In this document: piece by piece, positions 1-64,000 of the stretch | Layout: every line of letters begins with the position of its first letter | Numbering within the stretch: position 1 is the first letter of the stretch | Source: Cyclonatronum proteinivorum | GTDB taxonomy: Bacteria > Bacteroidota > Rhodothermia > Balneolales > Cyclonatronaceae | Length of the DNA: 64,000 bases | Reading direction: 5' to 3' | Assembly (NCBI RefSeq): GCF_003353065.1 | Contig: NZ_CP027806.1 | Span: forward strand, 2,996,501-3,060,500 | The notes under the pieces: model-generated | Databases searched by the model: none | Seen by the model: only the letters and a program-made list of their open reading frames with translations | What the model was told of the DNA's origin: nothing | Made by a program: the position numbers and the translations under genes

Positions 1-1099
<1,099 letters not shown>

Positions 1100-1209
1100 C
1101 TAATCGCAACTTTAAAAGCTGTTTACACCCGCTTTTCATACACATATTGAGCCAAATTTCCTTTATATTACTTCGCTAATAATTTTAACCCTGTAACTTA
1201 TTTTCAATT

Positions 1210-2529
1210 TTGGAACATCTAAGCCAATCACGATTAGCAAGTATCCGAACACTTGAGAAATTCGAGCATTCGAATCGTATCGACATGGATTTGCTCAATA
1301 AACTCAACAGACAGGAACGGCAGCAAGCGAACGAATATGTACAGGGTATTCTGAGACGCAAATCCTATCTGGACTTCCTTATTTCCCGCTACAGCTCGGT
1401 TGATATTGCCGGCATGGACGCTTTCTTCAAGAATATCCTCCGCATCGGGATTTATGACCTCCTTTTTATGGATTCCACGCCGGATTACGCTGCCATCAAT
1501 GAAAATGTAGAGATTGCGAAAACGCAAATCAGCGCCCGCTCCGGGGACCTTGCCAATGCCATCCTCCGCAAAATTCAGCGGGAAACCAACGAACTGCCAA
1601 CGCCGGATATGGAAGACCGTACCGATTTGGTTGCGACCACTTTCTCGCACCCGGCATGGCTTGTGAAACGCTGGTCGGATCGTTTTGGCGAAAGAGAAGC
1701 TTTTCAGCTCATGACCGCCAACAATCAGCGCCCCAACTACTATCTGCGGGCGAACTGCCTCAAAACTTCACCCGATACCTTCCGCCTCAGGCTGGAGCGT
1801 GCCGGCATTGAGTTTGAAGAAAGCGACTGGCTGCCCGGCTATTTTAAGGTTTCAACCCTCGCGGAAGTACGTGCAAGGGGCTGGTTTGAAAAAGGCCTGT
1901 GCTACGTACAGGATATCGCTGCCGGCTTTGCGCCCACCATCCTGGACCCCGTTTCCGGAGAATCGGTGATTGACTTGTGCGCGGCTCCGGGCACCAAAAC
2001 ACTCCTCCTCGCTGAGCTGATGGAAAATGAAGGCAGCTTGCTGGCCGTTGATATCAATCCCGACCGGATTCAGCGCATCGCGGAAAATGCGGAGCGCGGC
2101 GGTGCAAAAATTGTGAAAATTCAGCGGGCTGACGCCACCGAAGAGCGGTTCAAACTTGCTGACGCAGTTCTTCTCGACGCCCCCTGCACCGGCACCGGCG
2201 TGCTCTCCAAACGCGCCGACCTCCGCTGGCGCCGCACCCCCGAAGAGCTCGAAAAAGCCGTTGCGCTTCAGGAAGAACTTCTCGACGCCGCCGCCAACAT
2301 GGTAGCCAAAAACGGTCGCCTCGTGTACTCGACCTGTTCGCTCGAACCCGAAGAAAACATGAAACAGATCGAAAAATTCCTCGAAGTCTATCCCAACTTT
2401 GAGCTGGAAGAACTCGACGACTACCTGCCGGAAGAAGTCCTCAGCGACGACCTCAAATCCTATCAAACCTTCCCGCACCTGCATCACTGCGACGGACACT
2501 TCGGGGTTCTGATGAAACGCAAGTTCTGA
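1210..2529 (+). CDS. rsmB: 16S rRNA (cytosine-C5)-methyltransferase, RsmB type
   Basis: Predicted SAM-dependent enzyme that methylates a cytosine at C5 in 16S rRNA (m5C967 in E. coli). The N-terminal 130 residues resemble the NusB/RsmB all-helical RNA-binding domain. The catalytic domain has the SAM-binding motif DLCAAPGTK from about residue 255, DAPCTGTG with Cys326, and STCSLEPEEN with Cys376; these two cysteines are the pair used by RNA m5C methyltransferases. At 439 aa the length is normal for RsmB. The start used here is TTG; no ATG lies upstream in frame at a sensible distance, and the NusB-like domain starts within the first 20 residues. An intrinsic terminator follows at 2551-2613. 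Confidence 0.9.
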   Translation: MEHLSQSRLASIRTLEKFEHSNRIDMDLLNKLNRQERQQANEYVQGILRRKSYLDFLISRYSSVDIAGMDAFFKNILRIGIYDLLFMDSTPDYAAINENVEIAKTQISARSGDLANAILRKIQRETNELPTPDMEDRTDLVATTFSHPAWLVKRWSDRFGEREAFQLMTANNQRPNYYLRANCLKTSPDTFRLRLERAGIEFEESDWLPGYFKVSTLAEVRARGWFEKGLCYVQDIAAGFAPTILDPVSGESVIDLCAAPGTKTLLLAELMENEGSLLAVDINPDRIQRIAENAERGGAKIVKIQRADATEERFKLADAVLLDAPCTGTGVLSKRADLRWRRTPEELEKAVALQEELLDAAANMVAKNGRLVYSTCSLEPEENMKQIEKFLEVYPNFELEELDDYLPEEVLSDDLKSYQTFPHLHHCDGHFGVLMKRKF

Positions 2530-2550
2530 TTTTCATCCATGACACCTTTT

Positions 2551-2613
2551 GACGCTGCATCGCTTTGGAAAACGCCTGAAAAGCCCATCCAAAACTGTGC
2601 AGCGTCTTTTTTT
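2551..2613 (+). terminator. Intrinsic terminator after rsmB
   Basis: A perfect 9-bp stem, GACGCTGCA (2551-2559) and TGCAGCGTC (2598-2606), is followed at once by a run of seven T. The loop is long (38 nt), which lowers confidence, but the position 22 bp after the rsmB stop fits. Confidence 0.6.
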
Positions 2614-2691
2614 GTCACCCTGTTTCCCATCCCTCATCCGCATATTATTCTTTAAAACAGCGGCCATACAGACCGCCATTTTCTTTCTTCT

Positions 2692-5355
2692 ATGAGCACA
2701 TCCGACATCCCCAAAATCTATTCCCCGGCTGAAGCCGAAGCCAAATGGTATCCTTTCTGGGAGAAAAACGGTTTCTTCCGCTCCCTGCCCGATGAGCGCG
2801 AACCCTACGCCATCGTCATCCCGCCGCCCAACGTAACCGGCGTGCTCCACATGGGGCACATGCTCAATAATACCATTCAGGATGTCATCATCCGCCGCGC
2901 CCGCATGATGGGCAAAAACGCTTGCTGGGTGCCGGGTACCGATCATGCATCCATTGCAACGGAAGCCAAAGTTGTGGGACGACTGCGGGAAAATGGCATC
3001 AAAAAAAGCGACCTCAGCCGCGATGAATTTCTCAAACACGCCTGGGACTGGACCAACGAGTACGGCGACACCATCCTGAAGCAGCTCCGCAAGCTGGGGG
3101 CTTCCTGCGACTGGGAGCGTACCCGCTTCACCCTCGAAGACGACCTCTACGACGCCGTCATTGATTGCTTCATTCACTACTACGAAAAAGGGCATATTTA
3201 CCGTGGTTTGCGCATGGTGAACTGGGATCCGGTTGCCAAGACCGCGCTCTCCGATGAAGAAGTCATCCACAAGGAAGTCAAATCCAAACTATACTATGTG
3301 AAATACGCAGTTCAGGATTCCGACGAATTCGTGACCATCGCAACGACGCGCCCGGAAACCATTCTGGCCGACACCGCCGTCTGCGTAAACCCGAATGATC
3401 CGCGCTACACGCACCTGATCGGCAAGACCGCCATCATCCCGATGGTGAACCGTCCGGTACCGATTATCGCGGATGAGTACGTCGAGCCTGAATTCGGCAC
3501 CGGCTGCCTAAAAGTGACGCCCGCGCACGATGTCAACGATAACGAGCTCGGTATTAAGCACAAGCTCGAAGTCATCGACATCCTCAACGACGACGCGACC
3601 CTGAACGAAACCGCGCAGTTTTATGTGGGTGAAGACCGCTTCAAAGCACGCAAGCTTATCATCAAAGACCTTGAAGAAGCCGGTCAGCTTGTCAAAATCG
3701 AAGATATCAAAAACAAGGTCGGCTATTCCGAGCGCACCGACGCGGTCATCGAGCCCAAGCTGTCGCTGCAGTGGTTCCTCAAAATGCAGGAAACCGCCAA
3801 GCCTGCGCTCGAGAACGTGATGAACGACACCATCCGCTTCTTCCCCGACAAATTCAAAAACAGCTACCGCAACTGGATGGAAAACGTGCACGACTGGTGC
3901 ATTTCGCGGCAGCTGTGGTGGGGACATCAAATTCCGGCATGGTACTACGGCAACGGTCCGGAAGACTACGTGATCGCCAAAACCGAAGCCGAAGCCCTCG
4001 AAAAAGCGAAAGCGAAATCCGGTCAGGAAACCATCAGCCTCAGACAGGATGAAGACGTACTCGATACCTGGTTCTCCTCCTGGCTGTGGCCCATCTCCGT
4101 TTTCGACGGCTTCAAAAATCCCGATGGCGAAATCAACTACTACTACCCGACCAAAGATCTGGTCACCGCCCCGGAAATCATGTTTTTCTGGGTCGCGCGC
4201 ATGATCATGGCGGGCTACGAATTCCGGGGGGAAAAGCCATTCAGCAACGTGTACTATCACGGCATTGTGCGCGACAAACAGCGCCGCAAAATGTCGAAAT
4301 CACTCGGCAACTCGCCTGATCCGATCGACCTCATGAATCAGTTCGGAGCCGACGGCACCCGCGTGGGCATGCTGTTTTCAGCGCCCGCCGGCAACGACCT
4401 CCTCTTCGACGACGCCCTCTGCGAGCAGGGCCGCAACTTCTCCAACAAAATCTGGAACGCCTTCCGCTTCCTGGCCATGAACATGGAAGAAGGCGAAACC
4501 TACGAGCCCACAACAGCGCTCGATCCGGACTTCCTGCCCGATCAGTGGATGTCTTCCCGCCTCAACCGCACCATCCTGGAGATGGACGAAAGCTTCGCAC
4601 AGTTCCGCCTCAACGAAGCCCTGCAAAAAATCTACGCCCTCGTCTGGGACGACTTCTGCGACTGGTACATCGAGCTCATCAAACCCGACACCTTCGGGGC
4701 TAAAATCGAAAAAGCTCGGCTCGAACGCGCCCTCGGCATCTTTGAAACCCTGATGAAGCTCCTGCACCCCTTCACCCCTTTTATTTCCGAAGAAATCTGG
4801 CAGCGCATCAGAACCCGCAGCACCGAAGAGTCCCTGATCGTCTCATCCTGGCCCGCACCCGACGCAAGCCGCGTAGATGACACCATCGAAGCCCGCTTCG
4901 CCCTCGTACAGGAGCTGGTATCGGCCATGCGCAACATCCGCGCGGAATCCGGCCTTTCCCCCAACCTCGAGCTTGAAGTACTTGTCCGTACGGCAGACGA
5001 CGAAACAGCGCACATGCTGCAATCCGTGCAGGGGCTCATCCTCAAACTTCAGAAAACAAAAAAACTGGAAATAGGTACCTCCGTTCAAAAACCCGCGCAA
5101 TCTGCGAGCACGCTCGTAAAAGGCTGCGAGCTCATCATCCCCATGGCCGAACACATCGATGTGGACAAAGAGCGCGCCCGTCTGCAAAAGGAAATACAGC
5201 GGACCGAAGGCTTTCTGAAATCTGTGAAAGGAAAACTTTCCAACGAGAAGTTTGTCAACAATGCCCCTGAAGCCGTCGTCGCAAAAGAACGCGCCAAGCT
5301 TTCTGACGCAGAAGCCAACCTCAGCAAACTCCGGGCAGCCCTCAGCGAGCTCTAA
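2692..5355 (+). CDS. valS: Valyl-tRNA synthetase
   Basis: Class I aminoacyl-tRNA synthetase that charges tRNA-Val in the cytoplasm. The HIGH-type signature is HMGH at residues 53-56, and KMSKS is at residues 533-537, both intact. Between them lies the CP1 editing domain (roughly 190-340; TTRPETI is visible). The anticodon-binding domain follows. The last 65 residues are charged and heptad-like (from about IDVDKERARLQKE), matching the C-terminal coiled coil of bacterial ValRS. The 887-aa length is normal. The ATG start gives an N-terminus that aligns with the family. It is read in the same direction as rsmB but separated by a terminator, so it probably has its own promoter in 2614-2691. Confidence 0.97.
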   Translation: MSTSDIPKIYSPAEAEAKWYPFWEKNGFFRSLPDEREPYAIVIPPPNVTGVLHMGHMLNNTIQDVIIRRARMMGKNACWVPGTDHASIATEAKVVGRLRENGIKKSDLSRDEFLKHAWDWTNEYGDTILKQLRKLGASCDWERTRFTLEDDLYDAVIDCFIHYYEKGHIYRGLRMVNWDPVAKTALSDEEVIHKEVKSKLYYVKYAVQDSDEFVTIATTRPETILADTAVCVNPNDPRYTHLIGKTAIIPMVNRPVPIIADEYVEPEFGTGCLKVTPAHDVNDNELGIKHKLEVIDILNDDATLNETAQFYVGEDRFKARKLIIKDLEEAGQLVKIEDIKNKVGYSERTDAVIEPKLSLQWFLKMQETAKPALENVMNDTIRFFPDKFKNSYRNWMENVHDWCISRQLWWGHQIPAWYYGNGPEDYVIAKTEAEALEKAKAKSGQETISLRQDEDVLDTWFSSWLWPISVFDGFKNPDGEINYYYPTKDLVTAPEIMFFWVARMIMAGYEFRGEKPFSNVYYHGIVRDKQRRKMSKSLGNSPDPIDLMNQFGADGTRVGMLFSAPAGNDLLFDDALCEQGRNFSNKIWNAFRFLAMNMEEGETYEPTTALDPDFLPDQWMSSRLNRTILEMDESFAQFRLNEALQKIYALVWDDFCDWYIELIKPDTFGAKIEKARLERALGIFETLMKLLHPFTPFISEEIWQRIRTRSTEESLIVSSWPAPDASRVDDTIEARFALVQELVSAMRNIRAESGLSPNLELEVLVRTADDETAHMLQSVQGLILKLQKTKKLEIGTSVQKPAQSASTLVKGCELIIPMAEHIDVDKERARLQKEIQRTEGFLKSVKGKLSNEKFVNNAPEAVVAKERAKLSDAEANLSKLRAALSEL

Positions 5356-5364
5356 GACAAAGAA

Positions 5365-5425
5365 CTGACACCCGCATTGGAAGCCCTGCAACAGCTACCT
5401 GCGTGTGTCAGTCTTGTGTTTTTTT
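5365..5425 (+). terminator. Intrinsic terminator after valS
   Basis: Stem arms CTGACACCCGCA (5365-5376) and TGCGTGTGTCAG (5400-5411) pair over 12 positions with one mismatch. A T-rich tract including TTTTTTT (5419-5425) follows. It starts 10 bp after the valS stop. The T-run is shared with the left end of the repeat copy at 5419-5500. Confidence 0.75.
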
Positions 5426-5500
5426 GGGTAGACTCCGTGAACATCAGGGGGTCAGCGGCAAATTGTAAGACCCCAAACCTGCAGGGGTCCCTTGCTTTTT
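5419..5500 (+). repeat. Interspersed repeat family A, copy 1
   Basis: This copy matches five other intergenic copies in the window. It opens with TTTTTTTGGG, has ACTCCGTGAACATCA in the left third and CCCAAACCTGCAGGGGTCC near the right end, and closes with CTTGCTTTTT. The middle has diverged and contains a local GGGGGTC/GACCCC stem. It is a solo copy lying directly behind the valS terminator. The rest of the spacer up to 5618 holds no gene that I can see. Confidence 0.65.
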
Positions 5501-5618
5501 GGGAAGCATTACAGCCGCTCTCAATCGCATCACCTTAAATAGTCGGAACTAAACGCCAAACGGGTTGCGCAGCCGAAACTGGCCTGCGCAGCCCGTTTTG
5601 GTTTGGGCGTACAGGTAC

Positions 5619-5975
5619 TCAGAACTTTGATTTCAGTCCGTACTTCTCGGAAGTCGCATTAAACTTCTTAGCTACAGCCTGGGCGAGATCGATATTTTCG
5701 TGCATTGCAATCAGATCCACGCAAATAATGATGTCGGCAAGCTCCTCCGCAAGCTGTGTTTTATCCGCCCGACTGCCCCGAATGCCGAGCCGTTCGCGCT
5801 CGAGCTTCTTTATGATGTTACAGGCCTCCCCTACTTCCCCGGCAAGCTCATTCCCCCGATAGCTCAGTGAAATCTGATTGTCGCTATCCCACTCATCTTG
5901 CCGCTTTTGATTAGAATCACGAAGCCGCTCAAATGTAATTTCATTTTGGTTTAAAGCATGTGATGAATCGGACAT
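5619..5975 (-). CDS. MazG-like nucleotide pyrophosphohydrolase
   Basis: Small (118 aa) all-alpha NTP pyrophosphohydrolase of the MazG/dUTPase-like superfamily, expected to hydrolyse (d)NTPs to monophosphates in a Mg2+-dependent way. The metal-binding pattern is visible as NELAGEVGEACN (acidic residues one helical turn apart, about residues 42-53) and, further on, EELADIIICVDLIA (about residues 77-90). This two-helix acidic arrangement is the hallmark of the family. The single-domain length fits the MazG-like group rather than full MazG (about 260 aa). It is separated from folE2 by a terminator on the same strand, so it is probably transcribed alone. The substrate cannot be told from sequence. 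Confidence 0.8.
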   Translation of the reverse strand: MSDSSHALNQNEITFERLRDSNQKRQDEWDSDNQISLSYRGNELAGEVGEACNIIKKLERERLGIRGSRADKTQLAEELADIIICVDLIAMHENIDLAQAVAKKFNATSEKYGLKSKF

Positions 5976-6040
5976 AAGCCATGATTTTGAATAGGGATGA
6001 TCTGTGATTGGGTCGGCAGAATAACAAAATTACGCGCATA

Positions 6041-6075
6041 AAAAAAGCCACGTCCTTATCAGGGATCGTGGCTTT
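6041..6075 (-). terminator. Intrinsic terminator of the PTPS-folE2 operon
   Basis: Stem arms AAAGCCACG (6044-6052) and CGTGGCTTT (6067-6075) are perfect. Read on the minus strand the hairpin is followed by a T-run (complement of the A-run from 6041). It lies 28 bp after the folE2 stop. Confidence 0.8.
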
Positions 6076-6102
6076 CTATATGGGATGTATGAATGAAGAT
6101 TC

Positions 6103-7002
6103 TTAGCGCAAGCCGCATGGAATACCTTTACAAATACGGCTTACTGCATCATGACTGTGGAGACTTTCCATGTGAACACAGCGTACAACAAAATCAGAAA
6201 TTGATGGGTGCGGATCGAGTTTATCAAACATCAGTCTTGCGGCGTCCTCAACGAACTTTTGATATGCACCGTTCAGTTCAGCAAATGCTTGCTCATCTTC
6301 CCGCTTAACCATAACCTGCGTTTCCGTCTGAAGCGCGTCGCGGCAGAGCTCAACCATTTCTTCAATGCTTACAGCATCCCGAAGCTGAACGGTAAGATAA
6401 GCTTCAGAGCGCTGACTGTGCGGAATGCTTGCAACCTCACGGGTCTCACGCGCATGTTCTGCAAGTTCATAAGAACATGGGCATGCACTACTGTACACAA
6501 AATCAAGGTGCATGAAATGTGTGATGTTATCCTTAGCATCCATACTTGCTTCAAGTGAAACAGCATAATACTGATACCCTGCAAGGTCAGAACGCAGGCT
6601 ATCTTTCAGCATAGGATAGTTAAAGCTAAGCTTGATAAAGCTTTCACGCGCTTCCAAATCTTTCTTGTACATTTGGAGCACATACTCCAGTACTTCCGGA
6701 TGGAAAACTTCATCTTTAAATTTGTAGAATGAGCGCATGATACGGCTCATGTTTATGCCTTTTTTACCGGCATCCAGCCCAACATAGCCGTCTACGGAAA
6801 CTTCAAGGGTAAGAATATCACCATCCCGCGTTGGGAATTTTAATGGCAGCTTAAAGTTTGAGATTCCCACTTGCTGTATAGGTACATTTGCCCCCTCAAT
6901 CAGGGAAGCCGGTCCGTTCTGAAGGTCGGGCAGCGTTTTTTTGTATTCGTCTGTAACGACAAATGTGGGATCGTAAATTCTTTTGAGATTCGATGTAATC
7001 AT
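6103..7002 (-). CDS. folE2: GTP cyclohydrolase FolE2 (type IB)
   Basis: Predicted to convert GTP to 7,8-dihydroneopterin triphosphate, the first step toward folate and other pterins. FolE2 is the zinc-independent alternative to FolE. The 299-aa protein has the family's conserved SACPCS segment (about residues 150-155; the metal-binding Cys lies here) and HSQRS (about residues 195-199), plus VDGYVGLDA and RGVHMS-like MSRIMRSF segments. The ATG start leaves a typical N-terminus. It lies 48 bp downstream of the PTPS/QueD-family gene on the same strand, so the two probably form one operon that feeds dihydroneopterin triphosphate directly to the next enzyme. Use of FolE2 rather than FolE is known to matter under zinc limitation. 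Confidence 0.92.
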   Translation of the reverse strand: MITSNLKRIYDPTFVVTDEYKKTLPDLQNGPASLIEGANVPIQQVGISNFKLPLKFPTRDGDILTLEVSVDGYVGLDAGKKGINMSRIMRSFYKFKDEVFHPEVLEYVLQMYKKDLEARESFIKLSFNYPMLKDSLRSDLAGYQYYAVSLEASMDAKDNITHFMHLDFVYSSACPCSYELAEHARETREVASIPHSQRSEAYLTVQLRDAVSIEEMVELCRDALQTETQVMVKREDEQAFAELNGAYQKFVEDAARLMFDKLDPHPSISDFVVRCVHMESLHSHDAVSRICKGIPCGLR

Positions 7003-7050
7003 AGTATCAGAATATAGTTAATTCAGTACCTGCGTACCAAAATGAGCAAG

Positions 7051-7533
7051 TCAGTAATTAAGACTCATGTAAGGACAATATTCGGCAAAGTTTCGTTCCG
7101 TCTCAAATAACTTAACCGAAAAAAGCCTGGAACCTGTTGATGAAGCACGCTCAACATCATCTTTGATTTGTTCAAAAAATTTTATCACAAGATTCTCAGT
7201 TGACGGAATTGTATCCTTTAAAAAATCAACATCAATATTCAAATTTCTGTGATCACACTTATTGATAATCTTATCATTAAGTATTCTCTTCAAATCACCC
7301 AGATCAATCACGTAACCCGTATCAGGATCCGGCATACCCGCAACTGTTACTTCCATCACGTAGTTGTGTCCGTGCCAGTTGATGTGATTGCAGTCACCAT
7401 AAGTTTCTGCATTCCATTCATCTGACTTTTTCGGATTATGCAGACGATGTGCTGCATTAAAATGTACTTTTCGGGTAACGTAAACCAAGATATTTGTTTT
7501 TTTGATCTGTTTTTCGTGTATGTGAGCGGGCAA
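7051..7533 (-). CDS. 6-pyruvoyl-tetrahydropterin synthase / QueD family protein
   Basis: Zinc enzyme of the PTPS/QueD family that acts on 7,8-dihydroneopterin triphosphate. Zinc ligands are visible in FNAAHRL and in the HGH of NWHGHNY. The presumed catalytic Cys sits in CNHINWHGHNY, five residues before HGH; this is the spacing of true PTPS, whereas E. coli QueD has three. CDHRNLN and the ENL/E segment near the end are also conserved. The listed ATG gives a 15-residue hydrophilic extension (MPAHIHEKQIKKTNI) not typical of the family. A TTG just before VYVTRKVHF (about 7488) is an attractive alternative start. It is the first gene of an operon with folE2. The product could be a biopterin or 7-deazaguanine precursor. 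Confidence 0.82.
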   Translation of the reverse strand: MPAHIHEKQIKKTNILVYVTRKVHFNAAHRLHNPKKSDEWNAETYGDCNHINWHGHNYVMEVTVAGMPDPDTGYVIDLGDLKRILNDKIINKCDHRNLNIDVDFLKDTIPSTENLVIKFFEQIKDDVERASSTGSRLFSVKLFETERNFAEYCPYMSLNY

Positions 7534-7761
7534 TATAACGGATAAGGCAAGCTTAAGCGTTCACTTTGTTCTCTTAACAAGCCTTCTCCCATCATCTGTT
7601 TATCAGCAATCAGGCCAATGCCATTCACAAGCTACTATAAAACAAAAGCATATAGCAACATCCAACAACCAAAACAGCTGAGTTCAAAAAATTGTATTTT
7701 GAAAGGCTCAAACTGAAAACCGGCTGATCCTTACGCCGATGTCACTTTCAATAGTCTTTTT

Positions 7762-8781
7762 TTGAACCTTAAGCAACTAAACACATTTGGGGCTCAGGCC
7801 TCTGCCGGGCACTTTTTTGAGATTACTGACGCCCGCACCTATCAGGAATTGCTGTCATCCTCCCCTCAGCTTATTTCAGACGCGCTTATTTTAGGCGGGG
7901 GAAGCAATATTCTTTTTACCCGTGATTATGTTCCGGCCGTCCTTCGCATTGGTATAAAGGGAATTAGTGTAGAAGAAACGGATGGTAACGACATATTGGT
8001 AACCGCAGGGGCGGGCGTTGTATGGGATAACCTTGTGCAGTATTGCATTCAGCGGGGATTCTACGGCATTGAAAACCTTTCACTCATCCCCGGCTGTTGC
8101 GGGGCCGCTCCCATGCAAAATATTGGCGCCTATGGTGTGGAGCTCGTTCAGGTCTTCAGTCATCTTGAAGCCATGGACCGAAAAACGGGCGAAATCAAAA
8201 CCTTTAGTAACAAGGACTGCCGCTTCGGCTACAGGAGCAGTGTCTTCAAAACAGCCCTTAAAAACCGGTTCATCATTGCGTCCATTACCCTGCGACTCAG
8301 TCGTATTGCACGGCTCACACTTGAATATGGTGCTATTTCGGCTGAACTCAGTCAGGCGGGCATCACACAGCCTACCCCCAAAGATGTATCGCAGGCCGTA
8401 ATCCGAATCCGCAGGTCTAAACTGCCGGACTGGCATGCTTTTGGAAATGCCGGTAGCTTTTTCAAGAATCCCGTCATCCCAAACGAACAGTTTGAAGAGA
8501 TAAGGACGAAATTCCCCAAGGTTCCGCATTATGCCGTGAGTCAATACACTACCAAAGTGCCCGCAGGCTGGCTGATTGATCAGTGCGGGCTGAAAGGCTA
8601 CCGGATGGGAAATGTCGGCACCTGGCATCAACAGGCGCTGGTCATCGTCAACTACGGTTCCGGCTCCGGGGCTGAAATACTGGACTTCGCCCGCAAAATC
8701 AGAGATACCGTTGCTTCGAGATTCAACATACAGCTCGAACCGGAAGTCAACCTGATTGGCATGAATCAGGATGACTTTTAG
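7762..8781 (+). CDS. murB: UDP-N-acetylenolpyruvoylglucosamine reductase
   Basis: FAD- and NADPH-dependent enzyme that makes UDP-N-acetylmuramate, the second committed step of peptidoglycan synthesis, in the cytoplasm. The FAD-binding segment LGGGSNILF is near residues 46-54. IPGCCGAAPMQNIGAYG follows near 111-127. GNAGSFFKNP, carrying the catalytic Ser, is near 228-237, and PAGWLIDQCGLKG comes after it. The last two and the 339-aa length fit the type I (E. coli-like) MurB. The start is TTG at 7762; no ATG is available upstream in frame and MNLKQLNTFG is a normal MurB beginning. It is divergent from the PTPS operon across 228 bp that should carry promoters for both. Confidence 0.95.
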   Translation: MNLKQLNTFGAQASAGHFFEITDARTYQELLSSSPQLISDALILGGGSNILFTRDYVPAVLRIGIKGISVEETDGNDILVTAGAGVVWDNLVQYCIQRGFYGIENLSLIPGCCGAAPMQNIGAYGVELVQVFSHLEAMDRKTGEIKTFSNKDCRFGYRSSVFKTALKNRFIIASITLRLSRIARLTLEYGAISAELSQAGITQPTPKDVSQAVIRIRRSKLPDWHAFGNAGSFFKNPVIPNEQFEEIRTKFPKVPHYAVSQYTTKVPAGWLIDQCGLKGYRMGNVGTWHQQALVIVNYGSGSGAEILDFARKIRDTVASRFNIQLEPEVNLIGMNQDDF

Positions 8782-8824
8782 ATAGTCTCACGAAAAAATC
8801 GGGCTTCTTTGGGAGCTTATAAGC

Positions 8825-10831
8825 CTACTTAATCAGGGTCATGCGCCTCGTAAGCGTCTGCCCTGACGCCTCAAGCCTGTACAGATAAATACCACTCGGC
8901 AGGCGTGACGCGTCAAAAGAGACGCGGTGTTCGCCGGCGCTGTACTGCCGCCCCTCAATCAGGGTTTGCACCAAACGCCCGGTGCTGTCGTACACACGCA
9001 GATTCACCTCTGCAGCATCGGGCAAGCCAAAAAACAGCGTAGTAGCGGGATTGAAAGGATTGGGATAATTCTGATGTAATACAAGGCTGCGCGGCAGCTC
9101 AGGACCGCTTTCAGAAGAAACGGGCTGTCCCGTTGTCGTAAAGGTGTAATCCCAGCTGTAGCTTGTGGCCGATAGGGGCGCGCCGGCTGTTACCGTTATT
9201 TCGAAGCTGGTTCCGGGAACAGCATCCGCTGCCGTTTCGAATACAAAGAAATCCGTCAGTCCCGCAAATGATTCACCATAAGCGAGATGATGTTCGGATG
9301 TATCATTTAAAAAAGTGATAAAGCCAGCATCCGTTTCCACCGAAAAGGTCAGATTCATGTTGGAGCGCCCGAAGTTTTCAAACCCGCTCACCGTGAAAAA
9401 GAAGGAAGCTTCTTCACCAATGGGTGCATCGATGTTGCTGAGCATAAGGTTTGCATTTTCTGTAAGTCGCAGTTCCGGACCCGCAAACTGCGCGAGCAGC
9501 TGATTCGGCAGCAAATTATCCTGCGAAAGCGGCACAATGCGCTCGGCCCGCGCCCAAAATGCGCCGCCCCAGCCAGAACCGCCATCGTTGGCACCACCAA
9601 CTTCCGGCGTCATCGATATCCGGTTGTAGCTTGGCCCAAAACCGCCGCTTGACTCCAGGCCGTAAAACCAGTCATCGGCAGCCCCTCTTGTAGCATATCC
9701 GACGGTCTCCATGTCCGTACCATAGACATAGTTGTTCTCGGCCGTCATTTCCGCAGCATACGCCCTAAACGTAAGCGAATCAGCCGTTTCGCGGTTGAGA
9801 GAGCCGTAGGGATAAATCAGGAGATTGCTGAAATTGTGGTAGTTAAAGACCGTGCGGAAATCATGAGACAGCGTAAAAGTTCGCATGGCCTCCGTTTCCG
9901 GCTCGCTGAAAGGGGCTTCACCGCGATACGTGTCGGTGTTCGGGTTAGTTGATGAACCGCCACTGGGATGATCCCAAAAAATCATCGGACCAAAATTGCG
10001 GTTCAGATCTACACCCTGATTTGAAGTACCGACCGGCCTCCGGTTTTTACGGTGCATGCCCCCGCCGTTGGGGTTATTCATCCGGTTAAATTCGTAGCCG
10101 TCCGGATTAAGCACGAGAGAAAACGCCATGTGCCGGTTATCGACAAGGAATGTCGCGTAGTCGTCTTCGCCATAGTTTTCGAGCAGCCACCACATGTAAT
10201 ACACCAGATTCATCATGCTCATAGGCTCACGGGCATGGATGAGTGAGTTGTAATAGGCCTGTGGCTTTGGGGTCTCAAGGTCGGAAGCAATCCACACGGT
10301 CCATATCGGACGACCTTCGTAGGATTGCCCTATGCTGAATTTAGGCGTAATCAGCTCAGGATAAAGCTCATGCATGAGATCAAGCTCGGCAACAACCTCA
10401 TCGAAGGTCAGATGACCGCCCATACTGCCGAGTTTAAAATTCTCCGGCACGCCCTGCAGGCGCGGCAGTCCACCCTGAAAAACGGGGTCGGATGTCAGTT
10501 CGGCTTCATACCATGCCGCCATGTCTCTGGTGTGAATCCCGAACGGGATACCCGCTTCCCGCAAAAGCTTCAGTTCATAGCCGCTCAGCTCAGCCTGTAA
10601 CGCATTTTCATGAAAGTGCACGTGATCAATAGCTACCCCCAAATCTCCGACCTGCCGGATCGTTTCCGAAGTCTCTAAAGGAATGGTCACCCTGTAAAAA
10701 AGGCCGTCTTCGGGTTCGTAGCCCGGGTTATTCAGTGGCGTCTGATCAGGGTGCTGCGCGAACGAAGCTGTAAAACCGAAGACCAGTAGAAAAATAAGTG
10801 TTACGAAAGCAGAAGTAGAAAAAGAGTTCAA
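8825..10831 (-). CDS. Secreted M14 zinc carboxypeptidase with T9SS sorting domain
   Basis: Predicted extracellular metallocarboxypeptidase. Residues 1-25 form a signal peptide ending at SFAQ. The M14 domain spans about 130-440. Zinc ligands are H199 and E202 in IHAREPMS and H333 in NYHNFSN. The catalytic Glu is E411 in TPEVGG, and NPDGYEFNR and DLNRNF are also typical. A beta-sandwich linker follows (about 450-580). The last 85 residues start with LHQNYPNPFNP and end with RRMTLIK, which is a type A C-terminal sorting domain for the type IX secretion system. The protein should therefore cross the outer membrane and be released or surface-attached. A weak hairpin with T-run lies just past its stop, between it and convergent murB. 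Confidence 0.93.
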   Translation of the reverse strand: MNSFSTSAFVTLIFLLVFGFTASFAQHPDQTPLNNPGYEPEDGLFYRVTIPLETSETIRQVGDLGVAIDHVHFHENALQAELSGYELKLLREAGIPFGIHTRDMAAWYEAELTSDPVFQGGLPRLQGVPENFKLGSMGGHLTFDEVVAELDLMHELYPELITPKFSIGQSYEGRPIWTVWIASDLETPKPQAYYNSLIHAREPMSMMNLVYYMWWLLENYGEDDYATFLVDNRHMAFSLVLNPDGYEFNRMNNPNGGGMHRKNRRPVGTSNQGVDLNRNFGPMIFWDHPSGGSSTNPNTDTYRGEAPFSEPETEAMRTFTLSHDFRTVFNYHNFSNLLIYPYGSLNRETADSLTFRAYAAEMTAENNYVYGTDMETVGYATRGAADDWFYGLESSGGFGPSYNRISMTPEVGGANDGGSGWGGAFWARAERIVPLSQDNLLPNQLLAQFAGPELRLTENANLMLSNIDAPIGEEASFFFTVSGFENFGRSNMNLTFSVETDAGFITFLNDTSEHHLAYGESFAGLTDFFVFETAADAVPGTSFEITVTAGAPLSATSYSWDYTFTTTGQPVSSESGPELPRSLVLHQNYPNPFNPATTLFFGLPDAAEVNLRVYDSTGRLVQTLIEGRQYSAGEHRVSFDASRLPSGIYLYRLEASGQTLTRRMTLIK

Positions 10832-10909
10832 ACTGATTTATTTAAAGGCGGAAAGTTTTAGCGGGAAGTATCTGTGAATGCTTAATATGGCAACATAAAG
10901 AAACTGACC

Positions 10910-12328
10910 TTACTGTGCTGTAATACGTTGCAAAGAAGCACGCAGCCTGTTGTGCATTTCATGGATAAAAACAAGATGGTCCGGTTTCATGAAAACACTT
11001 CGCAGCAGCGTGACGGGTTCTGTAGGGTTACCGCTTTCAACATGCGGAAATAACCGTGAGAATTCTTTGCCATCCACTTTATATAAGCTCAGATAAAGGG
11101 ATTTATCTCCTTGCTGCATGGTATCCCGAAAAATTTCCCGGCTTAAGCGCGATATATCATCAGCCGTACCAGCTTTTGGGAAATAGCAGACGATGTCGGT
11201 TTCCGGCTGCATCAGCAACTCAAACCGGGGATCATCCCCGATTACTGAAGCGAACCTTCGGGCAGCTTCCAGGCACTGCCGCAACATCGCAGCAAAAGCA
11301 GAATCCGGCTCCAGCCCTAACAGCTGAATGGTAAACCAAAGCGCAGCAGCGGCCGCACCGGCCCGCGAACACTCCAGGGTAATTTCTCCCAAATGAAGTT
11401 CATCGGAGGAAAAGTAGGTATAGGGTGAGTCGTGTTTGTAGAACCGGCCAACCGTAGCATCTTTGAAAAGGACACATCCGCAGCCATAGGGCTGTAAACC
11501 ATGTTTATGCGGATCAATGACAATGCTGTCCGCGCCGCCGAGCGCTTCAAAAGGTGCGGAACGCAAAAATCCGCTGTTTTTAAGCAGGGTGAAGAAGCCT
11601 CCGTACGCGGCATCAACATGGACCCGAACACCGGCTTCCATGCAAAGCGGAAGAATGACATCAAGGGGTTCTGTTTGGCCTGTACCCGTTGTTCCCAGGG
11701 TTACAACGAGCGTCCCGGCACCGGCAATGGAGGCGCGGAAGCGGTCAACTTCTTCTTCACTGCCGAATGCAAAAGGGATAGCCCGGGAGCTGATCCCCAA
11801 CACGCTGCACATCCGGCTGTGCGTGTAATGGGCCTGCGCAGAAAACAGCACGGGTTTATTCGGGTGAAGACAACGGGCCACCCACAGGGCCTCGAGATTG
11901 GCAACCGTCCCGCCGCTTGTAAGATGTCCGAGCGTTGTGCCGGGTTCGTACCCTACCATTCGCGAGAGCGACCGAATGACCTCTTTTTCCATTTCAGAGG
12001 TTTCGGGACCACCGTCAAGAGCGTGGTTGTTTGTGTTGACACTCGTTGCAATCGCATAGGCCAGCCATGCTGCCGGGTGAGGCGGCTTGAGCATCTGACC
12101 CGCATAAGCAGCCTGATGAAACGGATAACAACTGCCCATGCGCGACATAAAGACCTCGAAAACAGATTTCGCCTTTTTAGTGAACGTCTCAGCATCTGAT
12201 TGTGAGTCACTGTGATAGGAATACGGCAGCGAAAATCCTTGCAGCTCAGCCTCATCAAACCAGCGCTCAAGTAACGGAAGAAGTGTTTTATACATCAGTT
12301 TTGTACCTAAAGGTTGAAACGTAATCAT
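10910..12328 (-). CDS. PLP-dependent amino-acid decarboxylase family protein
   Basis: Group II pyridoxal-phosphate decarboxylase family (glutamate/aromatic-amino-acid/tyrosine decarboxylase fold). The PLP Schiff-base lysine is K275 in DPHKHGLQPYG. D239 in HVDAAYGG is the residue that usually pairs with the pyridine nitrogen. LTSGGTVANLEAL (137-149) is the phosphate-binding N-terminal part of the family. Length is 472 aa; M12 (12295) is a possible later start. No signal peptide is seen. The substrate cannot be assigned: the active-site sequence DPHKHG differs from the NMHKW/NPHKW forms of glutamate and aromatic decarboxylases and resembles the broader tyrosine-decarboxylase/aspartate-decarboxylase-like set. 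It sits alone between M14 and a terminator. Confidence 0.85.
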   Translation of the reverse strand: MITFQPLGTKLMYKTLLPLLERWFDEAELQGFSLPYSYHSDSQSDAETFTKKAKSVFEVFMSRMGSCYPFHQAAYAGQMLKPPHPAAWLAYAIATSVNTNNHALDGGPETSEMEKEVIRSLSRMVGYEPGTTLGHLTSGGTVANLEALWVARCLHPNKPVLFSAQAHYTHSRMCSVLGISSRAIPFAFGSEEEVDRFRASIAGAGTLVVTLGTTGTGQTEPLDVILPLCMEAGVRVHVDAAYGGFFTLLKNSGFLRSAPFEALGGADSIVIDPHKHGLQPYGCGCVLFKDATVGRFYKHDSPYTYFSSDELHLGEITLECSRAGAAAAALWFTIQLLGLEPDSAFAAMLRQCLEAARRFASVIGDDPRFELLMQPETDIVCYFPKAGTADDISRLSREIFRDTMQQGDKSLYLSLYKVDGKEFSRLFPHVESGNPTEPVTLLRSVFMKPDHLVFIHEMHNRLRASLQRITAQ

Positions 12329-12363
12329 AAAAAAACCTGCCCCCGTAAAAGAGAGCAGGTTTT
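12329..12363 (-). terminator. Intrinsic terminator after the DUF3078 gene
   Basis: Perfect arms AAAACCTGC (12332-12340) and GCAGGTTTT (12355-12363) are flanked on the minus-strand exit side by a T-run. It lies 25 bp past the stop of the gene at 12388-13302 and just upstream of the decarboxylase start. Confidence 0.8.
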
Positions 12364-12387
12364 GTACTAAAATCGGTAGCGCATATC

Positions 12388-13302
12388 CTAAATGAAACGT
12401 ACGGAAAGACCAACGGAAAACGTCTGCCGCAGCTGCAGCTTCTTTGATACATCTTCATTATACAGCATGGTAAAGCGGAAGGTCGTATTCAAATAATTAT
12501 TGATTCGACCAATCAGTTCGTTGTTAAACGTGAAATCCGAGCGATCCGGTCGCTGACTTGCATTGCTAAATGTTTCGATAGATCCGATATAGCGCACATT
12601 TTCAAGGATTTCCTTGTCGTACCTTACCAACAGGGAAAAACCCAGCTCATTTTTTACGCTCTGATCAGCACGTAAACCATATCGCTCGCGGAAGGTTGTT
12701 CGGACGTTTGCAGCGCCCGTGGAGTCGCTTGTGAGAACGAAGGTCTGACGGGCAGAAGCACCAAACTCAGCGCTCAAAGAACTTGTCGGGCTAAAAGAAA
12801 TACCGATGGTTTCGGTCAGATAGGCGGGTGCCATAAATTTGGAAACCGCAAACTCCCGGCTTCTGTCGAGTCCTTCATCAAACTGTGATATAAAATTAAC
12901 GCTCCCGACAACGCTCCAGCGGTCATCTTCCAGAAAGTAACGGAAACTGTTTCTGATTTTGATTTCGTCTTCGGTCTTTCGAAAGTCGTCATCAACCTTG
13001 GCCTGTCCGTAAACAAGGCGGGTATCAAGGTTGTATCCCCAATTTCCCCGGCGGTAAAGGGCATTGAAATTGGTAGAAGCAGTAAGGGCAACGGTATTAA
13101 CCCCTCCCTGCTCCCAGTTTCTGAAACTTGCCTGTGAACCGTTCAGCTGTCCCCTAAACTCCAAAGTCCAGGGTGAAACGGTATCAGCTGGAACCGTCCC
13201 CCACTCTACGCCGCCAGCTCCCAGCGAAGCATACGAAAATGGAACTGAAGCACACAAACTTATAAATAGGGTAATAAGTAAAACAGCACGGTATTTAATC
13301 AT
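12388..13302 (-). CDS. DUF3078 outer-membrane-type beta-barrel protein
   Basis: A predicted envelope protein of 304 aa with a signal peptide (about residues 1-25, ending SYAS). The remainder is rich in alternating beta-strand patterns with aromatic girdles and ends in VGLSVRFI, as outer-membrane barrels do. The segment FRNWEQGGVNTVALT near residues 60-75 and the KTEDEIKIRNSFRY segment match the DUF3078 family, common in Bacteroidota and of unknown function. No catalytic residues are expected. It is bounded by a terminator downstream and a 165-bp spacer (13303-13467) upstream of it that shows nothing recognisable. Role is unknown; a channel or structural barrel is likely. Confidence 0.78.
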   Translation of the reverse strand: MIKYRAVLLITLFISLCASVPFSYASLGAGGVEWGTVPADTVSPWTLEFRGQLNGSQASFRNWEQGGVNTVALTASTNFNALYRRGNWGYNLDTRLVYGQAKVDDDFRKTEDEIKIRNSFRYFLEDDRWSVVGSVNFISQFDEGLDRSREFAVSKFMAPAYLTETIGISFSPTSSLSAEFGASARQTFVLTSDSTGAANVRTTFRERYGLRADQSVKNELGFSLLVRYDKEILENVRYIGSIETFSNASQRPDRSDFTFNNELIGRINNYLNTTFRFTMLYNEDVSKKLQLRQTFSVGLSVRFI

Positions 13303-13467
13303 AGCAACAATTTAATTTTGGGTTGAATTATGTCAGCTCGTCTCACAAAAGCTTAAAATAGCACAGCAAAGAGACTATTGATAGTTAAATTCTACAATTA
13401 ATCGGATTGTTAGCATGCAAACTATAACATAAAAATGAAGTTGGGGGAACACCTTTACCCGAATGCT

Positions 13468-13962
13468 CTAATTCGCAAGGAGCTCAACTTCCATATCGCC
13501 GGAGGGTTCATCAAGGCTTACGTGAACATGCTCATCAAACTTGGTTGGGTAAACAAGACCTGACACCGCTGCAAAAAAAGGAAACCGTCTATGCCCACGG
13601 TCAACCAGTACAGCAATTCTGATTCTCCCGGCCTTCGTAATATCCGGGAAACAGCCCATAGCCGCAGAAATAGTCCGACCCGAAAACATCACATCATCAA
13701 TAAATATGATTTCCCGGCCGGCTGCAGCCATCACGGGATTGAGCGACCCTTCATGTGTTTCAGCATGAACAAGTTCAGGAGACTGACCTGTTGCTTCCTG
13801 AATGAATCCTTGCAGTATTTTAGCGAGTGCAAATCCTCTCTTATTGATTCCGGCTAAGATGACATTTTTCGGGTCAGCAATGGTTTCTGCAAGCTGATAG
13901 GCCATCCTGCGGCATGTTCTCAATACATGACGGCTGTCCATCAAAATGCGTTTTGATTGCAT
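13468..13962 (-). CDS. PyrR-like phosphoribosyltransferase
   Basis: Type I phosphoribosyltransferase fold of 164 aa. The PRPP loop IIFIDDVMFSGRTI is at about residues 85-98, and VDRGHRRFPFFA and YPTKFDEHV match the PyrR family (bifunctional pyrimidine-operon attenuator / uracil phosphoribosyltransferase). In Firmicutes PyrR binds pyr mRNA; in Bacteroidota the role is less clear and may be only uracil salvage or regulation. No pyrimidine genes are adjacent and I see no PyrR-binding hairpin here. It is 32 bp downstream of the gene at 13995-14432, so the two may be co-transcribed. Confidence 0.85.
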   Translation of the reverse strand: MQSKRILMDSRHVLRTCRRMAYQLAETIADPKNVILAGINKRGFALAKILQGFIQEATGQSPELVHAETHEGSLNPVMAAAGREIIFIDDVMFSGRTISAAMGCFPDITKAGRIRIAVLVDRGHRRFPFFAAVSGLVYPTKFDEHVHVSLDEPSGDMEVELLAN

Positions 13963-13994
13963 GGGCTTTGGTTTGCTTAGCCTGAAGAAGGGGT

Positions 13995-14432
13995 CTATTG
14001 AAACATGGCTTTTATACTGCCCCAGGTACGACGCACAGCTGTAGATGTGTAATTTACCTCTGCCTGCCCGATAAAGCGTCGTTCTCCATTGGTGAATACG
14101 ACATTCAGTTCATAGATGACAGGTTCAGTATTTCCGGCATTTCTGAATACATTCCTGTCTAAATACTGATATTGATTGGGCTGTGAAGAAGGTGGTAGTA
14201 CATCCACCGTTGCAAGAAGCACAAAATCACTGTCCCGAACCATTTTCCGCATCAGCTCATAGTGCATGACGCCGGACTCCTGTTGTACGGTCCATTGGAT
14301 ATTAATCTCATTTTTGGCAGGATCAGGTATTTCTGCCCGAAACTGACTCACCATGGCTACATTGGCAGCCATGAGTACCAGAGCAATAAAAGAGATCAGC
14401 AATACAGCTGTTATCTTGGGTATAGTTTTCAT
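13995..14432 (-). CDS. Membrane-anchored or secreted fibronectin-III-like protein
   Basis: Unrecognised small envelope protein (145 aa). Residues 5-28 are strongly hydrophobic (signal peptide or N-terminal anchor). The remaining part reads like one fibronectin type III module: an early Trp (IQWTV), YELMRKM in the middle, then YQYLDRNVF and VIYELNVVFTNGE. In this phylum such single modules are common and their function is not known. It is the first gene ahead of the pyrR-like gene on the minus strand, 32 bp away. I see no catalytic residues. Confidence 0.6.
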   Translation of the reverse strand: MKTIPKITAVLLISFIALVLMAANVAMVSQFRAEIPDPAKNEINIQWTVQQESGVMHYELMRKMVRDSDFVLLATVDVLPPSSQPNQYQYLDRNVFRNAGNTEPVIYELNVVFTNGERRFIGQAEVNYTSTAVRRTWGSIKAMFQ

Positions 14433-14867
14433 AACTATTAATATAATGAATCTGACTCACAATTGATAAGGCCTCAAACGCTTATTTTCAGCTTCAATGG
14501 CCCTGATTGAGCGGAAAATTATTTTTTTTGGCAGTGCGGGTTGGAAAAACACCGTAACAGGGTGCTATCCCTAATGATTGAAAAGAAAATTTCTTGGTGA
14601 ATAATGCGGGTTAAAACTCACGGGCACATTTTTATCCTGATAGCAGCCAGCAGGCTGATGTAGCTGGCGGACCATATTCAGCTTTAATACCCCTGTCATC
14701 AGCTTTTGTTGTGCACTGAATGCATCGATTGTTAGTCTTTTTGATATTGATTCTATGGCTTAGCTTACTCATGTATAATGCGGGTTCAGCGCTGCCGAAC
14801 TTAAGGTAAAGACCCGCTGTTCAAGGGTGCTATCCCAACTAATACTTTGCAAACCCCTCCAACCATA
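14433..14867. other. 435-bp spacer with short repeats, no gene seen
   Basis: A divergent intergenic region between the FnIII-like gene and the hydrolase. It holds a 12-bp direct repeat GGGTGCTATCCC (14560-14571 and 14825-14836), one full copy (14583-14613) and one partial copy (14772-14787) of repeat family B. Promoters for both flanking genes should be here but I cannot place them with confidence. Confidence 0.6.
14583..14613 (+). repeat. Repeat family B, copy 1
   Basis: The 31-bp segment contains the palindrome AAGAAAATTTCTT followed by GGTGAATAATGCGGGTTA. It is identical at 30 of 31 positions to 39105-39135. A shorter relative (TATAATGCGGGTTC) lies at 14774-14787. Confidence 0.65.
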
Positions 14868-15725
14868 ATGTACCATATTCCCCGGTTTCCGGCTTTTTCA
14901 GCTTTCATCATATCACTCGCGCTTCTGACATCCTGCACGACCATCGAAATCAGCGAGCGCGACGCATTTGATAATCACCCAACCGTTACCCCGCAAAGCT
15001 ATACGTCTGAGCATTTTACACTCACTGAATACGCTGTCCCCACGGCAGACGGGGAAACCTTAAACGCTTGGCACCTGAAGCGGGAGGACGCCCTGGGTAC
15101 GGTCTTATACTTTGGCGGAAACGGCTTCCTGTTGGTTAAAGCGCTGCCCTGGATTCAGGCCTACGAGCAGCTACCGGTTAACCTTTTGCTTTTTGATTAC
15201 CGCGGGTATGGACTAAGCACAGGCAGTCCTTCCGTTGAAGGACTGTTCACAGACGCCCGAACCATGCACACGTTTCTTACCAGTGAGCTTGGAGCTTCTC
15301 CTGATCGTATTCTGCTTCACGGACACTCAATGGGCAGTTTGGTTGCAGGTCGCATGCTCAGCGAACTAAACCCGGCGGGATATATCATGGAAAGTCCGAT
15401 TTCAGAAGTACGCGACTGGACCCGCCGGCTTGTACCCTGGCTACTGAGACCGTTCATTCGTTTAAGCTTCGATGAAGTCATAACCGCGCAAAACAACATT
15501 GACAGGGTTTCAGCGAGCACAGCTCCGGCCCTGTTTATCACCGGCACGGACGATCAGATTACCCCCATGCGCATGGCGAAAGAACTTCATGACGTTTCCG
15601 CTTCAACGGTCAATACATTGTATTTGGTGGAAGGAGGCGGTCACAACGACCTGCCAACTTTTGACACTTACGGGGAAGCACTGCTTAAATTTATGACAGA
15701 GGTGTTTGAAACGCCGGCTCCATGA
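14868..15725 (+). CDS. Lipoprotein alpha/beta hydrolase
   Basis: Predicted serine hydrolase anchored in the envelope. From the ATG at 14868 the protein begins MYHIPRFPAF with a hydrophobic stretch and lipobox LLTSC (Cys23). An upstream TTG at 14847 would add seven residues and spoil the signal peptide, so I prefer the ATG. The catalytic triad is visible: Ser in GHSMGS, Asp in TGTDDQITP and His in GGGHNDL. FDYRGYGLSTG is the usual oxyanion-side motif of the ABHD/esterase-like families. Substrate unknown. The last 35 bp overlap the 3' end of the convergent hipA gene, so antisense transcription is possible at this junction. Confidence 0.82.
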   Translation: MYHIPRFPAFSAFIISLALLTSCTTIEISERDAFDNHPTVTPQSYTSEHFTLTEYAVPTADGETLNAWHLKREDALGTVLYFGGNGFLLVKALPWIQAYEQLPVNLLLFDYRGYGLSTGSPSVEGLFTDARTMHTFLTSELGASPDRILLHGHSMGSLVAGRMLSELNPAGYIMESPISEVRDWTRRLVPWLLRPFIRLSFDEVITAQNNIDRVSASTAPALFITGTDDQITPMRMAKELHDVSASTVNTLYLVEGGGHNDLPTFDTYGEALLKFMTEVFETPAP

Positions 15726-16953
15726 TGCTAAGCTGCGCTCTGGGAATTCCCAGATTTACAGCTTCAGTTTTCCAACCCTCAACGGCTTCAGTAACTTCTT
15801 CCATAATCAGCTTCATGTCTTTATTAGACAAGCTGAAATAACTTCCAATGCTGCGAACAAGCTCAAAATCAAGGCTATTCCGGAAGAGATCAATATTAAG
15901 CGCCAGCCCGGATTTATCAACGGATGGATTCATATCATAAGCCGGTGAGAGGCGCCAGCCATTTTCATCAAGTAAGAAAGCATGATTCCGTAAATGGTCG
16001 TCAGTATTCGATATGGCAACATTAAATACGATCCTGCGCCATAGCTCTTTGAGGTCTTCCAGTGGATTCACACAGTTATATTGAATGCACTCCGCTAATT
16101 CCAGATAGCTTGGTTTCTTGTCGCGTATCTCAGCTTCAAAATGCCCGGTCAGCGTCATCGCTGAAGCGAAATGGATTCTTGTTCCCCTTTCGCGGTCAAA
16201 GCGCTTGGTGAAAAAAGTATGATGCTGACCTGTTACCTTTTCCACCCTTGCTTCAGGTACGCTGATTCCCGCTTTTTTTGCGAGTATCCAGGCGATATAC
16301 TCCCAGGCACCAACGTCAGAAGTATCCTGCCTTGAGGGAAATTTAGCAATCCATAGTTCTCCGTTTTCATCTTTAACGGATGATTTTGGCCTTGCCCCTC
16401 CAAGAGATGAGCCAGGGGCCAGCAGAATACGGAGCCACTTTCTGACTTCTTCAGAGTCATCATCAGATTCAACCAACTGCGCCCCTGACTGAAGCTCCCT
16501 AACATCCGTAATGGGTGGAATCGCATTGGCTTTGTCAAAACCCAGAAATGGCCCATCTTCGTCAGTTTTAAACCTGAAGCCCCCCATTCTGGCTTCGTCA
16601 TAAACACCCAGCAGGAAATCGGTGTCATCCAGCCGGTTTTTCCGTTCACTTTTCTGCTTAAGGATTGCTTCCCTTTTTTTCATGAGGGTTCGTCCCCATG
16701 TGTCAGGCATGGAATCTAAAAAGAGACCAAAATTCGGATTGGATTCAAGCGGGTACTGAGGTCCGGAATACCATTGAAGATCAGGATCCAACACAAAAGT
16801 CTGTGCAGCCTGAAGCCAGTTCTCATCATAAAAGAAACGCCATACCAGATTCCCCCGGATATGCTGCGCGTGAAGCGTGCCCATTTTTTGGGGAGTATCA
16901 ATACCTTTCCAGTGCGCATAAACAAATATTTCACCATCCCCCCTTCCCATCAC
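15691..16953 (-). CDS. hipA: HipA-like toxin kinase
   Basis: Type II toxin of the HipA Ser/Thr kinase family. The best-known member phosphorylates glutamyl-tRNA synthetase and causes growth arrest. The N-terminal subdomain covers about 1-110. The flexible phosphate-loop segment SSLGGARPK is at 182-190, and Ser182/183 correspond to the autophosphorylated serine region. The catalytic loop is SNTDDHLRNH (315-324) and the Mg-binding Asp is D340 in LSPAYDMNPS. All key residues are present, so the protein should be active. At 420 aa it is full length. The start ATG overlaps the stop of the antitoxin gene by 4 bp, the classic hipBA arrangement. The 3' end overlaps the convergent hydrolase by 35 bp. 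Confidence 0.9.
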   Translation of the reverse strand: MMGRGDGEIFVYAHWKGIDTPQKMGTLHAQHIRGNLVWRFFYDENWLQAAQTFVLDPDLQWYSGPQYPLESNPNFGLFLDSMPDTWGRTLMKKREAILKQKSERKNRLDDTDFLLGVYDEARMGGFRFKTDEDGPFLGFDKANAIPPITDVRELQSGAQLVESDDDSEEVRKWLRILLAPGSSLGGARPKSSVKDENGELWIAKFPSRQDTSDVGAWEYIAWILAKKAGISVPEARVEKVTGQHHTFFTKRFDRERGTRIHFASAMTLTGHFEAEIRDKKPSYLELAECIQYNCVNPLEDLKELWRRIVFNVAISNTDDHLRNHAFLLDENGWRLSPAYDMNPSVDKSGLALNIDLFRNSLDFELVRSIGSYFSLSNKDMKLIMEEVTEAVEGWKTEAVNLGIPRAQLSIMEPAFQTPLS

Positions 16954-17237
16954 AGCAGGTCCAGATCTTGAAGTTTGCGGCCCAGCGTGTCATCGGCGGC
17001 GAGTTTGAGGATATCCTCGTGCAGGTTGAGCGCACGGAGCACATTAAAGTAGGCTCCTATAGCTACGGACGGTTTGCCTTTTTCGATGTAGTACAGCGTA
17101 GTCCGGTCAATGCCTGCACGCTCCGATACCTGCTTGGTGGTCAGCTTTCTGCGCTTGCGGGCCAACTTGATGTTTTCACCAAGCTGCTCGAAATAGCGCA
17201 TGTGCTGCGGGAATATTTTATGTTTTTTGGGCTTCAT
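16950..17237 (-). CDS. hipB: HipB-like XRE-family antitoxin
   Basis: DNA-binding antitoxin with one HTH_XRE domain. The helix-turn-helix reads LTTKQVSERAGIDRTTLYYIEKG near the middle (split here: LTTKQVSERAG, then IDRTTLYYIEKG). I choose the ATG at 17237 (MKPKKHKIF), giving 95 aa. A longer frame from 17267 would put 11 codons across a palindrome (17241-17256) that looks like the operator. The stop overlaps the hipA start by 4 bp. By analogy with HipB it should neutralise HipA and repress the operon by binding the two palindromes just upstream. Confidence 0.88.
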   Translation of the reverse strand: MKPKKHKIFPQHMRYFEQLGENIKLARKRRKLTTKQVSERAGIDRTTLYYIEKGKPSVAIGAYFNVLRALNLHEDILKLAADDTLGRKLQDLDLL

Positions 17238-17240
17238 AAT

Positions 17241-17289
17241 GTTGAATATTTTCAACAAAAATAGCATTAATGTTGATAGTATTCAACAT
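17241..17289. promoter_or_regulatory. Two palindromic operators of hipBA
   Basis: Operator 1 is GTTGAATATTTTCAAC (17241-17256) with perfect GTTGAA/TTCAAC arms. Operator 2 is ATGTTGATAGTATTCAACAT (17270-17289) with perfect ATGTTGA/TCAACAT arms. They share the half-site GTTGA and their centres lie about 31 bp apart, roughly three helical turns, so two HipB dimers could sit on the same face. They lie directly upstream of the chosen hipB start, as expected for autoregulation. Confidence 0.7.
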
Positions 17290-17430
17290 CATTTTGATTT
17301 AGAGGCTGACCAAAAAGGTAGCCGTCCCAAAACAAATCTGTCACATTGTTTATTGAAGCACCGGCATTCCGCGTTTTTACACCGTCTTTTCATCCTTCAA
17401 CAGAGACCCGCTGCGAGGGAAATCCGCGTG

Positions 17431-17513
17431 TTTGTTGGAGGAACTCCGTGCACATCACAGTCTTTCTTGCTGGTTCAATCATTCCAAGCCAAACAGGAAC
17501 GCCTTGCTTTTTT
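17431..17513 (+). repeat. Interspersed repeat family A, copy 2 (left arm of inverted pair)
   Basis: This copy has GGAACTCCGTGCACATCAC near its left end, CCAAGCCAAACAGGAACGCC in the right part and closes with CTTGCTTTTTT. It faces copy 3, giving an element of about 356 bp with TTTGTTGGAGGAA on the left and TTCCCCCCAAAAAAA on the right. Confidence 0.6.
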
Positions 17514-17619
17514 GGAGCGGGGCTTCGAGGCGTTGGGTAGCCGAATACCGGCATCGGGGTTGTGACACTTCGCTCGTTCATAGGAAGAGTTTTTTTGCTG
17601 CCGGGCCGGCACACAGATT

Positions 17620-17648
17620 GGGCCGACACGTAGGTCGGCCCCTACGTG
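17620..17648. repeat. REP-like sequence with two exclusive hairpins
   Basis: GGGCCGAC (17620-17627) pairs perfectly with GTCGGCCC (17634-17641). CACGTAGG (17627-17634) pairs perfectly with CCTACGTG (17641-17648). The two 8-bp stems share bases, so only one can form at a time. It lies inside the inverted pair of repeat A copies. Confidence 0.55.
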
Positions 17649-17699
17649 ACAATTTATCCGGGTTTATCCGCTCGATTTCGAAGTATGGGCGCCCAACAC

Positions 17700-17786
17700 A
17701 AAAAAGCAAGGAGCTATGAGACCGATTTGGGAGGTGTGGAACCAGCTTTGCAGACAGTGATGCTCACGGAATTCCCCCCAAAAAAA
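17700..17786 (-). repeat. Interspersed repeat family A, copy 3 (right arm of inverted pair)
   Basis: Read on the minus strand it begins TTTTTTTGGGGGGAATTCCG, continues with TGAGCATCACTGTCTG and ends with CTCCTTGCTTTTTTG. It matches copy 2 and the other copies in reverse orientation. Confidence 0.62.
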
Positions 17787-17844
17787 TGAAACGGGACGTT
17801 GCGAAGGCGTTCGGTTCAGGGTGACCATGTATGCCCGAAAAATC

Positions 17845-17876
17845 AAAGGCTGCCTCCGGTGTGGGAGGCAGCCTTT
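17845..17876 (-). terminator. Intrinsic terminator of gcvP
   Basis: Perfect 13-bp arms AAAGGCTGCCTCC (17845-17857) and GGAGGCAGCCTTT (17864-17876) with a 6-nt loop. It lies 30 bp after the gcvP stop on the minus strand; only a short T-run follows. Confidence 0.8.
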
Positions 17877-17905
17877 GGATGTTCTGTTTCGTGCAAGCGT
17901 TGGGA

Positions 17906-20821
17906 CTACGCGCCGGCGGATTCTTCGAGGGTCGCCCGGCTTTCGTAGGTGCTCACATCGGGGCAGCTGCATACGAGGTTGCGGTCGCCGTAGGCGTCGT
18001 CGATGCGGGTTACGGTCGGCCAGTACTTGGATTCGCCCACCCACGGCAGCGGATAGGCGGCCTGCTGACGCGAATATTTGTGCGGCCACTCATCGCCGGT
18101 GACGAGTGGCGAAGTGTGCGGGGCCAGCTTGAGAGGGTTGTCGTCCTTATCAGCGCGGCCTTCGGAGATGTCGCGGATTTCGTTGCGGATGGCGATCATC
18201 ATGTCGCAGAAGCGGTCGAGCTCGGCGAGGGATTCGCTCTCGGTTGGCTCAATCATGATGGTACCGGCAACAGGGAACGACATGGTCGGGGCGTGATAGC
18301 CGAAGTCCATCATTCGCTTGGCGAGGTCAACGGCTTCGATGCCGCACTCCTGCTTGAATGGACGCAGCTCGATAATCATTTCGTGGGCTACGCGGCCGGT
18401 TTCGCCGGTGTAGAGCACGTCGTAATGGCCCGCAAGGCGCGCCTGAATGTAGTTGGCATTCAGGATCGCAAGCTTGGTCGCGTTCGTGAGCCCAACCGCG
18501 CCCATCATGCGGATGTAGGCGTAGGAAATCACGAGGATGCTCGCGCTCCCGTAAGGCGCTGCCGAAATGGCGGTTGTATTGGTCGGCGGGTTGTCGAGGG
18601 TGAAATGACCGGCTACAAAGGGCGCGAGATGCTTCGCTACGCCGATTGGACCCATGCCGGGACCGCCGCCGCCGTGCGGGATGCAGAAGGTTTTGTGCAG
18701 GTTAAGGTGACACACATCAGCCCCAATCAGACCGGGTGACGTAAGGCCTACCTGCGCGTTCATATTTGCGCCATCCATGTACACCTGACCGCCGCACTCG
18801 TGTATAATGTCGCATATCTCGCGAATGGCCGACTCAAACACACCGTGCGTTGACGGGTAGGTCACCATCAGCGCGGCAAGCTCGTCCTTGTGTTTAAGCG
18901 CCTTCTCCCGTAGGTCTTCTACATTGATGTTGCCATTGTCGTCGCACTTGGTGATGACGACCTTCATGCCTGCCATCACAGCACTTGCGGGGTTGGTGCC
19001 GTGTGCAGATGAGGGAATGATAGCGATGTTTCGGTGATGGTCACCGTTGGCCTGATGGTAGGCGCGGATGGCCATCAAACCGGCATACTCGCCCTGCGCA
19101 CCGGAATTCGGCTGCAGCGAAACTGTGTGAAAGCCTGTGATTTCAGACAGCCATTCAGTGAGTTCGTTCAGCATTTGTTTGTAGCCCAGCGCCTGATTCT
19201 GCGGCACAAACGGGTGCAGCGCGTTCACATTCGGCCAGCTCACGGGAATCATTTCCGTAGTCGCGTTGAGTTTCATGGTGCAGGAGCCCAGTGAAATCAT
19301 GGAGTGCACCAGCGAGAGGTCGCGGTTTTCGAGCCGCTTGAGGTAGCGCAACATCTCGTGCTCGCTGTGGTAGCGGTTGAAAACTTCATGCGTGAGGTAC
19401 GCACTCGTACGGTTCAGGGCTTCGGGGAAGCTCACGGTGATGTCATCCGCAGCGGTGTTGAGATCAAACTCTGCTGACTTGCCGAGTACGGTCGCGAAGA
19501 TATCGACGATCTGCGCCACATCTTCCGGCTCTTTTTTCTGATCGAAGGAGATACCGATGTGCGCACTTTCGAAGTAGCGGAAATTCACGCCCCTTGATTC
19601 GGCTTCCTTCAGAACGGCCTCGCGGAAATCGGCGGACTCAACTTCGATTTTGAGGGTGTCGAAATAGACTTCATTCAACTGACGCAGTCCAAGTCCTTTG
19701 AGACCTTTCTCTGCAAGTTTGGCAAGCCCGTGAATCCGACTCGCAATGCGTTTCAGCCCCTGTGGTCCGTGATAAACACCGTACGCACCGGCCATCACAG
19801 CCAACAGCACCTGCGCGGTACAGATATTGGAGGTCGCCTTCTCGCGTCGGATGTGCTGTTCGCGGGTTTGCAGCGCCATGCGATAGGCAGGCTTGCCGAG
19901 ACGATCTATGGATACGCCAATCATGCGGCCCGGCACCTGACGCTTGTTGGCTTCTTTGGTTGCAAAATACGCCGCGTGTGGTCCGCCGTAGCCCAGCGGA
20001 ATGCCGAAGCGCTGCGTGCTGCCGACTACAATATCGGCACCCATTTCACCGGGTGACTTGAGAAGGGTAAGGCTGAGAAGGTCTGCCGCAACGGTTACTT
20101 TAATGTCGTTGGCCGCCGCTTTTGCAATGGTGTCGCTGATGTCATGCACCGCACCATTTCCATCGGGATATTGCAGGATGATGCCGAAGTAGGATTCATC
20201 GGTTGGGTCAAATTCAGCGAGGGGCGCGATGTGCAGCTCAATGCCTATCGGCTCGGAGCGGGTCTTGAGAAGGTCGATCGTTTGCGGAAAACAGGTATCA
20301 GCTACGAACAGGCGCTCGGCTTTGCGGCGCTTACCCTTGCGGATGCCGTACATGGTACTCATAGCTTCTGCAGCGGCAGTTGCTTCATCAAGAAGCGATG
20401 CATTGGCAATTTCCATACCGGTGAGATCAATCACCATGGTCTGAAAGTTGATCAGGGCTTCGAGTCGTCCCTGCGCGATTTCCGCCTGATAGGGCGTGTA
20501 GGCCGTGTACCAGCCCGGATTTTCGAGAATGTTGCGCTGAATGACCGGCGGGGTCACGGTGTCGTAGTAGCCTAAGCCGATGTAGGTTTTGAAAAGCTTA
20601 TTCTGCGCCATGATCTTCCGGAATTCATCCAGAAAACCATGCTCACTCAGCGGCTCGGGCAGATCTAAAGGTTTGGTCAGTCGAATCGAATCAGGAATGG
20701 TTTGCTGAATCAGCTCATCCACAGACGAAACACCGATGACGTCAAGCATGTGTTTAACATCAGGCTCGGTGGCGCTGTTGTGCCGAAATTCAAATTTTTC
20801 GCGGTCAAAAAGTGCGTTCAT
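17906..20821 (-). CDS. gcvP: Glycine dehydrogenase (decarboxylating), P protein
   Basis: PLP enzyme of the glycine cleavage system. It decarboxylates glycine and passes the aminomethyl group to the lipoyl H protein. The 971-aa chain is the fused (homodimeric) form: N-terminal half about 1-450 and C-terminal half about 455-971. The PLP lysine is K710 in [15 protein letters not shown], followed by the glycine-rich loop GPGMGPI. Early segments such as YIGLGYY and [14 protein letters not shown] are typical. The ATG start gives a normal N-terminus. gcvT and gcvH are not adjacent. A strong terminator lies at 17845-17876. The 216-bp upstream spacer shows no glycine riboswitch that I can recognise. 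Confidence 0.96.
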
Positions 20822-21037
20822 AATAACAGGTTTGTTTCCTTAAATAATTGCTTAAAAAGTTCCTTGGCTCTGTGCTGATCTGCAACAAAACATGCTGATG
20901 AATGATTCAGCAAGGTATTTTCAAAATACGGATTTACGGCATGAATTCTTGATGTACGCCTTGGGCAAAACAAGCTTTCACACTTCATTTTCACATCTTC
21001 ATAGGGGCTGTTTGCGTCCCATAAAGTTAGGCAGAAA

Positions 21038-23017
21038 TCATGGCTCCCGTCCTTCCTGCACGCTGCGAAGCCACTCATTGTTGCTGCGGTTCACATCGGG
21101 CAGCTGACTGAAGGGATCGAGACGGATGTGATCAATTCTCTTGTTGGACTGATGCAGAAAAGTCCATTCTCTGGAGCGGTGCCAGATCTCGACCGGAAAG
21201 CGCAGGATTTCATCCGAGCCGTCGGCATAGGTAATGCGCATTACCACGGGCATGACCAGATCGCCGGGACTACTGATGGTGATAAATGCACCTTCATAAT
21301 TTTCATGGCTGTCCACGAAATCTTCCACTTCATCTATGGAAAGGTCAATCTGCCGGTTTTCGTAAAACCAGCCGCGCCAGAACCAGTCGAGATTTTCACC
21401 GGAGGCGTCATTCATCGTCCGGAAAAAATCAATCGGTGACGGATGCTTGTAGGCCCAGCGCTGAATGTAGGTGCGGAAGGCGAAATCGAAGACTTCTTCG
21501 CCAAGCACATAGTCACGAAGCATGAGAAGCCCCATCGCCGGCTTAAAGTACGAAACAAAGCCCAAATGCTGCGGATGGATGCGGTCCGAGTGCGTCATGA
21601 TCGGCTCCATGTTGGGATTGGTGAGCTGCGGCACGAACTGTTGCATGGAGCGGATCCAGGTCGGGAATTCGCCGTCGTTGAAGGCCTGCGTGCTCAAATG
21701 CCCGATGAAGGTCGTGAGCCCTTCATCCAGCCAAAACCATTTGCGCTCATTGCTGCCCACAATCATGGGAAACCAATTGTGCCCGATTTCGTGGTCGGTT
21801 ACGCCCCATAGGGAAGCACCGCCGCGGTTGTAGCCGCAAAAAGCAAGGCCGGGATATTCCATGCCGCCGACCACACCGGCCACGTTGATCATGTTATCCC
21901 AGGGGTATTCGAACCACATGTGCGAGTAGTGATGGACGCTTGCCTGCACAAACTCGGTCGAGCGGCCCCACATTTGGGGTCCGGCACTCTCCACCGGATA
22001 GAAGGACTGCGCCAGCACCCGGCGACCACTCGGCATTTCAATGCCCGCGGCGTCCCAGATGAAGCCACGGGAAGCAGCCCAGGCGACATCACGCGTGTTT
22101 TCCATGCGGAACTTCCAGGTCAGCTCTCCCCGCTGAACCGGACGCGTGTCAGGTCTTCCGATTTCATTCTGCGCGAGAATCATCACCGTTTCGTCTGAGG
22201 CCCGTGCCTGTTCGAGCCGGGATATTTGCCGGGCCGTGAGCACTTCCTCCGGATTAATGAGCGTACCGGAACCGGCCAACATGTAGTTCCAGGGCGCGGT
22301 GACATGAAACTCGATATCGCCAAAATTGCGGTAGAACTCACCCGCACCGAGATAGGGTCGGGTGTTCCAGCCGTTTTTCTCGTCATAGACCGCCATGTTG
22401 GGGTACCACTGCGCGATGGTGTACACCCAGCCATTGCGCAGCTCGATGCGGCCCATGCGGTCGGCGCCGTACTCCGGGATGCCGAAGGCGTAGGTGACCC
22501 GCACTTCAAGCTGTGCGCCGTTTCCGGCAAGGGGCTTCGCCAAATCGACCCGCATGCGGGTATCCAGAATGGTGAAGTCCGGCTCGTAGTGCTGTCCGTT
22601 GTGGATGATTTCCACTTTTTCGATTTCGTAACCCTGCGCAATGCCGCGTCCGGTGAATCGTCCGCCACCCGGAGGCGCGGTTAATGCCCCGCGGGAATCT
22701 TCCCGAAAAAGATTCTGCTCCAGCAACATCCACAGGAAAGCGAGCTCATCCGGACTGTTGTTGGTGTAGGTGATGTGCACCTCCCCGGAAATCCGGTGCC
22801 GTTCGGTATCAAGGCGCACATCAATAAAATAATCCGTGCGGTTGCTCCAGTAGCCGGCGGAAGGCGCCCCGCTTGCCATGCGGTTGGGCGGCATATTTTC
22901 CAGGGTGAGGGGCGCAAAAAGGGAGTGCAGGGTATTTTCAGACTGCGACAGAGCCGCAACCGGCATGAGCCAGATCAGACAGGTCAGAAGAATAAGATAC
23001 CGTACCGTTTTACTCAT
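21038..23017 (-). CDS. Secreted M1-family aminopeptidase-like metallopeptidase
   Basis: Gluzincin zinc metallopeptidase of family M1. A signal peptide covers residues 1-24 (ending PVAALS). The exopeptidase motif GGMEYPGLAF precedes the zinc site HEIGH at 409-413 with E410 as catalytic base, and the third ligand is E432 in WLDEGLTTF; this is the HEXXH-x18-E pattern. The C-terminal part is a short beta domain. At 659 aa it is one of the compact bacterial M1 proteins. It probably acts in the periplasm or outside, releasing N-terminal residues from peptides. It is downstream of M42 peptidase and acyl-CoA synthetase genes on the same strand but behind a terminator. Confidence 0.92.
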   Translation of the reverse strand: MSKTVRYLILLTCLIWLMPVAALSQSENTLHSLFAPLTLENMPPNRMASGAPSAGYWSNRTDYFIDVRLDTERHRISGEVHITYTNNSPDELAFLWMLLEQNLFREDSRGALTAPPGGGRFTGRGIAQGYEIEKVEIIHNGQHYEPDFTILDTRMRVDLAKPLAGNGAQLEVRVTYAFGIPEYGADRMGRIELRNGWVYTIAQWYPNMAVYDEKNGWNTRPYLGAGEFYRNFGDIEFHVTAPWNYMLAGSGTLINPEEVLTARQISRLEQARASDETVMILAQNEIGRPDTRPVQRGELTWKFRMENTRDVAWAASRGFIWDAAGIEMPSGRRVLAQSFYPVESAGPQMWGRSTEFVQASVHHYSHMWFEYPWDNMINVAGVVGGMEYPGLAFCGYNRGGASLWGVTDHEIGHNWFPMIVGSNERKWFWLDEGLTTFIGHLSTQAFNDGEFPTWIRSMQQFVPQLTNPNMEPIMTHSDRIHPQHLGFVSYFKPAMGLLMLRDYVLGEEVFDFAFRTYIQRWAYKHPSPIDFFRTMNDASGENLDWFWRGWFYENRQIDLSIDEVEDFVDSHENYEGAFITISSPGDLVMPVVMRITYADGSDEILRFPVEIWHRSREWTFLHQSNKRIDHIRLDPFSQLPDVNRSNNEWLRSVQEGREP

Positions 23018-23076
23018 AAGAGGCTGTAGTTTTTCCGTTTAGAGGAATCCGCAGGAAAGGCGGCGGGTAAAAATAA

Positions 23077-23100
23077 CAAAAGCCCGGAAGCGGGCTTTTG
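23077..23100 (-). terminator. Intrinsic terminator after the M42 peptidase gene
   Basis: Perfect 10-bp arms CAAAAGCCCG (23077-23086) and CGGGCTTTTG (23091-23100) with a GAAG tetraloop, followed on the minus strand by a T-rich tract. It lies 18 bp past the stop of the gene at 23119. Confidence 0.85.
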
Positions 23101-23118
23101 CGTGCTGCGAAAGATGTT

Positions 23119-24189
23119 TCAGAAGAGGCGGAAGCTGTGCCGGGCTTCCAGCTTGCGCACGAAGGCAGCCATGAGGTCGGCCACGCCCTGCACATCGCCG
23201 AGGTGCACCATTTCCGCGGGGGAGTGCATGTAGCGCAGCGGCGTTGAAACGAGCGCAGACGGAATCCCGCTTCGGTTATGGAAAATGCTGTCGGTGTCTG
23301 TGCCCGTGCGGATACCCGAGGCTTCGTGCTGCACCGCAATGCCCGCGTCTGCAGCCGCCTGCACCAACAGTTCGACCACCTTCCGCTGATTCGCCGTGCC
23401 GTGCGTCACGGCCGGACCTGCGCCGAGTTTTACGCTGCCGTGCTCCTTGGGATTGATACCGGGACTGTCGATTGCGTGGGTAACATCGGTCACCAGCGCG
23501 ACGTCCGGCTGCAGGCGGTAACTCATCATCCGCGCACCGTATCCGCCAATTTCTTCCTGCACCGCATTCACCACAACGACATTCACCTTAAGCTGATCGC
23601 GGACCGTGGCAAGCTGTTCGAGCGCATTCGCCACAATGAAGCCGCCGATACGGTTGTCAATAGCACGGGCAACGAGCAGCTCGTCAGAGAAAAACTCGGG
23701 CTCATCCACGTAGGTAATAGGGTCGCCAATCTGCACCATTTCGAGGGCTTCGTCGCGGGAAGTCGCGCCTATATCCACGAACAAATCCTTCCAGCCGGGC
23801 GCCTTAGTATCAGTACGGTCCTGCAGGTGAATCGCCGTACTGCCGATGAGTCCGCGGACCACACCTTTCGCCGCGTGAATCGAAACCCGCCGTGCCCGCG
23901 CAATCGCCGGATCGCTGCCGCCAATCCGGCTGATGTACACAAAGCCCTTGTCGTCGATGTGCTGCACCACCATGCCGATTTCGTCGGCATGAGCTTCGAG
24001 CATCACAGTAATGGCGTCAGGGTTGACATCCAGAAAGGCCGCCGCCGAGCCGTACGCGTCCACGAGCGTACGGTCGGCAATGCCCTTCACATAATCGAGC
24101 CAGACCTGCTGCCCCGCCGACTCATATCCGGTCGGGCTCGGCGTGCACAGCAGGGATTCCAGAAAATCAAGTTTCTCAGGTGAGAGCAT
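23119..24189 (-). CDS. M42-family metallo-aminopeptidase
   Basis: Cytoplasmic di-metal aminopeptidase of family M42 (glutamyl aminopeptidase / tetrahedral aminopeptidase group). Metal-site motifs are visible: EAHADEIGM (His and Asp of the first metal plus the following acidic pair), ARAIDNRIGG (bridging Asp) and VQEEIGGYGA (catalytic Glu and metal Glu). TDVTHAID and the C-terminal RYMHSPAEMVHL also match. The 356-aa length is normal and there is no signal peptide. The function is probably final peptide breakdown in the cell, complementing the secreted M14 and M1 enzymes nearby. It lies 33 bp downstream of the acyl-CoA synthetase gene and may be co-transcribed. Confidence 0.93.
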   Translation of the reverse strand: MLSPEKLDFLESLLCTPSPTGYESAGQQVWLDYVKGIADRTLVDAYGSAAAFLDVNPDAITVMLEAHADEIGMVVQHIDDKGFVYISRIGGSDPAIARARRVSIHAAKGVVRGLIGSTAIHLQDRTDTKAPGWKDLFVDIGATSRDEALEMVQIGDPITYVDEPEFFSDELLVARAIDNRIGGFIVANALEQLATVRDQLKVNVVVVNAVQEEIGGYGARMMSYRLQPDVALVTDVTHAIDSPGINPKEHGSVKLGAGPAVTHGTANQRKVVELLVQAAADAGIAVQHEASGIRTGTDTDSIFHNRSGIPSALVSTPLRYMHSPAEMVHLGDVQGVADLMAAFVRKLEARHSFRLF

Positions 24190-24222
24190 GAGATAAAAAT
24201 GAGGTGAAAAAGATCAGGAAGC

Positions 24223-26109
24223 TTACGGCTGATCGTCAGCGTAGATGGAAGCAATCAGGTCGGCATACTGCTTTTCGAGCACCTTACGCTTCACTTTCAT
24301 GGTGGGCGTAAGAATGCCGTTTTCCACCGTGAATGGCTCCTGAATGAGGCGGAACTGACGCACTTTTTCATGCGAAGCCAGTTTCTTGTTGATGGTCTTC
24401 AGCTCGCGGTCGAAGAGCTTCTTCACTTCATCCATCTCCATAACTTCCTCATCCTTGCCCGGCGCAGCGATGTTGTTTGCCTTGAGATAGCCGCGCAGCG
24501 CCTCAAAATCGGGCACGATCAGCGCCGCCATATACTGTTGCGCTTCCCCAACTACAACCGCCTGATCTGCATAAAGGATGGTTTTGATGCTGTCTTCAAT
24601 AGGACCCGGATAAATATTTTTACCACCCGCATTCACGATCATGTGCTTGAGACGATCGGTGATTTGCAGGTAGCCATCCACGAAACGTCCGATATCGCCA
24701 GTATGGAACCAGCCGTCGGCATCGATCACTTCCTCCGTTTCCTTCTTTTTGTTGTAATAGCCCTGCATCACGTTCGGACCCTTACACAGGATCTCGCCTT
24801 CATCACTGCTGAGTGAACTTGGATAACTGTCACCGCTGAGCTGCGCGATAACCTTGCCATCGCTCACACGCTGAATGCCCACGGTCACACCGGGAATTAC
24901 GTGACCTACCGTGCCGTAGCGCTCGGCCCCGACCGGGTTCACGTTCATCACCGGTGAAGTCTCGGTGAGGCCGTAGCCCTCGGTAATCCGCAGACCCGCG
25001 GCCTGGAAAAACAGCCCGATTTCGGATGGCAGCGCCGCACCGCCGGATACAAACAGGCGTACGCGTCCGCCGGTACGATCCTTCAGCTTGTCAAAAATAA
25101 GTTTGTCCGCAATTTTCTTTTGCAGCTTCACCAGCGGACTGTTCGATGTGATGGACTTCTTGCCCACGCCAATCCCCCAGTTAAACAGCCCCTGCTTCAG
25201 AGATGAACCCGCCTGCACATTTTTGAGCACGATGTTGTACATCTTCTCAAACAAACGCGGCACAGAAATCACCACGGTCGGGCGCGCCTCGGTCAGGTTC
25301 TTGGAAACCGTATCAACGCTTTCGGCATAAAAAATCTCAGCGCCACCGGCAAGCATGGCGTAGTAGCCGGCCACCCGCTCAAAGGCGTGGCACAGCGGCA
25401 GGAAGGAAAGCGTGCGATCCTCCATCCCTATCGTAATAATTTTATGGGCTGCCTTCACATTGCTGATTATGTTGTTGTTCGAAAGCATCACACCTTTCGG
25501 ATTTCCGGTCGTGCCGGATGTATAAATAAAGGTGCTCAAATCGCTTGCGGTAACAGACTTCAGGGTTTCCGCGATTTTGTCTGCCAGCTCAGGATATTTC
25601 TGCCGGCCTTGTTCAATGACATCCTCATACATCAAAACGCCGCCTTCTTCAATCATCTTCTCATTGCGCGGGCGGTCGAAGGCAACAAGCTGTTTGACCG
25701 ACTTCATGTTGGCCTTTACCTGCACGGCCTTCTTAAGCTGAATACCGGTCGAGACGAAGAAAATCTTCGAACCGCTATCGTTGATAATGTACTCCACTTG
25801 CTCAGCCGGCAGGGTCGCATACAACGAAACATTCACACCGCCAATAATCTGACCGGCAAAATCCGTAACCGCCCACTCATAGCGATTTTCACTCAGAATT
25901 GCGAAGCGGTCTCCTTTCTTCAGGCCCGCATCCATCATGTAAGCTGCAAGCGCGTACACATCCTTGGTGAATTTATCCCACTTAATTTCCTGGTAAGGTT
26001 CGTTAGAGCCGGGCTTAAAAGCATAAGCTGTTTTATTCTTTCCCTTCATTTTCAGGGAAAGCTCATAAAACAGCTCCGGAACGGTGTTGAAGTCAACTAT
26101 GGTAGGCAT
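24223..26109 (-). CDS. Long-chain fatty-acid-CoA ligase (AMP-binding)
   Basis: ANL-superfamily enzyme that activates fatty acids to acyl-CoA through acyl-AMP. The AMP-binding P-loop YTSGTTGNPKG is near residues 193-203. The A5 motif YGLTETSPV is near 376-384, the hinge ITDRLKHMIVNAGGKNI is near 494-510, and PTMKVKR near the C-terminus contains the catalytic lysine region. At 628 aa it matches the bacterial FAA1-like long-chain synthetases rather than the shorter FadD. It starts at ATG 26109. The following M42 gene begins 33 bp after its stop. The 610-bp upstream region has no gene but includes one repeat A copy. Confidence 0.93.
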   Translation of the reverse strand: MPTIVDFNTVPELFYELSLKMKGKNKTAYAFKPGSNEPYQEIKWDKFTKDVYALAAYMMDAGLKKGDRFAILSENRYEWAVTDFAGQIIGGVNVSLYATLPAEQVEYIINDSGSKIFFVSTGIQLKKAVQVKANMKSVKQLVAFDRPRNEKMIEEGGVLMYEDVIEQGRQKYPELADKIAETLKSVTASDLSTFIYTSGTTGNPKGVMLSNNNIISNVKAAHKIITIGMEDRTLSFLPLCHAFERVAGYYAMLAGGAEIFYAESVDTVSKNLTEARPTVVISVPRLFEKMYNIVLKNVQAGSSLKQGLFNWGIGVGKKSITSNSPLVKLQKKIADKLIFDKLKDRTGGRVRLFVSGGAALPSEIGLFFQAAGLRITEGYGLTETSPVMNVNPVGAERYGTVGHVIPGVTVGIQRVSDGKVIAQLSGDSYPSSLSSDEGEILCKGPNVMQGYYNKKKETEEVIDADGWFHTGDIGRFVDGYLQITDRLKHMIVNAGGKNIYPGPIEDSIKTILYADQAVVVGEAQQYMAALIVPDFEALRGYLKANNIAAPGKDEEVMEMDEVKKLFDRELKTINKKLASHEKVRQFRLIQEPFTVENGILTPTMKVKRKVLEKQYADLIASIYADDQP

Positions 26110-26720
26110 ATTCGGTCGGGTTTAGGTTCAAATAGTACTGTAAGGGGTAGCGCAGGATCAGCGGCGCCGGATTTTCCGTAACTTTTCAAGATACCTTAAA
26201 ATGCGCTAAAAAGCTGATTTTACAAAATACGCAATCCGCCCGATAATCCTTGTTTTAAAGCCTGTAAAGCGCTTTTGTGGCATTAGTAATTACCGCGGTA
26301 TGTTGTATTTTGAAATGCTGATATCAGCCGGAAATTCAAAAAGCCGGCTTTTGAAAGACATTGCACACCAAAGGCAACAGAGCGCACTTTCATTCCGGAA
26401 CGCCCGGCAATTGGTCACCCTTTTTCAACCTAATGTTAGATACTGACCCTTACGAAACATGAGCCGCAGCACATCGCATTTTACCCGCAAAGCCTTCCTG
26501 AGCCCGCTGTTGAAGCATGTCCGCTCTGTGTTTTTTTGGGGAAAACTCCGTGGGCATCACTGTTTTTCGAGCCATTCAGCCGCTCCCAAACCTACGGCAA
26601 ATCCCTTGCTTTTTTTATTTGCGCCCGAAAAATGAAAACTTATCCCAACACATGCACAAATCCGGATAAGCTTTTCTTAAATTCTTTCAACCCGCTTTCA
26701 AACCCAATTCAATAATAGTT
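26110..26720. other. 611-bp spacer between acyl-CoA synthetase and fur
   Basis: Divergent intergenic region. Apart from repeat A copy 4 (26531-26616) I see nothing recognisable: no tRNA shape and no ORF with protein-like composition. Promoters for both genes should lie here. Confidence 0.6.
26531..26616 (+). repeat. Interspersed repeat family A, copy 4
   Basis: Solo copy: TTTTTTTGGGGAAAACTCCG, then TGGGCATCACTGTTTTTCGA, then CCCAAACCTACGGCAAATCC and CTTGCTTTTTTT. Very close to copy 5 at 38703 over both end blocks, with a diverged centre. Confidence 0.72.
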
Positions 26721-27221
26721 ATGGCAACACCCGCTTTACAGGAAACCATCAACGAAGTCAAAGAAATCTTCCGGGAGTACCTTAAAAACAACGGACACCG
26801 GCAAACCCCCGAGCGCTTTATGGTGCTCGAAGAAGTTTACAAAAGCGACGGACACTTCGACGCCGACGACATGTTTTTCAAAATGAAGGATACCGGCTAC
26901 CGGGTTTCGCGGGCAACGGTGTACAACACGCTCGACCTCCTGGTTGAATGCGGACTCGTACAGCGGCATCAGTTCAGGCAAAATCAGTCCTACTATGAGC
27001 GGGCCTACGCCTACCGGCAGCACGATCACATCATCTGCGACGAATGCGGCGCCATCATGGAATTCTGCGACCCGCGCATCTTCGAAATCCAAAGCCTGAT
27101 ACAGCGCCTGCACGACTTCGACATCAGCGGACACTCCCTGCACTTCTACGGCAAATGCAACAACCCCGACACCTGCGACCGCAAACCCGATCTCAAGCTT
27201 AAGGAGCCGCGAAAGGAGTAA
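26721..27221 (+). CDS. fur: Fur-family transcriptional regulator
   Basis: Metal-responsive repressor of 166 aa. The N-terminal winged helix carries RQTPERFMVLEEVY and SRATVYNTLDLLVECGLV (recognition helix). The dimerisation domain has HDHIICDECGAIMEF with HDH metal ligands and the CxxC pair, and a second pair of cysteines in CNNPDTCDRK near the C-terminus, which together could form the structural zinc site. It could be Fur, or a PerR/Zur-type member; the sequence does not settle the metal. The ATG at 26721 fits the family N-terminus. It stands alone, so its targets are not indicated by neighbours. Confidence 0.88.
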   Translation: MATPALQETINEVKEIFREYLKNNGHRQTPERFMVLEEVYKSDGHFDADDMFFKMKDTGYRVSRATVYNTLDLLVECGLVQRHQFRQNQSYYERAYAYRQHDHIICDECGAIMEFCDPRIFEIQSLIQRLHDFDISGHSLHFYGKCNNPDTCDRKPDLKLKEPRKE

Positions 27222-27459
27222 AGGGAGCTGTTTTTTGGGTCGCACACGATTTTAACCAACTACTTTCTGACTTGGGTTTGTTTTGCGGGTACTCAACAAT
27301 TATTTGCCAAAGCACCTTATTTATTTCATCAGACAATTTCGTGATCAGCCTGTCCCCACTAACGCTGTTTGATCTTTAATACGCTACCTTGCAATACTTA
27401 AGCACTTTAGTAACCCATGATGTAAGGCCGACTTAAATAGCTCAACAGCTTTGATTTCC

Positions 27460-28857
27460 CTAATTTTTATCAAGCTTCATAGCTGAGCTGCGTAATTGTT
27501 TGCCTTTTTCGGTAATGCGGTACTGCTGCTTACTGCTTCGGGGTTTATCAGGAATTGTCAATTCAATTAATCCGGCATTTACTGCGGGTTGCAGATACGA
27601 TTTTCGAAAATACTTTCTGTTTACAAGTTCAAGCATCTCCATTAATTCCTGACTATTATGAGTATCATCAATGACATTAAGAAGCTTTTCCACTTGGGGG
27701 GTAACATGGGGGGTAACATGGGGGGTAACATGGGGGGTGACTTGGGGGGTAACTTGCGTGGTGCTTGACTCTGTGACACGCTCCGAAGCAGGAAATTCCA
27801 TCCTCAAAAAGTTCTCTGAAAAGTGAAAGCACGCTTTCCCGTAATACTCCAAAATACGGGGAACACCTGAACCAAGCTGTTCAACCATCTCAAGGTCTTT
27901 AAATACGCGCATTAGTTCTTTGTTTCGCGGAACGGAATAACCTTCAAAAAACTCATCCTTGCTAAGTCCTTCCGGTAGTGAGCCTGCCGATGTAATTTCA
28001 AAGCGGTCTGCAAAAATTTCGAATTTTGGAGCAATCTCGCGGGTGTAATCATTATGCACCATGGCGTTTATGATAGCTTCCCTAAGCGCAATTGCATTCC
28101 AAAGCCGCTGTTCGTTTCTTTCTTTTGGCGTTATAGTAGCGGCTGTACGGTTCTCAATTTCCATTTTGTTCAGAACGCTTTTGGTTGCCTTGATGATTGA
28201 ACAGTAGCCGTATTCATTGTTTTCAATTAAGTCAACACGACTATTTCCACTGTACTTAGCAACTTTCACAGAAATATTGTTCTCATCAGCCAACAGATAG
28301 CCGGCGTAGTTTAGGAAGCCGTCTTCCGTTAGCAATTCAAGGTTTTTCCTGAACTGCTTATTGAGAGTCTTTTTCTTTTCATCATAGTAAATGCGCAGCT
28401 GCTCAAATCCTAAATCCTGACGATGGGAATTGATCTTTCCAATCGAATTACGCGTTCGCGATGAAAAGAGTTTATCAATCATAAATTGCGGCATTGGTTC
28501 GGCTGCCGTACCCATGCGTATATAGCAACCCTTTTCAGTCATACCGAATTTCTTCTTGAAATAAGGTTTTTCACTACCGCTCGCCACAATTATTCTGATG
28601 ACATCTTTTCCATCTTGCTTTTCTGCAACCACGTCAAAAAGTCCCATAGCAGAAGGAGAAATATTATTCCTGATACGGTCTTTTATCTTGAGCGCATCGC
28701 CATCGGGATCCGAAAGACCGCAAACCTTACCGTCATTATCAATACCGATGTAGACATTACCCCCTTCCCGATAATTCAGGAAGGCGACAACCTCTTTCTC
28801 AAGGTCGAGGTCCTTTGTAAGTTGGGATTTATATTCTATGCGATTTGTTTCAGACAT
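27460..28857 (-). CDS. AlbA_2 (Schlafen-type) DNA-binding and ATP-binding domain protein
   Basis: A 465-aa protein of the family often annotated as putative transcriptional regulator or RecG-like. The N-terminal AlbA_2 domain (about 5-125) contains EYKSQLTKDLDLEKEVVAFL and GNVYIGIDNDGKV. A HATPase_c_4 domain follows (about 240-350; REAIINAMVHNDYT and EQLGSGVPRILEYY). Residues 360-386 are a QVTP/HVTP tandem repeat linking to a C-terminal winged helix (MLELVNRKYFRKSYLQP). The cellular role of this family is uncertain; many members are in accessory or defence-related islands. It follows two unknown genes on the same strand (74 bp away). Confidence 0.8.
   Translation of the reverse strand: MSETNRIEYKSQLTKDLDLEKEVVAFLNYREGGNVYIGIDNDGKVCGLSDPDGDALKIKDRIRNNISPSAMGLFDVVAEKQDGKDVIRIIVASGSEKPYFKKKFGMTEKGCYIRMGTAAEPMPQFMIDKLFSSRTRNSIGKINSHRQDLGFEQLRIYYDEKKKTLNKQFRKNLELLTEDGFLNYAGYLLADENNISVKVAKYSGNSRVDLIENNEYGYCSIIKATKSVLNKMEIENRTAATITPKERNEQRLWNAIALREAIINAMVHNDYTREIAPKFEIFADRFEITSAGSLPEGLSKDEFFEGYSVPRNKELMRVFKDLEMVEQLGSGVPRILEYYGKACFHFSENFLRMEFPASERVTESSTTQVTPQVTPHVTPHVTPHVTPQVEKLLNVIDDTHNSQELMEMLELVNRKYFRKSYLQPAVNAGLIELTIPDKPRSSKQQYRITEKGKQLRSSAMKLDKN
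27696..27755. repeat. 12-bp in-frame tandem repeat inside the AlbA_2 gene
   Basis: Five units close to GGGGGGTAACAT run in tandem (last units change to GACTT and AACTT). On the coding strand each unit encodes H/Q-V-T-P. As the unit is a multiple of three, copy-number change would alter only the linker length. Confidence 0.9.
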
Positions 28858-28931
28858 ACCCTTGGGTAAAAGGTTTTTTAGTGATATATCATATTAGGGA
28901 GGTACGGTTAATGAAGCAAAATAAAATCCCA

Positions 28932-29522
28932 TCACTCATCCTCCTCCCTGCCCAAAAAAGGATTGTAGCGCAGATGATCCGCCCATGCTTGCTCTTTTTT
29001 GGTATCATCATCGTTTGGGTCGAGGTGCAGCACTTTGATTTTTGGCGTACCGGGTTCGCCGGTGTCCCATAGCAGCACGCCCTCGCTGATGGTTCCTTTT
29101 CTGGTTTCTCCGATGATGCGGAGCGTCCCGATTTTTTCATGACGCAGAGTGACATCGGCACACAGGTAAGCATCCTTGTCATAAAAATAGTCATGTGCAT
29201 CAATCACTACCGCTTCGCCGGGCCTGACTTCGGTGTGATCAAAATTCGGATGCGGTGCTTGAGGCTCAAATTCAGTCAGGCTGCTGAACTTGGGGATGGG
29301 CGTCCGGCAGACCCGGTCCAAAACAAACCCGCTGCCGTTCACGAAGTACACAGCGGTTTCATCATCAAGCGGATACCGGCCTTTTACGGCTTCATAATGC
29401 AGCCAAAATACCGGCTTTCTTTGCTCATCCGGATTTAGTTTTGGCAGAGGCGCCGATGAAAGGCGTTTAATCAGTTCATTCATGGCAGATTTCTTTTTAG
29501 TGAGAGTTTTTATTTCACTCAT
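28932..29522 (-). CDS. Hypothetical protein
   Basis: I do not recognise this 196-aa protein. It has no signal peptide or membrane segment. The centre is beta-rich (PVFWLHYEAVKGRYPL, AVYFVNGSGFVLDRV, GEAVVIDAHDYFYD) and the C-terminus is acidic (ends GREEDE). A later ATG at 29483 (MNELIKRL) is equally plausible as the start, since the first 13 residues are Lys/Thr-rich and low-complexity. It lies 40 bp downstream of the acidic gene at 29563-29925 and 74 bp upstream of the AlbA_2 gene, all on the minus strand, so the three may be one transcript. I assign no function. Confidence 0.6.
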   Translation of the reverse strand: MSEIKTLTKKKSAMNELIKRLSSAPLPKLNPDEQRKPVFWLHYEAVKGRYPLDDETAVYFVNGSGFVLDRVCRTPIPKFSSLTEFEPQAPHPNFDHTEVRPGEAVVIDAHDYFYDKDAYLCADVTLRHEKIGTLRIIGETRKGTISEGVLLWDTGEPGTPKIKVLHLDPNDDDTKKEQAWADHLRYNPFLGREEDE

Positions 29523-29562
29523 AAAATACCGGAGCAGAGTGACAGCGTATTGTCACCCAATT

Positions 29563-29925
29563 CTAAAGTCCGTACTCACTCCTAAAACTTTCATTCATCG
29601 AACGAAAGTCTTCAGGCGTTTTAAAAATATCCGGCCAAAACAAATGGGAATAGAACCAGTCCAGCTCAAACACATCATCATGCATCAGTGATAGTTCATT
29701 GATATGCCAGCTTAGATTTTCGTGGTAAATATCTTCCGGATCGTCCGGGTCATACAGGGTAAATTCGGCAGGAATATGATCTGCTTTATATCCCATCTGC
29801 TCACAATACTCAAGAATGATTAATTCGGAATCCGAAGGATAGTCGCCTTCATCATCCTCAGAACTCGCATGAAATTGCTGTGCAAGCTTTGATAATCTGG
29901 ATTTAAAATTTTCAATAAGATTCAT
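29563..29925 (-). CDS. Hypothetical acidic small protein
   Basis: Unrecognised 120-aa cytoplasmic protein, strongly acidic (for example SSEDDEGDYPSDSE and LYDPDDPEDIYHE) with many aromatic residues (WHINEL, DWFYSHLFWPDIF). No motif is identifiable. The composition resembles small acidic immunity or anti-restriction proteins, but that is only a resemblance. It is the first gene of a probable three-gene minus-strand group ending with the AlbA_2 protein. Confidence 0.55.
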   Translation of the reverse strand: MNLIENFKSRLSKLAQQFHASSEDDEGDYPSDSELIILEYCEQMGYKADHIPAEFTLYDPDDPEDIYHENLSWHINELSLMHDDVFELDWFYSHLFWPDIFKTPEDFRSMNESFRSEYGL

Positions 29926-30263
29926 TTCATTAAATGCTTAGTTCATTAGTATCTATTGTAAGTATCTATTGTAAATAATCCGATTCTTTTGGTCATAGAC
30001 TACTTCCAGCTAAAAACCTGTCCCCCCCATCCAGATTAAGCTATCTGTGCACGTTGATAATAGCATTATAAGCTCTTCAATAATAACATCATACAGGAAC
30101 AGCTAATACTTAATCCTGCAATAATTTACCGCTTCATGCTTAGTCAATAGTACAAATCATAACAAACATTGGTTGTTAACAGGAGCGCTGATAGTTGAGT
30201 GCCGCGCTACCCCACCTCCGCTCTACTTTCAAACCCAAAGAAAACCCTATACAGCCCCGGCCC
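29926..30263. other. 338-bp spacer with a 13-bp tandem duplication
   Basis: No gene seen. AGTATCTATTGTA occurs twice back to back (29948-29960, 29961-29973). A dyad TAACAA-N7-TTGTTA lies near 30158-30176. Both are in the region between ftsX and the acidic-protein gene. Confidence 0.6.
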
Positions 30264-31145
30264 CTACCCAATTTTCGTTTGCTGAATAAACTTCTTTGAA
30301 GCCGAGCGCGAGCCAAGAAAGCCGAGAATTATGCCGAGCAGCACAAGCGCACCGCTGAGCCAGTACCATTCCCCAAGAGGCCAGGTAAGACGTTCAAGTT
30401 GCGGGAGCCATGCAGGCAGTCCGTAGGTAAAAATCAGCGCAACAATGCCCGTACCTAACAGTCCGCCGGTAAAGCCCTGCAGACTACCTTCCAGCATAAA
30501 GGGCCGCTTGATAAAACCGTTCGTCGCCCCTACCAGCTTCATTGCCCTGATGAGATCACGCTTGGCATAAATCGTGAGACGGATTGTATTAAATACCAGA
30601 ATGAAAGCAATAAAACTGATGAAAAGCCCGAACAAGGAACCTGCTGCGATAAAAACGGTCAGCCGGTCTTCCAGCAGCTCCAGTCCCCGCTGATTAAAGC
30701 GCACTTCTTCTACCCCTCGCAATTCCCTGAGCTGATCTACCAGCACCACAATTTCCGCAGCACTAATGTCAGGCTTCACGCGGATCAGATAGCTTGCCGG
30801 CAGGAAGAGCACATCTCCGAAAAGCTCGCTTTCAGCACCAAACTCTTCCCGGAAACGATCCATCGCCGCTTCCCTGCTGATAAATACCGCTGTTTCTACC
30901 TCCTCTTGTGCCCGTATACTGATGCCAATCTCATTCATTTGACGGTCACTGAGGTCCGCCAGAAAAACTTCAACTTCAACCTGCTGCCTGAGCGCCTGCG
31001 CCAACTCGAAGGCGTTTGTGCTTACCCGGGCAAGTATCCCAACCAGCACCACAGCCAGCATTATGGCCAATACAGATGAAAAAGCCGACAGCCGTGCCCG
31101 CCTGAAACCAGCAAAACTTTCACGAAATACATAGCTTAAACTCAT
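30264..31145 (-). CDS. ftsX: Cell division protein FtsX
   Basis: Polytopic inner-membrane component of the FtsEX ABC-type complex, which couples division to activation of peptidoglycan hydrolases. The N-terminal segment SYVFRESFAGFRRARLSAFSS precedes TM1. The periplasmic loop follows (about 60-165, including EVEVFLADLSDRQMNEI). Three further membrane segments come after it, with IYAKRDLIRAMKLVGAT (the FtsX signature) between TM2 and TM3. I prefer the ATG at 31145 (MSLSYVF, 293 aa) because the longer frame from 31220 adds 25 atypical residues. FtsE is not adjacent. Confidence 0.9.
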   Translation of the reverse strand: MSLSYVFRESFAGFRRARLSAFSSVLAIMLAVVLVGILARVSTNAFELAQALRQQVEVEVFLADLSDRQMNEIGISIRAQEEVETAVFISREAAMDRFREEFGAESELFGDVLFLPASYLIRVKPDISAAEIVVLVDQLRELRGVEEVRFNQRGLELLEDRLTVFIAAGSLFGLFISFIAFILVFNTIRLTIYAKRDLIRAMKLVGATNGFIKRPFMLEGSLQGFTGGLLGTGIVALIFTYGLPAWLPQLERLTWPLGEWYWLSGALVLLGIILGFLGSRSASKKFIQQTKIG

Positions 31146-31400
31146 AAGCGGGCGCTGAAATACCGGAATTGATGTAATTGAAAAATCAGGGACAGAAACA
31201 TATCCCCAAAATAAGACCAAAGAGCGTGTTTACCCACATCATTTGATACATTGTTTTTGGTATAGCGCAGCGTAAGATCGAGTAAAAAATGCCCCAAACG
31301 AATGAATTATCCGATCGATAATCAATTTTCAGCTGCTGTTTTTAAGATGGCTTTTTTACATCAACCAAAAATCATTGCTTTGGATGCGTGATATCTCTAT
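31146..31400. other. Spacer upstream of ftsX
   Basis: About 255 bp between the groEL terminator and the ftsX start. It includes an in-frame extension of ftsX that I consider untranslated. Nothing else is recognisable. Confidence 0.4.
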
Positions 31401-31437
31401 AAAAAAACGTCCGCCTTCGCTTGGAAGACGGACGTTT
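31401..31437 (-). terminator. Intrinsic terminator of groES-groEL
   Basis: Arms AAACGTCCGCCTTC (31405-31418) and GAAGACGGACGTTT (31424-31437) pair over 14 positions with one mismatch and a 5-nt loop, followed on the minus strand by a T-run. It lies about 50 bp after the groEL stop. Confidence 0.85.
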
Positions 31438-31489
31438 GAAGATAGTGCATCCGGTCGGATGCATTTTGGAAATAAGCTGAGGGAGCTTT

Positions 31490-33160
<1,671 letters not shown>

Positions 33161-33230
33161 TTATTTTAAGATTGGTTCATAAACCGGTTTCAACCGGCTG
33201 TGATGAAAAGCTTTGCTGAATCCCGGGCAA

Positions 33231-33518
33231 TCAGCTCAGGATACCGAGGATGTCGCTTTCACGCATGATGAGGAGCTCGTCGCCATCAATGGTGAGTTCG
33301 GTACCGGCGTATTTGCCGTAAAGCACTTTGTCGCCTTCTTTGAGCGCCATCGCGATTTTATTACCGTTTTCATAACGGCCTTCGCCTACAGCTACAATAG
33401 TTCCACGTTGTGGCTTCTCTTTGGCTGTATCAGGTATAATGATGCCGCTTGAGGTTTTTTCCTCAGCAAGATCCGGCTTTACCAGAACACGGTCGGACAA
33501 AGGTTTGATTGATGCCAT
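33231..33518 (-). CDS. groS: 10-kDa co-chaperonin GroES
   Basis: Heptameric lid of the GroEL chamber. The 95-aa protein has the N-terminal [10 protein letters not shown], the mobile loop [18 protein letters not shown] that docks onto GroEL, and the closing [17 protein letters not shown]. It starts at ATG 33518. It is the promoter-proximal gene of groES-groEL. Heat-shock control is expected, but no CIRCE inverted repeat is visible, so control is by some other means. Confidence 0.98.
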
Positions 33519-34299
33519 AATGAATAACTCCTTTTTGAGTTTTCTTTGTTTTTGGATGGTTAAGATTCTGATCGGCTTCCGGAAAGTGACGAAAGCCTTT
33601 TTTGTGTCGATGGTGCCTAAACAGAAAAAACCGTGCCAAACTTAGGCCTCGCCAAAGAAATTAAAATTGTCAGCCGTGACCTCTCTAATAGATTCAAATT
33701 GTCACGGTGCACGTCAGGCCCGTGACAAACTTGCAGAAAATGGTACCGCCTCATAAATCAATTAGCATTATGATTGAGTCATCTTCATTGAAGTTGATTG
33801 CAAATTATGCTCGATTTTACCCGCCTTGCACTACATCATAAGCATGAGACCTTCTGTAAGCCGACCACCTTCGAAGCTTCTTCATTGGATATTTGTGACT
33901 TGTTTTGACTTCTTAGAAGTGATTCGGTATTCAATCGAATTCACAAAAAAAAGCCCGCGTAAAGCCATCCTGGTACCCTTGCACAGCAGGCGCCCATAGT
34001 GTTCTAAGGCTCCTTACTTTTCCTGACTACACGTCTTCAGATCACTTTCACCTATTTAAAAAAGGGCGTCTGAATCACACAGGCCGGTTTTTATCAGCTT
34101 AAAAACCAAAAACCATGGGCTCTGAATAAAAAGAAAATTTAAGCTTGACATGTATTACTTTTAGCATATAGTTTTAAGCATGATTTTATCACACACCACA
34201 TCAGCGACCCTTCATTTCGACATTTCATGTTGTTACATGCGAATGCAGATAGGGTTTGTCGCTGCCGTCGTGTGAGATAATTTGTTCTTTGAAGCATAA
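33519..34299. other. 780-bp non-coding region upstream of groES and the SAM riboswitch
   Basis: Divergent spacer. It should contain the groES promoter and the promoter of the methionine operon. No ORF with protein-like composition is seen. An A-run at 33947-33954 (a T-run on the minus strand) suggests the end of an unidentified transcript, but I could not fold a clear hairpin before it. Confidence 0.5.
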
Positions 34300-34300
34300 T

Positions 34301-34421
34301 CTTATCAAGAAAGGCTGAGGGACAGGCCCTGTGACGCCTTAGCAACCGTTCCGGTAAAACCGGGAGTCAGGTGCTAATTCCTGCCCGATTGCTGCTTAGC
34401 GCGCAATCAGGGAAAGATGAG
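34301..34421 (+). ncRNA. SAM-I (S-box) riboswitch
   Basis: The leader matches the conserved SAM-I aptamer: CTTATCAAGA at the 5' P1 strand and kink-turn side, GGCTGAGGGACAGGCCC in P2, GACGCCTTAGCAACC, then GTGCTAATTCCTGCCC between P3 and P4, and AGATGAG closing P1. It senses S-adenosylmethionine and normally turns expression off when SAM is high. It lies about 200 bp upstream of metY, with an intrinsic terminator between, so control is probably by transcription attenuation of the metY-metX-hom operon. Confidence 0.93.
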
Positions 34422-34470
34422 AAAGACTGGTTTCCGGTTTTTTGCATAAACCTTATGCAGCCCAAATCTT

Positions 34471-34511
34471 AAGCCTCTTCCGAATCTTTCCCGGGAGAGG
34501 CTTTTTTTATT
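34471..34511 (+). terminator. Terminator of the SAM riboswitch expression platform
   Basis: Arms AAGCCTCTTCC (34471-34481) and GGGAGAGGCTT (34493-34503) pair with one G-U, and TTTTTTT follows. It lies between the aptamer and metY, where it would stop transcription in the SAM-bound state. Confidence 0.85.
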
Positions 34512-34592
34512 TCTGCTTTTCCCGTTTTCGCGCCCGATGCATCATATATCACTTTTCATCATTCTTTCACCTGTTCAAGTTAACACATCTAA

Positions 34593-35945
<1,353 letters not shown>

Positions 35946-36008
35946 GCCTAAGCCTAAGCACACTTCTCCCTTTACCATCACCCTGAATCTGCTTTAACCC
36001 GTATTGAT

Positions 36009-37052
36009 ATGAATTACGCTGACTCCATCTACTCCCATCTGCTTGGCTTCGTGACAGAATCGGGCTTTCGGTTTACACAGCTCGATGTAGCCTGGAAATC
36101 CTGGGGGCGCCTCAATGAAGCCCGCGATAATGTAGTCGTGATTTGTCACGCCCTCACAGGGCATGCCAATGCGGAAGAATGGTTTTCCGGTTTGTTTACC
36201 GAAAACAGCATTCTCAACCCCGACGAACAATTCATTATTTGCATGAATGTGCCGGGCAGCTGCTACGGTTCAACCTCACCGCAGTCTGTTAACCCGGAAA
36301 CAGGCCGCCGGTACGGCTCTGCATTTCCGGTGCTGACCATTCGGGATGTGGTGCGGGCACAGCAACTGGTTCTCGATCACATGCGGGTGAAACAGATTCA
36401 GCTGGTGATTGGCGGATCGATGGGCGGCATGCAGGCGCTCGAATTTGCTGCCATGGACAAGCGCGTGCAGTCTGCGGCAGTAATTGCTGCGGGTGCGCGA
36501 CATGAAGCGTGGGCGATCGGCATCAGTGAAGCACAGCGTCAGGCGATTTACGCCGACAGCCGCTGGAAAGGCGGGGATTACGCGCCGGATGAGTCCCCGG
36601 TTCAGGGGCTCTCCGCTGCGCGATCCATGGCAATGCTCACTTACCGCGCACCACAGCAATTTTCCGAACGCTTCGGACGCAATCAGCGCGACGACCAAAC
36701 CTTTCAGGTGGAAAGCTATCTGCGCTATCAGGGCGGGAAGCTCACACAACGCTTCGACCCGCTCAGTTATGTGCGCCTCACCCAAATGATGGATACGCAC
36801 GACGCCGGACGCGGGCGCGGCGGACTCGACAAAGCATTGGCGGCCATCCAAATCCCGGTACTGGTCGTGGGCATTGATTCCGATTTGCTGTACCCCGTTG
36901 CCGAACAGCGCGCACTCGCACAAAAGCTGCCCAACAGCTTCTATCGCGAGATCCGCTCCGAATACGGACACGACGCTTTCCTGATTGAATTCAGGCAGCT
37001 CAACAATCTGCTGCTTGAATTTCGGCATCACATCAAACACCGCGCCGCCTGA
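36009..37052 (+). CDS. metX: Homoserine O-acetyltransferase
   Basis: Alpha/beta-hydrolase-fold enzyme that acetylates homoserine with acetyl-CoA, giving the MetY substrate. The nucleophile is S137 in GGSMGGMQALEFA. The acid is probably D292 in GIDSDLLYP and the base H321 in GHDAFLIEF. NVPGSCYGSTSP and the substrate loop are also typical. The 347-aa length is normal for MetX. Succinyl versus acetyl specificity cannot be told by eye, but pairing with MetY argues for acetyl. It is the second gene of the operon, 60 bp before hom. Confidence 0.95.
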   Translation: MNYADSIYSHLLGFVTESGFRFTQLDVAWKSWGRLNEARDNVVVICHALTGHANAEEWFSGLFTENSILNPDEQFIICMNVPGSCYGSTSPQSVNPETGRRYGSAFPVLTIRDVVRAQQLVLDHMRVKQIQLVIGGSMGGMQALEFAAMDKRVQSAAVIAAGARHEAWAIGISEAQRQAIYADSRWKGGDYAPDESPVQGLSAARSMAMLTYRAPQQFSERFGRNQRDDQTFQVESYLRYQGGKLTQRFDPLSYVRLTQMMDTHDAGRGRGGLDKALAAIQIPVLVVGIDSDLLYPVAEQRALAQKLPNSFYREIRSEYGHDAFLIEFRQLNNLLLEFRHHIKHRAA

Positions 37053-37112
37053 AGAGAAGCGAAAGACCCGCCCCCTGTAAACCCAAGCTAATTTTCTGAC
37101 CTAAAACACCTG

Positions 37113-38297
37113 ATGAAAGCACTCAAACTGAAGCACCCGGCACAAGAAGTGACCGGCACCTTCCGCCTTGAAAACCTTGGCCCTTCCTTTTTTGAAGCGG
37201 CACCTGCTGAGAATCCGCTGCTGGATGTTTTTATTGCCGGTATCGGAACCGTTGGTAGCGAGCTGTTACGGCAACTCGAGCCCGGCGGCCCCCTCTCTGA
37301 AGACTTCCACCTGATCGGCTTTTGTAACAGCAAACTCGCGCTCATTCACGAAGAAGGCGTGCAGCAAGCCTCATTTGTGAATCGCATCTCCGGTCAGCGC
37401 CCTGTTACGCCCACCCGCTGGCCCTCGATTGTGGCACAACTCATTCGCCATCGCGAAAAAAGCGGTCGCGGGCTGCTGTTTGTGGACGCGACCGGCAGCC
37501 GCGAAGTCGCCCTGCTGTACCTGCGCCTGCTCAATGCCGGCGTGCACGTTGTAACGCCGAGTAAAATTGCCAATACCATGCCGCAGCACTTTTTCGATCA
37601 GCTCGTTGCACCGCGCGAAAACGGCGCCCTTTTTCGCTATGAAGCTGCGGCGGGTGCCGGGCTGCCCATCGTGAACACCATCAGCACCATGGTGCAAAAC
37701 GGAGACACCGTGCTTCGTATTTCGGGGGTACTTTCCGGAACCATGACCTACCTTTTCGGAGAGCTGGAAAAAGGCGTGCCGTTTAGCGAAGCCGTTCGCA
37801 AGGCCTACGATGAAGGCTATACCGAGCCTGATCCTCGGGACGATCTGTCCGGTGAAGACGTAGCCCGCAAATGCCTGATTCTGGCCCGTACTGCGGGCAT
37901 TCGCATGGAGCGCGACGCCTTCACCGCCGAAGATCAGACACCGGAAGACCTGCGACACGCGCCGCTCGGGGCCTTCTTCGACGGCCTTTCGGCCTACGAT
38001 GAGCTTTGGAAAAAGCGGGTCGAAGAAGCCCGGGCCGAAGGAAAAGTTCTCCGCTATGTCGGCACCATCACGCCTGAGAAAATTGAAGTCGGTGTGCGTG
38101 CCGTGCCTGCAGAATCTCCTATAGGAACCTTGCGGGGTGCCGACAACCTGATCTCCATCCGCAGCCGATACTATCAGCGCTCGCCCGTCACCATTCAGGG
38201 TCCTGGTGCCGGCAGCGAAGTCACGGCGCAGGGTGTTCTCGCAGACATGCGCAGGATCGCCGATCAGCTCAGCCGCAATACAGCCACCGGTTCCTGA
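37113..38297 (+). CDS. hom: Homoserine dehydrogenase
   Basis: NAD(P)-dependent reduction of aspartate semialdehyde to homoserine, the branch point to methionine and threonine. The nucleotide loop AGIGTVGSE is at 42-50, the family segment SGVLSGTMTYLF carries the substrate-binding region, and DPRDDLSGEDVARK contains the catalytic Asp/Lys. The protein (394 aa) is monofunctional: no aspartate kinase domain and no C-terminal ACT domain, so feedback inhibition by threonine is not expected from this chain. About 36 residues precede the Rossmann fold. Its place behind metY and metX means the riboswitch controls supply of homoserine to methionine. Confidence 0.93.
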   Translation: MKALKLKHPAQEVTGTFRLENLGPSFFEAAPAENPLLDVFIAGIGTVGSELLRQLEPGGPLSEDFHLIGFCNSKLALIHEEGVQQASFVNRISGQRPVTPTRWPSIVAQLIRHREKSGRGLLFVDATGSREVALLYLRLLNAGVHVVTPSKIANTMPQHFFDQLVAPRENGALFRYEAAAGAGLPIVNTISTMVQNGDTVLRISGVLSGTMTYLFGELEKGVPFSEAVRKAYDEGYTEPDPRDDLSGEDVARKCLILARTAGIRMERDAFTAEDQTPEDLRHAPLGAFFDGLSAYDELWKKRVEEARAEGKVLRYVGTITPEKIEVGVRAVPAESPIGTLRGADNLISIRSRYYQRSPVTIQGPGAGSEVTAQGVLADMRRIADQLSRNTATGS

Positions 38298-38451
38298 TAT
38301 CAGTCAGCCATAGCGCCGGTCTTACTGCGCCAGCGACCAACTTTACACAAACAAGAACCTAAACCGGAAACGGACAAATCCGGCTGATAAATTTTACGCA
38401 GCACTTTCATTTGGAGCGCTTCCCCATTATATTTGGAATCTTCCAAAAAGC

Positions 38452-38533
38452 GCCGGCGTGGCGGAATTGGTAGACGCGCACGACTCAAACTCGTGTTCCG
38501 AAAGGAGTATCGGTTCGACTCCGATCGCCGGTA
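38452..38533 (+). tRNA. tRNA-Leu (anticodon CAA)
   Basis: A class II tRNA. The acceptor arm GCCGGCG pairs with CGCCGGT (G1-U72 wobble), the D-arm is GCGGAATTGGTAGACGCGC, and the anticodon stem CACGA/TCGTG has loop CTCAAAC, giving anticodon CAA. A variable arm of about 13 nt (TTCCGAAAGGAGT) follows, and the T-arm is ATCGG-TTCGACT-CCGAT. The discriminator is A73; the CCA end is not encoded. It reads UUG codons. Confidence 0.95.
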
Positions 38534-38534
38534 C

Positions 38535-38573
38535 AAAAGCCCTGTAAGTCTCTGATTTGCAGGGCTTTTTAGT
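38535..38573 (+). terminator. Intrinsic terminator of tRNA-Leu
   Basis: Perfect arms AAAAGCCCTG (38535-38544) and CAGGGCTTTT (38560-38569) followed by T. It starts two bases after the tRNA. Confidence 0.85.
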
Positions 38574-38702
38574 TGTATCATCTTCCACAGCGACATCAGG
38601 CCTGAACATTAATGCCGCCATGATAAGCGCAATGTTCAGCACAAAAAAACGTACATCAGGCAGATCAGTCGGAGCATAATGCGCAGCCAAGTCCTGCTTT
38701 TC

Positions 38703-38786
38703 TTTTTTTTGGGGGAAACTCCGTGGGCATCACTGTTTTTCGAAACATGGCTAAGATCCCAAACCTACGGCAAATGCCTTGCTTTT
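38703..38786 (+). repeat. Interspersed repeat family A, copy 5 (left arm of inverted pair)
   Basis: Opens TTTTTTTTGGGGGAAACTCC, then GTGGGCATCACTGTTTTTCG, and in the right half CCCAAACCTACGGCAAATGCC then CTTGCTTTT. Best match is copy 4 at 26531. Confidence 0.72.
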
Positions 38787-38903
38787 GATGTTCGCGCTTT
38801 TCCTATTAGACAGATCTCATCAAAAAATGGGCAGCCCTTTTCTTAGCGACATTCCGCAATGCGCTTAATTTTGATGTAGCTTTCTGGCTTGTTTGAACAA
38901 AAG

Positions 38904-39135
38904 TTAGCCCGCATTATTCACAATCAAACAGTATTTATTTGCTAAATGTATGTTTAAATTTGGCTTAGCGAAAGACACTTGCGGCTCAGATTTGAGTGTG
39001 GTGTAAGACTGCGAAATTTCCCCGCTGGCTGCGTTGAAGCTGAAAACTCATGCTCAGGATACTTAGGTACCCTTCCGCTGAGTTTTCCGCTTCGCCTTGC
39101 CAGCAAGAAAATTTCTTGGTGAATAATGCGAGTTA
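38904..39135. repeat. Inverted pair of repeat family B motifs
   Basis: TTAGCCCGCATTATTCAC (38904-38921) is the inverse of GTGAATAATGCGAGTTA at the right end (39119-39135), with two differences. The right copy continues leftward as AAGAAAATTTCTTG, as in copy 1 at 14583. The bounded segment is 232 bp and holds no intact gene. Confidence 0.55.
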
Positions 39136-39234
39136 GAGCAAGGAAACATTCTGTCGGGCTTATTCCCCAAGCACTGATAAAGCCGGAATGAAAAAGCTGC
39201 ATTATTTCACCCGTTTCTTACGAATTACTCCCCC

Positions 39235-39320
39235 AAAAACCACGGGCTTTATCTTTGATTTGGGGGCTCATGAACTGTCACGAAAAACAGTGCTGTTCAC
39301 GGGATTTCACCCAAAAAAAA
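39235..39320 (-). repeat. Interspersed repeat family A, copy 6 (right arm of inverted pair)
   Basis: Read on the minus strand it begins TTTTTTTTGGGTGAAATCCC, then GTGAACAGCACTGTTTTTCG. A weaker CCCCCAAATC/AAAGCCCGTGG block follows. The outer half matches copy 5 well; the inner half has drifted. Confidence 0.58.
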
Positions 39321-39512
39321 CAGTGTAATTACAAATCGGTTTTTTGGTCTGAGCGACCCTGCCTGTTTCCACTGTTTTTGTGAAGGTTGCCCCCCCCCTG
39401 CAAATTATCGCCAATTGACTATTTTATAAGTGCGATTAAGATAACATGGTACATTCTTATCAGCTCCGAAAACAAAGCCTTGCCGCTTCATTACTACAGA
39501 TCAAAGACGAGC

Positions 39513-39618
39513 ACGTCATCATCATAGCGCGCGGCAACTACGCGCAGGGTTCCGCCCGGACCGCTTATGATCTGCACGCCCCGCAGCTGCCCCCAAACAT
39601 CGAAGCCGCTTGCATGCG
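39513..39618 (-). pseudogene. Duplicated 3' fragment of the propeller lipoprotein gene
   Basis: These 106 bp match 40701-40806 at 104 positions. The source encodes the end of the second propeller of the 1,127-aa lipoprotein, and read on the minus strand the copy gives ASGFDVWGQLRGVQIISG and VVAARYDDDV. The copy stops abruptly at both sides: the region before it has no relation to the source, and after 39618 an unrelated frame (PEQLAIKQELRENVVNVVRW, read on plus, with a stop at about 39693) begins. It is a recent partial duplication or the scar of a rearrangement. Confidence 0.85.
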
Positions 39619-39752
39619 AATCCTGAACAGCTTGCCATCAAACAGGAGCTCCGCGAGAACGTCGTGAATGTGGTACGCTGGCTTACCCTATAAAAAAATG
39701 CCTCAGTTCATCAATAGTTGGTGACTCACTTAGTGCCTCACCTCAGGTACTT

Positions 39753-40073
39753 TCAGTTTACCGGCACTTTTTCATACAGGACGATTCCGACGCGCTTAAT
39801 ATGTTCTTTCAGCGCTTCATTTGAAATATCCTGATAAATGGAAAGGTCAAATTTGTACGGCAGCAACAAGTCGTCGAGTTCGAAGGTAATATCAGAAAGA
39901 ATGCCTAAATCGATATCTTCCCCGATGAGCGTCAGGTCAATATCAGAAGCCGGTTGATAGTTTCCCATAGCTCTTGATCCATAGAGAATAACCCGCTCTA
40001 TATCAGGATATTTAAAAAAAACGCTCCGAATGTCATGCCATTCTTCGGAAGTGAGTCCTGTTGTTTGGTTCAC
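39753..40073 (-). CDS. MNT-type nucleotidyltransferase, probable antitoxin (MntA-like)
   Basis: Minimal nucleotidyltransferase of 106 aa. The active-site motif is present as GSRAMGNYQPASDIDL, which is GS-x10-DxD, and LYEKVPVN closes the chain. In MNT/HEPN (MntA/HepT) modules such proteins inactivate the HEPN RNase by adding AMP. The start overlaps the end of the HEPN gene by 4 bp (40070-40073), so the pair was built as one operon. The partner is interrupted (see next entry), so the antitoxin may be a survivor of a decaying module. Confidence 0.82.
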   Translation of the reverse strand: MNQTTGLTSEEWHDIRSVFFKYPDIERVILYGSRAMGNYQPASDIDLTLIGEDIDLGILSDITFELDDLLLPYKFDLSIYQDISNEALKEHIKRVGIVLYEKVPVN

Positions 40074-40537
40074 AAGCCTTCCTCTGTGTTTCCATCTATT
40101 TTTGTCAGCATTTTATGCTCAAATTCCACAAAAGCGGGGTAATATAGGGTGATGATTTTGGTAAAGATCTTATCGGCTGTTTCTTTGTTGTATGTATGTG
40201 AACTCAGGTTGCGGCTCAGAATCATTTCCATCCAAACTTTTCCGTCGCTTATCAATTTGAGCTGATAAGCTTCCCTTACTGCGTCGCGGCTCCCGCCAAG
40301 GTCCCTTATTCCCTGATAAATGGCCTAATCCTTCATCACCTTCCACGCCAGCTCGTGCGTGTATTCAAACCGCTGAATGAGAGACTCCTTAATCATTTCA
40401 TCGAGCAAGACCGCTCCCCCTTCTTCTGTATGTTGAAGAGTGTACTCATGTTCAATAAAATCAACAGATTCCGAAAGCTTACCTAAAGCAAGTTGATAAT
40501 TCGCGAACCGTTGTTCCCAGCGGATGTCCTGTGTCAT
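40070..40537 (-). pseudogene. HEPN-domain toxin gene interrupted by an in-frame amber codon
   Basis: The frame from ATG 40537 (MTQDIRWEQRF) to the stop at 40070 would encode about 155 residues of the HI0074-like HEPN family. A TAG at 40325-40327 interrupts it after ELAWKVMKD. The frame then continues without shift as AIYQGIRDLGGSRDAVREAY. Relatives usually have Tyr or Phe at this place, so a single base change explains the stop. The HEPN catalytic motif R-x4-H is intact in SRNLSSH but lies beyond the stop, so the short product could not act as an RNase. Read-through, sequencing error or true decay are all possible. Confidence 0.82.
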
Positions 40538-40678
40538 AAAAAAAATAATTATCAGGCAGTAAAGACATGTCATCTTTCAGCCTGCGAGTGAGAGAAGTCC
40601 AACAGGCGATTAGTAGCAATTAAATCAGTTTACCATTTATGTCCAAAAAAACTTGTTTGACTCCTCAGTTTTGACAAA

Positions 40679-43600
40679 TCACTCCACTTCAAAAACCAAA
40701 ACGTCATCATCATAGCGCGCGGCAACTACGCGCAAGGTTCCGCCCGGACCGCTGATGATCTGCACGCCCCGCAGCTGCCCCCAAACATCGAAGCCGCTTG
40801 CATGCGCAGGATAGGAGACCAGTTTTTCCTGAGCGGCATCATAACGCAACAGGGTTCCGCGAAGGGCGTCGTAAGGTCCCTGCTGCGGACGTACCTCAAA
40901 CAGATTGCCGCCGAGCAAAACCTCGGCCCGCCCGTCGCCCGTCAGGTCTGCGGCACCGATTCCGAAAACCGGGCCGAACTGCGCACGCAGCGGCAGCCGC
41001 TCCGCACGAAATCCCGCTTCACCTTCATTGATAAAAATCATGCTTCCCAGCTCCGCAGCTTCCAGCAAAATTGCGGCCTCCAGCTCTTCAGGCGTAAAAA
41101 TATCCGTCACTTCCTGCCCTCCATAGCTTGCATAATCCGGATACTTTTCTGCCAGTCCCGGTACTTCCTCCAGCAAATCGTGACGAAGTATCAGCGGGAA
41201 AACACCTTCAGGCTGATTCATCGCCAGAATCTGATTAACGATACCATCCTGCGCAAAATCACCGACCCACATGCGCTGCGACCGCTCCGGACTGCCCCGT
41301 AACAGGCTGTTCAGTCCGTGATTGCCACCGATAATATCCAGCCTGCCGTTGCCGGTGACATCCGCCAGCTTCACGCTGTACCAGATACCGGAATAAGCCG
41401 ATAACCCAAGCTCCGCGCTGATATCATGCCAGCTTTCACCCTGCCGCGCAAATACTTTGGGATGCATGTACTCGCCCACAACTACCAGCTCGGGCTGACC
41501 ATCACCCGTGAGATCCCCTGCCGCCGCATCGGTTATCATGCCAATGCCCGTGAGTTCCGGCATGAACTGCGCCGTCACATCCCTGAACTGTCCGGTGCCA
41601 TCTCCCTCCAGGAGATAAGCGTCTGCGGGTACGCCTATCGCGAAGGGTCTCAGGCGGGTGCCCACAAACAGATCATGATGCCCGTTTCCTGTAAAGTCAG
41701 CCGCAACGGCAACAGAGCCGGACACAAGCCGGGCAGGCAGCGGCAGCGGCTGACCGCTGTGTTCCCACTGTCCGTTACCCCGGTTCAGGTACAGCCGGTC
41801 CAAAAGGGCAGCGGAAGCTGAGCCGTGACTGTTCCCGCCGCTGACCACATACAAATCCTGAAGACCGTTGCCGGTTGCGTCAAAAAATACGCAGGCTATA
41901 TCTTCCGAAGACCGGTGTGCCGCGAACACATCCGCAGCCGTCTTCGTGAAGCGGCCGTCATCACCCTGTACAAACAACCCGCCGGCCTGATTCCTTGCGC
42001 CGCCCACGTACACATCATCGAGTCCGTTACCGCTCACATCCGCTGTACACAGGGCCGGGCCTTCGGTCGATCGCATCTGATATTGCATGCGGTCACGTGA
42101 AAAATCAGAAAACCGAAACCGCTCATGTCTGAAATCAAGGCCGCTGTTTTCCGATACGCGTAATTTTACGGAAGGAAGGCTGCGCGCATCCCCTTCAAAA
42201 GTGGCAGGCCCGGGCTGCGGTGCGCTGCGTGCTTCTGACTGTTGCTGAGAGAGTGAAAGGCGTGCCGGAACTTCGAGATCATCCACCCGGCTTGTCCGAC
42301 CGTCCGGCCAACGCACGATCAGAGAGTCAATACGGCTTAGCTCCCCGAGCCCTACAAAAAAGCCCGGCTCTACACTCGACTGAAAACCCCGCTGCAGAAA
42401 ATGCTCGCGGAACCAGTGCTGACCGCCGCCCCACACCTGAAGCTGTGCCCCAATAGCCTGCGTGTTTGGCGCCTCACCTTCCAGATCAATCCGAAGCCAG
42501 CTCCGCTCCGGATATAATTCCAGTGTCCGGTTCCGGTAAATCCGCGATGGATGATTCACATTACTGATCACCAGATCGAGCGCGCCGTTTCCGGTAAGAT
42601 CCACCCATGCCGCCCCGCTTGAAAAGGTGGGCTCCCCCAGTCCCCATGCCTCGGTGATGTCCTCAAAATTCAGGCTGCCATTGTTGGCAAACATCACGTT
42701 CCGCACCTTCTGTGAAGGAATCAGATCTATGAGCTGCTGAAAATCAACGCCTTCCTGCCGGATGACCGCCCGCATGGTTTCCTGATCGGAGATCTCCCCA
42801 AGGTAGTCCACATTGGTGATGTCCTGCACGAGTCCGTTGGTCACCAGAATATCATTAAACCCGTTGTGATCGAAATCGGCCAGAAGTACGGCCCAGCTCC
42901 AGTCGGTTGGTTCCGTGCCCGTCAGCCGGCTTACTTCTTTAAAGTGCGTACCGTTCTGATTCAGGTGCAGCACATTGCGCGTAAACTGATGCCCGTACCC
43001 CCATTCAACTTTCTCCTGATAGCGGCCCCAGTCTTCAAAAAGGGTTACGGTTTTGATCCGCTCATCTTTGAACGGAAGCATGTCTGATACGTAAATATCG
43101 GGCCACCCATTGTTGTTCAGGTCGGCGATGTCGGATCCCATTGAAGCCGCACTCATACTGCGAATCACCCGCTCGTCCCCTGCAACTTCGGTGAAGGTGC
43201 CGTCGCCGTTGTTCATGTAGATGTAATCGCGTTCAAAAAAATCGTTGGCCACAAAAATATCCGGCAGGCCGTTGCGGTTCAGGTCGGAAATGGCCGCACT
43301 CAGCGCAAACCCGATAATGCTGCTCAGAATACCGGCTTCTTCCGTCACATCCCGGAAAAATCCGCCTTCATTCCGGAACAGCCGGTCGCCCCCCAAAAAG
43401 TCGCGCTCGAACCGCTGATTGTTGCTCAGGTCAAAACCGGAAATAGCCTCATCTTCATTGTTGATCAGGAACATATCGAGCTGACCGTCACCGTCATAAT
43501 CGAAGAAGTAGGCCTGAATGCCATAACCCGGATCATCGAGTCCAAATACTGCGGCCTTTTCGGTGAAAGTGCCGTCACCGTTGTTGATGAACAGCTCGTT

Positions 43601-44062
43601 GCGGGCGTCGTCGAGTTTTCCGGAATTGGTTACATAGATATCGAGCAAACCGTTTCCGTTGATATCTGCTAAAGCCGCCGCCGTTGACCAGCGGCGCGTA
43701 CCGGCTACGCCTGCTTCTTCGGTTACATCCAGAAAGCGGTAATCGCCCTGATTAAAGTAAAGCCGGTTGGGTCCCATATTGCTGATGAAGTACAAATCCG
43801 GCAACCCGTTCCCGCTCAGGTCGCCGACCGCCACACCACCGCCATCGTAGAAATTGCGGTAGGTGTAAATGTTGAAATTCGGCAAAAACTCCAGCCTGTT
43901 CTCAAAATCCACACCCGTCCGCTCCGGGCTAAGCCACTCGAACAGGGGCTCCGGGGTATCATGACCAACCTCTCCCGAACAGGATACAATGTAGGTTAAA
44001 GCCAATATCAGGAGAATTTTTGGATAAATTGAAGCTAAGAAAGCAAGCGGACGACCAATCAT
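40679..44062 (-). CDS. Giant FG-GAP/VCBS propeller lipoprotein with ASPIC/UnbV domain (1)
   Basis: Predicted envelope lipoprotein of 1,127 aa. The lipobox is YIVSC (Cys28). Residues about 60-510 carry FG-GAP/VCBS repeats with calcium-type loops such as DLSGNGLPDL, DINGNGLLDI, DYDGDGQLDM and DLNNNGWPDI. An ASPIC/UnbV domain follows at about 520-605 (EGEAPNTQAIGAQLQVWGGG, GLGELSRIDSLIVRWPDG). A second propeller spans about 635-1,120 (DVSGNGLDDV, DATGNGLQDL, DVTGNGRLDI). The family (CRTAC1-like) has no proven enzyme activity; the fold suggests binding of protein or glycan. It is the last gene of the 22-kb cluster, and its 3' end is duplicated at 39513-39618. Confidence 0.88.
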   Translation of the reverse strand: MIGRPLAFLASIYPKILLILALTYIVSCSGEVGHDTPEPLFEWLSPERTGVDFENRLEFLPNFNIYTYRNFYDGGGVAVGDLSGNGLPDLYFISNMGPNRLYFNQGDYRFLDVTEEAGVAGTRRWSTAAALADINGNGLLDIYVTNSGKLDDARNELFINNGDGTFTEKAAVFGLDDPGYGIQAYFFDYDGDGQLDMFLINNEDEAISGFDLSNNQRFERDFLGGDRLFRNEGGFFRDVTEEAGILSSIIGFALSAAISDLNRNGLPDIFVANDFFERDYIYMNNGDGTFTEVAGDERVIRSMSAASMGSDIADLNNNGWPDIYVSDMLPFKDERIKTVTLFEDWGRYQEKVEWGYGHQFTRNVLHLNQNGTHFKEVSRLTGTEPTDWSWAVLLADFDHNGFNDILVTNGLVQDITNVDYLGEISDQETMRAVIRQEGVDFQQLIDLIPSQKVRNVMFANNGSLNFEDITEAWGLGEPTFSSGAAWVDLTGNGALDLVISNVNHPSRIYRNRTLELYPERSWLRIDLEGEAPNTQAIGAQLQVWGGGQHWFREHFLQRGFQSSVEPGFFVGLGELSRIDSLIVRWPDGRTSRVDDLEVPARLSLSQQQSEARSAPQPGPATFEGDARSLPSVKLRVSENSGLDFRHERFRFSDFSRDRMQYQMRSTEGPALCTADVSGNGLDDVYVGGARNQAGGLFVQGDDGRFTKTAADVFAAHRSSEDIACVFFDATGNGLQDLYVVSGGNSHGSASAALLDRLYLNRGNGQWEHSGQPLPLPARLVSGSVAVAADFTGNGHHDLFVGTRLRPFAIGVPADAYLLEGDGTGQFRDVTAQFMPELTGIGMITDAAAGDLTGDGQPELVVVGEYMHPKVFARQGESWHDISAELGLSAYSGIWYSVKLADVTGNGRLDIIGGNHGLNSLLRGSPERSQRMWVGDFAQDGIVNQILAMNQPEGVFPLILRHDLLEEVPGLAEKYPDYASYGGQEVTDIFTPEELEAAILLEAAELGSMIFINEGEAGFRAERLPLRAQFGPVFGIGAADLTGDGRAEVLLGGNLFEVRPQQGPYDALRGTLLRYDAAQEKLVSYPAHASGFDVWGQLRGVQIISGPGGTLRVVAARYDDDVLVFEVE

Positions 44063-44170
44063 TTATTATTGAATTTTGGTGTAAGGCTATAAATGAACAA
44101 TGGAAATTATTGAGCTGTGGGGAAGATTATTTTTTGAATCCTAAGCATCCTTTGGGATATGTTTCCGCCC

Positions 44171-44758
44171 TTATCTACCCTCCGGAATATCAGCATCAAC
44201 TGTCAGGTCGCGGAATACGGCTCTGACCCACATGTCGTCCCGGCGCCAGACTGAAATGGCGCGGTTGCCGCGGACGCTGAACCAGCCTTCGCGGTCGGCT
44301 TCCGGCAAAAACATCCAGTGAAAATCCTGTCCGTACACCTGTGCAAAGTGCTGTGCGAGCTCTGTTGCGAGCGAATCCGAAAATCGGTTTTGATTCCAGG
44401 GAGCCCAGTCCCGGTAGTGAATATCAAGCGGAAGCCGGGATATTTTTCCGTCTTCAAAATCGGGAAAAAATTCGATGTAGGCTTCAAAAGGGAGCCAGTC
44501 CCGATTGGTATATTCCACCTTAGTGAGCCCGGTAATAATACCCTCACGGTTCATTTCCCAGCTTGAAGTCTGAAAATCCTGTCTCGTCATTCCGAAGTGA
44601 TACCCCAGGAAGAGCGTGTCATGTCTTTCGCCCGAGTCAAGGCCTTTCTCTATCAGCGATTCATAGGTGACGGGCTGCTGTTCTGAACAGGCATGAAGAG
44701 CTGCAAGTCCCGCGATAAGGACTATAAAAAGAAGAAGTGTTTTGTTGGGAACAGGCAT
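44171..44758 (-). CDS. Small hypothetical lipoprotein
   Basis: Unrecognised 195-aa predicted lipoprotein. The signal peptide ends in lipobox LHAC (Cys24). The mature part includes LGYHFGMTRQDFQ, EYTNRDWLPFEAYIEFFP and WFSVRGNRAISVWRRDD. It is beta-rich with many aromatic residues and resembles small ligand-binding lipoproteins in general, but no family can be named. It lies 30 bp after the second giant lipoprotein gene and 108 bp before the first, so it is almost certainly co-transcribed and may be an accessory of the propeller system. Confidence 0.68.
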   Translation of the reverse strand: MPVPNKTLLLFIVLIAGLAALHACSEQQPVTYESLIEKGLDSGERHDTLFLGYHFGMTRQDFQTSSWEMNREGIITGLTKVEYTNRDWLPFEAYIEFFPDFEDGKISRLPLDIHYRDWAPWNQNRFSDSLATELAQHFAQVYGQDFHWMFLPEADREGWFSVRGNRAISVWRRDDMWVRAVFRDLTVDADIPEGR

Positions 44759-44788
44759 ATTGTTTGAGGAGCTGTGTAAAGAAAAAGT

Positions 44789-47700
44789 TCAGGGTGAAGG
44801 GTCCGCAGGCGGTTGAACCTGCCGGAAGATTTGGGGTGTATCCCCCCGCCGGACCATCAATAGTCTTGCAGGATCACGGGAATCATTGGCAGGATACAGC
44901 ACTGCCGCGCGCAGTTCACCTGGTACATCCAGACCGAGTTGTCTTGCGGGAATACTTTGGAGGCAGTCACAATCCTCTTCATAAAAAAGTATAGTGGGTT
45001 CAAGCGCATCATATTTGCCGGTTTGTGGCTTTACATCGTAAAGATTACCGCCGAGTATCAACTCTGTGCGACTATTACCAGTGAAATCGCCGGCAGCAAT
45101 CGCATATACGGGCGCGAGCTGCGCGGCAAAAGGAAGCGGGACAGCTTCAAAGCCGTTGCCGTTTTTGCGGAACCAAAGCGATTCAAGGGTGCTGACTTCA
45201 TGAACCCGCTGCCGCTGAGACGGAATATCGCGCAGTACATCCTGCAAAGACGCGGCTGCAAACTCCGCGTGCGTCGGATAGCGGGACCGGTATGCCGGGG
45301 CAGCGGACATGAAGTCGGGTCGCAGCACCATTGGAAAATATGTGCCCTGCTTATCGGGCATGGCAATCAGATGATCGAGCAAGCCATTTCCGTCGAGATC
45401 TGTCACAACCATGCGTACCGGTTCTTCCGCTGTTGCGCGAAATACCGAGTTCAAACCGTGATTACCGGCGATTAGACTCTTCTGCCCGTCCCCGGTAAGA
45501 TCTGCAGCAATGAGTGAAGTCCACCAGCCGGTATAGCGGTCAAGGCCCAGCATTTCCGTGATCTCACTGAAGCGATTGCCTTCAGACTGAAATACCCGAA
45601 CCGGGCCCCACTCTTCTGCGATTGCAAGCTCATTTACTCCGTCACCTGTAAGGTCGGCCCAGACCGCAGCTGTTACCATACCGGCCTCACGCAGTTCCGG
45701 AAGCCAGTCGGCGGTTACATCCCGAAAGCGTCCATCACCTTCATTTTCGAGTAAATATGAGGCTGCAGGCATGCCGTAGGCAAACAAACGGTAGCGGGTG
45801 CCGACAAATAAATCCTTCAGGCCGTTTCCGGTGAAGTCATGCGAACGTACTACGGACCCGGACTCAAATCGGCCCGATGCGGGCAGCATTTGGTCAGACA
45901 GGGTGAAATTGCCGCGACCATCATTAAGATAAAAGCGGTCGCGCAAACCGGATGAGGTTGCCGAAAAGGAAGCGCCACCGCTTACCACATAGAGATCATC
46001 AGCACCATTACCGGTTGCATCAAAAAAGACACAGTCGGTATCTTCGGCCTGCCGCTGCGCTTCAAAAAGTTCGGGCTGCAACAGCATTAGCTGCCCGGCA
46101 ACACCTTCTCTGAACAGACGACCTGCCTGATTACGGGCACCACCAATATAAAATACCGGTTCGCCCGTGGCGTCAAGTTGCCCGGCACAGGTTGCCGGTC
46201 CTTCCGTTGACCGCATTTTGAACAGTAATTGCTCACGCCCAAAATCACTATACGGAAATGGCTCATGGGCCCCGGTAAAAGCCGCTGAAGCTTCAGGACT
46301 ATTATCCCATGTTTTGGACTGTTGCGCTGCCATGACCGCTTGTCCCGGATTGCGGGCACGCATGGGCTCTGGCGCAGGCTGCGTGGTACTGTCAGACTCT
46401 TGCAGAAGTATACGGGAAGGCAGTGCGATATTTTGCTTACGACTCGTACGACCATCGGGCCAGCGTAAAATCAGGGAATCAAGCTGTACTGTTTCACCGG
46501 TTCCCACAAACAAGCCGGGCTCAACGGAAGATTGAAAACCACGCTGCAGGCTGTGCTCACGGTACCAGTACCTATCGCCGGCATAAACATGGAGCTGCGC
46601 ACCTAACGCGTGCGTATTGGGGGACTCCCCTTGCAGATCGACCCTAAGAAAAGTGCGCTCAGGCTCAAGCTCCCGAATCCGGTTGCGGTAAATCATAGGC
46701 GGACCATTCACATTGCTGACCACCAAATCGAGCGCCCCGTCTCCGTTCAGGTCTGCCCAGGCAGCTCCGGTAGAAAAAGCCGGGTGATCAAGCCCCCATA
46801 GCCGGGTTACTTCTTCAAAATGCAGTTCGCCCTGATTGGCGAAAAGCATGTTGCGCACCGGCACCGAGCTCATTTCGCCAAGAAGATTCAGAATTACATT
46901 TTCTTCCCCCGCCTGTATCATCTCCCGGATGCGCGCGGGGTTGGCAACAAGCTCGATGTAATCCTGATCCAGCAAGTCATTGTAAATGCCATTGGCCACG
47001 AACACATCCTGATACCCGTTAAGGTTGAAGTCAGCCATAAGTGCAGCCCAGCTCCACTCTGTAGCTTCCATACCGGTCATGCGACCGATTTCTGCAAAGC
47101 GCCCGTCTCCTCTGTTCAGCTGAAGCGTATTCCGGGTGTATTTGTAATGAAAGCCGCGTTCATAGTTTTGCAGATACTCCCCCCGGCTTTCTATGGTCAT
47201 CTTCGAGCGCAGGCGCTCCTGCCCGACGGGTCGCATGTCTGTTACATACATCTCGGGCCAGCCATCATTGTTCAGGTCAGCTATGTCCGTACCCATCGAA
47301 CTGAAGCTGATTGAGGGGAGTAACTCTTCAAGACTTTCGGTAAACGTGCCGTCGCCGTTGTTGAGATAGAGATAATCCCGCTCGAAGAAATCGTTAGCGA
47401 CATACAGATCAGGCAGCCCGTTACGATTGATGTCTGCCGCGACGGCACTGAGCCCAAAGCCAATTGCGCTGCTGTAAAGGCCGGCTTCCTGTGTCACATC
47501 ACGGAAATAGCCGCCCTCATTGCGATATAACTTAGACGCTCCGAGCGGATCAGGTATATCTCGTGCAGCTGCGGTTATGCCTGCAAAACTTTCCATGTTG
47601 TGGAAAGAATTGCTGATGAGATAAAGATCCGGCAATCCGTCCCCGTCATAATCAAAGAAAACGGCATGTGTGGACAGGCCAATATCTGCAACACCCCAGG

Positions 47701-48205
47701 CTTCTGCCTGTTCGGTGAAGGTAAGGTCTCCGTTGTTGATATAAAGGCGGTTTGCCCGATCTTTGCCCCCCTCGGGTCCGGAACGTGCTACGAAAATATC
47801 GAGAAGACCGTTGCCGTTCACATCCGCGAAACTTACGCCGGTACTCCAGTAGTCATCGGAACGCAGCCCTGCCTGCTCCGTCACATCCTCAAAAACAAAA
47901 TCACCGTGATTAATATACAAGCGGTTGGAAACCATGTTTCCGGTGAAAAATAAATCCGGTAAACCGTTGCCTGAGAGGTCGCCGGCCGCTACCCCCCCTC
48001 CGTTATAAAAATTGCGGAAGATGTACATATTAAAGTCTTCCGTTGGGAACAGCGTGTTTTGAAAATCGATCCCGATGGCAGCCGGATTCAGTTTTTCAAA
48101 CTGCGCGGTATGTGGCGATTCATCACTGCAGCTGCTTAGTATAAGCTGCACCAGTAAAAGCGCACAAATATACGCGAAGCCTCCCGGTGATTTTTTAAAT
48201 ACCAT
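44789..48205 (-). CDS. Giant FG-GAP/VCBS propeller lipoprotein with ASPIC/UnbV domain (2)
   Basis: A second paralogue, 1,138 aa, lipobox ILSSC (Cys26). The layout is the same: first propeller about 55-505 (DLSGNGLPDL, DVNGNGLLDI, DYDGDGLPDL, DINRNGLPDL), UnbV domain about 515-600 (QGESPNTHALGAQLHVYAG, VQLDSLILRWPDG), and second propeller about 650-1,125 (DATGNGADDL, DFTGNGLKDL, DLTGDGVNEL). One loop at the start of the second propeller is degenerate (DATGEPVFYI). It starts 183 bp after the susD stop, beyond a terminator, so it may have its own promoter or depend on read-through. Confidence 0.88.
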   Translation of the reverse strand: MVFKKSPGGFAYICALLLVQLILSSCSDESPHTAQFEKLNPAAIGIDFQNTLFPTEDFNMYIFRNFYNGGGVAAGDLSGNGLPDLFFTGNMVSNRLYINHGDFVFEDVTEQAGLRSDDYWSTGVSFADVNGNGLLDIFVARSGPEGGKDRANRLYINNGDLTFTEQAEAWGVADIGLSTHAVFFDYDGDGLPDLYLISNSFHNMESFAGITAAARDIPDPLGASKLYRNEGGYFRDVTQEAGLYSSAIGFGLSAVAADINRNGLPDLYVANDFFERDYLYLNNGDGTFTESLEELLPSISFSSMGTDIADLNNDGWPEMYVTDMRPVGQERLRSKMTIESRGEYLQNYERGFHYKYTRNTLQLNRGDGRFAEIGRMTGMEATEWSWAALMADFNLNGYQDVFVANGIYNDLLDQDYIELVANPARIREMIQAGEENVILNLLGEMSSVPVRNMLFANQGELHFEEVTRLWGLDHPAFSTGAAWADLNGDGALDLVVSNVNGPPMIYRNRIRELEPERTFLRVDLQGESPNTHALGAQLHVYAGDRYWYREHSLQRGFQSSVEPGLFVGTGETVQLDSLILRWPDGRTSRKQNIALPSRILLQESDSTTQPAPEPMRARNPGQAVMAAQQSKTWDNSPEASAAFTGAHEPFPYSDFGREQLLFKMRSTEGPATCAGQLDATGEPVFYIGGARNQAGRLFREGVAGQLMLLQPELFEAQRQAEDTDCVFFDATGNGADDLYVVSGGASFSATSSGLRDRFYLNDGRGNFTLSDQMLPASGRFESGSVVRSHDFTGNGLKDLFVGTRYRLFAYGMPAASYLLENEGDGRFRDVTADWLPELREAGMVTAAVWADLTGDGVNELAIAEEWGPVRVFQSEGNRFSEITEMLGLDRYTGWWTSLIAADLTGDGQKSLIAGNHGLNSVFRATAEEPVRMVVTDLDGNGLLDHLIAMPDKQGTYFPMVLRPDFMSAAPAYRSRYPTHAEFAAASLQDVLRDIPSQRQRVHEVSTLESLWFRKNGNGFEAVPLPFAAQLAPVYAIAAGDFTGNSRTELILGGNLYDVKPQTGKYDALEPTILFYEEDCDCLQSIPARQLGLDVPGELRAAVLYPANDSRDPARLLMVRRGDTPQIFRQVQPPADPSP

Positions 48206-48295
48206 AGCGCAGGACCTAAACAGGCCTGTTTATCAAAATGAACAGTATCCGTTGAATTGTTTTGTCTTAGTATACTAAACAGCTGTATAAAAAGA

Positions 48296-48330
48296 GAAAG
48301 GAAACGCAGCGTAAAACCACGTTTCCTTTC
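48296..48330 (-). terminator. Hairpin after susD
   Basis: Perfect 11-bp arms GAAAGGAAACG (48296-48306) and CGTTTCCTTTC (48320-48330). It lies 58 bp past the susD stop. The T-content that follows on the minus strand is modest, so it may act as a partial terminator or an mRNA-stability hairpin that sets the SusC/D level above the next genes. Confidence 0.6.
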
Positions 48331-48388
48331 ATCAGTTACATCAGAACTTTACACATAAGCGCAAAGCTATTTTAATAAGGATTACCGC

Positions 48389-49945
48389 TTAGTAACCAGG
48401 ATTCTGTGTAAGATTAGGATTTGCAGCAATCTGATTGAACGGAATCGGGAAAACATTTCTGAAGGCTTCAGAAACTTCTTTTTCCCACCAGGCGTCGTTG
48501 AAACGTGTTTCACCCTGATGTCCGGCAAAACGAATCTGATCCTGACGTCTCCAGATTTCCGTGTAGAGCTCACGACCCCGCTCAGCAAGGAGCTTATCAT
48601 CATCAAGGGTTGCAAAGGCAGCAACACCGGCACGGTCACGAATCTGATTGATATTCATGAGTGCATCTGAAATGTTCCCCTGACGGTACTGAGCTTCCGC
48701 AAGCGAAAGAATGGCATCTGCAAAGCGGAATACAGGAAAGTCGTTATCAAGTTCCGGTGTTGCACCGATGGCATACTCAAACTTGTTGAAACGAACGCCC
48801 TGCTGACGCGAAATAGCGCCTGTCATGCGGATAGCGTCAATTTCGGGCGTAAGCACGATATGGTGACCGGGTCCGATTTCGTCATCGATCAGAGGGTTAC
48901 CGCCAATGTCAAACTGTGGGCCTTCAAGGAAGCCCTGACGGCGTACATCATCTTCTTCAAACGACTCGTAAAAAGCCTGAAGGCTTGTATAGCCATTCCA
49001 GGGCTGATCCTGGAAGTTGAAGGTTTGCTGATGTGCATAATGCAGCGTCATCTTGTGCATGTTGAAACCGGGCAGGAACACTGAATCATAAGGAATCGCA
49101 AAGATGGTTTCTGTAGAACCTGAGTTGTTTGTGGCAAAGTTATCAAAGAAGTTTGCCATCAAAGCAAAGTTTCCGGAATCAACAATCTCCTGAAACTGTG
49201 TTTCAGCGTCAGCCCATCGGGCTGTACCTGTATATGTTTCTGCATTCAGGTAGAGCTTGCCAAGAAGGAAATGTGCGGCGTATTTGTTGAAACGTCCATA
49301 GCTACCGCGTGGATCATCTGAGATGAGATCAACGGTTGCAAGCAACTCCGATTCAACAAAATCAAACACCTGCTGACGGCCTGCCTGAAAATCAGGATTG
49401 TTTGCAGGTTGTTCAGGCGTATTGGCGAAGTCATCGATGATTGGTACGTTGCCAAAGTTGTCGAGCAGGAAGTAGTAGTAGAATGCTCTCATGGCACGAA
49501 GCTCAGCAATGAAAGCTTCTGCAAGCTCAGGATCCGCTGTACCAGCTTCAACTGCGCTTTCAAACTGGAAAATCAGCCGGTTGGTATTGCTTACACCGGA
49601 AAACAGGAAGTTCCAGGAACCGTTGGTAGGACCATGCTCGCTGTCAATAGTGTGGCGATGTGCCTGCACCCAAATACCACCGTCATCCCAGTCAGCACCC
49701 TTAACAGGGATTGCAGCTTCATCAGACGAAACGATATTGAGCGCAAACAGCCCGCCGTGGTTTTGCCAGGCAGCAAGCGTGGTGTACGCATCTCCAAGCG
49801 CTGCAATGAATTCCTCTTCTGTTTGGAAGAAGGTTTCATCAGTCAGTTCGCTCGGGATATTTTCGGTAAGGTCTGTACATGCAAAGCCGAACCAAACAGC
49901 CAGTACACTTATCGAAAATGTTTTAAGAAAAGATGATTTATTCAT
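48389..49945 (-). CDS. SusD/RagB-family outer-membrane lipoprotein
   Basis: Surface lipoprotein that captures the substrate and acts as the lid of a SusC transporter. Lipobox GFAC (Cys23) is followed by the family N-terminus (ENIPSELTDETFFQTEEEF). Helical TPR-like segments include LRAMRAFYYYFLLDNFGNVPI. The C-terminus has the typical RGRELYTEIWRRQDQIRF-type element (seen as RGRELYTEIWRRQD) and ends in NPNLTQNPGY. The 518-aa length is normal. It lies 24 bp after susC. The substrate is unknown: no glycoside hydrolase or peptidase is in the cluster. Confidence 0.94.
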   Translation of the reverse strand: MNKSSFLKTFSISVLAVWFGFACTDLTENIPSELTDETFFQTEEEFIAALGDAYTTLAAWQNHGGLFALNIVSSDEAAIPVKGADWDDGGIWVQAHRHTIDSEHGPTNGSWNFLFSGVSNTNRLIFQFESAVEAGTADPELAEAFIAELRAMRAFYYYFLLDNFGNVPIIDDFANTPEQPANNPDFQAGRQQVFDFVESELLATVDLISDDPRGSYGRFNKYAAHFLLGKLYLNAETYTGTARWADAETQFQEIVDSGNFALMANFFDNFATNNSGSTETIFAIPYDSVFLPGFNMHKMTLHYAHQQTFNFQDQPWNGYTSLQAFYESFEEDDVRRQGFLEGPQFDIGGNPLIDDEIGPGHHIVLTPEIDAIRMTGAISRQQGVRFNKFEYAIGATPELDNDFPVFRFADAILSLAEAQYRQGNISDALMNINQIRDRAGVAAFATLDDDKLLAERGRELYTEIWRRQDQIRFAGHQGETRFNDAWWEKEVSEAFRNVFPIPFNQIAANPNLTQNPGY

Positions 49946-49969
49946 AGTGATTGTACTTCTTTATAATTA

Positions 49970-52900
49970 TTAGAATCCGAGACTTACGCCAAATACGAAT
50001 GACCTTTGTGTAAACCACTGATCACGGCGTTCAATTCCCGGAGCGAGCGGATTTGGCGCACCTGCACGACTTGCATTATCCGTATTACCGGTATCAGCAA
50101 AACGAACGTCAGGATCTACCCCTGAATAGTTTGTGAGGGTAAGCAGGTTGTTTGCAGCTGCATAAATACGCAGGCTTCTGAACACAGACTCAGGAGAAGT
50201 CGGTACAGTGTAACCGATGGTTACGTTCTCGAGACGGAAGAAAGAGGCGTCCTCCACCTGGAAACTGGAAAACTGCGGCGACTCCACCAGCTCAGGAATA
50301 TCGAGCGTGCTTCTCATCACATTACGGGAGGTAATGAAGAAAGCATTACGGTGGAAAATGTCGAAGCTGTTTACCATATCATGACCGAAAGCACCGCGCC
50401 AGAACATGCTGAAATCCCAGTTGTTGTAGCGAACATTGTTGGTCCAGCTCAGTTCGAAATCAGGAAGACCATTTCCGATAACCTGACGGGAGGCATCACC
50501 GAGGGCACGCATGCCATCTGTATCGAGCTCTTCACCGTCTGGTGTGAGGAACAACCACTCGCCATTCTCACCAATGCGGGAGAATTTCCAGCCCCAGATG
50601 TCACCAATTTTGCGGCCTTCGTCTACACGAATCATAGGCGTATCGTTGAGACCGGGCGCACCTACGTTTGCAATAGTCTGGCGACCAGCGGCATAACGCT
50701 CAAGCGTAGAGGTGTTGGTGGCAAATGTAATGCCTGTGGTCCAGGTCAGGTCGCGGCTGCGGATGGCATCATAGCTAACAGCTGCTTCAAAACCGTTGTT
50801 TGAAACCTCAGCGGCGTTGATCCATGTAGTCGGAGCCTGATTTGGCGGAACAGGAACATTGATTTCGAGAAGAAGGTCATCCGTTGTGCTGCGATAGTAA
50901 TCCAATGAACCGCGAAGACGGGCATCAAGGAAAGCAAAATCGACACCGGCGTTAAGCTCGCGCTTAACTTCCCATTTGAGATCCGGGTTGGCGTTCGTAA
51001 CAGGTCCGATTGAAGGGACGAAATTTCCGTCAACCAGGAATGCTGAACCTGAGCTGAAGCGCTGCTGCGAAAGACCGTTGAACGGCGCATCTGTACCGGT
51101 CTCACCGTAGCTGACACGTGCTTTAAGCTGATCAACTCCTTCAATGCTGACAAGATTAGTGATTTCAAGACCACCGCTTACGGCGAAGAATGTACCCCAT
51201 TTGTTGTCAACACCGAAGCGTGAAGAACCTTCACGACGAACAGCTGCAGACAGGAAGTAGGTATCATCAATCACGAAGTTGGTACGACCAAAGAAACCGA
51301 TGAGGCGGTTTTCATTGCGGAATGTGCTTACCGTACCTTCGCCCCGGCCAAATTCACGGGCTTCGAAGATGTTGTTCCAGCCGAAGCTGTCGTTGATAAA
51401 ATCACCGCCTTCAGCGAAGAAAACATCATCCTGAAAGTCCTGCCAGGAATAGCCTGTTGTTGCTTCAAAACGGACGTTGCCGAAAGAGCGGTCATAGTTC
51501 AGAACACCTTCAAAGAGGTCATTGCGGGAATCGAATGATTCACGGATAGCTAAACCATTACGTCCGGCACCACGGAAAAGAGCTGTCTTTTCATAATATT
51601 CTCCGTACAGACGGCTGAAAGACTGACGCGCATAGAAAAGAGAACCGGAAAGACCGGGCACATAATCATCAAACATGTACTCGGCGCGGAAACCAAGGTT
51701 CATTCTTGTTGACTCAGCCTCAAGCGTAGATTGCTCGTTGATAGCAACCGGATTGAAGTAATCGAAGAATGTTTGCTGGAAGAATGATCCGTCTGCATTC
51801 CTGATGGGAGCTGTTGGGTTAAACAGCGCTGCATAGCGGAAAACCTCACCTAATCCGATTTTCTCATCACGATCAGTGACTGCAACAGTTGTGTTCAGAC
51901 GCAAACGATTGTTTAGTGCGCGATGCGTCAGATTTAAACGTGTGTTCAGCTGCTGACGACCGGAGCCGATCTGAATAGACTGAATATCACGGTATGAACC
52001 GGACACAGAATAGGTCGTTTGATTATTTCCACCGGAAATGTTCAGGCTATGCGTTTGCGTGACACCTGTTTGGGTAACTTCATCAAACCAGTTGGTTTCG
52101 TTGCCCAAATCGTTTGGCAGTGCATCGGGATCAGCAGATACGAAATTGCGGTACTGCTCAGCTGATAACACTTCGAGTTTATTACCAACAGTGGAGATTG
52201 AAACCTGACCGGTATATTGTACACTGATAGGCTGATCACCTACACCAGAGCGGGTTGTTACAAGAATTACACCATTTGCTCCACGGGTTCCGTAAATAGC
52301 GGCTGCAGAAGCATCTTTCAGGACGGTCATTGACTCAATATCATTAGGATCGACCGTATTGAGATCTGCACCGGCAATACCATCAATTACAACAAGAGGT
52401 GACTGATTGGCACCAAGAGTTGACAGACCACGCAGGCGGATATCGAAATCAGCATTCGGGTCGCCACCCGGACGGGATACTGACAAACCTGCCACCTTAC
52501 CCTGAAGGAGCTGCTGCGAGTCATTGATGTTGCCGCTTTGGAAATCAGCAGCTGTAATGGTTGATACAGCACTGGTGATTTCAGACTCACGCTGTGTACC
52601 GTAACCTACAACTACAACATTATCGAGCTCACGGACATCAGCATTCAAGGCAACATCGACACGGGTTCTGCCATCAATATTGACTGACAGCGTTTGATAT
52701 CCGACTGAAGAAAAAATCAGCGTATTCAGATCTGAGGGTACATTTAATGTGTACTCCCCATCAATATTTGTTGAAGTACCGATTGTTGTACCGGTTGCTT
52801 CCAGAGAACCCTGAACGATAACGGTAACACCGATCAGCGGTTCGCCATCAGAGGCATCCGTTACAACCCCTGAAACCTGCACTCTTTGCTGCGCTTCTGC

Positions 52901-53062
52901 AGTTTGTACCTGTACGACAAACAACAGAAACAAAGCGGTCAGAATAGCAGTCATTAATCCGGTTGGTTTCAGGCATTTTCGCAGACCGCTATCGGACTGC
53001 AAAGACGAACGCTGAAAGCCGGCATCCTGTAGCTTTTCTTTGCTCATAAGTAAATGATCCAT
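49970..53062 (-). CDS. SusC/RagA-family TonB-dependent transporter
   Basis: Outer-membrane TonB-dependent channel of 1,030 aa. The signal peptide is at about 37-57 after a 36-residue leader (MSKEKL at M6 is a possible later start). A carboxypeptidase-D-like regulatory domain follows (about 61-145, VSGVVTDASDGEPLIGVTV). Then comes the SusC-specific VVVVGYGTQRE segment and the plug (about 160-275, LSGLSTLG-type and DASAAAIYGTRGANGV). The rest is a 22-strand barrel ending in FVFGVSLGF. It pairs with the SusD gene 24 bp downstream. Two LacI-type operator-like sequences sit upstream at 53182-53242. Confidence 0.95.
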   Translation of the reverse strand: MDHLLMSKEKLQDAGFQRSSLQSDSGLRKCLKPTGLMTAILTALFLLFVVQVQTAEAQQRVQVSGVVTDASDGEPLIGVTVIVQGSLEATGTTIGTSTNIDGEYTLNVPSDLNTLIFSSVGYQTLSVNIDGRTRVDVALNADVRELDNVVVVGYGTQRESEITSAVSTITAADFQSGNINDSQQLLQGKVAGLSVSRPGGDPNADFDIRLRGLSTLGANQSPLVVIDGIAGADLNTVDPNDIESMTVLKDASAAAIYGTRGANGVILVTTRSGVGDQPISVQYTGQVSISTVGNKLEVLSAEQYRNFVSADPDALPNDLGNETNWFDEVTQTGVTQTHSLNISGGNNQTTYSVSGSYRDIQSIQIGSGRQQLNTRLNLTHRALNNRLRLNTTVAVTDRDEKIGLGEVFRYAALFNPTAPIRNADGSFFQQTFFDYFNPVAINEQSTLEAESTRMNLGFRAEYMFDDYVPGLSGSLFYARQSFSRLYGEYYEKTALFRGAGRNGLAIRESFDSRNDLFEGVLNYDRSFGNVRFEATTGYSWQDFQDDVFFAEGGDFINDSFGWNNIFEAREFGRGEGTVSTFRNENRLIGFFGRTNFVIDDTYFLSAAVRREGSSRFGVDNKWGTFFAVSGGLEITNLVSIEGVDQLKARVSYGETGTDAPFNGLSQQRFSSGSAFLVDGNFVPSIGPVTNANPDLKWEVKRELNAGVDFAFLDARLRGSLDYYRSTTDDLLLEINVPVPPNQAPTTWINAAEVSNNGFEAAVSYDAIRSRDLTWTTGITFATNTSTLERYAAGRQTIANVGAPGLNDTPMIRVDEGRKIGDIWGWKFSRIGENGEWLFLTPDGEELDTDGMRALGDASRQVIGNGLPDFELSWTNNVRYNNWDFSMFWRGAFGHDMVNSFDIFHRNAFFITSRNVMRSTLDIPELVESPQFSSFQVEDASFFRLENVTIGYTVPTSPESVFRSLRIYAAANNLLTLTNYSGVDPDVRFADTGNTDNASRAGAPNPLAPGIERRDQWFTQRSFVFGVSLGF

Positions 53063-53609
53063 ACAATTAGTTCACGTTTTTGCTTTTGAACGTTACTTCC
53101 CTCAAACAGTCGTATTGGCTTATAAGGAATGAATAACGCTTGAAAGTCTTTGATGACCTTACAAAGACAGCTGCAAATATATAAAAGCGCTTCCAATTAG
53201 TAAAAATTATTTTCACAAATTTATTGACTGAAAACGCTTACAAAACAGGCAAAGCAACCCTGAATGAGCTGCGAAATAAGCTTTTCAAGCTACTGTAATA
53301 AATACACTTAAGCAATATATTCAAACATCAATAAACTAATAGTGATATTAGCATATAAATGCACGATTTATTATATTTTTTGGGAATGTGTCGGCGTCAA
53401 TATCTAACAACCCTATTAAAATTAGTTAATGTGCAATTTCCGCTACATCACAATAGCTCGTATTTGGTGCAAAAACAAGCAAAGGTAACGTTGCTCATTT
53501 AATGACAACACCCTATCAGCAGGTTACAAAAGTATAACGTTCCAAATACATTTCAACTAAAATAAAGGTGTATCCTGCATGATTGATATCGTGTTATTTA
53601 CTTTTACCT
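53063..53609. other. 547-bp upstream region of susC
   Basis: AT-rich spacer between the RnfD-like gene and susC, both read leftward. The susC promoter must be here. Apart from the operator-like dyads at 53182-53242 I see no gene or RNA. Confidence 0.55.
53182..53242. promoter_or_regulatory. Candidate LacI-type operators upstream of susC
   Basis: TAAAAGCGCTTCCA (53182-53195) and TGAAAACGCTTACA (53229-53242) resemble the LacI-family/cre consensus TGWAANCGNTNWCA, each with central CG and 4-5 matching half-site positions. Their centres are 47 bp apart. They lie about 120-180 bp upstream of the susC start. No LacI-type regulator is in the window. Confidence 0.35.
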
Positions 53610-54458
53610 TTATGTTGACACTACGGTTTGCGCTGAAATATTTTCTCCTTCACGTTTTTTCTTTCGTTCATTAAGATAATCTTCTACTACAAGTGCGATG
53701 GGGCCAATGATGAAAAGCGCATAAAACGGTGCATATACAAATTCATTCAAACGCATAACCATCTCAAGAGCTGCAATTAGAAAAGCAACCAGCATCCTAC
53801 CGTTTCTTGTTGATACGGTTGTTTTAGGATCTGTCATCATAAACAGCACGAACAACTGATACATAGGGCCCGTCATCGGTGCGATTTCCGCAACCCAGCT
53901 ATGACCTGTATAGAGACTTCTGATGTACCCAAAAATTAAAAATGAAGCTATGTATACAAATGTGATGTGGAAGCGCTTGATTTTCCATAAAGTTGCAAGG
54001 CCTACCAGCCATATCAACAGCATAGCCCACATATTACTCCCCCACTGAATGCTAAGAACTGCCGCGCTGTCAGAAGCAATAATCAGCAGTATCACAATCC
54101 CAAAATTTGTGGGGTTCCATATATGACGCCCCTTGTACCGCAGCACATATTTGGAAGCAATAGAAATAGCAGCACACAAAGCAAAAGGCCAGAAAAAAGG
54201 CGACCTTACCAAAATACCGGCACTGATCCCGGAAACATAAGCACTTGTCATATCCCGTGTTTTTCCAAACATGGCGTAATGCAGAATGGCTTCAGTAAGA
54301 AAGCTAAACCCAATCGCCATGAGCAGTTTCTGCCAGGAATCTAAAATCCCGAATGAAAGGTGCGCCGCAAGCAGGATTCCGGTGATGAGTATGGGTCCTA
54401 TATAAACTTTTGGCAGCGAGAAAGCGGGCTGTGGTAAGGGCAGTGCAGTGTTACTCAT
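53610..54458 (-). CDS. RnfD/NqrB-like membrane protein (orphan)
   Basis: Polytopic membrane protein of 282 aa with about eight to ten hydrophobic segments. It resembles the NQR2/RnfD family: SGISAGILVRSP, HIWNPTNFGI (RnfD has a similar NPxxFG) and LFMMTDPKTTVSTRNGR (RnfD: MATDPVTS...NKGR). The covalent-FMN motif of RnfD and NqrB (Ser/Asp-Gly-Ala-Thr) is absent, and no other Rnf or Nqr subunit is nearby. It may therefore bind a flavin differently or have another role. It starts 3 bp after the stop of the 601-aa CRTAC1-type gene, so the two are surely one transcript. I infer a membrane partner for that protein. Confidence 0.72.
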   Translation of the reverse strand: MSNTALPLPQPAFSLPKVYIGPILITGILLAAHLSFGILDSWQKLLMAIGFSFLTEAILHYAMFGKTRDMTSAYVSGISAGILVRSPFFWPFALCAAISIASKYVLRYKGRHIWNPTNFGIVILLIIASDSAAVLSIQWGSNMWAMLLIWLVGLATLWKIKRFHITFVYIASFLIFGYIRSLYTGHSWVAEIAPMTGPMYQLFVLFMMTDPKTTVSTRNGRMLVAFLIAALEMVMRLNEFVYAPFYALFIIGPIALVVEDYLNERKKKREGENISAQTVVST

Positions 54459-54461
54459 AAA

Positions 54462-56267
54462 CTATAGTGCGTCAGGTTCGGTAATTTGGTGTGTAATGTT
54501 GATGGCGGGAGACGGAAGTTGCTGTACGATTCCTGAAGGCCATCGAATCTCAGCTTTATGGGTTTCAGCTGCATTTCCAATGCCGAAATGCAGCGCTCGT
54601 TGACTCTGTGAACTGAAGGCGTCTCCGGCGTGTACTGTTTTGAGATGTCGCCCCCCCTCCCATTCAATCAGAATCTGCGCGCCGATTGCGCTGCGGTTGC
54701 TAATCGTGCCGGTCAGATCAAAAGCGACCCAGTTGTGCTCCGGGTTTACATGATTCCTGTATATTTTAACCGGACCGTTCTGATTGGCTACAATCAGATC
54801 AGGAGAGCCGGTTCCGAATAAATCGGCATAGGCAACGGCACGGCTGTCGAGCTGAAGCTGCCCGCCAACAGCTGCAGCAACTTCGCGAAAGCGCCCGGCG
54901 CCGTCATTCATCCAGATTTTATTAAACTGATAGCCGGAAAAAGTCCTTCCTTCCATCGCGGGCCAGTTGTTGGCATCCATGATGATCGCCCGGTTTCCGC
55001 CAACTACCTTTGCATAATCATACCAGTAATCGGTATCCGGTGTGTCGGAAACGTAGCCGTTGGCCACATACAAATCCACAAAACCGTTGTTGTTAAGGTC
55101 CACAAAGCGTCCGCCATATCCCCACTCTCCTATCTCCACACCCATATTGCTTGCCAGGTTGCGGAACCGCAGCCGCTCACCTCCTGACCTGCGGGACGGC
55201 ACCCAAAGATTGTTACCCTGCATGAGCACGCCGGCTTCTGAAATATTGGTAACATAAATCGCCAGCTGCCCCTGATTCAGCACATCCCCAAACGATACAC
55301 TCATACCGCTTTTGGGCACAAAGCCAAGGCCTGCAGACTCCCCCGTATTCACAAATCCGGTTCCGTTGTCGTTAAGGAAGAGTTCATCCACGCCGTAATC
55401 GTTGGCGAGCATAAGGTCGGGATACCCCGATCCGTTCACATCAGCTGCCGCAGCAGCCAGGGTCCAGCGGCGCGATACAAGCAGCCCCGCCTGCTCAGCT
55501 ACTTCTACAAAAGTGCCGTCTCCCTGATTTTCAAACAAGTAGTTGCGCCCGCCATTGGTTGCATATTCGTAACTGTCCGGCATGATCCGGGTATGTTCAA
55601 GATTCCAGAAGTTTACATCTTCATGAAAATAACCACCCACAAATAAGTCAATAAAGCCATTTCCGTTGTAATCCAGCCAAACGGCGGTATTCGCATTCAT
55701 CCATCCAGCTGACGCCAGACCCGACTCCGCGGTGACATCCCTGAACCCCTGCCCGTTTTCATTCCGGAATAACTGCAGGCGTCCCCACTTGTAAATCAGC
55801 AGGTCTTCATAGCCCGAGTTGTTGAAATCTCCCCAGATTGCGCCCATGGATACGCCGTTTTCTTCATCATTCACGAAAGCAAGACCCATCTCAGCAGCGA
55901 CATCGGTGAAGGTTCCGTCGCCATTGTTTCGGTAGAGCGCGTTCGGACTGCCGAACAAGCTGTTAGTCAGGTAGAAATCCTGAAGGCCATTATTGTTGAA
56001 GTCCGCTACAGCAACCGAAGCCCCAACCGATGAAATCTGCGGCAGTATGTGTTCCAGACGCGGATCAAGGCTTGAGCGCTGATGCACAAAGTTTACCCCA
56101 ACCTGAGCGGTCACGTCTTCCAGAAAGAACCCGTAGCGCGCAATCGCGTCTTCCATGTCTTCAAATATTTCCGGACCCTTGTCCAGCTGCCGCATCGCCA
56201 TGGGCACCATCAGTAATCCAATGAAGAAAATCGTGATGAATATCTGAGCTACTTTTTGTCGGTTCAT
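54462..56267 (-). CDS. CRTAC1-family FG-GAP/UnbV protein
   Basis: A 601-aa single-propeller member of the CRTAC1 family. The N-terminal hydrophobic segment (about 8-26) has no lipobox, so it is probably an uncleaved anchor or signal peptide. FG-GAP loops include DFNNNGLQDF, DFNNSGYEDL, DYNGNGFIDL, DVNGSGYPDL and DLNNNGFVDL. The C-terminal ASPIC/UnbV domain is at about 510-590 (ISNRSAIGAQILIEWEGG, LHFGIGNAAETHKAEIRWPSG). It is 25 bp after the TPR fusion gene and 3 bp before the RnfD-like gene. Probably faces the periplasm or outside. Confidence 0.88.
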   Translation of the reverse strand: MNRQKVAQIFITIFFIGLLMVPMAMRQLDKGPEIFEDMEDAIARYGFFLEDVTAQVGVNFVHQRSSLDPRLEHILPQISSVGASVAVADFNNNGLQDFYLTNSLFGSPNALYRNNGDGTFTDVAAEMGLAFVNDEENGVSMGAIWGDFNNSGYEDLLIYKWGRLQLFRNENGQGFRDVTAESGLASAGWMNANTAVWLDYNGNGFIDLFVGGYFHEDVNFWNLEHTRIMPDSYEYATNGGRNYLFENQGDGTFVEVAEQAGLLVSRRWTLAAAAADVNGSGYPDLMLANDYGVDELFLNDNGTGFVNTGESAGLGFVPKSGMSVSFGDVLNQGQLAIYVTNISEAGVLMQGNNLWVPSRRSGGERLRFRNLASNMGVEIGEWGYGGRFVDLNNNGFVDLYVANGYVSDTPDTDYWYDYAKVVGGNRAIIMDANNWPAMEGRTFSGYQFNKIWMNDGAGRFREVAAAVGGQLQLDSRAVAYADLFGTGSPDLIVANQNGPVKIYRNHVNPEHNWVAFDLTGTISNRSAIGAQILIEWEGGRHLKTVHAGDAFSSQSQRALHFGIGNAAETHKAEIRWPSGIVQQLPSPAINITHQITEPDAL

Positions 56268-56292
56268 TTTTGGGAAGGGTTTCTTTACAGCA

Positions 56293-59200
56293 TCAGGGGG
56301 TGTTACGGCGGGTATCGGGGTTGAGCAGCAAGGCTGAGCGGAATGCCTCGGGTGTCACATAGCGGGTGTGGAAATTCACCCAGTCTTCGGGGAAGCGCTG
56401 AAACACGGGGTCATCCTGAAGGCGCCCGCCGCGGACGTACTCGTAATCAGACTGCCCGTGATACGGCAGGGGAAGCACCGTCATGCCGGCTTCGGTATTA
56501 TAGTCGCCATCTTTCACCCAGCCGACATTTACCAGTATAAAACTGCGCTGCATGCCCGTCTCGGGCTCGCCGGGCGAGCGGTACTCCAGTACGAGCTCAT
56601 CACCGGCGTTCATGATCGCATAGCGGTCGTCGGTTTCGGCCAGCAGCTCGGTCACGTCACCGAAGCGGGTGTAGTAGCCTTCGAGGTCGCGCCAGCGCTG
56701 ATTGGTGCTCGTAATTTCAGCATAATCAGGCAGATTGGGCAGCAGGCTGTCCGCGTGATTCCAGCGCGAAAAGCCGCGGTACCGGAGCTCCATGCGCTCT
56801 GCAGGCAGCTCACGCAGGGTCATTTGGGCATCCGGCATGCGCGCGGCTTTGCGGATGGCGTCCCAGTAGATTTCAGAAGTCGTGTGCAGGCGCAGTCTCC
56901 GGTCACTTTCGTCCGGAAATACGCCGGTGAGATCCATGAGAATCGATTTTTGCTTTCCGGCCGGAATCCCGTAGTTCTCGTGCAGCACCTGCCAGCCTCC
57001 GCTGCCGTCCGCAACCTCAACCATAAGGCCGCTTGGAGAATCAAAACTACTCTGACTCAGCATCAGGTTGATGGAGCTGTCCGTCGGACGCAGCCAGCCC
57101 TGCAGCACCAGCCATTCACCAAGACCCTGATCTACGCTCTCCCCGATCTCAATTTCGATATAGTGCGGCTGCACAAGTCCCTGAAATTTAGTCTTGCGGA
57201 AAGGCGCGATGTGCTCCCCGTTCGGCTGCGCAACGGTAGCACTCAGGTCGGTGCCATGCATGTCCCGAACCCCTGCAACCGGGACCGGCTCGCTAAGGAG
57301 TCGTTCGGTGAGATCGGGCGCGGGGAACACGAAACGCTCGTCAATAAAGAGCTCCGTGCCAACCGGATGATCAACCGCTATCAGGCTGAGATGGTCGAAA
57401 TAGTGTGTTTCCCAAAGCTCAGCGGTCACGCGCAAATCGTACACGCCGTCAACCGGCTGAAGCAAACCGGCAGGTATTCGCACCCGGTCTTCGGTCTGAA
57501 TCACGCCCGCTGTTTCGAGCGCATTTATGCGAAGCCCGAGCGGTGAACGCCAGATCAGGTCAGTGATAAAATGAATTTTTTCGCCGTCATTAGTGAACAG
57601 CCACGGACATGACCCCTTCAGCACCTGTTCATTGAAAATCGTTGAACCTAAGCCCAACTCTGCAAACTCAGCCTGTACGGAGCCGTTTGGCCAGATAATC
57701 CGCAGCATCTCGGCTTCTTCGTAGGTCCCCAGACCAAAATGCACAATGGGTGAGCTGATGAGTTGTTTCTGATACAGCAGGCCCGAGCGGATTTCCATCT
57801 CACCGCCAATGCCGAACGTATTAATGCGCGCATCCCCTTCGCCTCCGGAAGCCCGTGCGCGAATGGAGTAGGCGTTGTAGTTTTTGGTACCTGCATTCAT
57901 CCACTCCAAAGCTTCACCGGCGGGACCCGTGCCGACAAAATCAAGGCGCTCGTTACCATCTACATCATAAATGGACGTCACCCATCCAAAATCGGGCAGC
58001 TCCAAAGCCTGAAACGTAAAATCCGAATCGCTTAGCAGCACGGTTGTTCTTTCGGGGGTTGAAAGGACAACATCCAGACTGCCATTGTTGTCCACATCGG
58101 TCACGAACAGCGTAGTTGTCGCGGGGGTTTTGGGGGATGTGTTTCCGGGCGCATCAAACAGCCGTATGCGATCCCAGCTATCGTATCGTGACGCATACCG
58201 AAGGACTTCGACGGCACCTTCTGTGGTCGCAAACGCAATTTCGAAGTAGCCATTGGCATTGAGATCCCCGACGGCAATTGCGGCAGCATCATTCACCTGT
58301 GGGAAGCCTTCCGGAAGCATGAAGGCGTTTCCCGTGAGATTGCGGTACATCACCAGGCTGCCGTCTTCCTGAAGAAAAACGCCGTCAGCGGTACCATCCC
58401 CGTTGAAATCGGCCCAGCGGACATCCCGCACATTTCGGGTCTGCGGGAAAAGGTTCAGGCGCCCAAAGGTGCCGTCCGACTGATTGATGAGCGCAAAGAC
58501 CGGTCCGCTTTTGGGGGCAAGAATCAAGTCGAGATCACCGTCAAGGTCAACATCCGCGGGCCAGACCCCGAAGTAGCTGTCATTGCGAAGCGCCGCAGGA
58601 AGCCCGAGCGTTGCTGAAATGTCGGTGAAGCTGCGGTCGTCCTCCTGACGGTACAGCCGGAAACCATCGGTGCCCGCAAGTGCGATGTCGTTGCGGAAGT
58701 TGTAGTTGAAATCAATCTCGGCCATGACTGCAGGATGCAGCAGCGCGTCCGTTTGTCCGGGATAAGGAAGCCGGGTTTCCGCATCCAGGATCAGATGACC
58801 GTCAGCGATGTGTACGGTAAACGGGGGAAATTCTTCCAGCAGGGTCGCACCTTTGAGCAGGGAAGCCTGTGCGAAATCTTCAGGCGTTTGCGGATGGAAA
58901 CGAACCCCCATATCAGGATCCGCAACGCGGAATTCGGGACGCGGCAGCCAGATAAACTCGGTAATCAGAAATCCGACTTCGGTCGGCGGAAACTGAATCC
59001 GAAGCACATCATCCTGAAAAACCGGCGTGGGCTCAATCATGTTGCGCAGAAATACGAGCTCGAAGGTAATCTCAGAAAAGTCACCTTCTTCCGCAAACAT
59101 CAGCAGCATTTCCAGCTGTTCGGTTGCATCTTCATCCCAGCCTTGCTGCAGTTCACCAAGTTTCCGCAGGGCTTCTTCGAGCTCAGGCTGCATGCGGTTG

Positions 59201-59850
59201 CGGTTGGCGATCCGGGCCGATTCGTACCATACGGCCTGATTCCGCGGCTGCAGTACTTTAAGGGTGTCGAGCACCTCCACTATTTCGGCTGCATTTGCAG
59301 CGTCATCTTCCCGCTCCAGCTCCGTAAAAAGCGAGAACCATATGCGCGGGTTTTCGGGGGAAGCTTCCGCGGCTTCCCGAAAATAGCGGATCGCTTCTGA
59401 TACATCACCGCGGCGGCTGTAGTACATACCGGAGAGCCAGAGCACTTCAGCATTGCCGGGAGCGGCTTCACGGGCTTGCTCCATGCGGGTGCCGGCCAGG
59501 TCGAAATTACCCTGCCGCATAGCCATTACGCCCAGATTGGCCCAGGCAGCAGCTTCCTGCGGCCAGGCCCTCGCAACATCATTCATTTTATTGAAGGCGA
59601 AGCGGGCTTCGTCGGTTTGCGCAGCGGCCAGACTCACAAAGAAGTCGGAGACCGCACGCAGATAGGCGTCGGATTCAGCCACGGGCGGTTCCGGCTCGGA
59701 TGTCGAACAGGCCACAGCCAGCATAAGTGCAGTTAAGACAGTAATTCCGAATCGTAGCAGTTTACTCAACAGGAAAAGGATTTTGGTTTGAAAAATGGAT
59801 TTCTTTTGAAAAAGATCAGGGCTTGAGATCGAAGAGCAGGGGGCGGTCAT
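56293..59850 (-). CDS. TPR-propeller-UnbV lipoprotein with large C-terminal domain
   Basis: A 1,185-aa protein. From the first ATG the lipobox LAVAC has Cys48, and a TTG at 59769 would give a shorter, more normal signal peptide (SKLLRFGITVLTALMLAVAC) and remove the overlap with the preceding gene. TPR-like helices span about 55-250 (AWANLGVMAMRQGNFDLA, EAIRYFREAAEASPENPRIW). FG-GAP loops follow at about 400-660 (DVDLDGDLDL, DFNGDGTADG, DVDNNGSLDV), then UnbV at about 640-740 (INTFGIGGEMEIRSG, LRIIWPNGSV). A C-terminal region of about 440 residues (DGVYDLRVTAELWETHYFDH, ILVNVGWVKDGDYNT) belongs to no domain I know. Confidence 0.8.
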   Translation of the reverse strand: MTAPCSSISSPDLFQKKSIFQTKILFLLSKLLRFGITVLTALMLAVACSTSEPEPPVAESDAYLRAVSDFFVSLAAAQTDEARFAFNKMNDVARAWPQEAAAWANLGVMAMRQGNFDLAGTRMEQAREAAPGNAEVLWLSGMYYSRRGDVSEAIRYFREAAEASPENPRIWFSLFTELEREDDAANAAEIVEVLDTLKVLQPRNQAVWYESARIANRNRMQPELEEALRKLGELQQGWDEDATEQLEMLLMFAEEGDFSEITFELVFLRNMIEPTPVFQDDVLRIQFPPTEVGFLITEFIWLPRPEFRVADPDMGVRFHPQTPEDFAQASLLKGATLLEEFPPFTVHIADGHLILDAETRLPYPGQTDALLHPAVMAEIDFNYNFRNDIALAGTDGFRLYRQEDDRSFTDISATLGLPAALRNDSYFGVWPADVDLDGDLDLILAPKSGPVFALINQSDGTFGRLNLFPQTRNVRDVRWADFNGDGTADGVFLQEDGSLVMYRNLTGNAFMLPEGFPQVNDAAAIAVGDLNANGYFEIAFATTEGAVEVLRYASRYDSWDRIRLFDAPGNTSPKTPATTTLFVTDVDNNGSLDVVLSTPERTTVLLSDSDFTFQALELPDFGWVTSIYDVDGNERLDFVGTGPAGEALEWMNAGTKNYNAYSIRARASGGEGDARINTFGIGGEMEIRSGLLYQKQLISSPIVHFGLGTYEEAEMLRIIWPNGSVQAEFAELGLGSTIFNEQVLKGSCPWLFTNDGEKIHFITDLIWRSPLGLRINALETAGVIQTEDRVRIPAGLLQPVDGVYDLRVTAELWETHYFDHLSLIAVDHPVGTELFIDERFVFPAPDLTERLLSEPVPVAGVRDMHGTDLSATVAQPNGEHIAPFRKTKFQGLVQPHYIEIEIGESVDQGLGEWLVLQGWLRPTDSSINLMLSQSSFDSPSGLMVEVADGSGGWQVLHENYGIPAGKQKSILMDLTGVFPDESDRRLRLHTTSEIYWDAIRKAARMPDAQMTLRELPAERMELRYRGFSRWNHADSLLPNLPDYAEITSTNQRWRDLEGYYTRFGDVTELLAETDDRYAIMNAGDELVLEYRSPGEPETGMQRSFILVNVGWVKDGDYNTEAGMTVLPLPYHGQSDYEYVRGGRLQDDPVFQRFPEDWVNFHTRYVTPEAFRSALLLNPDTRRNTP

Positions 59851-62800
59851 TGTTCCGGGCTGTGATGATGCGGGTGCGGTTACCGGGAACCTGAAGGCTG
59901 CGGATGTGCCGCGTTTCGCCCCGAACGATGAAGCCGCTATCCTGCAGCTCCAGCACTTCGAATCCCTTTTCGGCGGACCAGCTCAGGTGCAGCCCAACAC
60001 CGGCGCCCTGCTTGCCGCCGGTTCCGGGCTTCACGGCGTGCAGATTGCCGCCCAGCAGCAAATGCGGCCTGCCGGTCGCGTCGTGCCAAACTTCGCTGCT
60101 CATCAGCGGGAAAGCCTGCGCCTCTATGGGAAAGGCCTGCCAGTTAAACTGCCCGTTGCCGTCATTGAGCCAGACGCCGGAGTGCAGGGTACTGACCGTG
60201 AAGCGGTCGGCCTGCTCAACCTGTTCACGACCCAAAAGCTGAAACAGGTTACGCGTCGAAAAATCGCGGTAGCTTCGTACCCGCTGATTCAGGAAAGAAA
60301 ACTCCAGCAAAAGCTCTTCGAGGCGGTCGAAGGGATAGAGGGAATTGTTCCGTTCAATCACCATGATCGCCGATTCGCGACCATCATCCCCAAACTTGTT
60401 GATCAGCAGATGCAGCGGACTTTCGGGGGAGGCTTCCATACGGCTGTTGGTGCCAAAATTACCCAGCAGGAGGTCCGGCGCGCCGTTTCCGGTGAGGTCA
60501 GCTACCTGCACATGCTGCCAGAGACCGCCCCATGCGGCAATCCCCAGGTCCGCTGTAATGTCCGAAAACCGGCCATCCCGAACGGCGAGCACTTTCACCG
60601 GCATCCACTCCCCGGTAATGATGAGCTCCGGTTTTCCGTCTCCGGTGAGGTCCGCCCAAACTGCGTCGGTAACCATGCCGATGTCGGGAAGCTCCGGATA
60701 CCAGCTGTCGGTCACATTGCTGAAATGTCCGGTGCCGTCGTTGGCAAACAGGTAGCTGCCCGGCGACCTGCCGTAAGCCCACGGCACCGACCGGCCGCCA
60801 ATGAACAAATCCAATGCCCCGTTTCCGGTGAAATCCGCTGCCCGAACCACGGCTCCGTTCAGGAACATAGCCGGAAGCCGCTCCGGCTCATAGGTGAAGC
60901 GCCCGTTGCCCTGATTGATATAGAGGCGGTCCTTCAGGGCTTCTTCCGTATCCACAAACTGACCGCCTCCGGTCATCACATATAAATCCAGCAGCCCGTT
61001 TCCGGTCGCGTCAAAAAAGAGCGCGTCAACTTCTTCGCCAACGGCATGCTGTGCAAAGAGTTCATTCTGAGAAGCAACAAAAGTCCCGTTGGATTGCTGC
61101 AAAAAAAGACGACCGGGCTGACGAAAAGCGCCACCAAAGTAAAGGTCGTCGAGGCCGTTCCCGGTTACATCACCAACCGCGAGGGCCGGACCCTGTGTTG
61201 AAAGCTTGTAGGGCATGAGCGGTTCACGGTTGAAGTCATCGAACCGGTTTTCCTGATGTACAAAGTCAGGGTGCAAAGACTGCGGCGCGGGATGCAGTGT
61301 GGCATTGTCGAAACTGCGATGCAGCCGGGTAAAGTCGAATTGGCCGGAGGCTTCATCCTGACGCAGCGTAATATGCTGATTGGCCGATACGTCCCTACGA
61401 ACTTCATAGGTCCAGTCCGGCCAGATGACCAGCAACGAGTCAATCTCCGTGAGCGCTCCCAGGCCAAAGTGCAGGCGGTGATCGACCGAGCTTTGGAAGC
61501 CGCGGGTCGGCATTTGCTCCTGATAGAATACCTGACCGTCGCCGTATAAGATCACTTTACTACCGAGTCCGCCCGTATTCGGTGAGCGTCCGTCGAGGCT
61601 CACCCGCAGAAAATGTGCGGCGCTGTCCAATTCTGTCGTGTTCCGATAGATTCGGGTTGGTTCGTTGATGTTACTCACCACAAGATCAAGGCGACCGCTG
61701 TTGTTGAGGTCGGCCCAGGCTGCCCCGTTGGAAACTACATCATGTCCGAAGCCCCATGCACGGCTGACATCTTCGAACTGAAGACCGCCAAGATTCCGGT
61801 ACATGTAATTGGGTACCACAACCGACGGCATGAGATTGATCGCTTCAAATTCCCGCTGTGCGGTTTCTTCTTCAGTGGCTTGCTGACGTATCACCCGCAG
61901 CCGCGCCACAAAATCGAGGTCGTTCGGGCGATGCGGCATGCCGTTGGTGACGAACACGTCCTTAAAACCGCTGTTGTCAAAATCAGCCATCAGGGCCGCC
62001 CAGCTCCACTCGGTACGCGCAAGACCAAGCGAAAACGCCATCTCGCTAAAAACCGGCATTCCGTCGCGGTCATTGCCGCGGTTGATGTGCAGGGTGTTGC
62101 GCGCATTCTTGGCACCGAAGCCGAACTCGCGCTTGGTTTGCGCAATCGGCCAGATGTCGGGGCCGCCGGAGGTCATGTACACTTCGTATTCTTCCGACAT
62201 CATATCGAGGGAGAACACATCCACAAAGCCGTTGTTGGTGAGGTCCGCAATGTCGTTGCCCATGCTCGACCGGCTTGTGTGCGAAAATGCCGAGTACAGC
62301 ATTTCGGTGAAGGTGCCGTCGCCGTTGTTGATGTAGAGGTAGTCATCTTCGTGAAAATCGTTGCCGACGTAAATATCCGGCCATCCATTCAGGTTGATGT
62401 CCGTTACGGCAACCCCCAGGCCGTAGCCCAAGGCGCTACTGATAATTCCGGCTTCCTGCGAAACATCCGTGAAACGGTCGCCATCGTTGCGGAAGAGGCG
62501 GTCACCGGCTTTGGGATCAAACACCTGCCGCAGCCGTTCGGCCTGACCATACGTACGGTCGCTGTGGAAAGAGTGATTGAGCAGGAACATATCGAGGCGG
62601 CCGTTGCGGTTGTAATCGAAGAAAATGGCCTGCGTGGAATACCCTTCAAAATCCAGCCCGAAATCGGCGGCCATTTCAGTGAAGGTCATATCGCCATTGT
62701 TGATGAACAGCTGATTGCGGCCGGTCTTCACCAGATAGTTGGAGTGACTCACATAAATATCGAGATAGCCGTTGCCGGTAATGTCGGCCATCGTAACCCC

Positions 62801-63181
62801 GGTTGACCACGAGCCTTCCTGATGGATGATACCCGCCTGTTCCGTAACGTCTTCAAAGCGGTAATCGCCCAGATTCATAAACAGCCGGTTCGGGCCGTCG
62901 TTGGCGGTGAGAAATATGTCGGGCAGACCGTTGTTGTTCAGGTCACCAATAGCAACTCCGCCGCCATCATAAAAATAGAGGTAGTTGAGGATGTGAAATT
63001 CGGGCGTGTTTTCAACCGTATTGGTGAAGTCAAGCTGTGTGTAACCCGGATCGAGGCGTTCAAACCTGAAGTCTTCCGACTCTCTCTCCTTCGCACAAGA
63101 TAACAGAACGACTGAAAGCGCTGCCAGAAACAGGCAGTTAAAAGAAATACTAAGATTGGTTGAATGTGATGAATAGTTCAT
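59816..63181 (-). CDS. Giant FG-GAP/VCBS propeller lipoprotein with ASPIC/UnbV domain (3)
   Basis: First gene of the cluster: a 1,121-aa lipoprotein, lipobox VLLSC (Cys29). It has the same plan as the two at 40.7 and 44.8 kb: first propeller about 55-510 (DLNNNGLPDI, DITGNGYLDI, DYNRNGRLDM, DINLNGWPDI), UnbV at about 520-605 (DGRSPNTGGLGSKVILYGDG, ALTEIDSLLVIWPDW), and second propeller about 640-1,115 (DVTGNGLDDL, DATGNGLLDL, DLTGNGAPDL). Its last 35 bp overlap the longest frame of the next gene. Promoter elements should be in the 63182-63497 spacer. Confidence 0.88.
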   Translation of the reverse strand: MNYSSHSTNLSISFNCLFLAALSVVLLSCAKERESEDFRFERLDPGYTQLDFTNTVENTPEFHILNYLYFYDGGGVAIGDLNNNGLPDIFLTANDGPNRLFMNLGDYRFEDVTEQAGIIHQEGSWSTGVTMADITGNGYLDIYVSHSNYLVKTGRNQLFINNGDMTFTEMAADFGLDFEGYSTQAIFFDYNRNGRLDMFLLNHSFHSDRTYGQAERLRQVFDPKAGDRLFRNDGDRFTDVSQEAGIISSALGYGLGVAVTDINLNGWPDIYVGNDFHEDDYLYINNGDGTFTEMLYSAFSHTSRSSMGNDIADLTNNGFVDVFSLDMMSEEYEVYMTSGGPDIWPIAQTKREFGFGAKNARNTLHINRGNDRDGMPVFSEMAFSLGLARTEWSWAALMADFDNSGFKDVFVTNGMPHRPNDLDFVARLRVIRQQATEEETAQREFEAINLMPSVVVPNYMYRNLGGLQFEDVSRAWGFGHDVVSNGAAWADLNNSGRLDLVVSNINEPTRIYRNTTELDSAAHFLRVSLDGRSPNTGGLGSKVILYGDGQVFYQEQMPTRGFQSSVDHRLHFGLGALTEIDSLLVIWPDWTYEVRRDVSANQHITLRQDEASGQFDFTRLHRSFDNATLHPAPQSLHPDFVHQENRFDDFNREPLMPYKLSTQGPALAVGDVTGNGLDDLYFGGAFRQPGRLFLQQSNGTFVASQNELFAQHAVGEEVDALFFDATGNGLLDLYVMTGGGQFVDTEEALKDRLYINQGNGRFTYEPERLPAMFLNGAVVRAADFTGNGALDLFIGGRSVPWAYGRSPGSYLFANDGTGHFSNVTDSWYPELPDIGMVTDAVWADLTGDGKPELIITGEWMPVKVLAVRDGRFSDITADLGIAAWGGLWQHVQVADLTGNGAPDLLLGNFGTNSRMEASPESPLHLLINKFGDDGRESAIMVIERNNSLYPFDRLEELLLEFSFLNQRVRSYRDFSTRNLFQLLGREQVEQADRFTVSTLHSGVWLNDGNGQFNWQAFPIEAQAFPLMSSEVWHDATGRPHLLLGGNLHAVKPGTGGKQGAGVGLHLSWSAEKGFEVLELQDSGFIVRGETRHIRSLQVPGNRTRIITARNNDRPLLFDLKP

Positions 63182-63497
63182 TCAGAGAATCAGGAAGACG
63201 GCTTTTACAGTCGGATTGCCGGAAATTGGCGGATGAATTATGACAGAACAAATCAGAGACAAAAGATTTAACAGCAGTAAAAATAACAGCTACGGACTGC
63301 GCCTGCAAGTAAAATCCGCTCAGGATATGTACCGTGCAGGTATTGTTCAGCTGTCTGTTTATTAAGGCTTTGGGCCGCATTAAAATGGCCGTGACAATTT
63401 GACGGAATTTTATTTATTAAATCACTGACAAATTATTTTTGCAGTCCATTTAAGCTGAATTTGTACCTTATCAAAATTCAATCACAAAACATACTTC
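63182..63497. other. 316-bp divergent spacer upstream of the propeller cluster
   Basis: No gene seen. AT-rich towards 63400-63480. Promoters for the leftward 22-kb cluster and the rightward antitoxin gene are expected here but no clear consensus can be placed. Confidence 0.5.
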
Positions 63498-63710
63498 ATG
63501 GATACTGTACTTATTCAAAAGATTGACAAGCTAAATAGACAGGAAAAGCTTGTTTTGATGGAAGTACTATGGAATTCAATAGCTTCTGAACCTGATGGTG
63601 TCCCATTACCGGATCACCATACATCTGTTTTGGATGAGCGACTGAAAACACTTGATGAGGATTTCGAAAAGGGTGAATCTTGGGACGTATTTATCAAAAA
63701 ATACATCTAA
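63498..63710 (+). CDS. Addiction-module antitoxin, TIGR02574 / Unstab_antitox type
   Basis: A 70-aa protein matching the family of short antitoxins usually paired with a RelE/ParE-type toxin. The N-terminal helix KIDKLNRQEKLVLMEVLWNS and the C-terminal DERLKTLDEDFEKGESW with a final W and FIKKYI are the usual pattern. In this family the toxin follows directly. Here 63711-63787 has no toxin start, and the next gene reads from the other strand. So it is an orphan antitoxin or the remains of a module. Confidence 0.8.
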   Translation: MDTVLIQKIDKLNRQEKLVLMEVLWNSIASEPDGVPLPDHHTSVLDERLKTLDEDFEKGESWDVFIKKYI

Positions 63711-63787
63711 GCTGTTTCCATTAAAATCAGCTTAACAATTCCAAAAGGTATTGTGGCTTACTCTTGTTCTTAAACACTCCTTGGAGG

Positions 63788-64000
63788 TTATCCACGACCA
63801 ACCAACTCATCAAACCAAGCGCGAAATTGCTTGTTGTCCTTGTAGCCCATCCAGCCAATATGCAGTTGATGTGTACCTTCAGCTGTTTCGATAGAAAGCT
63901 GATTGGCCTTCCACTGATGTGAACTGATGTCCCTGACCGGGATTTCCGTAACCCGAAATGGCGTATGATGAATTTTGAGTACGTTCTTCTCAGCGGTTGC
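63788..64000 (-). CDS. Hypothetical protein, 5' end beyond window
   Basis: The last 70 codons of a minus-strand gene ending at TAA (63788-63790). The visible C-terminus is beta-strand-like then helical: HHTPFRVTEIPVRDISSHQW, LHIGWMGYKDNKQFRAWFDE. I do not recognise it. The alternating strands followed by a short helix with a conserved-looking FRAWFDEL would fit a PH-like or similar small domain, but this is a guess. Confidence 0.55.
   Translation of the reverse strand, partial: ATAEKNVLKIHHTPFRVTEIPVRDISSHQWKANQLSIETAEGTHQLHIGWMGYKDNKQFRAWFDELVGRG

Follow-up and report, generated by a model that had tools for sequence, protein, structure and literature searches.

The propeller gene and its second end

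The window, meaning the whole 64,000-nucleotide stretch of Cyclonatronum proteinivorum DNA analysed here, contains several beta-propeller paralogues. One intact lipoprotein gene, which we call gene A, closes a conserved propeller cluster and has orthologues in three congeneric genomes (G005:C82, G001:C40 and G003). Its protein is 84% identical to the orthologue in G005 and 68% to that in G001, and both of these close the same propeller cluster. Downstream of gene A lie a pair of MNT/HEPN genes and then a second, partial copy of the gene end (Table 1).

Table 1. Features at the 3' end of gene A and downstream of it (positions in the window)
Feature	Position	Strand	Evidence and remarks
Gene A, intact FG-GAP / UnbV_ASPIC beta-propeller lipoprotein gene, 1127 aa	40679..44062	-	ORF; Pfam FG-GAP_3, FG-GAP, UnbV_ASPIC
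Gene A tract in common with the copy, 104/106	40701..40806	-	Both differences silent
Gene A own tail, VLVFEVE-stop	40679..40700	-	Codons close to G005 orthologue tail VLIFGVE-stop
HepT-like HEPN / NTase_sub_bind gene, about 155 codons, in-frame TAG at codon 71	40070..40537	-	PF08780, E 4e-38; 1 TAG inside
MNT nucleotidyltransferase gene, intact, 106 aa	39753..40073	-	PF18765 Polbeta, PF01909
Unmatched DNA between MNT gene and copy, 134 bp	39619..39752	.	Sharp (putatively illegitimate) junction at 39618/39619
Copy, orphan propeller C-terminus, near-identical tract	39513..39618	-	47-codon open frame including tail
Diverged tail of copy, VLVFDL-stop, silent changes relative to gene A	39490..39512	-	Homology ends at stop codon

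The MNT/HEPN genes predicted between the two ends are present, with matches to PF18765 and PF08780. The MNT gene is intact and the HEPN gene interrupted, and this MntA-HepT type toxin-antitoxin pair is decayed. Two further PF08780 genes are found in the same genome, at 1621468 and 1828179. The DNA between the MNT gene and the copy has no nucleotide match in the genus, nor elsewhere in its own genome (the latter search covering it up to 39700). The fragment NPEQLAIKQELRENVVNVVRWLTL beside the junction was sought as a recognisable gene piece, and no relative of it was found.

The DNA past the copy contains a ~232-bp hairpin repeat, further repeats and a tRNA-Leu gene. The hairpin repeat (38904-39136) is MITE-like, with the terminal inverted repeats TTAGCCCGCATTATTCAC / GTGAATAATGCGAGTTA. 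A sample of 840 kb contained roughly 20 copies, which scales to something of the order of 100 per genome. G003 and G002 have related copies, and a comparison with Rfam gave no family. The hairpin repeat is bracketed by inverted-repeat arms (38703-38787 and 39234-39320), forming nested or composite repeats; the arms alone occur ~40 times in G005 and also stand beside some other hairpin copies of the own genome. Further on, at 34299-38534, the SAM riboswitch-metY-metX-hom operon has the opposite orientation with respect to tRNA-Leu(CAA) from that in G005, G001 and G004, where its riboswitch side faces the tRNA.

The copy agrees with gene A at 104 of 106 positions (39513-39618 against 40701-40806), in the same orientation and with a start-to-start spacing of 1188. 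A genome-wide search (4.29 Mb) matched the tract at these two places and no others, which rejects a dispersed repeat. Sharp ends had been predicted on both sides, and this holds for the high-coordinate end (39618/39619) but not for the low-coordinate one, where ungapped homology runs on from 39513 to 39490. The additional 23 positions (39490-39512) contain 8 mismatches (15/23 identical), bringing the whole to 129 nt at 92%. The homology ends at the stop codon, and the absence of any longer-block match past it rejects a tandem duplication of a longer block.

Translated from the minus strand, the copy ends in ...RYDDDVLVFDL-stop and gene A in ...RYDDDVLVFEVE-stop; the fuller translations are HASGFDVWGQLRGVQIISGPGGTLRVVAARYDDDVLVFDL-stop for the copy and HASGFDVWGQLRGVQIISGPGGTLRVVAARYDDDVLVFEVE-stop for gene A. 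The tail of the copy is an in-frame alternative gene end that reaches its stop codon, VLVFDL-stop as against VLVFEVE-stop. The two core differences (ATA/ATC, CTG/TTG) leave the protein unchanged, and so do the first three altered codons of the tail (GTG/GTT, CTC/TTG, GTC/GTT), after which D-L-stop stands against E-V-E-stop. Among 228,830 random 24-mers, 21 reached the nucleotide identity of the tail (16/24) and 3 its protein similarity, and a chance resemblance is very unlikely.

Divergence is 2/106 in the core and 8/23 in the tail (Fisher p = 1.1e-5), a difference in rate that favours an allelic mosaic over simple duplication. Since the frame and an own stop codon are kept, and the core differences and first three tail changes are silent, both ends appear to have evolved as coding sequence before the event. 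Judged from its codons, the copy represents the orphaned C-terminus of an allele or paralogue of the propeller gene, one that still encoded protein at the time of divergence, and is not a random or non-coding duplicated block. It amounts to an open frame of 47 codons only, tail included. We regard the copy as a recombination scar with no evident function; a working element or an active function is unlikely.

Relatives and comparable loci

The original prediction had asked whether relatives free of MNT/HEPN carry a single gene end. In G005, G001 and G003 they do, with neither the copy nor MNT/HEPN genes beside the propeller gene, which fits an insertion. A clean empty site was not found among them, the downstream neighbours being different in each: a PIN-like gene and a halogenase-like cluster in G005, an acetoacetyl-CoA-synthetase-like gene in G001 and a HAD-like gene in G003 (all named by eye from translations). 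In the C. proteinivorum genome the cluster found downstream in G005 is ~192 kb away, marking the 3' side of gene A as a synteny breakpoint. No donor joining the gene end to the cargo was found in 129 genomes of the order or in plasmids, though donors may lie outside the sequenced genomes, and the search for a strain of the same species lacking the insert likewise returned none.

As for which end is native, comparison of the flanks of gene A across relatives gives no indication. At both core differences the G005 base is carried by the copy and not by gene A. In the tail, gene A is closer to G005 than the copy is.

A similar arrangement is seen in G005 itself, on contig C26. An aminopeptidase-like gene there has its final 39 bp (GLNPDVFLKGEG-stop) repeated 935 bp downstream, across a GNAT/TacA pair whose assignment to TacA1 comes from Pfam. 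The two ends are identical at 36 of 39 positions, with silent differences, in frame and ending at the stop codon. In C. proteinivorum the same locus reads aminopeptidase, MNT/HEPN, aldehyde dehydrogenase, without GNAT/TacA, and is a clean empty site; here a genome without the cargo, having a single end and the native flank, was found. Resemblance to the native flank was equalled by 1/500 shuffles for the DNA after the copy and by 74/500 for the DNA after the gene. One codon is AAT in the copy, as in C. proteinivorum (G000) and G001, and AAC in the G005 gene. Given the native-like flank and the AAT codon, the copy downstream probably represents the resident end, and the cargo probably brought in the one adjoining the gene. 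At this locus (L186:2801-7600) the GNAT/TacA pair, absent there from C. proteinivorum, adjoins the MNT/HEPN pair, giving two tandem toxin-antitoxin pairs.

The third case is in the C. proteinivorum genome (G000:C1:508745-510813; L155:8745-10813), where an orphan C-terminus of gltD lies 596 bp downstream of gltD. This end has an internal deletion and missense changes, and sits beyond a block of GTAGGGACGC-type palindromic repeats. In G005, different DNA comes after gltD, and no second end was seen in the 252 bp up to the next match. All three scars (propeller, aminopeptidase and gltD) keep the frame and lose their homology at the stop codon. Repeats from the gltD stretch occur at dozens of places in the own genome.

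A sampled survey of 1.27 Mb, mostly from C. proteinivorum and G005, gave no further convincing displaced end. The ~0.92 Mb sampled from C. proteinivorum contains two scars, one of them the propeller copy, and a control genome of the order (340 kb) contained no scar, only complete tandem paralogues. Several other matches of the scan were rejected as repeats, tandem paralogues or wrong-strand frames. Scars of this kind are rare but recurrent.

We also scanned ~30 HEPN loci and 3 TacA loci in relatives, and a scar was present at the aminopeptidase locus of G005 only, around the neighbouring GNAT/TacA pair. This rejects the idea of a mobile MNT/HEPN unit with a duplicated gene end at every insertion, and argues that MNT/HEPN itself is not the cause.

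Direct repeats flanking single genes were observed at two other places. On contig C13 of G005, 41-bp near-palindromic repeats of 97.6% identity (L191:5008-5048 and 6253-6293) enclose a gene that we take to be a DUF4143-like ATPase. On contig C95 of G004, 136-bp repeats of 81% identity (L027:608-743 and 1297-1432) enclose a gene beside tRNA-Leu, presumably of the GxxExxY type.

Possible origins of the second gene end

With somewhat better than even confidence, we read the copy as the 3' end of a propeller-gene allele that was displaced by one-sided (homology-facilitated illegitimate) recombination, an event that would have brought in a gene end together with MNT/HEPN. The incoming DNA would have consisted of a nearly identical end of gene A followed by the MNT/HEPN pair. 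Its recombination with the chromosome would have involved homologous pairing inside gene A on one side and, on the other, an illegitimate joint at the present 39618/39619, within the last 43 codons of the resident gene. Gene A would thereby be left whole with the incoming end, while the old end and the old downstream DNA would have moved ~1.2 kb, the end becoming a non-coding scar. Common to the scars is an order of gene body, first end, cargo, sharp joint, second end and old flank. One-sided recombination would yield this order, leave the gene whole and require no element-encoded recombinase. A circle recombining through the core would give an identical product, and the data fit both routes.

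An intact gene with a downstream orphan fragment, sharing its upstream core at 104/106, speaks for displacement, as does the same architecture at the unrelated aminopeptidase and gltD genes. The retained frame and stop codon, the mosaic of core and tail, the G005 bases that the copy carries at both core differences and the single ends in relatives lacking MNT/HEPN point the same way. Against it stands the tail of gene A, nearer to that of G005, which read alone suggests that the gene-adjacent end is the resident one; the copy and what lies beyond it would then be the incoming part. It also counts against displacement that the search gave no donor allele and no insert-free strain of the species, leaving the event out of direct view here, that the scars are rare, and that among the ~30 HEPN loci of relatives one alone has such a scar. 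With no donor found, we infer the mechanism at the propeller locus, including the donor, the direction (that is, which end is resident) and the recombination route, rather than see it directly.

A rather unlikely course of events would start from a second gene with the tail VLVFDL-stop downstream of gene A. Gene conversion would have made its core uniform with that of gene A, deletion would have left only its last 43 codons, and MNT/HEPN would have come in by a separate event. The several propeller paralogues in the window make such a gene plausible, and one of them, paralogue C, ends in LLFDLKP-stop, resembling the LVFDL-stop of the copy and indicating that such tails are natural in the family. 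The mosaic pattern is also what partial gene conversion would be expected to leave. However, gene A ends the cluster in G005 and G001, with no further paralogue downstream, and the scheme needs duplication, conversion, deletion and insertion, while leaving the similar scars at gltD and the aminopeptidase gene unexplained. If template switching or break repair had placed a second copy of these 106 bp further downstream, with no foreign allele, this would account for the near-identity (104/106) and the sharp high-coordinate end. We consider it quite improbable: plain copying predicts unrelated sequence next to the tract, but the adjoining 23 bp are homologous coding sequence with an own stop codon (3/228,830).

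The layout of gene, core and new tail, cargo, then core and old tail is also what integration at a 3' end leaves, and in three cases homology stops at the stop codon. On this reading, an island whose att site mimics the gene end would have entered gene A at its 3' end, made the gene complete again and subsequently been reduced to its toxin-antitoxin pair. This is highly improbable, as no integrase lies between the copies in any of the three cases (only MNT/HEPN at the propeller locus) and three unrelated targets with three unrelated cargoes have no common core. In addition, 106 bp is long for a core and the tail of gene A looks ancestral. A near-copy of ~100 bp in the same orientation, 3' of the end of a lipoprotein gene, could finally recall a diversity-generating retroelement, the copy being the template repeat and the gene end the variable repeat. 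Only one of the two differences falls at an adenine of the copy, and both are silent. This candidate has next to no probability and was rejected, the own genome containing no reverse transcriptase (PF00078, RVT_1), a profile that matched in 3/14 controls.

Returning to displacement, both ideas of the original prediction survive in part. An insertion remains the better of the two, in view of the single ends in relatives, but the supposed duplication of its flank does not stand, the copy appearing to be a displaced alternative end and no target duplication. The remnant of a lost propeller gene was rightly suspected insofar as the last codons come from a different allele or paralogue (the mosaic, p = 1.1e-5), but displacement of the old end by a gene end with cargo fits best.

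A wider proposal, which we find doubtful and put forward tentatively, is that members of this bacterial family have repeatedly gained toxin-antitoxin pairs and other small cargo just behind the 3' ends of genes, a replacement end being supplied and the old one left behind. If true, this would be a general additive route of gene acquisition, legible from orphan C-termini.

The proposed displacement of gene ends and known systems

Orphan in-frame gene ends may serve as a readable record of small cargo, such as toxin-antitoxin pairs, entering chromosomes with the neighbouring gene left unbroken. Such displacement is already known at polymorphic toxins; here it would concern ordinary genes (aminopeptidase, gltD and a propeller lipoprotein), which suggests that gene transfer may quite generally leave it as a by-product. 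Orphan C-termini can be screened for automatically, by finding the last codons of a gene and its stop codon again downstream.

Genomic islands integrate at the 3' ends of protein-coding genes, as e14 does in icd. There, too, the element restores the gene end and the old end lies beyond the element. Unlike these islands, the propeller locus has no integrase and no shared att core, and its cargo is only ~1 kb.

Variable segments and dimorphic loci have been attributed to homology-assisted illegitimate recombination (PMC2884548). These are likewise short strain-specific segments at otherwise syntenic places, some of them bounded by direct repeats; what is specific to the propeller scar is that an in-frame gene end, complete with stop codon, has been kept.

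For T6SS effector genes of Vibrio cholerae, displacement by homology-facilitated illegitimate recombination has been proposed (Kirchberger et al. 2017, PMC5361080). The likeness lies in a module anchored by homology on one side, with an illegitimate joint on the other, and in an old 3' end that is shifted back. Unlike the T6SS case, there is no effector-immunity exchange at the propeller locus, the host protein stays essentially the same, and the cargo is an independent MNT/HEPN pair, with HEPN now broken.

Finally, C-terminal displacement has been described for rhs loci, with circular intermediates proposed (Jackson et al. 2009, PMC2935791). As at the propeller locus, a dissociated fragment lies downstream of an intact gene; it consists of a near-identical core with a tail that formerly finished the gene, and the old end has been shunted to a silent place. 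In rhs, however, the tails are mutually unrelated, the core is long and arrays build up. The propeller locus differs in having homologous tails, a fragment of ~43 codons, a propeller lipoprotein gene as host and a toxin-antitoxin pair as the cargo in between.

Follow-up and report, generated by a model that had tools for sequence, protein, structure and literature searches.

An orphan RnfD/NqrB-fold protein forms a two-gene unit with an exported CRTAC1-type propeller and may act as a membrane flavin relay

Introduction

What does a protein with the fold of RnfD and NqrB, the membrane subunits of the Rnf and Nqr pumps, do when it stands alone, next to the gene for an exported propeller protein? 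The question is raised by the last two genes of a minus-strand run in Cyclonatronum proteinivorum. We analyzed a stretch of 64,000 nucleotides from this bacterium (contig NZ_CP027806.1, positions 2,996,501 to 3,060,500), which we will call the window; coordinates without another label are positions in it. In order from 5' to 3', the run consists of:

59816-63181, minus strand: C1121, a large CRTAC1-type protein of 1121 amino acids, first of the run (open reading frame and profile matches)
56293-59850, minus strand: T1185, a protein of 1185 amino acids with TPR, FG-GAP and partial ASPIC matches (open reading frame and profile matches)
54462-56267, minus strand: C601, a CRTAC1/UnbV-type propeller of 601 amino acids with an N-terminal hydrophobic helix, FG-GAP repeats and an ASPIC/UnbV domain (PF13517, PF07593)
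53610-54458, minus strand: RnfD/NqrB-fold membrane protein of 282 amino acids (UnbU-type, H-signature family; PF03116 and AlphaFold2 model)

The first two genes overlap by 35 bp. As the initial annotation of this DNA had pointed out, the RnfD-like gene starts just 3 bp after the stop of C601. The run ends (3') at 53610 and is followed, after a gap of 547 bp, by SusC- and SusD-like genes. Of the seven ASPIC matches in the genome, five fall within 40679-63181, where they surround a SusC/SusD pair.

Results

Family, fold and genome content of the membrane protein

The initial annotation described the 282-residue protein as an orphan relative of RnfD with NPTNFG- and TDPKT-like segments, and both segments are indeed present. 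The profile search that it had proposed places the protein in the RnfD family, and not in a different membrane family: the score with PF03116 (NQR2_RnfD_RnfE) is 33.7 bits, above the cut-off of 27.7. The NCBIfam model for rnfD (TIGR01946) gave 26.7 bits, far below its cut-off of 207.05. In a structural comparison of the AlphaFold2 model (mean pLDDT 85), the best match in the PDB was RnfD (8rbq_D, Z 24.1), with NqrB at Z of about 22 and RnfD/NqrB structures overall at Z 21-24. The next group, at Z of about 11-12.5, comprises the Amt, Rh and urea transporters (a likeness of fold only).

The genome is complete, as a single contig of 4,294,247 bases, and the 282-residue protein is the only PF03116 protein that it encodes. 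We found no RnfA/E-NqrD/E protein (PF02508) in this genome, using a search that was positive in 4 of 14 control genomes, and no FMN-attaching ApbE (PF02424), using a search that was positive in 7 of the 14. (A search for DUF1702 gave no match either in this genome or in any control genome.) The initial annotation had raised the prospect of an rnf operon elsewhere that lacks its own rnfD, but the rest of the genome contains no RnfA/E. Together, these results are strong evidence that the protein has the RnfD/NqrB fold but stands alone, as a single orphan subunit.

Cofactor sites and a family signature

In the Rnf and Nqr pumps, the FMN of RnfD/NqrB exchanges electrons with RnfG/NqrC, and the second half of the electron path runs through the riboflavin pocket of NqrB. 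The threonine that carries the covalent FMN sits in the linker that joins the two five-helix halves of the protein (Nat Commun 2022, PMC9588780). Hau et al. 2023 (PMC10643135) describe T162, N200, N203, and D346 as the residues whose side chains hold the riboflavin in NqrB from Vibrio cholerae, and changing D346 to alanine cuts activity. We mapped these contacts onto the 282-residue protein via a PDB profile alignment and scored their conservation in a 66-row alignment of its relatives. The positions of interest are:

Ser76, codon 54231-54233, minus strand: equivalent of the Thr162 hydroxyl of NqrB (S in 44 and T in 22 of the 66 rows)
His112, codon 54123-54125, minus strand: position of NqrB Asn200, the family hallmark (H in 66/66 rows)
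Asn115, codon 54114-54116, minus strand: equivalent of NqrB Asn203 (N in 66/66 rows)
Arg180, codon 53919-53921, minus strand: invariant in the H-signature family; F, M or L in true RnfD/NqrB (alignments)
Asp210, codon 53829-53831, minus strand: equivalent of NqrB Asp346 (D in 66/66 rows)

Three of the four side-chain contacts to riboflavin are retained in this predicted pocket, and the fourth has histidine for asparagine. At the Asn200 position, asparagine is found in all 26 true RnfD/NqrB proteins that we took from the phylum sample described below, and histidine in all 20 distant relatives of the 282-residue protein. A signature of S/T76-K103-H112-N115-R180-D210, along with a short linker, is found in 66 of 66 rows, and the 20 distant rows agree with it wherever they have letters. 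The Asn-to-His swap, which affects a ribityl contact, could abolish or retune the binding of riboflavin, and the ligand may differ.

The covalent FMN site is another matter. It had been reported as missing from the 282-residue protein, and we found no S/T/D-G-A-T at that site. (TGAT does occur in one of the 66 rows, at a place other than the FMN site.) Furthermore, about 95 residues span the NP and TD motifs in the H-signature family; in the 20 true RnfD/NqrB proteins in which this span could be measured it is 130-155, so that of the family is shorter by roughly 35-60 residues. (The largest span in the family, an outlier of 122 in L035/L016, we read as our pattern catching an earlier H..NP.) This difference implies that the FMN site was lost as a block and not by mutation. 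At the equivalent of E157, the acid in the Na+ path of NqrB, 61 of 66 rows have A, S, or T and none of the 66 has an acidic residue, so the known ion path is not retained.

The propeller partner and the specificity of the pairing

C601 has the FG-GAP propeller and the ASPIC/UnbV domain by which CRTAC1/UnbV-type proteins are recognized, and its AlphaFold2 model (pLDDT 91.4) matches murine CRTAC1 (9etn_A) with Z of 41.0 over 460 residues. We found no redox cofactor motif in this CRTAC1 partner, and we know of none.

A gene-neighborhood survey for RnfD-like plus CRTAC1 pairs, which had been suggested along with the initial annotation, shows that the two genes travel together. Among the best 80 named loci (from at least 536 relatives), 75 have an ortholog of C601 immediately upstream and on the same strand. 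Of the other five, four are at contig ends, which leaves L052 as the one real exception without an adjoining partner. A homolog of T1185 is directly upstream of the pair, on the same strand, at 60 of the 75 loci with a called partner gene (window included). One partner gene (G482:C23:157738-159510) contains a single in-frame TGA.

The pairing also holds at the level of whole genomes. In a sample of 296 genomes from the window's phylum, 14 of the 20 matches to the RnfD-like protein are strong (1e-84 or better); the remaining six belong to the DUF2330 or enediyne type or resemble true NqrB. The strong matches are in 14 genomes, and the partner (E of 1e-100 or better) is found in the identical 14. 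The two genes adjoin in 12 of these and are on separate contigs in G115 and G167; in G167, the RnfD-like gene is at a contig end. We then have a second sample of 247 genomes from Acidobacteriota (the phylum of the Granulicella locus L069), in which a strong RnfD-like gene occurs in 13 genomes. A partner with at least 50% identity is present in these 13 as well, and by coordinates the pair is adjacent in 13 of 13. With our preset threshold of 1e-100, the partner search had returned 20 of the 247 genomes, and the split into 13 (at least 50% identity) and 7 (39-43% identity) was made post hoc, at the gap between them. The 7 genomes with lower-identity CRTAC1 proteins lack a strong RnfD-like gene, and two of them (G470 and G539) carry a distant one.

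Adjacency by chance is rejected by these counts (75 of 80 loci, identical sets of 14 of 296 and 13 of 247 genomes) and by the single partner type in each genome. The last point also rejects the idea that any CRTAC1 protein will do: six genomes have from 2 to 14 CRTAC1 matches at 1e-20, and each has exactly one of the partner type (2e-186 or better, with the next best at 2e-61). Thus, the RnfD-like protein and one specific CRTAC1/UnbV-type exported propeller form a fixed two-gene unit, and the evidence for this is strong.

Enediyne cassettes

The same combination is already known, from annotations, within enediyne cassettes, where we take the CRTAC1-type protein to be UnbV/E4 and the RnfD-like protein to be UnbU/E5. 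For instance, the annotations of the plasmid of Streptomyces globisporus C-1027 include an "RnfABCDGE type electron transport complex subunit D" and a "CRTAC1 family protein." Our plasmid searches gave 50 and 46 matching records, and we inspected five regions (C-1027, S. goshikiensis, Serratia, Sinorhizobium, and Metabacillus). Four of the five (all except Metabacillus) have the order DUF1702, CRTAC1/VCBS, RnfD-like. Serratia has a regulator gene between DUF1702 and CRTAC1/VCBS, and other ketosynthase genes are close by; in the other three, an enediyne-type PKS comes next. The Sinorhizobium region (L042:6955-17071, from S. meliloti T073 pSymA) is an unannotated enediyne-type cassette with DUF1702, UnbV-like, RnfD-like, PKSE-like, and small proteins. 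One genome of the phylum sample (L037:2542-12704) has DUF1702, CRTAC1, RnfD-like, and a PKS with KS-AT-ACP-KR-DH-thioesterase domains in a row; the thioesterase-like domain is at the C-terminus of the PKS.

We found no PKS-like gene in the window's run of 40679-63181, so the neighboring iterative PKS that marks an enediyne cassette is absent here. As far as we know, the chemistry of the membrane protein and the CRTAC1 protein in enediyne cassettes has not been explained. The passages of enediyne papers that we consulted make no statement about the function of the pair, and in the passages that we consulted on UnbV it appears only in mentions of the domain.

Other partners and neighboring genes

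More distant relatives of the RnfD-like protein have other partners. Among 12 distant regions from Acidobacteriota (L165-L176), nine have DUF2330 adjoining or fused and one is enediyne-type; of the last two, one is close to the end of its contig and the other shows neither partner. Outside of the Acidobacteriota sample, L035 has DUF2330 next to the RnfD-like gene. (DUF2330 is a family of unknown function.) Natural fusions of RnfD-like and DUF2330 domains are found in L167, L168, and L172 and, outside of this sample, at L036:7403-9724. In the Metabacillus relative, the RnfD-like gene comes after, and overlaps with, the gene for an AhpC/TSA (thioredoxin-like) protein. At L170:4303-7792, the gene before the RnfD-like gene encodes a protein with matches to propellers of the kelch and PQQ types, which may be one more propeller partner.

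Clustering of the neighbors of the pair identified a NapH-like membrane protein at 12 of 81 loci. All 12 have the 4Fe-4S motif CTFC[LM]DC..ACP, and in 11 of the 12 the gene is upstream and in the same direction. At L034, the pair is flanked by a multiheme cytochrome, an ETF-QO-like protein, and an acyl-CoA dehydrogenase. The window's own run contains no NapH-like or cytochrome gene, and the genes downstream of it are SusC/SusD-like. An ABC-transporter permease cluster is found at 12 of 81 loci. Other neighbors, mainly in Acidobacteriota and usually on the opposite strand, are flavin halogenase/QhpG-like (18 of 81 loci), TIGR01210-like radical-SAM (14 of 81), and asparagine-synthase-like proteins (13 of 81). 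These look like a biosynthetic cluster. Example loci are:

L113:12635-14218: locus with halogenase/radical-SAM/asparagine-synthase-like neighbors
L115:14256-15227: locus with such neighbors
L110:11708-13039: locus with such neighbors

A literature search, which covered few subscription journals, returned no paper on the pair and none naming DUF2330.

Phylogeny

For a tree of RnfD-like proteins, we used every third row of the 66-row alignment, the distant relatives, and the 26 true RnfD/NqrB proteins. The proteins with the histidine form one clade apart from the true RnfD/NqrB (support 100/100). Within it, the clades track the type of partner: the CRTAC1-paired proteins (22 rows) and the enediyne proteins (6 rows) are each supported at 100/100, and the DUF2330-type proteins (13 rows) at 95/55. 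The CRTAC1-paired and enediyne clades join at 93/73, with a warning for long branches. In an unrooted tree of CRTAC1 proteins, 15 of the partner type and 6 of the UnbV type are on one side and 30 others, most of which are second copies from the same loci, are on the other (100/99). Both trees are compatible with a single ancestral pair as the origin of the enediyne pairs and the stand-alone pairs.

Discussion

A possible flavin relay and its alternatives

We propose that the 282-residue protein is a one-subunit membrane flavin relay that serves the exported propeller, and that it is neither an ion pump nor a mere anchor. We put the probability of this reading at about one half. In this proposal, an ancestral RnfD/NqrB protein would have lost the linker for covalent FMN and the partner subunits of the pump and would have kept the non-covalent riboflavin pocket, with histidine in place of asparagine. 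The membrane subunit would bind a flavin and hand electrons to the propeller, or take them from it, with the quinone pool or a membrane ferredoxin at the other end. The propeller, at the outer face of the cytoplasmic membrane, would perform or carry redox chemistry on a putative substrate, and the E4/E5 pair of enediyne cassettes would be the same module applied to a polyketide. Given that the pocket is kept, the FMN is dropped, and there is a single exported partner, a short electron relay is the simplest way for the pair to work.

One alternative is that the protein is a channel for solutes or ions. In the manner of Amt or the urea transporters, it would carry a small substrate (such as a small organic acid or an anion) toward the propeller or away from it, and no redox chemistry would be involved. 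Those transporters and Rh are the next structural neighbors of our model, ABC-transporter genes are common near the pair, and the covalent FMN site is absent. Furthermore, the invariant polar residues K103, H112, N115, N118, and R180 could line a pore. However, three residues that are conserved in 66 of 66 rows fall at the riboflavin contacts of NqrB, the acid of the ion path is gone from every row, and neighboring genes encode, among others, a membrane protein of the iron-sulfur kind and one that is thioredoxin-like. We therefore consider a channel unlikely.

Next is the suggestion from the initial annotation that the protein anchors the propeller, to which we add that it might be an assembly factor; in either case, it would have no cofactor and transport nothing. 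This would fit with the near-perfect pairing and the overlapping genes, and the fusions to DUF2330 illustrate that a different exported partner can be attached to this domain. On the other hand, the propeller has a hydrophobic helix of its own at its N-terminus, an anchor has no need for a multi-helix, transporter-like fold, and the ancestral cofactor pocket is among the invariant residues. We view a pure anchor or assembly factor as improbable too. A redox role is favored over anchoring alone by the largely intact pocket and by the redox genes next to relatives. The initial annotation had argued for a repurposed subunit "rather than a redox pump": its tie to the propeller and its exclusion from the pumps have held up, but the pocket and the redox neighbors speak against taking redox chemistry out of the picture.

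Finally, the protein might be a genuine Rnf or Nqr subunit that has degenerated, with the other genes of the pump elsewhere. This would account for the PF03116 score above the cut-off, but we reject it as extremely improbable because TIGR01946 scores far below its cut-off, the FMN site is gone, our searches of the genome gave no PF02508, ApbE, or second PF03116 protein, and the family forms a clade apart from the 26 true RnfD/NqrB proteins with support of 100/100.

A more ambitious version of the flavin relay proposal would be that RnfD-fold, one-subunit transmembrane relays without a covalent flavin are a widespread and unrecognized class that serves exported CRTAC1-type propellers, DUF2330, and a thioredoxin-like protein; that the propeller is a redox enzyme; and that the polyene-to-polyyne or iodination chemistry of enediynes was recruited from such an envelope system. 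We offer this extension as speculation that is rather less likely to be right than wrong.

Significance and comparison with known systems

To our knowledge, the following are new: the family signature, a pocket that is retained although the linker is deleted, a pairing that is near-perfect in several phyla, the other partners, and the suggested common ancestry with the enediyne pairs. The pair is a common module in Balneolota, Acidobacteriota, Planctomycetota, and other groups, and a PKS is absent from most of the loci that we inspected. When "RnfABCDGE subunit D" is annotated beside genes for CRTAC1, DUF2330, or redoxin proteins, it does not indicate an Rnf complex. The largely retained riboflavin site leads to a testable idea for both the enediyne pairs and the stand-alone pairs: the membrane protein would contain a flavin and would transfer electrons to the propeller.

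Compared to RnfD and NqrB of the pumps, the 282-residue protein has the same fold, the TDP and NP motifs, and three of the four side-chain contacts to riboflavin. It differs in its deleted FMN linker, the histidine in place of Asn200, the new Arg180, its separate clade, and a genome without RnfA/E or ApbE. C601 shares the propeller fold of vertebrate CRTAC1 (cartilage acidic protein 1; Z 41 over 460 residues) but has an N-terminal hydrophobic helix and a fixed pairing with a membrane protein. The UnbU/UnbV pairs of enediyne cassettes have the same gene order (CRTAC1 and then RnfD-like), and their RnfD-like protein has the same S/T-K-H-N-N-R-D signature; in contrast to the window's pair, they adjoin an enediyne PKS, and identity between the two is 26-30%.

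There is also a parallel with the flavinylation-associated "Nqr/Rnf-like" two-subunit complexes (mSystems 2024, PMC11334425). These lack the flavinylated threonine, a non-covalent flavin has been proposed for them, and, like the pair in the window, they combine an RnfD-like membrane domain with one extracytosolic subunit. As described there, the partner is an FMN-domain protein of the NqrC/RnfG type, and the membrane protein has a C-terminal NAD-binding domain. In the family that we describe, the partner is instead a CRTAC1 propeller (or DUF2330), and we found no ApbE in the window's genome.
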